Source: a virus
IMG/VR virus record: IMGVR_UViG_3300037104_000097
Coordinates: 1 to 23,975 of that record
Reading direction: 5' to 3' (one strand)
DNA: 23,975 nucleotides
Positions within the stretch are counted from its first letter, which is position 1; each line of letters begins with the position of its first letter. The notes below the pieces were generated by a model. It was not told where the DNA came from and searched no databases. It saw nothing but the letters and a program-made list of their open reading frames with translations. The translations under genes were made by a program, and so were the position numbers. Shown here in pieces: positions 1 to 23,975 of the stretch.

Positions 1-1122
1 GTTTGCATCAATCGCATCAAGAGCAGCATCCGATAAAGCGGCGGCACTCAATAGCTGACCATTCGCAAAGGCCGGTACATCATTCTCAATTCCGTTTGAA
101 ATATTGAATTTTGCAGGCTGTCCGAAGTCTTCCGAAACGGCAGAAAGTGAAAGCATACCCAATGCAATGCCTAAATGAGTAACCGATTTTCCAGTTACAT
201 AGAAAAGATAAGCACCCAATCCGGCACCATCCTGACCAATGATTGAGCTAACTTTATTTGCAGTCAATACCGTAAGGTCTGCAATAGCTGTAATGTCGGC
301 TGTACCTTTTAAATCGGCTGCGTAAAGAGCCGAAAGAGGTTTATGCCTTGCGTCATTGTAAGTCTTAATTATCCCATCAATTGCGGTCAAATCTCCACTT
401 GCATAAGCGGCTGAATCTTTGAATATCCCTACCTGGCGAATCTTTCCTGAAGCTGCTGTCTGCAAAAGTGTAATTTCTGCAAAGGTGTAAGGTGAAGGAA
501 CAGGAAAAAATCCAACCCAAAGAATTGAGTTTGGATTACCTCTGAAAAACTCAGAAATATGGTAATGCCATACAGCCTGTTTTGATGCAACACCCGCCGA
601 AAATTGAGTAATGGTATTTGTCATTGTTGCACCCGCCGACAAAGTAACCACAATCGGAGTACCCGAATTTAGGAAAACACCCAATCCGGGACGTGCTGTG
701 ATTGCGGCAGACCCAGAGGTATCGACAGAGGTATAGCCATGCGTTTTAGTTCCCGCATTGATTATTGCAGCAATTGCATCACCCACCTTTGTAACCGTTG
801 AATCACCTGAAGCCTTTGCGTAAGTTCCTAAATCAACGATAACACCAAGCGGCTCGGTAACTTTAATGTTGATAGTGTCGCCGTTTGTGCCAATGCCTGT
901 AATTACAACCGCCCCGGCTGCTTTCGTTTCGTCTGCATGAGTGGATAATATACCTGCATTCTCAGCGTCAACAATAGAGAAAAGCTGCTTTGTGTTATTC
1001 GTGGTTGTAAACCCAGAGGGCAAGGAGGCAGTATATAAGATAAGCCCAGATATAAAATCCTCGCCGGCTGCTACCCTATTACTCGCTCCTTGGCCTTTGA
1101 TAAATGTGATATTACTTCTCAT
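1..1122 (-). CDS. Tail sheath protein, DUF2586-like (C-terminus cut by window edge)
   Basis: The reading frame is open from an ATG at 1122 to the window edge (374 codons), so the C-terminus is missing. The N-terminus starts MRSNITFIKGQGASNR, followed by alternating beta/alpha segments such as ISGLILYTA, a Thr/Ala/Gly-rich middle, and a Rossmann-like part with ILWVGFFPVP and RQVGIFKDS. I read this as the DUF2586 family, which includes Mu-like tail sheath proteins. In that role it would polymerise around the tail tube and contract on infection, making this a contractile-tailed phage. The start codon directly abuts the stop of the 67-aa gene upstream (TAA then ATG). The family call comes from recognition of the overall pattern, not from a catalytic motif. 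Confidence 0.7.
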   Translation of the reverse strand, partial: MRSNITFIKGQGASNRVAAGEDFISGLILYTASLPSGFTTTNNTKQLFSIVDAENAGILSTHADETKAAGAVVITGIGTNGDTINIKVTEPLGVIVDLGTYAKASGDSTVTKVGDAIAAIINAGTKTHGYTSVDTSGSAAITARPGLGVFLNSGTPIVVTLSAGATMTNTITQFSAGVASKQAVWHYHISEFFRGNPNSILWVGFFPVPSPYTFAEITLLQTAASGKIRQVGIFKDSAAYASGDLTAIDGIIKTYNDARHKPLSALYAADLKGTADITAIADLTVLTANKVSSIIGQDGAGLGAYLFYVTGKSVTHLGIALGMLSLSAVSEDFGQPAKFNISNGIENDVPAFANGQLLSAAALSDAALDAIDAN

Positions 1123-1326
1123 TTATTTATTTTTTGGTCGTCCTTTCGAACGCGGTTTATCTTCTTTGAGACTTTCGCCCCCATTATCAACAATCGGAAG
1201 TTCATCGCCTCGGTTTATTTCTTCGCCTCCATTATGGGGGTGTAAATGAAAATTACCGTCTTTGGTTACCCAAATGGTTTTAACATTGGGTAACGCTGCG
1301 AAAACATCTTTAGGATTGTGATACAT
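1123..1326 (-). CDS. Small phage protein of unknown function (67 aa)
   Basis: I do not recognise a family. The 67-aa product begins MYHNPKDVFAALPNVKTIWV, has a His-rich stretch (FHLHPHNGG) in the middle and ends in a highly basic tail (RSKGRPKNK). It fits exactly between the fibre-like gene and the sheath gene: its stop abuts the sheath ATG and its start lies one base from the stop of the 371-aa gene. That tight packing argues it is a real gene. Its position between the capsid block and the sheath suggests a small structural or head-tail accessory role, which is inference from place only. Confidence 0.6.
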   Translation of the reverse strand: MYHNPKDVFAALPNVKTIWVTKDGNFHLHPHNGGEEINRGDELPIVDNGGESLKEDKPRSKGRPKNK

Positions 1327-1327
1327 C

Positions 1328-2443
1328 TTAATTAATGCGTGTCAATGTTGCACCGGTAGCCGAAAAGAATGTTAAACGATAACCGGCAACTCCGATTGTG
1401 GCGCTGTTGGCAATTGAAAGAGTATTGGTTCCGGGAAAGCCAGAAGCCGTAATGCCAGTATTGACAGCAACGGTTACCGTGTTTGCGCCCGATACATTAT
1501 CAACCCAAAAATCAAAAATAGTTCCCTGTACTGCTCCAATTGCAGAAGCTACCGCCGAAGCCGTCGGAAGTGTCAATGTGGTTGCGGCTGCTGAAGTACA
1601 AGTAATATATCCACGTGCTAAATAAGCTGCCGAAATTGTTCCTGTTGAATCCATTGGGGCAACAATCGTATGATTACGAATAATAGGAGCCGAAGCGATC
1701 ACATTTCCAGTAACACCTAATCCGGTCGTTTTAATATCTAAAACTTTTGCACCATTAAGAGCATAACCATCATTGTTTGCACCAATTCTGTATAAACCAC
1801 AATCAGGATCAGAAATAAACGAATATGCCGGCAAAGAAACTGTTCCGTTTCCTGCACCCAATACATTAACAACGTTGAAACCGGTCGTGGTTAACCCTGC
1901 GGCTTTTACACCACCAATAGTAAAGCCTAATTCGGTGGCCGAAACATTATAAAATCCTTGATCTGTTTGTCCTGTAAATGAAAGAGTAGGAACAGCTGCT
2001 GATCCTTGACCAACCAATCCAGTTACTAAATTTTGACCAGAAAGCTGATACCATCCAACGCCATTAAATACAAAGAATACATTCGCCTTAGAACTTGCTT
2101 GCATTGTAAGAGTTCCACCCGATGTAAAACCAGTCGAAAAGGTTATAACGCGGCCTGAACCATCGTCAGTAAAAAGAATGTTCAAACGGTCACCAACATG
2201 ATTGCCAGTTACAACAGATTTTAATGTCAATGCGCCAGTAAGTGTGCCTACTTTATAAGTATAATCATACACTCTTGATTTGATTGTATCAACAGCCTGA
2301 TACGCTTTTGCTTTGTAGCCCCAAGTAAGAACGCGCCCGGTGTTGTCAGAGTTTGCAGTAGTACCAAATCGAGGGACTGTGCTTTGTCCGATTGCTGCGA
2401 AAACAAAACACATTAAGAAAACTAAAGATAAAAACTTTTTCAT
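1328..2443 (-). CDS. Secreted-looking fibre-like structural protein (371 aa)
   Basis: The first 20 residues (MKKFLSLVFLMCFVFAAIGQ) form a typical signal peptide with a basic start, a hydrophobic core and a likely cut near AIGQ. The remainder is Gly/Thr/Ser-rich beta-type sequence. Two imperfect repeats of the phage-fibre type are visible, around GFYNVSATELGFTIGG and GLYRIGANNDGYALNG, each followed by a TTG(F/L) turn. The C-terminus (GYRLTFFSATGATLTRIN) resembles fibre or decoration ends. It sits between the major capsid gene and the tail sheath gene, so a virion or host-surface role is likely. The signal peptide is odd for a particle protein made in the cytoplasm: it may be a secreted moron product, or the segment may act as a hydrophobic anchor. 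Confidence 0.7.
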   Translation of the reverse strand: MKKFLSLVFLMCFVFAAIGQSTVPRFGTTANSDNTGRVLTWGYKAKAYQAVDTIKSRVYDYTYKVGTLTGALTLKSVVTGNHVGDRLNILFTDDGSGRVITFSTGFTSGGTLTMQASSKANVFFVFNGVGWYQLSGQNLVTGLVGQGSAAVPTLSFTGQTDQGFYNVSATELGFTIGGVKAAGLTTTGFNVVNVLGAGNGTVSLPAYSFISDPDCGLYRIGANNDGYALNGAKVLDIKTTGLGVTGNVIASAPIIRNHTIVAPMDSTGTISAAYLARGYITCTSAAATTLTLPTASAVASAIGAVQGTIFDFWVDNVSGANTVTVAVNTGITASGFPGTNTLSIANSATIGVAGYRLTFFSATGATLTRIN

Positions 2444-2457
2444 AATATTAATTTTAA

Positions 2458-2473
2458 GGGAGTGTTGCCTCCC
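2458..2473 (-). other. Short hairpin between capsid and fibre-like gene
   Basis: GGGAG and CTCCC form a 5-bp stem with a 6-base loop, placed after the major capsid stop and 15 bases before the ATG of the 371-aa gene. On the minus strand only a mixed TTAAAATT tract follows. It is therefore at best a weak terminator or an mRNA-stability hairpin that could lower expression downstream of the capsid gene. Confidence 0.3.
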
Positions 2474-2479
2474 ATATTT

Positions 2480-3490
2480 TTAAACACTAAAATCACCAAT
2501 TACCAAAGTAGTGAACAAAAATGCTTGATCGCCAAATCCGTACTGAACATCAAATTTCAGCAACCCTTTCAGGAAGAAAAGCTCTGAATTGTTCTGAAGC
2601 CTCATTAACTGAAGATTGTTATCTTCGGTTGAGTTCATCCCTACATAAAGATTAGAAGATACATCGTCAAGTCCTTCACAGAAAAGGATAGTATCATCCG
2701 CCATCCCTGCAAGTGGAACAATCTCATAACCTTTAAATTTGTTAATACCCTGTTCGGTGGTGTTAACACCCTTGAAGGTTAAGGTGGTAGTGATGAATGT
2801 TTGATAAATCTGTTCGGTATTGATCGAAACAAAGAATTTCAAACGTGTATAACGAGTTGGGCGGCTCAAAAGAGCTTTTTTGTTTGTTGCTGCCAACTGC
2901 AAAAGTGCATTCATAGCATCAACAATATTGTAATGAGTAGCATCAGAAGCCCCTGCGATTAATGGGAAAGGACTTGCAACCTTTAACAAGGCTGCGTCTG
3001 CGATCATTTTTTTCAAGAAACCATCAAAGAAACAAATCTGACCATTTCCGGCTGTTCCGGGATCGGCGGTATAAGATGTAGAACCCATCCAAAGTCCAAG
3101 TTCGATTTGTTCAAATGCTCTTGCAAGCCCGATTTGCATCATGTAGTTTTCGGCAGTTACCGGAAGTTCACGAGCTAACAACGTTGGAGAAAGTTCTTCG
3201 GCTAACCAGTGTTGTTCGTAGTCACGTGGGTCAAATTCTGTGTACAACATTAAATCCTGTGGCGTAAGAACACGGCCATCGACGGTGAATGTACCGGAAG
3301 AGGTGGGAGTAGCAGCGCGAGGCTGTAATGGATTTGCGAAGTCAACACGACCAATGGTGTGCTGTTTCTTTATTCCATCCTGAACATATACACCACCCTT
3401 TTGAATAGTGTCCATGCCGAAAGTTGCGGGTAACCAAAAGTAGGAAGCGAATGTTCCTGCGTAAGTGGTATCATTAATTACTAAAGCCAT
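2480..3490 (-). CDS. Major capsid protein
   Basis: The 336-aa product starts MALVINDTTYAGTFASYFWL. It carries features common to major capsid proteins of Bacteroidetes phages: an N-terminal arm, a segment of the type FDPRDYEQHWLAEELSPTLLARELP, an alpha-rich middle (NYMMQIGLARAFEQIELGLW) and a final beta-rich domain ending GFGDQAFLFTTLVIGDFSV. It directly follows the protease/scaffold gene (24-bp gap), which is the classical order protease, scaffold, capsid. There is no signal peptide. The length suits an HK97-fold capsid subunit. I could not match it to a named family from sequence alone, so the call combines composition, size and neighbours. Confidence 0.8.
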   Translation of the reverse strand: MALVINDTTYAGTFASYFWLPATFGMDTIQKGGVYVQDGIKKQHTIGRVDFANPLQPRAATPTSSGTFTVDGRVLTPQDLMLYTEFDPRDYEQHWLAEELSPTLLARELPVTAENYMMQIGLARAFEQIELGLWMGSTSYTADPGTAGNGQICFFDGFLKKMIADAALLKVASPFPLIAGASDATHYNIVDAMNALLQLAATNKKALLSRPTRYTRLKFFVSINTEQIYQTFITTTLTFKGVNTTEQGINKFKGYEIVPLAGMADDTILFCEGLDDVSSNLYVGMNSTEDNNLQLMRLQNNSELFFLKGLLKFDVQYGFGDQAFLFTTLVIGDFSV

Positions 3491-3513
3491 TTTATTAAGT
3501 ATTAAAGATTAAA

Positions 3514-4728
3514 TTATTTTGGAAGTTTACCTTCACGTCTCAGCTTGCTCATAACGGCCAATCCAAGAGCGGTAGTAGGAAGCTGTCCTTTTTCAAGTTT
3601 GTTAGCTTCGGCTTCGGTAATAACAGGGGCAACCTTATTTAAGGGAAGCTCTTCGATCATTGCCTTTGTGCCATCGAAATCAGCAACGGCCAGTTTTGAC
3701 CATTTCAGAATAACAGTAGCGTCATTTTTGATACGGCCTAATTTTGCAAAGCCTTCAACCATGTTTTTAGCTTTGTCTTCATTCAGCTTGTCTTCGGCTT
3801 TTTTCTTTTCCTCAGTCATTGCATCCAGTTCGGATTTGCAAGCATTGTACTTAGCTTCGGCTTCGTCGGCTGCGGCTTTTTTCTTTTCGAATAACGCTTT
3901 CAGCTTGTCGAGTTCATCGCCATCTGATTTGGCTTTGTCCTGAGCGTCCTGAATAGCTTTGTCGCGTGCCTGTTCGGCAGACTTAGCCTTATTCTGGATG
4001 TCGGTAATGGCTGCTACGATAGAATCTTCTGGGGTGCCATCTACTAAGCCCAGTTTCATACATACTTTAATCATTGTATTAATTTTTGGGTTATTATTTA
4101 AAATCGAATTTAAAACCAAATTACATTCTTTGTGAAACTCTGAATAGTTGGTAATCCTTTTCAGGTATTTTGTATTCTCACCAACGGACGGCGTGATTTC
4201 GTCGCAAAGCTTCAATTGTTTTGCTTCGTCTGCCGTGATAAAACTTGTGCGTGCCATCATTCGGGCAACTTCATCTTCTGACATTCCGCAACGCTGCTCA
4301 ATCATTTTGATAATTGAGTCTTTCATTGTTTTTAAAATACCATCGCTGCCACCGAAAGGATCGTGATACATCAACCACGCATAATCAGCCATAATCCGCT
4401 TGCGCCCGGCCTGAAAAATAACACCCGCTATTGAGGCGCAAGCTCCAATAGCGACCGTATCAACAGGGGTTATAGATTTGAGAATAGCTGAATAAATGTT
4501 ATAACCATCGGTAACTACACCGCCGGGAGAGTTAATCCAAATTTGGATTCTTTTCTTTCCCATCGTGTCTAAGGTGAGTAATTCCTGCATAAATAAAGCC
4601 CCGTCAATACCCTGTCCGCCACCGGGAACAATGCCCCCTTTGTCGTCTTTTGAGTCGGCATCAAAACCTATATGCTTGTTAATTAGCATTATTGGTTCAT
4701 TAACGGATGGGTCTATACAGTAAATCAT
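3514..4728 (-). CDS. ClpP-type prohead protease fused to scaffold
   Basis: Residues 1-190 form an S14/ClpP-like serine protease: INSPGG at 66-70, the nucleophile Ser99 in GACASIAG, His122 in MYHDPFG and Asp176 in LCDEITP, giving the Ser-His-Asp triad. Residues from about 219 to 404 look like a capsid scaffold, with a long charged coiled coil from about 240 (AKSAEQARDKAIQDAQDK and onward) and a C-terminal helical part. Such enzymes cut the scaffold, and often the capsid N-terminus, during prohead maturation. Met219 (ATG at 4074-4072) opens the scaffold half and follows an A/T-rich stretch resembling the start regions of other genes here, so a separate scaffold product is possible. The gene lies after a terminator and just before the capsid gene. 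Confidence 0.88.
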   Translation of the reverse strand: MIYCIDPSVNEPIMLINKHIGFDADSKDDKGGIVPGGGQGIDGALFMQELLTLDTMGKKRIQIWINSPGGVVTDGYNIYSAILKSITPVDTVAIGACASIAGVIFQAGRKRIMADYAWLMYHDPFGGSDGILKTMKDSIIKMIEQRCGMSEDEVARMMARTSFITADEAKQLKLCDEITPSVGENTKYLKRITNYSEFHKECNLVLNSILNNNPKINTMIKVCMKLGLVDGTPEDSIVAAITDIQNKAKSAEQARDKAIQDAQDKAKSDGDELDKLKALFEKKKAAADEAEAKYNACKSELDAMTEEKKKAEDKLNEDKAKNMVEGFAKLGRIKNDATVILKWSKLAVADFDGTKAMIEELPLNKVAPVITEAEANKLEKGQLPTTALGLAVMSKLRREGKLPK

Positions 4729-4784
4729 GCCTTAAAATTACATCTATGCAAATAGGCATTAATTGAATAGCTTAATTTTAGCTT

Positions 4785-4816
4785 ATAAAAAAGTCCCTCC
4801 ATTTCTGAAGGGACTT
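4785..4816 (-). terminator. Rho-independent terminator, minus strand
   Basis: On the minus strand AAGTCCCT (4816-4809 side) and AGGGACTT (4798-4791 side) form an 8-bp stem with a 10-base loop, followed by a run of T residues. It lies between the ribbon-helix-helix gene and the protease/scaffold gene and should end the baseplate/fibre transcription unit. The complementary strand has no T tract after the stem, so it acts in one direction only. Confidence 0.8.
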
Positions 4817-4859
4817 AAAACTAAACTTAAAAACCTATGAAAAACCAGAAAAAAAGGAT

Positions 4860-5051
4860 TTACTTTTTAGTGAAACTCAATATCTTTTCCCGTTCCTGAA
4901 TTGACATATCGTCAAAACGAGCTTTTACCGCTGCGGCAATTACGGCACTTTCAGACATTCCGGTATATTCTGCATACCCCTTTGTCAGCCGATTGTAAAG
5001 GGGTGGCAAAGATGTTCTTAATTGAGGGGTTGGTTTTTTCTCAGCACTCAT
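4860..5051 (-). CDS. Small ribbon-helix-helix-like DNA-binding protein
   Basis: A 63-aa product begins at ATG 5051. A TTG ten codons upstream is possible but less likely. The segment LRTSLPPLYNRLTKGYAEYT followed by GMSESAVIAAAVKARFDD matches the Arc/CopG plan: a short strand, helix A, a turn with G-M/S-x-S, and helix B. Such proteins dimerise and bind operators. It overlaps the end of the 108-aa gene by 11 bases and is the last gene before a strong terminator. A regulator at the end of a structural unit suggests control of late expression, which is inference. Confidence 0.6.
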   Translation of the reverse strand: MSAEKKPTPQLRTSLPPLYNRLTKGYAEYTGMSESAVIAAAVKARFDDMSIQEREKILSFTKK

Positions 5052-5367
5052 TTTGTTGAGGTGTTGGTTTGTAATATTCAATCATTAATGATTTACCAGA
5101 AATTAAAGTTTCTTTGCGAATCTGAATACCATCAATGCAAAACTCTTTTAAAGCTGTTTCTTCGCCGTATTCTTTCGCTGCCCATGCCTGAAACATTTGA
5201 TAATATGCAGGATTCAAAACAATAGCTTTCGGCTCGATGCCTTGTTTGCGGGTATGAATAATTGCGGCACAAGTCATATCAACAGCCAGACAACCAACTT
5301 TTTCGTAGTTGTCTAAATCCAACCTTGCGGCCGTTCTTTTTTCTTTGTTTAGGATTAATAAGCTCAT
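5041..5367 (-). CDS. Phage protein of unknown function (108 aa)
   Basis: I do not recognise a family. The sequence is mixed alpha/beta and ordered: RTAARLDLDNYEKVGCLAVD, then CAAIIHTRKQGIEPKAIVLN, then PAYYQMFQAWAAKEYGEE and a final beta pair (IDGIQIRKETLISGKSLMIEY). There is no membrane segment or signal. Its ATG overlaps the stop of the 112-aa gene by four bases (ATGA), indicating translational coupling. It follows the fibre gene and precedes the small RHH gene, so it may be a fibre-assembly or host-takeover protein. Position is the only basis for that. Confidence 0.6.
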   Translation of the reverse strand: MSLLILNKEKRTAARLDLDNYEKVGCLAVDMTCAAIIHTRKQGIEPKAIVLNPAYYQMFQAWAAKEYGEETALKEFCIDGIQIRKETLISGKSLMIEYYKPTPQQNEC

Positions 5368-5702
5368 TTTGCAAAGTCTAACAGTGGGTCTTGAATAATT
5401 CTATCAATAATATCGGGCAAATCTTGAAATGTTAATCCTGAATAATCCCTGAATATTTGGACTGCCTTTTTAAAAACATCGGCGTTAATGCCTGTTTTTA
5501 ATTCAAAGTTTTTTTCAAACTCCGGATCGATCTCTTTAATTAAGTGGGGCACTTCGTCAACGATTTCAGCGCTTAAATTGTTGGCTGAATGAAATCGCTC
5601 TCTTTTGAGGGAACAATAATAACCATCGTTCAATTTAAATGTATCGCCTTTTTTGTGACCTAAGAAATCCTTTTGTAATTCGATGTATTGTGGCCGTTCC
5701 AT
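5364..5702 (-). CDS. Phage protein of unknown function (112 aa)
   Basis: I do not recognise a family. The N-terminal half (YIELQKDFLGHKKGDTFKLN, then DGYYCSLKRERFHSANNLSAE) looks like a small beta-barrel. The C-terminal half is acidic and helical (PEFEKNFELKTGINADVFKKA). It lies six bases after the 268-aa fibre-like gene and is coupled by an ATGA overlap to the 108-aa gene. A chaperone or accessory role for the fibre would fit the position but nothing in the sequence proves it. Confidence 0.6.
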   Translation of the reverse strand: MERPQYIELQKDFLGHKKGDTFKLNDGYYCSLKRERFHSANNLSAEIVDEVPHLIKEIDPEFEKNFELKTGINADVFKKAVQIFRDYSGLTFQDLPDIIDRIIQDPLLDFAK

Positions 5703-5708
5703 AATTAT

Positions 5709-6515
5709 TTATTTTGATATAAGATTATATTCAAACGAAACATCTTGAGTATAATTTCCGGTCTCTCTTACGTGAAGAATAAAACCTGAGCTTGTCCGGC
5801 CTCTTATCGACCATGTAAGGGTGCTATCTAAGCCCGCCGCTGAACTTGTGATGTTACTTACAATAGTTCCCGAAACGGTATAATTTGCGGTTCCAATATC
5901 GGCAAATGAAATTACTACGTCGTCACCGTTGCCGGCTGAAACATTTGGCACTGCAATGACACCAGAATATAAAATTTTGTAATTAGTTTGATTTGCCGGA
6001 ACATCAAATGTTAAATTCGGATAAGTTCCCGTAATAGTCAAAGCGCCGGATTGGATTGCATTTAATTGCTTTGGCAGAAATTCAAGAATCCCTTTTGCGG
6101 CTAAAAAGTTCATCGTCCCTGTCGTGCCTGCCACGACGGCCGTTTTACGAATATCATGGATGTTGTGAACTGAACTATCGGAAAAGGTCACCGGGTCTGC
6201 ATTGGTTTGATATTGCGTTGTAATGGGTGAGAATATCGCTACATTAGCGTTTAATGTGAAAGTGGCTGCATCGACAAGGTAAATTTCACCTGCATAAAAT
6301 ACAGCACCCGCCGAAACAACATAGCTGTCACCCGTTCCGGTATTGATACAGCCCCAAAGGATATAAACCTGAGCCGCACTATAATTCACTCCGATTATTG
6401 CCTGACAAAGTGCGGCAAAAGCCTCCGAATTGGCATCCTGTAAAAATTGAAGTGTGCCGCTTTTAAATTTGAACTGAGCGGAATCAGAAATTCCGCTTAC
6501 TGTTAGTTTTTTCAT
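5709..6515 (-). CDS. Tail fibre-like / baseplate-distal protein (268 aa)
   Basis: The N-terminus (LTVSGISDSAQFKFKSGTLQ) is followed by FLQDANSEAFAALCQAIIG and then by the segment GDSYVVSAGAVFYAGEIYLV, a layout I associate with fibre or baseplate-adaptor proteins of Bacteroidetes prophages. The C-terminal 90 residues are Thr/Ser/Gly-rich beta sequence ending YTQDVSFEYNLISK. No enzymatic motif is seen. Its ATG overlaps the stop of the 163-aa gene (4 bp), and it is last in the order J-like baseplate, two small tail proteins, fibre. That matches the usual J-I-H order of contractile tails and supports a receptor-side role. Confidence 0.65.
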   Translation of the reverse strand: MKKLTVSGISDSAQFKFKSGTLQFLQDANSEAFAALCQAIIGVNYSAAQVYILWGCINTGTGDSYVVSAGAVFYAGEIYLVDAATFTLNANVAIFSPITTQYQTNADPVTFSDSSVHNIHDIRKTAVVAGTTGTMNFLAAKGILEFLPKQLNAIQSGALTITGTYPNLTFDVPANQTNYKILYSGVIAVPNVSAGNGDDVVISFADIGTANYTVSGTIVSNITSSAAGLDSTLTWSIRGRTSSGFILHVRETGNYTQDVSFEYNLISK

Positions 6516-7003
6516 ATTCGTACTATTGTGAATTTGATTGAAGCCGGGATATATTGATTAACAAAGTTTCTTATTGTCTGATCGGTTGCCGTTACCGCCG
6601 TGGGAACGCTGATATAAAAGTGATTCAAATAGACAAATGTCCAATTAGACCCGATGTAATCACTCGATGTTGTTGCACCAACACTTGAACAATACGGCTC
6701 TGTAATTCCAATGAAAAAGCCATCCTGAACCGCTGCAACATTGGTTATGAAAATATCGCTTACTGAATCGGGTTGCCTAAAAGTCGTTTCAAATTGCTTG
6801 TTTAAAGCATATTCCAAAACCAATTTTGTGCCATTGAATAAAATCCTTTCTTTTAAGTCATCGTAATAGGTGATAAACAAAGCATCGTGCGCCCACTGAC
6901 AAGCCGACAAAAGCGACTGAACTAATTTAATAGTGTTTGTCTTTCGCTTGTCTGGTGGAAGTAGCTCGACTACTAAAGGGTCTATGTTAAGATTGTAGTT
7001 CAT
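6512..7003 (-). CDS. Probable baseplate/tail protein (gpI-like position)
   Basis: The 163-aa product begins MNYNLNIDPLVVELLPPDKR, then LVQSLLSACQWAHDALFITY and a C-terminal part with SNWTFVYLNHFYISVPTAV and RNFVNQYIPASIKFTIVRI. The C-terminal pattern (a helix ending in a P-A-x-I-x-F/Y-x-I strand) is common in baseplate proteins of this size. It overlaps the 101-aa gene by 17 bases and the fibre gene by four. It is placed exactly where gpI or another wedge component sits between gpJ and the fibre. The functional call is inference from position. Confidence 0.55.
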   Translation of the reverse strand: MNYNLNIDPLVVELLPPDKRKTNTIKLVQSLLSACQWAHDALFITYYDDLKERILFNGTKLVLEYALNKQFETTFRQPDSVSDIFITNVAAVQDGFFIGITEPYCSSVGATTSSDYIGSNWTFVYLNHFYISVPTAVTATDQTIRNFVNQYIPASIKFTIVRI

Positions 7004-7292
7004 AGCTTATTTTGAGATATGGAGCGGCAAAAATGTTTTTAGAAAAATCTGAATCGTTAACAATATCGGACTCCATTAAAAACAGTTGATTTTTTTTACC
7101 GTAATCAAGCCAGTAAAATTGGTGATTCGGGTTTAAGCTATTACATGTCGCCGTAATTCTTTTACCCATTTCGCCATTTATTTCAAGACCTAATTCTTTG
7201 CATCTTTCTTTGAGTGCCATTTGAATTTTTTTGGTAGTTTCTTTTATGATTCTACTTACTATTCCGTCAATATTAATTGAAACGTTTTCCAT
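6987..7292 (-). CDS. Small phage tail-region protein of unknown function (101 aa)
   Basis: No family recognised. The first half is helical and basic (IVSRIIKETTKKIQMALKER, CKELGLEINGEMGKRI), the second half beta-rich and aromatic (HQFYWLDYGKKNQLFLMES). It starts two bases after the stop of the J-like baseplate gene and overlaps the 163-aa gene, so it belongs to the baseplate cluster. It could be a small wedge subunit or an assembly chaperone. Confidence 0.55.
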   Translation of the reverse strand: MENVSINIDGIVSRIIKETTKKIQMALKERCKELGLEINGEMGKRITATCNSLNPNHQFYWLDYGKKNQLFLMESDIVNDSDFSKNIFAAPYLKISYELQS

Positions 7293-7294
7293 TT

Positions 7295-8158
7295 CTATTC
7301 AGCGATGAAATTTAATGAATCTGCAAATGTTTTACCCGAAGTATTTTCTTGGCCGACATATCCGGCAACTGTTTGCCAAAGCCTCAATATAGTTGTTTGA
7401 TTCAAAATTAAATCAATTCCCGCACTAAAAATAGAAGTATCTTCACGACCCCTGACGTTAAGCAATACAACATCATTAACACCTATCACGTTTCTAATAG
7501 TCGCTTCTAAATCGGTCATTTTTAGTGAGCCGTCAAAGTTATTAACCGACAAATTTTGAAGAAATAAATTTAACGCTGCGATTACATTGGTTTGGATTAC
7601 TGCCGAATATTGACCCTGATAGTAAATATTCGCATTCACGTAGATTTTATCTGAGTCCTTTGATGCAACTATGTAGTTAATTCCGGCTGATCCTTTCAGA
7701 TTAATGAATCCCTGAGCGGCTGCCAGTTCAGGAGAAGATAAAGCGGCAAAGGGACTACCTTTAGCAACCTTTATTGTGACATCATTAGGAGTGACCGAAG
7801 TAACTGAACAGGCTGTAATGATTCGCAAAGTAGTATCAATTACCGGATATTGTGGTACGGTATTAATTAGCTGTAAAATCTGTGGATTGGTAGCTGAATA
7901 TTGGAAAAGCAACATTTGAGCCTGAATCCAAAGAGGCGAAGCGGCTGCGGCCTGACTTGCTGTCGTTTCAATTGACAGCTTTAAAACATCCATTAACTGT
8001 TCAAGATAATTTGAAACAGTCGCAAAAGTAAAGCAAAGAAGCCTTAAAATGTTTCGTTTGCTCCATTTTGTTGGATCAATTGTTAATCCAATGGCCGCAA
8101 AATTAGCGACTAATTCGTTTTGTATAGAAACTTGAATATCTGATACAGTGCGTGCCAT
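7295..8158 (-). CDS. Baseplate J-like protein
   Basis: The product is 287 aa from ATG 8158. The longer frame would start with GTG at 8206 inside the preceding small ORF. The N-terminal half is helical (TVSDIQVSIQNELVANFAAI, then LEQLMDVLKLSIETTASQAA). The C-terminal half has the gpJ-type pattern: a strand pair with IYVNANIYYQGQYSAVI, a helix VIAALNLFLQNLSVNNFDGS, then LKMTDLEATIRNVIGVNDVV, the part that packs wedges together in baseplate J proteins. It is followed by two small tail proteins and a fibre gene, the normal J-module order. It is one of two independent hints, with the sheath, of a contractile tail. Confidence 0.65.
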   Translation of the reverse strand: MARTVSDIQVSIQNELVANFAAIGLTIDPTKWSKRNILRLLCFTFATVSNYLEQLMDVLKLSIETTASQAAAASPLWIQAQMLLFQYSATNPQILQLINTVPQYPVIDTTLRIITACSVTSVTPNDVTIKVAKGSPFAALSSPELAAAQGFINLKGSAGINYIVASKDSDKIYVNANIYYQGQYSAVIQTNVIAALNLFLQNLSVNNFDGSLKMTDLEATIRNVIGVNDVVLLNVRGREDTSIFSAGIDLILNQTTILRLWQTVAGYVGQENTSGKTFADSLNFIAE

Positions 8159-8162
8159 ATGG

Positions 8163-8282
8163 TTATTTTTTATGTTTTGCTTTACGCTTTGCCCTATTTT
8201 TCGCACAGGTTTGCAAATGTTTTTTGTGCTGCTTATTTTGGCTTTCGCTCTTTGCGGTGTAATAATTATCGTAACATTCCAT
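8163..8282 (-). CDS. Very small basic protein (39 aa)
   Basis: A 39-codon frame runs from ATG 8282 to TAA 8163, bridging the gap between the 195-aa gene and the J-like gene. It begins MECYDNYYTAKSESQNKQHK and the second half is almost entirely Lys/Arg/His (for example CAKNRAKRKAKHKK). The start lies one base after the upstream stop (TAA-A-ATG) and the stop lies four bases before the J ATG, so the spacing is that of a packed operon. Function is unknown; a nucleic-acid-binding or packaging accessory is possible. With so few codons it could also be chance. Confidence 0.4.
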   Translation of the reverse strand: MECYDNYYTAKSESQNKQHKKHLQTCAKNRAKRKAKHKK

Positions 8283-8283
8283 T

Positions 8284-8871
8284 TTATTGCGGTATTATAA
8301 AATCATCCGTTTCAACTGCCGGTGCTGCAATAGTGCCACCCTTAACAAGCGAAGCATCTAAATCGGGATCGGCAGTGTCAATATAAATCACTGTTTCTGG
8401 ATCGTATTTACTCCCCTTGCTGTCGGTAAAGTTACAAATAAAATTCAGAATATAATGATACAAATTATCATGGTCGAAATCCTGTTCTTCACCAATGCAA
8501 TTTAACGGGCCGCACGCTGTCGGGCAATATTGACTTAATCCGGTTTTTGCTGAAAGTATTTGGTCTCTTAAATCAAAGATGGTCAAGTCCTGCTCAAAGG
8601 TGGTGTCTGCATTAAAATAGTCATGAATCAAATGTATTCTTATTCCCAGATCGGCAGACCGGAAACCTAAACCAATAATTTCAAAGTTTGTGATAACCTC
8701 AACAAAAGCAGCCGGGCGTGGCCATTCATAACTTTTACCGTCTCGAATGTCCCGAAGATGGTTATTCCATATCCGCGAAAATAAATTAACGGTTTGATGA
8801 TCCTGATTGACGACTTGAATAGTTGCCAATCTGGTGAGAATATCTTGAATGGGTTGTTTGATTCCTGCCAT
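8284..8871 (-). CDS. Phage structural protein of unknown function (195 aa)
   Basis: No named family is recognised with confidence. The protein starts MAGIKQPIQDILTRLATIQV, contains WNNHLRDIRDGKSYEWPRPA, a strand FVEVITNFEIIGLGFRSADL, then LGIRIHLIHDYFNADTTFEQ and an acidic end (DTADPDLDASLV). The alternation of beta strands with one helix, plus the place directly after the gpG-like morphogenesis gene, fits a tail terminator or head-tail joining protein. The gene lies one base from the stop/start junctions on both sides. The role is inference from order. Confidence 0.55.
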   Translation of the reverse strand: MAGIKQPIQDILTRLATIQVVNQDHQTVNLFSRIWNNHLRDIRDGKSYEWPRPAAFVEVITNFEIIGLGFRSADLGIRIHLIHDYFNADTTFEQDLTIFDLRDQILSAKTGLSQYCPTACGPLNCIGEEQDFDHDNLYHYILNFICNFTDSKGSKYDPETVIYIDTADPDLDASLVKGGTIAAPAVETDDFIIPQ

Positions 8872-8872
8872 G

Positions 8873-9457
8873 TTAAAATATTTTTGTGATAATCTTGTTA
8901 ATTTTCTTCGTTTGCATCTCTGTTAATTCCGGCGTTTGCTTCACAAATGGTCTGGCATCTATTTTTATTGTATGCGATCCGATTGTAACCTTTTGTGCAT
9001 GAGTGGCTTTCTTAGCAGTTGAAAACCTTGTTTTACCCTTTTTGTCTGTCTTAAAGTTAATTACCGCTTCGCGTGCCGATTGTGAAATAATTCCACCATC
9101 ATTTTGAATTGAGGCATAGGGCAAATCAACAATCATTTTAAAGCCAGATTCGTATAATATACTTGTTCGTGCCATTGTGCTAACTGCCCGGCGAAGTGTC
9201 CCGCCTCTTTTTTTCCAACCTGCGCCAACTAAAATAGGACTGGTTTGCCGTTGAAGTCCTTTTGTTTTTGGATATTTGTATGCTTTGTCGCCCGGAATAC
9301 GCCTTTGGACTTCTTTCCATGGCTTTCCATCCATTCCCTGATCTGTAAATGACTTTACAAAATAATTTTGCGCCTGATTTGGAAGCAAAACAAGAATTTC
9401 CCGTTTTGCCTGAATCAGTTTCTTTTGAACGTCTGCAAAATTAAGATGGTCTGCCAT
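8873..9457 (-). CDS. Mu gpG-like virion morphogenesis protein
   Basis: The 194-aa product begins MADHLNFADVQKKLIQAKRE from ATG 9457. The annotated-longest frame would use TTG six codons earlier. Residues 30-60 contain the family pattern with YFVKSFTDQGMDGKPWKEVQ, a short strand-rich core (ILVGAGWKKRGGTLRRAVST) and a C-terminal PYASIQNDGG, then TIKIDARPFVKQTPELTEMQ. This is the phage virion morphogenesis (Mu gpG/HK97 gp10-like) layout: the [FY]-x-S-F-x-x-Q-G-x-x-G-x-P-W motif and the ending R-P-F. It links head and tail assembly. The gene follows a DUF5856-like gene and a tiny membrane ORF. Confidence 0.78.
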   Translation of the reverse strand: MADHLNFADVQKKLIQAKREILVLLPNQAQNYFVKSFTDQGMDGKPWKEVQRRIPGDKAYKYPKTKGLQRQTSPILVGAGWKKRGGTLRRAVSTMARTSILYESGFKMIVDLPYASIQNDGGIISQSAREAVINFKTDKKGKTRFSTAKKATHAQKVTIGSHTIKIDARPFVKQTPELTEMQTKKINKIITKIF

Positions 9458-9536
9458 TGCTTTTACTTGTTGCAATAATTACGCATCCGACAATAAATAA
9501 ACAAATTAAACAAAGATTGACAATGTGGCTATCCAT
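9441..9536 (-). CDS. Tiny one-helix membrane protein (31 aa)
   Basis: A 31-codon frame from ATG 9536 to TAA 9441 encodes one hydrophobic segment (VNLCLICLFIVGCVIIA) with short polar ends. It starts two bases after the upstream stop and overlaps the start of the gpG-like gene by 17 bases, so it occupies the only gap in this cluster. A small membrane protein here could be a lysis or superinfection factor, but no motif supports that. Its size makes it uncertain. Confidence 0.35.
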   Translation of the reverse strand: MDSHIVNLCLICLFIVGCVIIATSKSNGRPS

Positions 9537-9538
9537 TT

Positions 9539-9901
9539 TTATTTCAAAGTTAATAAATAAAGCGTTTGATTGATTAATTGCTTCATGTCTGCAACAATAT
9601 TGTCAAGGTCAGAATCAACTACCGGATCAAAGATATTCAAAATATCATCATTCAGGTATGCCATTAATTCAATTAAATAAGTCCTGGCATTGGTTCCGGC
9701 GTTTACTTCAATAGTCATTGTGCCACCAATCCTGCCGTATTTACTCTGAAATGTTTCAATGAATTTATCAACCTGATCGAGCCAACCTTCATAGAATTGA
9801 TTCAGTGCTTTGTGTTCGCTGTATGAAGTTGTATTGAGGTGAATCATGTGGATTACATCCCTTGCTTCAAATAGTTTCTGTTGTACTTTTTGCGGTGTCA
9901 T
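9539..9901 (-). CDS. DUF5856-like helical (ferritin/Dps-shaped) protein
   Basis: The 120-aa protein is almost wholly helical: QQKLFEARDVIHMIHLNTTS, then YSEHKALNQFYEGWLDQVDK, and FIETFQSKYGRIG. I recognise the pattern SYSEHKALNQFYEG...VDKFIETFQ as the DUF5856 type found in Bacteroidetes and their phages, with a four-helix, ferritin-like look. The His and Glu residues around the first two helices could bind metal, though a complete di-iron set is not obvious. It is the first gene of a transcription unit: a terminator lies about 95 bases upstream and a TATCTTTG promoter element 20 bases before its ATG. Confidence 0.6.
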   Translation of the reverse strand: MTPQKVQQKLFEARDVIHMIHLNTTSYSEHKALNQFYEGWLDQVDKFIETFQSKYGRIGGTMTIEVNAGTNARTYLIELMAYLNDDILNIFDPVVDSDLDNIVADMKQLINQTLYLLTLK

Positions 9902-9920
9902 TTGCCTGTCTTTATTGGTT

Positions 9921-9928
9921 CAAAGATA
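9921..9928 (-). promoter_or_regulatory. Bacteroidetes -7 element before DUF5856-like gene
   Basis: The minus strand reads TATCTTTG, matching TANNTTTG, 20 bases upstream of ATG 9901 and downstream of the terminator at 9996-10022. No TTG is present at the -33 spacing, so this is a half-consensus promoter. Its position between terminator and gene makes it credible. Confidence 0.5.
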
Positions 9929-9995
9929 ACTTTAAAATCATTTGATTATTTACGATCATAAAAAATTATTCAAAACTACAAAATTAATTTCAAAT

Positions 9996-10022
9996 AAAAA
10001 AGGCCGGAGATTATCCGACCTT
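9996..10022 (-). terminator. Rho-independent terminator after the Mu F-like gene
   Basis: The minus strand folds AAGGUCGGA with UCCGGCCUU (nine pairs including one G-U) around a five-base loop, followed at once by a T-rich tract. The wobble pair becomes a mismatch on the other strand, so the signal favours the minus strand. It should end the terminase-portal-F transcript. Confidence 0.82.
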
Positions 10023-10029
10023 AATCAAT

Positions 10030-10045
10030 CCGCAGAACTTTGCGG
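10030..10045 (-). other. Small hairpin upstream of the terminator
   Basis: CCGCA and TGCGG form a 5-bp stem with a six-base loop, just before the main terminator. No T tract follows. It may stabilise the 3' end of the transcript; it is weak. Confidence 0.25.
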
Positions 10046-10090
10046 GAAACTGCGAGTTAATTGTTTTCCTCAAATTCGTCAAGATACTGA

Positions 10091-10897
10091 CTAACCTTTT
10101 AATTCTTGCATTGTAGAAGGAATCGGAAGCCCAAAATTCTCCTTTGCAAATGGAATGTCTTTCTTAGCAACATCAAAATATGGGTGATCTGGTGAAAAAA
10201 TATACCCATCTTTTCCTGAGTTCATTTTGAAAGTGTCGTCCATTTCCTTTGTGACCTGATCAAAAGTGGCATCCTTTTCACCTTCGGGGGTTAAATCCTT
10301 TTCGCCCTCTTCGTGTTGGGTTACGATGCAAAGGCAGTTAAAATGGTTCGTTGGGTAAACGGAATCCCAGATGGGATCATCAACGGGTGCGGTTAATCCA
10401 TCTAAGGGGGCGCAAATATCGCAAGCGTCACCAATAGTTGAATAAGTCAAAACAGGAAGTAAATCTTTGTTCTTTTCGATCTCATTCCATTTGTTCGCCA
10501 TTGTAGCCTGTTGAATGGCGGTGTTCCGTTCGCTCAACCCCCACGATTCGTTCCACTTTTCAAACTCAGCGGCTCCTAATTGACTAAATTCACGTGCTGA
10601 TCGTAATTCGCCGGAATCTGGATTAATCATTAAGGATCCGATTTCCTTTAGTTCCTGAAATGACTTCGCGGCTGAAAACATGTAGGTATTTTCCCGAAGT
10701 TCTTTGAGTAGTTCCAAATCTTTGCCCTTAAAGTCGGTTAAATTACCACCAAAGCCAGAATAGACCCCCGATTTAAGGTAGTCGGCAATTTTCAAATATA
10801 AGTCTTCCGGAATATTGTACTCAGTAATTTCACCTGAATAGATACCATCCAGAAGTTTTTTAAGATCATCGTCGCTATATTTGAACTTTTCGGCCAT
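10091..10897 (-). CDS. Mu F-like minor head / head morphogenesis protein
   Basis: The 268-aa protein carries the Mu F/SPP1 gp7 family signature in its second half: CDIC (Cys159, Cys162), then PLDGLTAPVDDPIWDSVYPT and HFNCLC (His185, Cys188, Cys190). That pattern (C-x-x-C ... P-x-x-H-x-N-C-x-C) is the zinc-like core of the family. The N-terminal 110 residues are helical (LLKELRENTYMFSAAKSFQE, GELRSAREFSQLGAAEFEKW) and would contact the portal. The protein is thought to sit in the head near the portal and help assembly or DNA ejection. It follows the portal gene via a 97-aa gene and precedes a terminator. The C-terminal GYIFSPDHPYFDVAKK resembles an ending seen in other members. Confidence 0.85.
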   Translation of the reverse strand: MAEKFKYSDDDLKKLLDGIYSGEITEYNIPEDLYLKIADYLKSGVYSGFGGNLTDFKGKDLELLKELRENTYMFSAAKSFQELKEIGSLMINPDSGELRSAREFSQLGAAEFEKWNESWGLSERNTAIQQATMANKWNEIEKNKDLLPVLTYSTIGDACDICAPLDGLTAPVDDPIWDSVYPTNHFNCLCIVTQHEEGEKDLTPEGEKDATFDQVTKEMDDTFKMNSGKDGYIFSPDHPYFDVAKKDIPFAKENFGLPIPSTMQELKG

Positions 10898-10947
10898 TTG
10901 CTTACAATCGTTTGTCTCTGATCGGGTACATTTTTACAAATTGTTAC

Positions 10948-11241
10948 TTAATTACGGCAAAGCTCCTTCAAAACTTTCAATCTGAAAGTTTCCTTTGTCT
11001 TACTCATTACCTCTTCCGGTGTCATGTTCTCCTTTTTTGCCACTTCGTCAACCCCATAAACCTTAACGAGTCTTTCCCATTGAACCCGTGTTCTGTTGAT
11101 CTGATTAACCCCAAAAGCCTTTTCAAACTTTGCCTTAGTGTCGATCAATAGTTTAGGATTACTCAAAAGTCCGGCTTTAATGTTGTTATAAGCCCTTGTT
11201 TGTGACCTTTTGCGTAAATATTCTTTAATGAATGTGAACAT
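10948..11241 (-). CDS. Small phage protein of unknown function (97 aa)
   Basis: Starting at ATG 11241 (a TTG six codons earlier is open but weaker), this product begins MFTFIKEYLRKRSQTRAYNN and is basic and helical. A central part (KFEKAFGVNQINRTRVQWER) is followed by YGVDEVAKKENMTPEEVMSK. That second half could be a small helix-turn-helix-like fold, but no standard motif is clear. It overlaps the end of the portal gene by 17 bases and lies 50 bases before the Mu F-like gene. An internal head or portal accessory role is possible. Confidence 0.55.
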   Translation of the reverse strand: MFTFIKEYLRKRSQTRAYNNIKAGLLSNPKLLIDTKAKFEKAFGVNQINRTRVQWERLVKVYGVDEVAKKENMTPEEVMSKTKETFRLKVLKELCRN

Positions 11242-12565
11242 GGTTATAGATTTTTTCAAGTTTGTTTTTTACCGTCTCGTCAAGTTTTGGCTTATTAAAT
11301 GTCGGTGCAACCGGTGCAACGGGTGGCGCAACTGGAATACCTGTTTGTTCAGTGAAATAAGCCCCGTCCATAATTAACCCGCCCTTTTGCATTTCAACAG
11401 CCTGAGCGATAATAGAGTTATTCGTTTCCATTATCTCAGCATCATTCTTTAACACCGCCTTAACATCGTTGGGAATTGCAAAACCCAAAGCCCTCATGTT
11501 TACTATTAATCCGGTATTGATAACATTGGAAATAAAAGCCCCGTCTTTGGTTTGCTTATCTTCCATTGCTATTTCTGCCGGACTCTTCTTTGTTGAGTTT
11601 CCAAGTTTGCCAGGAACTGAGTCAATTGCATCGGCATGACCTAATATGATTTTACTGATCTTCTTTTCAAGTCGTTGCTCAAAATTATCATATCCCTGCC
11701 AACCCGTGCCACCTAAAGCCGTTTCAAGAAAGGCAATTTCATCTTCAGGATCAATTAAAGCCCATCCGGCCGATCCCATTTGCTGGATTGCTTCAGCTAA
11801 TAAGGCGCGTTCCTTTTCTTCTGTTTTGGTTGTTTTACCAACCCTGTAAGGCTGCGAATAAAGCTCCACGAAGTCACCGTTAAAGCCCAGAATATTACGA
11901 AGGAATATTTCATAAAGAGCAACCTTATAAAGTAGCCCGTAACCGCTTTTGGATGTTCCGATGTCGTTATATGTCTTAATATAAACGTGCCAATCTTTGT
12001 AGGGTTCTTCCAAAAATAAAGCCCCTGAAATCGAGTATGTAAAGTTTGTCACATTCAACCTGTCAGGGGAAACGTTCCAGCGCTTAATTATATCTAAGTT
12101 GGGAAATTGATCGTCTTCAACGTCGCCCAACGAAACAAGCGTGTAACCGAAGAAAAGCGAATCCAAAGAGAATGCTAAAAACTTATTGAACCATTCTTTG
12201 TTTTGGCTTTGGCCTTTTACGGTATCTAAAAAGTAATCAGTAGTTTTTTGATCAATATCGCCGTTTTTATTGACAAACTCCCATTTTCTCAGAAGGGTTA
12301 AATCTTTGCGCCTCTCCATACAGGCGAATACGTGGCCGTTGTTTACCGTGTCGATGAATAACTTTTGAGCTTTGACCCGATGCGGGAACCAGACGTTTTC
12401 TGCCTCTGTCAATACTTCGCGCCAACTGGCTATATCCTGACGGATTCGCTGAAGCTGAACAGGCGCGACGAAATTACGCAAATCCTTTTTAATTACTTCA
12501 GGACTTTGAGACCTGCCAAATGGATTTAAGGCAGACATAGCGGCTTTTATGTTTGGTGTTCTCAT
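11225..12565 (-). CDS. Portal protein, DUF935 (Mu gp29-like)
   Basis: The 446-aa product has the DUF935 layout: helix FIDTVNNGHVFACMERRKDL near residue 70-90, the strand-rich RWNVSPDRLNVTNFTYSISG, and the hallmark segment GFNGDFVELYSQPYRVGKTT at 227-246 (family pattern F-x-E-x-x-x-x-P-x-R-x-G-K). After it come a helical clip/stem (SKIILGHADAIDSVPGKLGN) and a C-terminal crown with a Pro/Ala/Val linker (IPVAPPVAPVAPTFNKPKLD). Portal dodecamers form the DNA entry channel of the head. It begins one base overlapping the stop of the connector gene (TAATG) and the order terminase, connector, portal, F agrees. Confidence 0.85.
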   Translation of the reverse strand: MRTPNIKAAMSALNPFGRSQSPEVIKKDLRNFVAPVQLQRIRQDIASWREVLTEAENVWFPHRVKAQKLFIDTVNNGHVFACMERRKDLTLLRKWEFVNKNGDIDQKTTDYFLDTVKGQSQNKEWFNKFLAFSLDSLFFGYTLVSLGDVEDDQFPNLDIIKRWNVSPDRLNVTNFTYSISGALFLEEPYKDWHVYIKTYNDIGTSKSGYGLLYKVALYEIFLRNILGFNGDFVELYSQPYRVGKTTKTEEKERALLAEAIQQMGSAGWALIDPEDEIAFLETALGGTGWQGYDNFEQRLEKKISKIILGHADAIDSVPGKLGNSTKKSPAEIAMEDKQTKDGAFISNVINTGLIVNMRALGFAIPNDVKAVLKNDAEIMETNNSIIAQAVEMQKGGLIMDGAYFTEQTGIPVAPPVAPVAPTFNKPKLDETVKNKLEKIYNHVHIH

Positions 12566-13506
12566 TAGTACGAATTAATTAGTTTTTGATTACCTCCAAA
12601 TCGAATCCTATTACCTTGTAATGGCTGCAATATTGGAAGTGAAGGTGTAATATCGTCACCGATTGCAGCTGCTTGCAGCCAGCCCAAGGAACAGTACGTG
12701 GGGTATAATACCCTTTGCCCTCTTATTTCCCGGTCTTCAGCATTGCCCATGTATTGAATTACCCTCAGTTCGGGAACGTTTCGCGGTGAAATACGAAGGT
12801 GTGCTTTATAAAGTACGATATTTATGCAGACCTCAAGTAACTTTTGATCCCTATTGTCACCTAATGTCCATTTTGTATCTGTGATTGCAGTATTGACGGC
12901 AACAGAATAGGCAACACCCGAACCCCAATATTGAGAACCACTTGTGGCATCATTTGGGAAAATATTTCTTATTTGGTTGATTCCTGATTGTCCTATCTGA
13001 AGCATTGCTTCATGGTCGAGTATTGAAGTGGCTATTCTACAAGTGTAAACTTTATCTTTCCAAAAAACCTGATCACCCACTGCATAAATAGTTTGATAAT
13101 CAAACACGTCATTAGGAAAAGCAGCGTAATAAATCGAATATTGCAACCCGATCAATGTCCAGTGTGCGGCAGTAAACGCTTCGTGTGCGATTATTGCAGT
13201 TGTGCAAACATAAACACTTCCGGCCTGTAAAACCATAACACCCAAGGCATAGTTCGAGGTGGCTGAGTAAGCGGCTGCATTAAGATAAACAGTTTGTCCA
13301 GCTTTGTAGGTTTTGGTTTTGTCGTGCTGAGTAATTGGTTGAAAAGCCTGTGAAACATCATATTTTTGCTTTAGATAACTCATACACTCTTCGACTGCGG
13401 CCTTCTGAATTGAATCTAAAATCGTTAAATCAGCTCCGATAGTCTGTTGTAAATTATCGACTTGGATAGATTTTGCATAGTCTCCATAAAAAATAAAACT
13501 GTCCAT
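12565..13506 (-). CDS. gp36-like (DUF1320-type) head-tail connector with an inserted carbohydrate-binding-like region
   Basis: The two ends look like a split connector. Residues 30-55 (LDSIQKAAVEECMSYLKQKYD then VSQAF) match the N-terminal helices of DUF1320/Mu gp36. Residues 222-263 (KLLEVCINIVLYKAHLRISP, then RNVPELRVIQYMGNAEDREI) match its C-terminal helix pair. Between them, residues 66-216 hold two modules with the CBM5/12 look: YKAGQTVYLNAAAYSA ... YVCTTA ... HWTLIG, and YAVGDQVFWKDKVYTCRIAT ... TKWTLGD, each with a tyrosine/valine strand pair and a closing Trp. It follows terminase and precedes the portal. The insertion might decorate the neck or head surface. The fold of the insertion is inferred, not shown. 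Confidence 0.62.
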   Translation of the reverse strand: MDSFIFYGDYAKSIQVDNLQQTIGADLTILDSIQKAAVEECMSYLKQKYDVSQAFQPITQHDKTKTYKAGQTVYLNAAAYSATSNYALGVMVLQAGSVYVCTTAIIAHEAFTAAHWTLIGLQYSIYYAAFPNDVFDYQTIYAVGDQVFWKDKVYTCRIATSILDHEAMLQIGQSGINQIRNIFPNDATSGSQYWGSGVAYSVAVNTAITDTKWTLGDNRDQKLLEVCINIVLYKAHLRISPRNVPELRVIQYMGNAEDREIRGQRVLYPTYCSLGWLQAAAIGDDITPSLPILQPLQGNRIRFGGNQKLINSY

Positions 13507-13543
13507 CTTTTCACATTTTGCGTAAAAGTAAGTAATTTAAAAG

Positions 13544-13551
13544 CAAAGATA
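13544..13551 (-). promoter_or_regulatory. Possible -7 element before the connector gene
   Basis: TATCTTTG (TANNTTTG) on the minus strand, 37 bases before ATG 13506 and just after the terminase stop. There is no TTG at -33 spacing and no terminator upstream. It could give extra head-gene transcription or be chance. Confidence 0.3.
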
Positions 13552-13558
13552 CAAATAT

Positions 13559-15031
13559 TTACCAAGAATTTTTTGAATAATTTTTGCCGACCGTTGGGAT
13601 TGACACTTTGCCACCTCTTTGATAATTCAAATATTCGTTTGCAAAAGTATAACAAATAAAATATCTGGTTAAATCAACGAAGTGACCGTATGGCTGATAT
13701 GAAACCTTTGTGACCGGATCTGTAACTGTTTTTTTATCGACCTTTCCGTTCTTATCTTCTTTGGTATTTTCATAATCAAGAATAGCTGTCCGACATTTTA
13801 TATCTACCCTAAACCTAAGCCCCTGTTCTTCGTTTTCAAGAATTGAATTTAAAAATTCAGCTGACATTTTCACTGATGGATTTGAATGTAAAACGGCGCG
13901 GCGTGGTTTAAATTCAGTTAAATCATTCATTAGTAGTCTAAATAAATCGTGCCCCTTTTCTTGTTTAACGTCGTCTTTTTGTGATGTTGCGTCTCCGCCG
14001 ATAAAAACAACCCCTTCATGTTTCCATTCATGTAGCTTTCTGGTTATTTCACGACACATTGAGTGGGTGGTGTTTTCTGGATTTTTCAATGCTATATTGT
14101 GAATTAAAAAGATGCTTTTCTGATCGTTCCCAACTTGAAAAATACCACATGGAAAATAAGGGTTTACGTTTTCATCAAAAATCAAATGAACTGCCAAATC
14201 AGAATTATAAGGATATATTCCTGTATGCTTTTCGCTTCGCCATTGTTTCAAAAATTCACCACCAAACACGGTTTTTCCCCATTCGCCCAAAACATTAACC
14301 TTGTAGCTGTTAGCGTTTGTGAAGGCTAATGCCTTGTATTCTGAAATCAAATTTTCATCCCTATAACCATAATCATTATCGGGACTTCCGGTAATCCAAT
14401 AATTATCTTCGTAAGTTGTTTTGATTAAAATCACTTTACCGCAAGGCGATATTTTTACAAATGAATTTTCGCAGGGCAATTCCCATTCAGTGTCAACAAA
14501 CCGATAATTGTCGACTAAATCAGTTTTAACCCAACTATTCTCGTCAACAGGATTCCATGAAGCGAATATTTTCTGTCCCTCAATCCCGCGAAGCGATAAA
14601 TTAAACTGTTCATATTCGGCGTGTTCAAATTGGTTTAATTCGTCAAGATAGATATATTTATATGATTCAATCCCTTTTGCTTTTTCTGAATCGTCCAATC
14701 CTTTCATTACAATTTCAGAAGCCGTGCCAATATTTGACCGACATGCAAATCGACGATCCATTTTATCAAAGGCCGTATAAAGGTATTGGCTGTTTATTGC
14801 AAGGCTAAAGGATTTTTTTAATGTAGTGGGTATTATCGTGGATTCTTTTCTGAATGCTATTGTGTTAATTCCGTGAACGTAACACTCTTTGGTAAGTGCC
14901 TGACAAATTGAAACCGTTTTAGCTGATGATTTACCCCCGTAAACCAAAACTATTCTAATAGATGGGTCTTTAATTATTTCATTAAGTATGAAATACAGTG
15001 GGTTATACCATTTTTTATTAAATCGAACCAT
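13559..15031 (-). CDS. Terminase large subunit
   Basis: The 490-aa protein has both terminase activities. The ATPase half shows the Walker A GGKSSAKT at 32-39 and Walker B YIYLDELN with Asp130-Glu131, then a coupling segment IFASWNPVDENSW at about 155-166. The nuclease half has the RNase H-like acidic set: Asp286 in LIFDENVNPYF, Asp347 in VFIGGDATSQKDD and Asp453 in HFVDLTRYF. It pumps and cuts DNA at the portal. The gene directly follows the small subunit (stop TAA then ATG). Conventional terminase with Mu-like head genes means packaging is not necessarily Mu-style. Confidence 0.93.
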   Translation of the reverse strand: MVRFNKKWYNPLYFILNEIIKDPSIRIVLVYGGKSSAKTVSICQALTKECYVHGINTIAFRKESTIIPTTLKKSFSLAINSQYLYTAFDKMDRRFACRSNIGTASEIVMKGLDDSEKAKGIESYKYIYLDELNQFEHAEYEQFNLSLRGIEGQKIFASWNPVDENSWVKTDLVDNYRFVDTEWELPCENSFVKISPCGKVILIKTTYEDNYWITGSPDNDYGYRDENLISEYKALAFTNANSYKVNVLGEWGKTVFGGEFLKQWRSEKHTGIYPYNSDLAVHLIFDENVNPYFPCGIFQVGNDQKSIFLIHNIALKNPENTTHSMCREITRKLHEWKHEGVVFIGGDATSQKDDVKQEKGHDLFRLLMNDLTEFKPRRAVLHSNPSVKMSAEFLNSILENEEQGLRFRVDIKCRTAILDYENTKEDKNGKVDKKTVTDPVTKVSYQPYGHFVDLTRYFICYTFANEYLNYQRGGKVSIPTVGKNYSKNSW

Positions 15032-15547
15032 TTACTCATAGATTTCATCCTCTAAATCCTTGCCTACCTTCTGAATGGTCACATTTGTTTTTTCTTGTAA
15101 CCCCAAGTCGCGAGCTATGATGTTAGCATTAAAGAATCCGGCAGCCGCCCCGCTAAACTTTTGATTATAAATAGTTTCCCTGATACGCGATATGATTATA
15201 GAAAAATCTTTTGACAATTTATCGGTTTTTCCGCTTAATGAAGTCTCAAATTGATTTAAAAACAAAACATTACAATCGAGATATAAACACATTCCCTGAA
15301 TGGTAAAAGGTCTTAATCTTGGCAGCTCGACAAAATTAGGGGGGAACACCATCTCTCCGTCATCGCCTTTGAATGGCTTCATTGGTGAGTATTTCACCTG
15401 TTCGACTTCGTGGTAAGGTGTATCTTCGCACCATTGAAAGTATTCACACGCGGCATCCCAAAGCAGCTCAGGAGTGGCAAATAGTTTATCCCTCCCATGT
15501 TTACTGCGAAGTTTCCAGAATTGATTTCCTTTAGGAGCGCCTTGCAT
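15032..15547 (-). CDS. Terminase small subunit
   Basis: The 171-aa protein begins MQGAPKGNQFWKLRSKHGRD, a start I associate with small terminase/DNA-packaging proteins of Bacteroidetes phages. It then shows a helical N-terminal region (LLWDAACEYFQWCEDTPYHE), a helix-turn-helix-like part (LRPFTIQGMCLYLDCNVLFL), a central helix (DFSIIISRIRETIYNQKFSG) and a C-terminal tail (NIIARDLGLQEKTNVTIQKV). It recognises packaging DNA and guides the large subunit, which is the next gene. It is first behind the strong promoter at 15566-15595 with a leader of only about 15 bases. Confidence 0.85.
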   Translation of the reverse strand: MQGAPKGNQFWKLRSKHGRDKLFATPELLWDAACEYFQWCEDTPYHEVEQVKYSPMKPFKGDDGEMVFPPNFVELPRLRPFTIQGMCLYLDCNVLFLNQFETSLSGKTDKLSKDFSIIISRIRETIYNQKFSGAAAGFFNANIIARDLGLQEKTNVTIQKVGKDLEDEIYE

Positions 15548-15565
15548 AATCTTCCATTTAACTCA

Positions 15566-15595
15566 CAAATGTACTAATTTTTCAATTAAAAACAA
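15566..15595 (-). promoter_or_regulatory. Consensus Bacteroidetes promoter for the late operon
   Basis: On the minus strand TTG (15595-15593), a 19-base spacer and TACATTTG (15573-15566) reproduce the -33/-7 consensus TTG-N19-TANNTTTG. The -7 box lies 18 bases before the small terminase ATG. The -33 box overlaps the last codons of the truncated radical-SAM gene. Confidence 0.82.
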
Positions 15596-15932
15596 TTTTA
15601 TCCCTAAAATCCTGTACGCGAACCGGATTCTTTGTTTGTAAAAATAATTTACACATAAATCCATCATAATACGAAAGTACTTCTTTGATTATTTCGTCAG
15701 GTACGTTTTCCGCAAATAAATCATTGCAATCACACACGAAAATCGTATCTGAAGGTTTGTATTTCTTTTTAAATTCAGCCGGCCAAAGTCGCGGTTCTCC
15801 TGAATACTTTTCACGAATTGCCGTGTATCTGGTTTTCATTTTCTCAACATAGCAATAGCTGCATTTGTGCGAACATTCACCAGCTAATGGATTTGGAGTT
15901 TTATTAATAAACTCATACATATTTCCGCTCAT
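15582..15932 (-). CDS. Truncated DUF5131-type (phage Gp37/Gp68) radical-SAM-like protein
   Basis: The 116-aa product holds the radical-SAM motif C-x3-C-x2-C: Cys20, Cys24, Cys27 in AGECSHKCSYCYVEKMKTRY, which would bind a 4Fe-4S cluster. A strand DTIFVCDCNDLFAENVPDE follows at about 62-80 and then KLFLQTKNPVRV near 95-106. These match the N-terminal half of DUF5131 proteins, whose chemistry is unknown. The usual continuation after the LQTKNP segment, with the later part of the barrel, is missing. The gene ends at a TAA located within the next promoter. It may be a degenerate remnant or a short active form. It lies 50 bases after the 58-aa gene. Confidence 0.72.
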   Translation of the reverse strand: MSGNMYEFINKTPNPLAGECSHKCSYCYVEKMKTRYTAIREKYSGEPRLWPAEFKKKYKPSDTIFVCDCNDLFAENVPDEIIKEVLSYYDGFMCKLFLQTKNPVRVQDFRDKIVFN

Positions 15933-15982
15933 TTGTCGTTATTTGTTTTTAAAGTTACTAATTATTAATCACTTATGCAAAT

Positions 15983-16159
15983 TTATTCAAATATTTTCTT
16001 ATCCCGTTCAGAAAGTTCATGTTCGAACAAATCTAAATAAAGAGCTTCAAATAAATCTTTGCCGGGATGAACGCTTCTGTATTCGATTATATTTCTGTCA
16101 CGTTCGGCGCAAAACTTCGCCAAATCTTCCATGTTGATTTTAATTTCTGAAAGTTTCAT
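15983..16159 (-). CDS. Small acidic-helical protein (58 aa)
   Basis: A 58-codon frame from ATG 16159 to TAA 15983, with sequence of the form MKLSEIKINMEDLAKFCAER and ending FEHELSERDKKIFE. It is charged, helical and without membrane parts; no family recognised. Its ATG overlaps the stop of the 58-aa Cys-rich gene by the four bases ATGA, a strong sign that both are translated. The role is unknown. Confidence 0.6.
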   Translation of the reverse strand: MKLSEIKINMEDLAKFCAERDRNIIEYRSVHPGKDLFEALYLDLFEHELSERDKKIFE

Positions 16160-16332
16160 TTTGCTTCAAATTTATTACAAGTTTGATCATCCAATTTTTC
16201 AGTATATTTTTTGCGGTTAATGCAATTTCCAAGATGGACGCCCCATTTATGGAAATATTTGCAGTTCTGGCAGACCTTCTTTCCTTTTGATGGGGAAATG
16301 TCAATGTGGGAATAGACCTTAATTTCAGTCAT
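16156..16332 (-). CDS. Small Cys-rich, possible zinc-binding protein (58 aa)
   Basis: A 58-codon frame from ATG 16332 to TGA 16156. It shows Cys21, Cys24 and His28 in VCQNCKYFHKWG, Cys37 in LGNCINRKKY and Cys52 in DDQTCNKFEAK, a spacing that suits a small metal-binding or iron-sulfur-like knot. It overlaps the 72-aa gene by eight bases at its start and the next gene by ATGA at its end, so it lies within one operon. It could be a small nucleic-acid-binding early protein; function not known. Confidence 0.62.
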   Translation of the reverse strand: MTEIKVYSHIDISPSKGKKVCQNCKYFHKWGVHLGNCINRKKYTEKLDDQTCNKFEAK

Positions 16333-16543
16333 TTACAATCGTATTAATGTCAATTACTTGAAATATATTCACTTTAACTTTCACACATTTCCATCTATAT
16401 CGCTCTTTGTCAACCTTCCATATCACATTCTCGGATCTTTCAAAAGCTGAAATACAATCACCCCTGAGATAGTTCAATGTTGATAATATGACCTGTCCTT
16501 TTCGGGTAGTGATTACATACATCGTTTCGCTAAAGTCTTTCAT
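16325..16543 (-). CDS. Small phage protein of unknown function (72 aa)
   Basis: The 72-aa product starts MKDFSETMYVITTRKGQVIL and has a beta-rich core (YRWKCVKVKVNIFQVIDINT). No family is recognised. It lies 15 bases after the nuclease-like gene and overlaps the Cys-rich small gene. It has no signal peptide or membrane helix. Its place in the replication-adjacent operon suggests an early-gene accessory role, nothing more. Confidence 0.6.
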   Translation of the reverse strand: MKDFSETMYVITTRKGQVILSTLNYLRGDCISAFERSENVIWKVDKERYRWKCVKVKVNIFQVIDINTIVND

Positions 16544-16558
16544 GGTGTTTATTTTTAA

Positions 16559-17110
16559 TCAAAATGGGCCACCCTCTTTCGGTTGCTCTTTTTTGTAAAA
16601 ATTGAAAAAATCATAATAGCGGGCATACTCCGCCGATTTTCGTATGTCTCCCATTGTTGGGAAATCACTTATTTGATTACTTGACCACCAACGCCACGCC
16701 GGAGGAATTAATTTGTAATCAAAAGTCGGATAACCAAGATCGAAATTACTGTTGTGATCGCAATTAAATTTAATGAAATTTCGCTCCAATGGAAGTCCGC
16801 AACATAAAATGATTGGTAATTCGAAGTTAATCAATTTCAGGTATTCCGAATGCTTAAGTCCTACAATATTATTTTCAAATTTATGCAAACAATAACCATT
16901 TTTAACCTCGGTGATCAGCGGTTTTATTTCACAGTAACAATCCAAATCAAGTAATAAAAAGTCAGGACAGTAAAGAATACCATTTTTTAATTTAAACGAT
17001 CCGGGTTCGTATTCAAATTTTAAACCGTAATGATCAAAAAATACAGCCCATCGAGCTTCTAATTTTGATCGGTATTCGATACCGTTGTATTTTGTTTTCA
17101 GTGCTTTCAT
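16559..17110 (-). CDS. PD-(D/E)XK-like nuclease
   Basis: The 183-aa protein opens with YNGIEYRSKLEARWAVFFDH, then YGLKFEYEPGSFKLKNGILY, CPDFLLLDLDCYCEIKPLI. These supply the classical nuclease residues: Glu18 (in SKLEARWA), Asp50 (in CPDF) and Glu61-x-Lys63 (CEIKP). Such small phage nucleases of the TnsA/T7 endonuclease-like group can act on recombination or packaging intermediates. The C-terminal part (PPAWRWWSSNQISDF) is aromatic and unlike the core; its role is not clear. It follows the primase-helicase with a two-base gap, so a DNA-replication or repair role fits. Confidence 0.75.
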   Translation of the reverse strand: MKALKTKYNGIEYRSKLEARWAVFFDHYGLKFEYEPGSFKLKNGILYCPDFLLLDLDCYCEIKPLITEVKNGYCLHKFENNIVGLKHSEYLKLINFELPIILCCGLPLERNFIKFNCDHNSNFDLGYPTFDYKLIPPAWRWWSSNQISDFPTMGDIRKSAEYARYYDFFNFYKKEQPKEGGPF

Positions 17111-17112
17111 AA

Positions 17113-18879
17113 TTAAAAAGGATCATCTTCTGATTTATCATTATCTTTTCCGTAAAAATCCGCCACTGGTTCAATGTGATCGTTTTTTATGGCCGGAACT
17201 ATTCTTGTACTGCCGTCCCAATATCTATTTTCTGTTGTGGAATAACTAAATTCAATTTCTCCAGGTATTCCGACTAATCTTTGTTTTTTAACTTTACCGA
17301 CAATTATTCGGACTTCACTATTTTTATAATTTGTTTTTCTGTAAGGTCTCCAAACAGAAATTACATTATCTGCCTTGTCTGAAAATGTACCGCCCCCTTT
17401 TATTTTGTAAATATCTGGCTGTGGATAATCTTCTTTGCCCTGAAAAAATGGAGTAACCTGATGTGCGACTAATCCGAAGCAAACATCATTATCAATTGAA
17501 AACTTTTTGAGCTTAGTCATAAATCGACTAATGTATAAATCTTCCCTTTCGCCTCTCTCCATGAGATGATCAATATTATTGTAGGGATCAATAGTGCAGC
17601 CGTTCACACCATAACGCCGCACAATATATTTAAAGCGCGAAAGAATATTGTCAAGTTGATAGTCGTCTTCTGGTAGAACAAATAAGAAATGATCATTAAT
17701 GAAATTTGCACCATCTTTGTACTCTTCTTCCGACATCACGTTTGCAAACCTCTTATCTGTTGATTTTCCTGTATAACAATGAATTAATTCATCAATCAAT
17801 TCACTTACAGGATAATTTTCAGGACAAAACATGGCAAATTTCCAACCATCCCGCTCCGCCTTCATTACCTGTAAAGCATTCCAAAAACTGGACTTTCCTT
17901 CATTGTTGTACCCTGTAATGATCGTTACTTCACCCTGCCTCCATTTCCAATGCTTATCAAAATTATTAAAATGGGTTGTACTTCCATAACGTTTCCCATT
18001 TCTGAACTCATTAAGCATTTTTTCCCATTCCATCGAGACAGTAAAGACACCATCTAAAGGTATTTCTTTTGCGGTTTCCAGAATGTTTTTTAGTTCATCT
18101 TTGCCGTATTTGATCAAATATTCGTTTGCATCCTTGCAGTCTTTAAAATCAATCAACAGGCATTTTTCGGCTCCAATACGCCGAATAAGCTCATTTCTCA
18201 GCTGAATCCCGGCTTCATCTGAATCAACAGCGATATACCATTTTTCAATTCGCTCAATATCATTATAGCAAGCATCAATAAAATCAAAGTTTTTAGCTCC
18301 GTTTGGCACCGACACACAGTTTTTAATACCAACCTCAATAAAAGATAAACAGTCAATTTCTCCCTCAACAATTACCGCAAAATCATTATTCTCAATTCCG
18401 TTGAGGTTGTATAGGATTAATTCCGCACCCTTGAAAAGTCCAAACGATTTTTCAGGCCCGCGATATTTAATATTAATTAACTCTTCACCTCTAAAATAAT
18501 TAAAATTGATCGTCTCAACTTCTTTCTCGAATTTTTGCATCCAATTCATACCGGATGTTATTTTCATTCGCCTTAAGATAAATTGAGATATTCCACGACC
18601 TTCAAAATATTTAACAACCTTGTCACTTAAATTTGTGTTGTTACTCCAAACCGGACGCTCATACTTTTTTTCTTTTGGCTGAAAGTCCTTAAACTCATAA
18701 AACGCTTCACCACAATTATGGCACTTTCCTACTTTGTCGTTATGGTTCCAGTTGAAACATTTGTCTTTTTGTTTCTTTCGATTCGACGAACACGCCGGAC
18801 ATTGAGTAGATTCAATACCGTTGTATTTAGAAAAATCAACATGGTATTCCTGTCTTGTGGATTTAGCTACAATTTTCAT
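17113..18879 (-). CDS. Primase-helicase (T7 gp4/Twinkle-like)
   Basis: The 588-aa protein joins three parts. A zinc ribbon at the N-terminus has Cys27, Cys30, Cys53 and Cys56 (QCPACSSN, GKCHNCGEAF). A TOPRIM primase domain has VIVEGEIDCLSF (Glu172, Glu174) and AVDSDEAG (Asp219, Asp221). A DnaB/RecA-type helicase has Walker A GYNNEGKSS (323-331), Glu354 in FCPENYP, Walker B GCTIDPYNN with Asp431, then LVAHQV and the GGGTFSDKADN segment. It would both prime and unwind DNA at the replication fork. Its ATG overlaps the stop of the DUF1376-like gene by four bases (ATGA), so loader and helicase are coupled. Confidence 0.9.
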   Translation of the reverse strand: MKIVAKSTRQEYHVDFSKYNGIESTQCPACSSNRKKQKDKCFNWNHNDKVGKCHNCGEAFYEFKDFQPKEKKYERPVWSNNTNLSDKVVKYFEGRGISQFILRRMKITSGMNWMQKFEKEVETINFNYFRGEELINIKYRGPEKSFGLFKGAELILYNLNGIENNDFAVIVEGEIDCLSFIEVGIKNCVSVPNGAKNFDFIDACYNDIERIEKWYIAVDSDEAGIQLRNELIRRIGAEKCLLIDFKDCKDANEYLIKYGKDELKNILETAKEIPLDGVFTVSMEWEKMLNEFRNGKRYGSTTHFNNFDKHWKWRQGEVTIITGYNNEGKSSFWNALQVMKAERDGWKFAMFCPENYPVSELIDELIHCYTGKSTDKRFANVMSEEEYKDGANFINDHFLFVLPEDDYQLDNILSRFKYIVRRYGVNGCTIDPYNNIDHLMERGEREDLYISRFMTKLKKFSIDNDVCFGLVAHQVTPFFQGKEDYPQPDIYKIKGGGTFSDKADNVISVWRPYRKTNYKNSEVRIIVGKVKKQRLVGIPGEIEFSYSTTENRYWDGSTRIVPAIKNDHIEPVADFYGKDNDKSEDDPF

Positions 18880-19568
18880 CTGTATTCAGGTTTCATTAAG
18901 TCCCAGTAAGGATCAGAAAACTCTTCGGTATTTTTGTGTTCTATTTTGATTGGCTTTCCGTTTATCTGTTTTATTGGAAACATACCATCGTAATTTTTAG
19001 ACATTGCATTTTGAAGCATTGCTTTCGCTATTTCCAAATTTTGTCCTGAATCACATAAATAAGTCTTAATAAAAGATTTTAATCCAATTGGTTTATAAGA
19101 CTGTCTTTTTTCTGATTTATATTTTAACCATTCGATAATTAAGGGCTCAAATCCTTCAGGAATTGAAATTTCATTTTTTTCCTTAATAGTATTATATATA
19201 TTCAGATAAGATAAATTCTTATTTTCATTTTCATTTCCCATATGTGAGGTCAAATGACCTCCCTCTTTTGTATGTTGATTAGTCCCTAATTTATTGTTTT
19301 TTCTGCTATCAGTGAATGCCTTACGCTTGTTTTGTTCCTCCTCTAATCGAACATTGTAATATAGGCCTTTTTCGTCTTTAATGAATTTTGTTTGTATTGC
19401 GTCCCAAATTTGACCAACCAATTGACCTATCATATGTGAGGTCAAATGACCTCTATTAAATTGCAACATTAATAAATCCATGTATGCTCCTTTTTCCTCA
19501 AAGGACATTCCCATTGTGCCACCTAAGTAGTCATTCGGATAAAATAAAAAAGCCGGATCTTTACTCAT
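18876..19568 (-). CDS. DUF1376-like replication initiation / helicase-loader protein
   Basis: The first 40 residues (PAFLFYPNDYLGGTMGMSFE then EKGAYMDLLMLQFNRG) match DUF1376-type phage replication proteins, a winged-helix-like DNA-binding part. A polar, repetitive linker follows, with the peptide GHLTSHM twice (40-46 and 104-110). The C-terminal half (IEWLKYKSEKRQSYKPIGLK then SFIKTYLC) looks like the DnaD/helicase-loading helices. The linker is coded by two identical 23-bp DNA repeats and an AT-rich tract, similar in layout to an origin inside a lambda O-type gene. It overlaps the primase-helicase start (ATGA). The exact family name is from memory of the pattern. Confidence 0.75.
   Translation of the reverse strand: MSKDPAFLFYPNDYLGGTMGMSFEEKGAYMDLLMLQFNRGHLTSHMIGQLVGQIWDAIQTKFIKDEKGLYYNVRLEEEQNKRKAFTDSRKNNKLGTNQHTKEGGHLTSHMGNENENKNLSYLNIYNTIKEKNEISIPEGFEPLIIEWLKYKSEKRQSYKPIGLKSFIKTYLCDSGQNLEIAKAMLQNAMSKNYDGMFPIKQINGKPIKIEHKNTEEFSDPYWDLMKPEYR
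19160..19238. other. AT-rich tract beside the iteron-like repeats
   Basis: This coding stretch is strongly AT-rich (for example TAGTATTATATATATTCAG) and borders the first 23-bp repeat. It would serve as the unwinding part of a replication origin if the repeats are initiator sites. Nothing more specific is seen. Confidence 0.4.
19239..19261. repeat. Iteron-like direct repeat copy 1
   Basis: One of two identical 23-bp sequences 192 bp apart, in the same reading frame. Each contains the inverted repeat GAGGTCA-AA-TGACCTC. It lies in the linker region of the replication gene, so it may be an initiator-binding site. Confidence 0.65.
19431..19453. repeat. Iteron-like direct repeat copy 2
   Basis: Identical to 19239-19261 over 23 bp, including the 7-bp inverted arms with an AA centre. 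Both copies encode the same peptide GHLTSHM. No third copy was found in the window. Confidence 0.65.
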
Positions 19569-19599
19569 AATGTACTTTGTTTTTTTAAAGTGAAAAAAA

Positions 19600-19788
19600 T
19601 TACAATGGACATCCCAAATTTTTCAATTTGACAATATCCTCAGGGGTGAAACAATTATCTTTAAGTTTGTTTGAAATTGACTGCCTTATGTGTCCCATTT
19701 GCTCAGCAAGCCAAACCTGGGTCTTATCTTCCCGATGAAGCCAAACAATAACCTTCTCGCTCGTTTTAAAAATTGTAATCTCCGCCAT
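19600..19788 (-). CDS. Small HTH-type DNA-binding protein
   Basis: From ATG 19788 the product has 62 aa (a TTG nine codons earlier extends it). KVIVWLHREDKTQVWLAEQM and GHIRQSISNKLKDNCFTPED form a helix-turn-helix of the Cro/XRE sort: a helix, then Q-x-x-L-A-x-x-M-G and a recognition helix with R-Q-S-I-S. The ending DIVKLKNLGCPL is typical of short phage regulators. It is placed before the replication genes and after a candidate promoter with a palindrome, so it may be an early regulator. A role in lysogeny is possible but not shown. Confidence 0.6.
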   Translation of the reverse strand: MAEITIFKTSEKVIVWLHREDKTQVWLAEQMGHIRQSISNKLKDNCFTPEDIVKLKNLGCPL

Positions 19789-19844
19789 AATGGACTTAGT
19801 TATTTTATTTCCCAAAAATTACCCCTATTCACGGGGCAACGGGA

Positions 19845-19871
19845 CAAAGCTACAAAATTAATTTGAATTAA
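19845..19871 (-). promoter_or_regulatory. Candidate early promoter with palindromic operator-like site
   Basis: TAGCTTTG (19852-19845, minus) matches TANNTTTG. The perfect palindrome TTAATT-TG-AATTAA (19858-19871) fills the region just upstream, where -33 to -7 spacer DNA would lie. There is no TTG at the proper -33 distance. It precedes the small HTH gene, which might bind here. Confidence 0.4.
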
Positions 19872-19873
19872 AA

Positions 19874-20125
19874 CTATTTTTTCAACTGTTTTTTCGCTTC
19901 TATTTTATCGGTTTCCCTAAATTCTTCCTCAACAAATTCCATGATCTCGGTGCAAAGCTGAGCCTTGCAAAGTCCCTCAGTAACATCCGAACATTTGCCG
20001 TAAAATACGCCTTCCTGACCATCCTCGCAAATGTTGAAGGTCTTATCCTTATAGTTGAGATAAAGCGTCAATTTGACCAGTCCAAGCCAAAAGCGGTACT
20101 CTGAGTTTTTAAGTGTTCGTGCCAT
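19874..20125 (-). CDS. Small phage protein of unknown function (83 aa)
   Basis: No family recognised. It starts MARTLKNSEYRFWLGLVKLT, has a middle with three cysteines (FNICEDGQ, YGKCSDVTEG, LCKAQLC) and an acidic, helical end (MEFVEEEFRETDKIEAKKQL). The gene lies eight bases from the His-rich secreted gene and just upstream of the candidate early promoter. It may bind metal through the cysteines, but no known motif fits. Confidence 0.5.
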   Translation of the reverse strand: MARTLKNSEYRFWLGLVKLTLYLNYKDKTFNICEDGQEGVFYGKCSDVTEGLCKAQLCTEIMEFVEEEFRETDKIEAKKQLKK

Positions 20126-20133
20126 TGTTTCGT

Positions 20134-20403
20134 TTACTTTTTATTTAACGGGCAAGTACTAACCCGATTTACCTTCATCGTCCTGCCATTGCCCTTAACG
20201 ATATGACCATGCCGATGATGTTTTTTAGTGTGCCTCCAAACGGCATTCATTTTTGCCGTTCTGGCGTTGTTATTAGAAAACCAACTTGTCGAAATTGGAA
20301 GTTTGGTTTCTGCCTGAGCAGCACAGGAAAAACAACAGGCGAAGATAATCAGGAGCAAAAATACCCAAACTGGATTTAAGCTTTTAAATAGTGATGTTTT
20401 CAT
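20134..20403 (-). CDS. Small secreted, His-rich protein (89 aa)
   Basis: The product starts MKTSLFKSLNPVWVFLLLII and continues FACCFSCAAQAETK, a signal peptide with a probable signal peptidase cut at AQA/E (a lipobox-like FSC nearby makes a lipoprotein conceivable). The mature part is basic, with a His run (TKKHHRHGHIVKGN), and ends VNRVSTCPLNKK. It may be a periplasmic superinfection or metal-handling factor; no family is known to me. It follows a basic 65-aa gene by one base. Confidence 0.6.
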   Translation of the reverse strand: MKTSLFKSLNPVWVFLLLIIFACCFSCAAQAETKLPISTSWFSNNNARTAKMNAVWRHTKKHHRHGHIVKGNGRTMKVNRVSTCPLNKK

Positions 20404-20404
20404 T

Positions 20405-20602
20405 TTAAAATAATTTTTGATTTGTGTTGACTCTATTAACTTTACTTACTCGTTCATTTCTAAGATTTGCGTAAAAAATCATATTTCTGTACGCAAATTT
20501 TAGGATGTTGTAATTTCCAGCATTCGGTTTGAAGCCTCGTTTCTTCCAGTCCTTTTTGACTTTTGAAATAAAGCGATTTTGAGACGAATACCATGCGTTC
20601 AT
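20405..20602 (-). CDS. Small basic phage protein (65 aa)
   Basis: ATG 20602 overlaps the stop of the upstream 62-aa gene in an ATGA arrangement, so I chose it over a GTG two codons earlier. The product (MNAWYSSQNRFISKVKKDWK and onward) is basic and aromatic, with a helix FAYRNMIFYANLRNERVSKV. No family recognised. A competing frame at 20460-20657 is less natural and breaks the coupling, so I prefer this one. A DNA- or RNA-binding role would fit the charge. Confidence 0.55.
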   Translation of the reverse strand: MNAWYSSQNRFISKVKKDWKKRGFKPNAGNYNILKFAYRNMIFYANLRNERVSKVNRVNTNQKLF

Positions 20603-20787
20603 CGCCACTCTTCAGATTTCGAATAGTCGGTAATATCGACAAACTCGCCGGATTCATTCAGCTCCCATTCGTGGGACTCTTGAGTTTTAATTCTGGACTT
20701 GAGATAAAGCCCCAAAACAACAGAAACAAAACCCAAATAAATCAGGAAGTAAAAAACAATGGATTGAAGCAATGTGAAATCTTTCAT
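20599..20787 (-). CDS. Small single-pass membrane protein (62 aa)
   Basis: The first 30 residues contain one transmembrane helix (LLQSIVFYFLIYLGFVSVVL), then a basic turn (YLKSRIKTQ) and an acidic tail (ELNESGEFVDITDYSKSEEW). The positive-inside pattern puts the tail in the cytoplasm. Its stop overlaps the ATG of the basic 65-aa gene by four bases. It could take part in exclusion of other phages or in early host control; there is no family evidence. Confidence 0.55.
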   Translation of the reverse strand: MKDFTLLQSIVFYFLIYLGFVSVVLGLYLKSRIKTQESHEWELNESGEFVDITDYSKSEEWR

Positions 20788-20792
20788 GGCGT

Positions 20793-21038
20793 TTATTTTT
20801 TAGTTACAAATTTAAGAACTACTAACTTATCGGATGTTTTTTCATCCTTTAAAATGTTATTTGTCACAACAAGAAGATTGTTTGCGAAATCATCAGTTAA
20901 TGAATCATGAAGTTCTTCCCTTAAAATTAATACAATAACTCCAGATTTAACGCCAGCCAATGACTCAATGCTAATTAGATCGTATTTAATCAACCGCTCA
21001 GGAATGAAAAAGTCCCTTATTTTTTGTGATGGTGTCAT
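20793..21038 (-). CDS. Small phage protein of unknown function (81 aa)
   Basis: ATG 21038 is chosen because the longer frame starts at TTG. The protein is alpha/beta and not membrane-bound: MTPSQKIRDFFIPERLIKYD, then a strand VKSGVIVLILREELHDSLTD and a final helix-strand part (LLVVTNNILKDEKTSDKLVV). No family recognised. It lies five bases before the membrane gene and is part of the early operon. Confidence 0.5.
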   Translation of the reverse strand: MTPSQKIRDFFIPERLIKYDLISIESLAGVKSGVIVLILREELHDSLTDDFANNLLVVTNNILKDEKTSDKLVVLKFVTKK

Positions 21039-21106
21039 AGTCTTAAATTTTCTGCAATTTAGTTTAATGCTCAATATAATTCACAAAAGCTGTTAAAGAA
21101 CATATT

Positions 21107-21343
21107 TTAGTCGTTGTCGATAACAAATTTAACATCAAAAATCTTTCTGATTGTCCTGTGGTATTTTACCCCATTATAACTTAATCCTGTTGATTTTTGA
21201 TATTTTGGAATAGTTTTTAATCCCAAATAATTGCCCACAAGTTCAATTAATTGAACCAAACCTTCATTACTCCATCTTCCGGAATGGATGCTTTCACCTA
21301 ATTTATTTAGTGCAAGTATTTCGTAATCAGATAATTTTTGCAT
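21107..21343 (-). CDS. Small phage protein, possibly DNA-binding (78 aa)
   Basis: The product (MQKLSDYEILALNKLGESIH) has a helical first half and then LGLKTIPKYQKSTGLSYNGV, KYHRTIRKIFDVKF. The second part looks like a short helix-turn-helix: K-Y-x-K-S-T-G-L-S, a turn, then a basic recognition helix YNGVKYHRTIRK. This would suit an early transcription regulator. It follows the 59-aa gene by 44 bases; no terminator is visible between them. Confidence 0.5.
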   Translation of the reverse strand: MQKLSDYEILALNKLGESIHSGRWSNEGLVQLIELVGNYLGLKTIPKYQKSTGLSYNGVKYHRTIRKIFDVKFVIDND

Positions 21344-21387
21344 GGTTCAATTTATTGAATGGGTGATATAAACAAGTTCAGGTTCAA

Positions 21388-21567
21388 TTACGTCGCTCCT
21401 TTGGTCGCTCCTAAAGTTTCTTCATTTAAAATTTGAAATGAGGACCAACCGGGATAAATGGCCGAAAATAAAGTAACAACCTCCCTATCCGTTAGCATTT
21501 CAAATTTGTCAATATCAGCGATTAACTGATGTCCATCCTTAAAGGTGATTCTAATAACTGTTCTCAT
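21388..21567 (-). CDS. Small phage protein of unknown function (59 aa)
   Basis: A 59-codon frame from ATG 21567 to TAA 21388. It reads MRTVIRITFKDGHQLIADID, then DREVVTLFSAIYPGWSSFQI and a Thr/Ala end. Alternating strands and one helix give it a real-protein look. It lies ten bases after a 33-codon frame on the same strand. No family recognised; it is the first phage-like gene beside the cassette array. Confidence 0.55.
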   Translation of the reverse strand: MRTVIRITFKDGHQLIADIDKFEMLTDREVVTLFSAIYPGWSSFQILNEETLGATKGAT

Positions 21568-21577
21568 ATTTCAAATT

Positions 21578-21679
21578 TTAAATTCCCAAAACTTTAATTG
21601 AACCTGAACGCTCGGCGGCCTCTCCTATAAACATTTCCGCGTCGCGAAGTAACTGCACAGAACAACGATTATCTGCCAT
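21578..21679 (-). CDS. Very short ORF at the junction (33 aa)
   Basis: A 33-codon frame from ATG 21679 to TAA 21580-21578. It reads MADNRCSVQLLRDAEMFIGE then a short polar end. Its start overlaps the inner arm of the first attC-like palindrome, so it may be an accidental fusion of cassette end and phage DNA, or a small true gene. Length alone gives little support. Confidence 0.3.
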   Translation of the reverse strand: MADNRCSVQLLRDAEMFIGEAAERSGSIKVLGI

Positions 21680-21750
21680 TAAGGCTATCGATCCGTTCGT
21701 GCCTCACGTCTCCCGCCTTAACAGGCAGATAGCCGCCGAACGTTAGTTGC
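21660..21750 (-). repeat. attC-like site 1 (array edge nearest the phage genes)
   Basis: On the minus strand the site begins GCAACTAACG and contains arms TATCTGCC and GGCAGATA (plus TTAAGGC/GCCTTAA) with a few unpaired bases. The far end is unclear: GTTGTTC (21666-21660) lies three bases from the arm as in the other sites, but GTTACTTCGC (21653-21644) is also possible. This is the last palindrome before the phage early genes. Confidence 0.5.
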
Positions 21751-21752
21751 AA

Positions 21753-21959
21753 TTAAAAACGACCAGCATCATGCAAGTGGTTTCCTCTATCATCATACAC
21801 ATGGGTTTTTAACATATTCCCACCCATTTCATTTGCTTTTTTGAATGCTTCTTCTTTAGTGTCGAAATCACCTTCAATCCAATCAGTATAATCGAATGTA
21901 TCAACACCTATTACTCTAAATTTTCCTTTTTCTGCTTTAAAACAATCTCTTGATAACAT
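21753..21959 (-). CDS. Cassette-borne small protein of unknown function (68 aa)
   Basis: The product begins MLSRDCFKAEKGKFRVIGVD, then TFDYTDWIEGDFDTKEEAFK, KANEMGGNMLKTHVYDDRGN. It is a compact alpha/beta protein with the strand FRVIGVDTF and the helix TKEEAFKKANEM, a type I associate with hypothetical cassette proteins (strand, acidic turn, helix, strand). It is flanked by GTTAGTTGC and GCAACTAAC, exact reverse complements, so it is a full cassette. No promoter of the TANNTTTG type is seen in front, so it likely depends on upstream transcription. Confidence 0.6.
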   Translation of the reverse strand: MLSRDCFKAEKGKFRVIGVDTFDYTDWIEGDFDTKEEAFKKANEMGGNMLKTHVYDDRGNHLHDAGRF

Positions 21960-21976
21960 GATTTAAAAAATTAACT

Positions 21977-22109
21977 GCAACTAACACTAAATATAAAATA
22001 TACGGGTGTCAGTGCGTGTTTGAACGGTACTACCTTTAATTATCATTCGTGTATCGGGATAGGATACCGCTTTTAATCCCGTACATTTCATATTTTTAAC
22101 GTTACCAGC
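21977..22109 (-). repeat. attC-like site 2
   Basis: Minus strand: begins GCTGGTAACG and ends GTTAGTTGC. Outer arms AAATATGAAATGTACGGG (22095-22078) and CCCGTATATTTTATATTT (22006-21989) pair with two G-T wobbles, and inner CGGTA/TACCG (22069-22065, 22029-22025) also pair. Spacers of about five and three bases lie next to the ends, as in sites 4 and 5. Confidence 0.68.
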
Positions 22110-22125
22110 AATTGGTTTTAAAAAA

Positions 22126-22746
22126 TTATAAAAATCCTCCCCACTGCTCCATCATAGCCTTTGCAATCCCGGTAAATGATTTACTCCTTTCGTTTGAATT
22201 ATCCCACGCTTTTCTTATTGGCAATTTGCTTTTCCGCCTTGTACCATCTTTCAACAATCCGCCTCTTGTGCTATTGCTTGTGTAATGAAATTTAGGCTCT
22301 ACTATTTCCGTTGGCTTTAATAACGGTAATCCTTTCAACCACAAACAGGTTCTTTTTTTAAATGGGTCGCCAAATTGCCAAGGGTTTATGATTTGGTCAG
22401 GCTTCCTCCAATTTGTATTCAAATAACCTGTTGGGTTTTCAATCGCAATCCTTTCACATTTGTTATTATAAATTTTCATTACAAAATCAAACGCTTTCTG
22501 TTGTCTGCCATCGGCTTGTTTAATTTTCCAACTTGGCGCACCCGCACCGGATAAATCTGTACAAGGCGGAAAAGCAATTATCATGTACCAATCTTGGTCT
22601 ATAATATCAAACAAATCGCCCTGATAATGTGGTAAGCCTTTCGCCCCGGGAAGCAAATCGCAACTCATCGCATCGTAACCGGCATTTATAAATTGTTCCG
22701 TTACTATTTGGCTTTCTTCACACGCTATTAAATATTTTTTTGCCAT
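22126..22746 (-). CDS. Small C5-cytosine DNA methyltransferase-like protein
   Basis: The 206-aa product begins MAKKYLIACEESQIVTEQFI and has motif IV-like IIAFPPCTDLSG with the catalytic-type Cys62 after Pro60-Pro61, then ERIAIENPTG (Glu103-Asn104, the ENV-like motif VI). An early acidic stretch (MSCDLLPGAKG) fits the cofactor pocket. It is much shorter than usual C5 methyltransferases, but the target-recognition part may be the basic end (FHYTSNSTRGGLLKDGTRRK). Such small proteins are found in phages and mobile elements, where they may protect DNA against restriction. It lies between attC-like sites 2 and 3 as a single-gene cassette. Confidence 0.75.
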   Translation of the reverse strand: MAKKYLIACEESQIVTEQFINAGYDAMSCDLLPGAKGLPHYQGDLFDIIDQDWYMIIAFPPCTDLSGAGAPSWKIKQADGRQQKAFDFVMKIYNNKCERIAIENPTGYLNTNWRKPDQIINPWQFGDPFKKRTCLWLKGLPLLKPTEIVEPKFHYTSNSTRGGLLKDGTRRKSKLPIRKAWDNSNERSKSFTGIAKAMMEQWGGFL

Positions 22747-22785
22747 CGCTATTTTTATAATTTTTTAAAACCAACTGTTCGCTTC

Positions 22786-22848
22786 GCCCGGTAACACCAC
22801 CTTTGCGCTATTGAAAAAACAGCGCAAAGCTGCGGTACGTTATAGGGC
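22786..22848 (-). repeat. attC-like site 3 (shortest, cleanest)
   Basis: 63 bases. Minus strand begins GCCCTATAACG and ends GTTACCGGGC. The inner arms CTTTGCGCT and AGCGCAAAG pair perfectly around an A/T-rich loop, with extra unpaired bases on one side between the arm and the end. This layout (conserved ends, arms, unpaired bases) is that of an integron attC site. Confidence 0.75.
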
Positions 22849-22850
22849 AT

Positions 22851-23060
22851 TTAAAAAGTGTCCAGCTCTATATCTATGTGACTAAATTTAGCATCTAATC
22901 CGAAACAATGGTCAATACTAACCACAGATGCAAAATGAATATCACCATTGAATGGAAATGTAATTCCACTCCCTATGTTTGGTATTACATTTATTTCAGT
23001 TTCAAATATATTTTCTCTTCGTTCGTCATCTGTTTGATAATTATAAAATATTGCTTTCAT
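22851..23060 (-). CDS. Cassette-borne protein of unknown function (69 aa)
   Basis: The product starts MKAIFYNYQTDDERRENIFE, then TEINVIPNIGSGITFPFNGD and a strand-rich end (IDHCFGLDAKFSHIDIELDT). It looks like a small beta-barrel; no family recognised. Its ATG lies 16 bases after the end of attC-like site 4, and its stop two bases before site 3. The flanking sequences GTTATAGGGC and GCCCTATAAC are exact reverse complements. No own promoter is evident. Confidence 0.6.
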   Translation of the reverse strand: MKAIFYNYQTDDERRENIFETEINVIPNIGSGITFPFNGDIHFASVVSIDHCFGLDAKFSHIDIELDTF

Positions 23061-23076
23061 TTTGATAATAATAAAC

Positions 23077-23212
23077 GCCCTATAACAATGTATATAGCAA
23101 ATTGGGGGCGTGTGCCATTTTGCAATATTTGTGCTGTTAATTTACTTTCGTGTGGTTTGATAGGGTAGCACATTTTAATCCCCCAACTTGCCATATACTT
23201 AACGTTAACTGC
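23077..23212 (-). repeat. attC-like site 4
   Basis: Minus strand begins GCAGTTAACG and ends GTTATAGGGC. Outer arms GTATATGGCAAGTTGGGGG (23198-23180) and CCCCCAATTTGCTATATAC (23108-23090) pair over 19 bp with two G-T wobbles. Those wobbles become A-C mismatches on the plus strand, a strand bias worth noting. Inner TGTGCT/AGCACA also pair. Confidence 0.72.
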
Positions 23213-23216
23213 AAGG

Positions 23217-23390
23217 CTAAAGACCCGCTTCGTTGTCAGTTCGTTTTTTAATTACTTTGTTCATTGCCTTTAATAATTCATCTATAAAAGGCTGACGAAT
23301 CTTAGGTATTTTGTTTTTGCGAACTGTTTGGCGTGAGCCGGAAAGCATCCGGCTCAATTCGCCCCAGTTGATTAAATCTTTAGTTTCCAT
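23217..23390 (-). CDS. Small HTH-like DNA-binding protein in a two-gene cassette (57 aa)
   Basis: A 57-codon frame from ATG 23390 to TAG 23217. METKDLINWGELSRMLSGSR then QTVRKNKIPKIRQPFIDELL forms a helix-turn-helix: W-G-E-L-S-R-M-L-S-G-S-R-Q-T-V-R, followed by K-I-P. The end is basic. It starts three bases after the stop of the 121-aa gene and its stop lies five bases from attC-like site 4. With the palindrome in the unit's promoter, it may repress its own operon, as antitoxins do; the toxin role of the partner is not shown. Confidence 0.62.
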   Translation of the reverse strand: METKDLINWGELSRMLSGSRQTVRKNKIPKIRQPFIDELLKAMNKVIKKRTDNEAGL

Positions 23391-23393
23391 ATT

Positions 23394-23759
23394 TTAGTCT
23401 AAATAATCAGCTTCAAAACATAAAATAACCACTTCGCCATCGCTACCAGTACCACTTACAATACCTGTATATTCAAATTTTGCACGATCTAAAAATTCGC
23501 TTCTAACTATTGATTTTTCAGTATAAACAGATAATCCATTTTCTGATTTGCTTTCGGAATAGTTCCATGAGATAAATTTTTCAGGGGCTTTACCAAATCT
23601 AAAAGCTGTTATAGTTTCTGCATTTTCTAAACTTATACCTTCGTAACCTAAATTATAAGCTACTTGTAATGTTGCTGTATAATACGACCAAAAATCTCCA
23701 GTAGCTCTGTGTTTTAAACCTGCTGCGTTTGCTTTTAATATTTGTTCTTTAGTAATCAT
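23394..23759 (-). CDS. Cassette-borne protein of unknown function (121 aa)
   Basis: ATG 23759 is chosen because the four-codon-longer ATG 23771 lies only about ten bases below the -7 box. The product begins MITKEQILKANAAGLKHRAT, then GDFWSYYTATLQVAYNLGYE and ends with a beta-rich part (EYTGIVSGTGSDGEVVILCF). No family recognised. It sits upstream of the HTH-like 57-aa gene in one unit with its own promoter. That pairing resembles toxin-antitoxin or regulator-effector cassettes, but no toxin motif is visible. Confidence 0.6.
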   Translation of the reverse strand: MITKEQILKANAAGLKHRATGDFWSYYTATLQVAYNLGYEGISLENAETITAFRFGKAPEKFISWNYSESKSENGLSVYTEKSIVRSEFLDRAKFEYTGIVSGTGSDGEVVILCFEADYLD

Positions 23760-23784
23760 TGTGTGTATCATTTATTTGATGAAG

Positions 23785-23815
23785 TAAAGATAACACATTT
23801 GTGTTACGTGTGCAA
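23785..23815 (-). promoter_or_regulatory. Cassette promoter with palindromic operator
   Basis: Minus strand: TTG (23815-23813), a 20-base spacer and TATCTTTA (23792-23785), one base off TANNTTTG. The spacer and edge of the -7 box hold the perfect inverted repeat TAACACA-AA-TGTGTTA (23806-23791). A protein bound there would block the promoter; the small HTH protein in the same unit is the obvious candidate. Confidence 0.62.
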
Positions 23816-23874
23816 GTATTTTATCAATTATTTTCAATATATTTCTAATTATTTTTAGGCAACAAACAAAAACG

Positions 23875-23973
23875 GGCGGTAACACGTGCTATACGTCAGT
23901 TTTGCAGATAGTTTAGTGCTTAATTGATAGTTTCTGCAAGCAAAACCGCACGCATAGCACCAACGTTATAGCC
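23875..23973 (-). repeat. attC-like site 5
   Basis: Minus strand begins GGCTATAACG and ends GTTACCGCC. Arms GTGCTATGCGTGCGGTTTTG (23960-23941) and CAAAACTGACGTATAGCAC (23904-23886) pair with a bulge and a wobble, and TTGCAGA/TCTGCAA extend the stem. The window ends two bases later, so a further cassette may lie to the right. Confidence 0.68.
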
Positions 23974-23975
23974 AA

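Follow-up and report, generated by a model that had tools for sequence, protein, structure and literature searches.

A probable replication origin within a DUF1376-like phage gene

Introduction

Does a repeat that lies inside an open reading frame, and reads as the same peptide in both copies, serve the protein or the DNA? The question is posed by a stretch of viral DNA (IMG/VR record IMGVR_UViG_3300037104_000097, positions 1–23,975; hereafter the window, 23,975 nt) that contains a 23-bp direct repeat, CATATGTGAGGTCAAATGACCTC, in two 100% identical copies at 19239–19261 and 19431–19453. Their starts are 192 bp apart, both lie within the minus-strand ORF 18876–19568, and both code for GHLTSHM in the same frame, which matches exactly what an initial annotation had described in proposing a replication origin here.

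Origins within genes have precedents. The ori of phage lambda consists of iterons and an AT-rich tract inside gene O (PMC6022878, PMC7466680), and in Stx phages additional iterons show up as additional residues of the protein (PMC7466680). Similarly, oriL of phage SPP1 lies inside gene 38 and comprises direct repeats and an unwinding element that are bound by gp38 (PMC6316719). For DUF1376 or its member YdaU, we found no report of a tie to an origin in the literature searched, a body mostly without subscription papers and preprints.

Results

Two repeat clusters in a putative initiator gene

Searching the whole window for GAGGTCANNTGACCTC with up to 3 mismatches returned only the two known places, both exact, while dinucleotide shuffles of the whole window gave 0.31 matches on average at the same tolerance, and two or more in 4 of 100. 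The 23-bp copies proved to belong to larger, imperfect clusters with a 12-bp period and the core CAWWTG. The locus comprises the following features:

18876–19568, minus strand: DUF1376-like putative replication initiator gene (ORF, 230 aa)
19278–19568, minus strand: N-terminal domain, residues 1–97, predicted winged helix (AF2, pLDDT 90.7, pTM 0.79)
19402–19453, minus strand: site 1, candidate iteron cluster with 12-bp period, GAGGTCATTTGACC TCACATATGATA GGTCAATTGGTT GGTCAAATT, containing the 23-bp copy 19431–19453
19239–19261, no strand assigned: site 2, 23-bp copy in linker codons, two 12-bp units (repeat match)
19168–19238, minus strand: AT-rich tract that follows site 2, built of (GAAAAT)-type hexamers; putative DNA unwinding element (AT content)
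18968–19154, minus strand: C-terminal domain (about residues 139–200) common to phage O-like replication proteins (blastp)
17113–18879, minus strand: primase-helicase, toprim plus DnaB (Toprim_2 5e-12, DnaB_C 4e-8, phrog_239 9e-84)

Site 1, with the sequence GGTCATTTGACC-TCACATATGATA-GGTCAATTGGTT-GGTCAAATT, presents the units CATTTG/CATATG/CAATTG/CAAATT at nt 120, 132, 144 and 156 of the gene and coincides with the codons of residues 40–53 (GHLTSHMIGQLVGQ), i.e. a turn and the next helix of the predicted winged-helix domain. The units of site 2, CATTTG/CATATG, start at gene nt 312 and 324 and are directly followed by GAAAATGAAAATAAG..., and the AT-rich tract that the initial annotation had placed beside one copy is borne out by 77–83% AT over 19150–19239, next to the copy at 19239. 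The two 23-bp copies of that annotation thus stand, but the unit is an iteron-like array of roughly 12 bp and not a single 23-bp repeat; its placement in the gene was likewise correct, yet it missed that one cluster falls on codons for the predicted DNA-binding domain.

Predicted domains and gene neighborhood

The encoded protein has the layout of an initiator, with a winged-helix N-domain, a disordered linker and an O-type C-domain. It matches ‘primosomal protein’ families of PHROG (E 4.6e-9) and scores 24.7 bits for Pfam DUF1376 (PF07120), below the gathering cut-off of 30.1, and is therefore called DUF1376-like here; the relative L163 passes the cut-off with 34.2 bits. Structure prediction with AF2 places helices at residues 11–18, 23–39, 44–50 and 52–61, followed by a two-strand wing and a helix at 73–94, a predicted winged-helix layout. 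Compared against BFVD, this model retrieved proteins named DUF1376 (E 1.5e-5 to 1e-3, TMq 0.6–0.9; best E 1.5e-5, TMq 0.89), besides weak fold matches to DUF4373-type and, at E 0.1–0.3 only, ‘Replisome organizer’ proteins, a weak fold link to phage replisome organizers. With the DUF1376 phage proteins, a family that includes YdaU of the Rac prophage, the window protein thus shares a fold match of its N-domain, and also the gene order ahead of helicase or P. Searching the PDB with the N-domain model gave no significant match, although the list consisted mostly of winged helices (DnaD-N, ORC2, MarR-like; Z ≤5.5); a profile search of solved structures returned nothing significant, no sequence match of the N-domain to lambda O was found, and Foldseek had no significant match for the full-length model, which is too weak for such a search.

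The C-domain connects the protein to the O-like proteins of other phages. Using blastp on a set of 4 sequences, it showed 30% identity to Pantoea phage PdC23 pdc_052 (E 7e-7), and the relative L235 matches the O protein of Cronobacter phage phiES15 (tblastn, E 3e-5); O-like proteins with a matching C-domain adjoin P. In the alignment made alongside the blastp comparison, the row of L327 is out of frame and was disregarded together with the hhalign probability based on it; the blastp figures do not draw on that row. In the phiES15 O gene itself, the linker contains 24-bp repeats, and 11-bp repeats occur in a Vibrio O-like gene; no periodic repeat was detected by the synonymous-shuffle test in the named O-like genes of PdC23 and BUCT711. 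The 26 representatives have C-domains that form 16 sequence clusters, throughout which the repeat unit stays CATATG-type; the unit thus goes with the N-domain, as would be expected of a domain that reads it.

Directly downstream of the DUF1376-like gene, with a 4-bp overlap, lies the toprim-DnaB gene, in agreement with the coupling to a primase-helicase noted initially. This order recurs in relatives and named phages, where the DUF1376-like gene precedes a primase-helicase, DnaB, P or DnaA-like loader gene and is often located downstream of CII/HTH regulators. In the cultured Cellulophaga phage phi19:1, the candidate is gp031, upstream of the primase/helicase and identified by comparing gene length and position with those of the DUF1376 fold match R9ZW52; its 11-bp AAACCGAAACA-type repeats scored above every one of 200 synonymous shuffles. 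Vibrio phage 1.003.O is another cultured phage with this architecture. GC skew was also considered as a signal of replication start, but in both the window and phi19:1 it changes monotonically with gene direction, and is uninformative as the genes of the region share one direction.

Further genes around the locus deserve mention. Downstream of the primase-helicase, 16559–17110 resembles an endonuclease/resolvase family (phrog_21138, phrog_945), and DUF1064 genes adjoin O-like/DUF1376 genes in Klebsiella phage BUCT711 and Rhizobium phage RHph_N28_2. An ORF at 15582–15932 is similar to the N-terminal half of a phage radical-SAM-like protein (CSHKCSYCYVEK) and appears truncated (116 aa). A weakly methylase-like gene (22126–22746) is flanked by a 27-nt inverted repeat (96%; 22109–22135 / 22751–22777) and also holds a perfect 19-nt inverted repeat (22226–22244 / 22559–22577).

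Conservation of the clusters at the DNA level

Both sites are found at the same position in about 85 close relatives, whose unit core is CATATG, in most of them inside GGTCATATGACC. Site 2 consists of 2–6 units (e.g. GHMTSHMTTHMTSHMIGHMIGHMENEN in L048), and the two clusters are spaced 162–216 bp apart. Site 2 is followed in the relatives by a run of NNA-AAT codons (GAA, GTA or ATA, then AAT), in which residues as unlike as E, V, I, K and R take turns and the DNA remains AT-rich: in 26 representatives the tract has 81–84% AT vs. about 66% elsewhere, and asparagine is written AAT in 339 of 341 cases, compared to 63% outside the tract. As a separate observation, the DUF1376 genes L365, L366, L368, L370 and L371 (phages BA3, AbP2, X14, MR15 and Vibrio 1.184.A) contain AACCAnT / AACCAAG 7-bp tandem repeats in linker codons, which encode peptides such as NQEPRTKNQEP and NHKPLTINQEP, are significant against synonymous shuffles, and are possibly the equivalent of the AT-rich tract or ssDNA-binding motifs in those phages.

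Judged from these sequence comparisons, selection maintains the repeat clusters as DNA and not as protein. Within the arrays, histidine is encoded by CAT in 94% of cases (55% elsewhere in the same genes) and glycine by GGT in 91% (34% elsewhere); CAA for glutamine is likewise fixed, and codon fixation persists in the 26 representatives sharing <80% identity. A scan of IMG/VR for CATATG-N6-CATATG-N6-CATATG yielded mostly DUF1376-like genes, with some triples dismissed as unrelated low-complexity proteins. Among relatives, the array is read in all three frames, as H-M, as G-I-C (L206, L213, L245, L260, L266, L311, L319) or as S-Y/P-Y (L221, L315), and 11-bp spacers even shift the frame within single genes (L169, L214, L221, L315), two of which (L169 and L214) use all three. 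The initial annotation had named a retained peptide with a lost DNA repeat as the finding that would speak against it; the comparison of relatives returned the opposite, with the DNA retained while peptide and frame change, in line with its proposal that the DNA is selected.

As a scan for CATATG triples is biased by design, the count was redone on a non-redundant set of 31 genes collected by protein similarity only. Out-of-frame CATATG occurred 22 times in these representatives vs. 5.6 times in synonymous shuffles (maximum 11 in 200 shuffles), and CATATG in total 79 vs. 54 times (maximum 61 in 200 shuffles). Pairs at iteron spacing numbered 46 within the gene and 0 in 270 kb of flanking DNA. 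An apparent avoidance of CATATG outside the gene (observed/expected 0.51) was discarded as ordinary among 6-bp palindromes of the same composition. For the closest relatives, autocorrelation per single gene was often not significant, because their in-frame HM peptide preserves CATATG under synonymous shuffling.

Other repeats in other lineages

Lineages devoid of the CATATG unit possess a different repeat, often identical at both sites, and one with GATAACCC exists beside the CATATG lineage. The Prevotellaceae gene L184 repeats AAGATAACCCAA at both sites with 25 identical bp in common, which read KITQKITQ at site 1 and KDNPKDNP (KDNPKDNPKDNP) at site 2. In L191 and L196, site 1 contains GCGACCCTTGAA and site 2 the inverse of this sequence; site 1 of L190 contains GCTACCCTACAA, and the linker of L187 bears ACCACGGTAAT three times. 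Alignment to the CATATG relatives revealed that in L178, L183, L184 and L187, all without CATATG and with other repeats, the domain ends in KQRE(R/N) instead of SRRNN, a difference that is possibly a specificity determinant.

With synonymous shuffling as the null for in-gene periodicity and a threshold of p≤0.02, periodic repeats were called in 14 of the 31 DUF1376 genes that make up the Bacteroidota-type set and in 7 of 25 taken from a second phylum (that of the L167 genome, Neomegalonema, presumably Pseudomonadota), as opposed to a single one of 147 neighboring control ORFs; by this test, about half of the DUF1376 genes had no significant periodic repeat. Words common to site 1 and site 2 (p≤0.05) were present in 19/31 genes vs. 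8/147 control ORFs. No relatives were found in the plasmid collection. Many matches to GAGGTCANNTGACCTC in IMG/VR were rejected as unrelated intergenic palindromes. Perfect 24-bp palindromes AAAGGAGGTCANNTGACCTCCTTT also occur in viral contigs of IMG/VR (L011, L024, L043, L044, L054, L061, L065, L074, L075, L076), outside any DUF1376-like frame and with no open frame across them; these AGGAGG-containing palindromes may be terminators or regulator sites.

Discussion

Sequence comparison establishes selection at the DNA level, two clusters with a common unit, their restriction to the gene, an AT-rich neighbor, synteny with helicase or P genes, and a linkage of the unit to the N-domain. Taken together, the clusters are probably the iterons of a replication origin located inside its own initiator gene, comparable to those of lambda O and SPP1 gp38. 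We infer that the gene product binds the clusters and that melting and replication start occur there: the winged-helix N-domain would bind the tandem 12-bp units at site 1, in the domain's own codons, and at site 2, in the linker codons; nucleoprotein assembly across both clusters would melt the AT-rich hexamer tract beside site 2; and the C-domain would recruit the replicative helicase from the adjoining downstream gene, a task that lambda O performs via P and SPP1 gp38 via gp39. Counting against the origin, the 12-bp spacing differs from the helical repeat, so that adjacent units would point to different sides of the helix. The lack of a significant periodic repeat in about half of the DUF1376 genes and the distance between the two clusters, unlike the compact lambda ori, also count against it.

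The main alternative is that the clusters form an operator within the gene and have no origin function; they would then be a binding site for the own protein or another regulator, or else an incompatibility or titration site. Any sequence-specific DNA-binding protein would produce the observed DNA-level conservation, and initiators often autoregulate as well. However, the array is absent outside the gene, for example from promoters, in the 270 kb of flanks, and this, together with the AT-rich hexamer tract after the array, the synteny with helicase/P genes and a C-domain shared with O-like proteins, renders an operator the less favored and, in our estimate, unlikely explanation. Sites for other phage DNA transactions, be it packaging (pac/cos), a recombination hot spot or partition, can be in-gene repeats too. 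Here, though, the small terminase gene is encoded elsewhere (15032–15547), the unit follows the DUF1376 N-domain rather than a terminase or integrase, and an AT-rich melting tract would not be expected, leaving such a function very improbable.

Selection on the protein would require GHxTSHM/xxHM to be a short linear motif or metal-binding peptide that was duplicated in the linker. In its favor, the window's own clade shows an almost invariant peptide, and with a 4-residue period the residues at site 1 would share one face of the helix. Yet relatives retain the DNA in other frames with other peptides, synonymous positions are fixed, and the peptides found at these positions in distant lineages are unrelated, so that this explanation is already contradicted and we grant it almost no weight.

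The origin reading thus remains preferred, and the lambda-like layout suggested at the outset (initiator-like gene, iterons, AT-rich tract, adjoining helicase gene) recurs in relatives and named phages; the initial interpretation is supported as largely right, while understating the pattern. As in lambda, the putative iterons lie mid-gene in an initiator gene, with an AT-rich flank and a helicase-recruiting gene directly downstream. In contrast to lambda, the window's gene has two clusters, one of them within winged-helix codons; the unit measures 11–12 bp, with a CATATG core or a lineage-specific sequence, whereas lambda iterons are longer; the clusters are 162–216 bp apart rather than forming a compact ori; and a fused primase-helicase is encoded downstream in the window. 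With SPP1, the locus shares repeats and an AT-rich element inside the gene of a (here putative) origin-binding protein, which in SPP1 acts together with a loader and a helicase of the DnaB type. No sequence homology to the SPP1 system was seen, host and iteron differ, and SPP1 itself possesses a further origin at another genomic location.

More generally, we lean towards viewing DUF1376 proteins as phage replication initiators, each with a lineage-specific origin in its own gene at two fixed places, one in the codons for the winged helix and one in the linker ahead of an AT-rich hexamer/heptamer tract, where the DNA code would override the peptide and even the frame, and iteron and N-domain would change together. 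New are the family, the second cluster in winged-helix codons, the short 11–12-bp units and the demonstration in three frames; an in-gene origin as such was already known. The finding would assign a role, along with a testable target sequence, to a domain of unknown function that many phages carry, with matches in 109 records of the phage collection alone, and would make the replication start of uncultured Bacteroidota phages predictable from sequence. The two-cluster design and the three-frame array would represent an unusually clear example from nature in which DNA function overrides protein sequence, and the paired domains and sites may serve as material for learning a recognition code.
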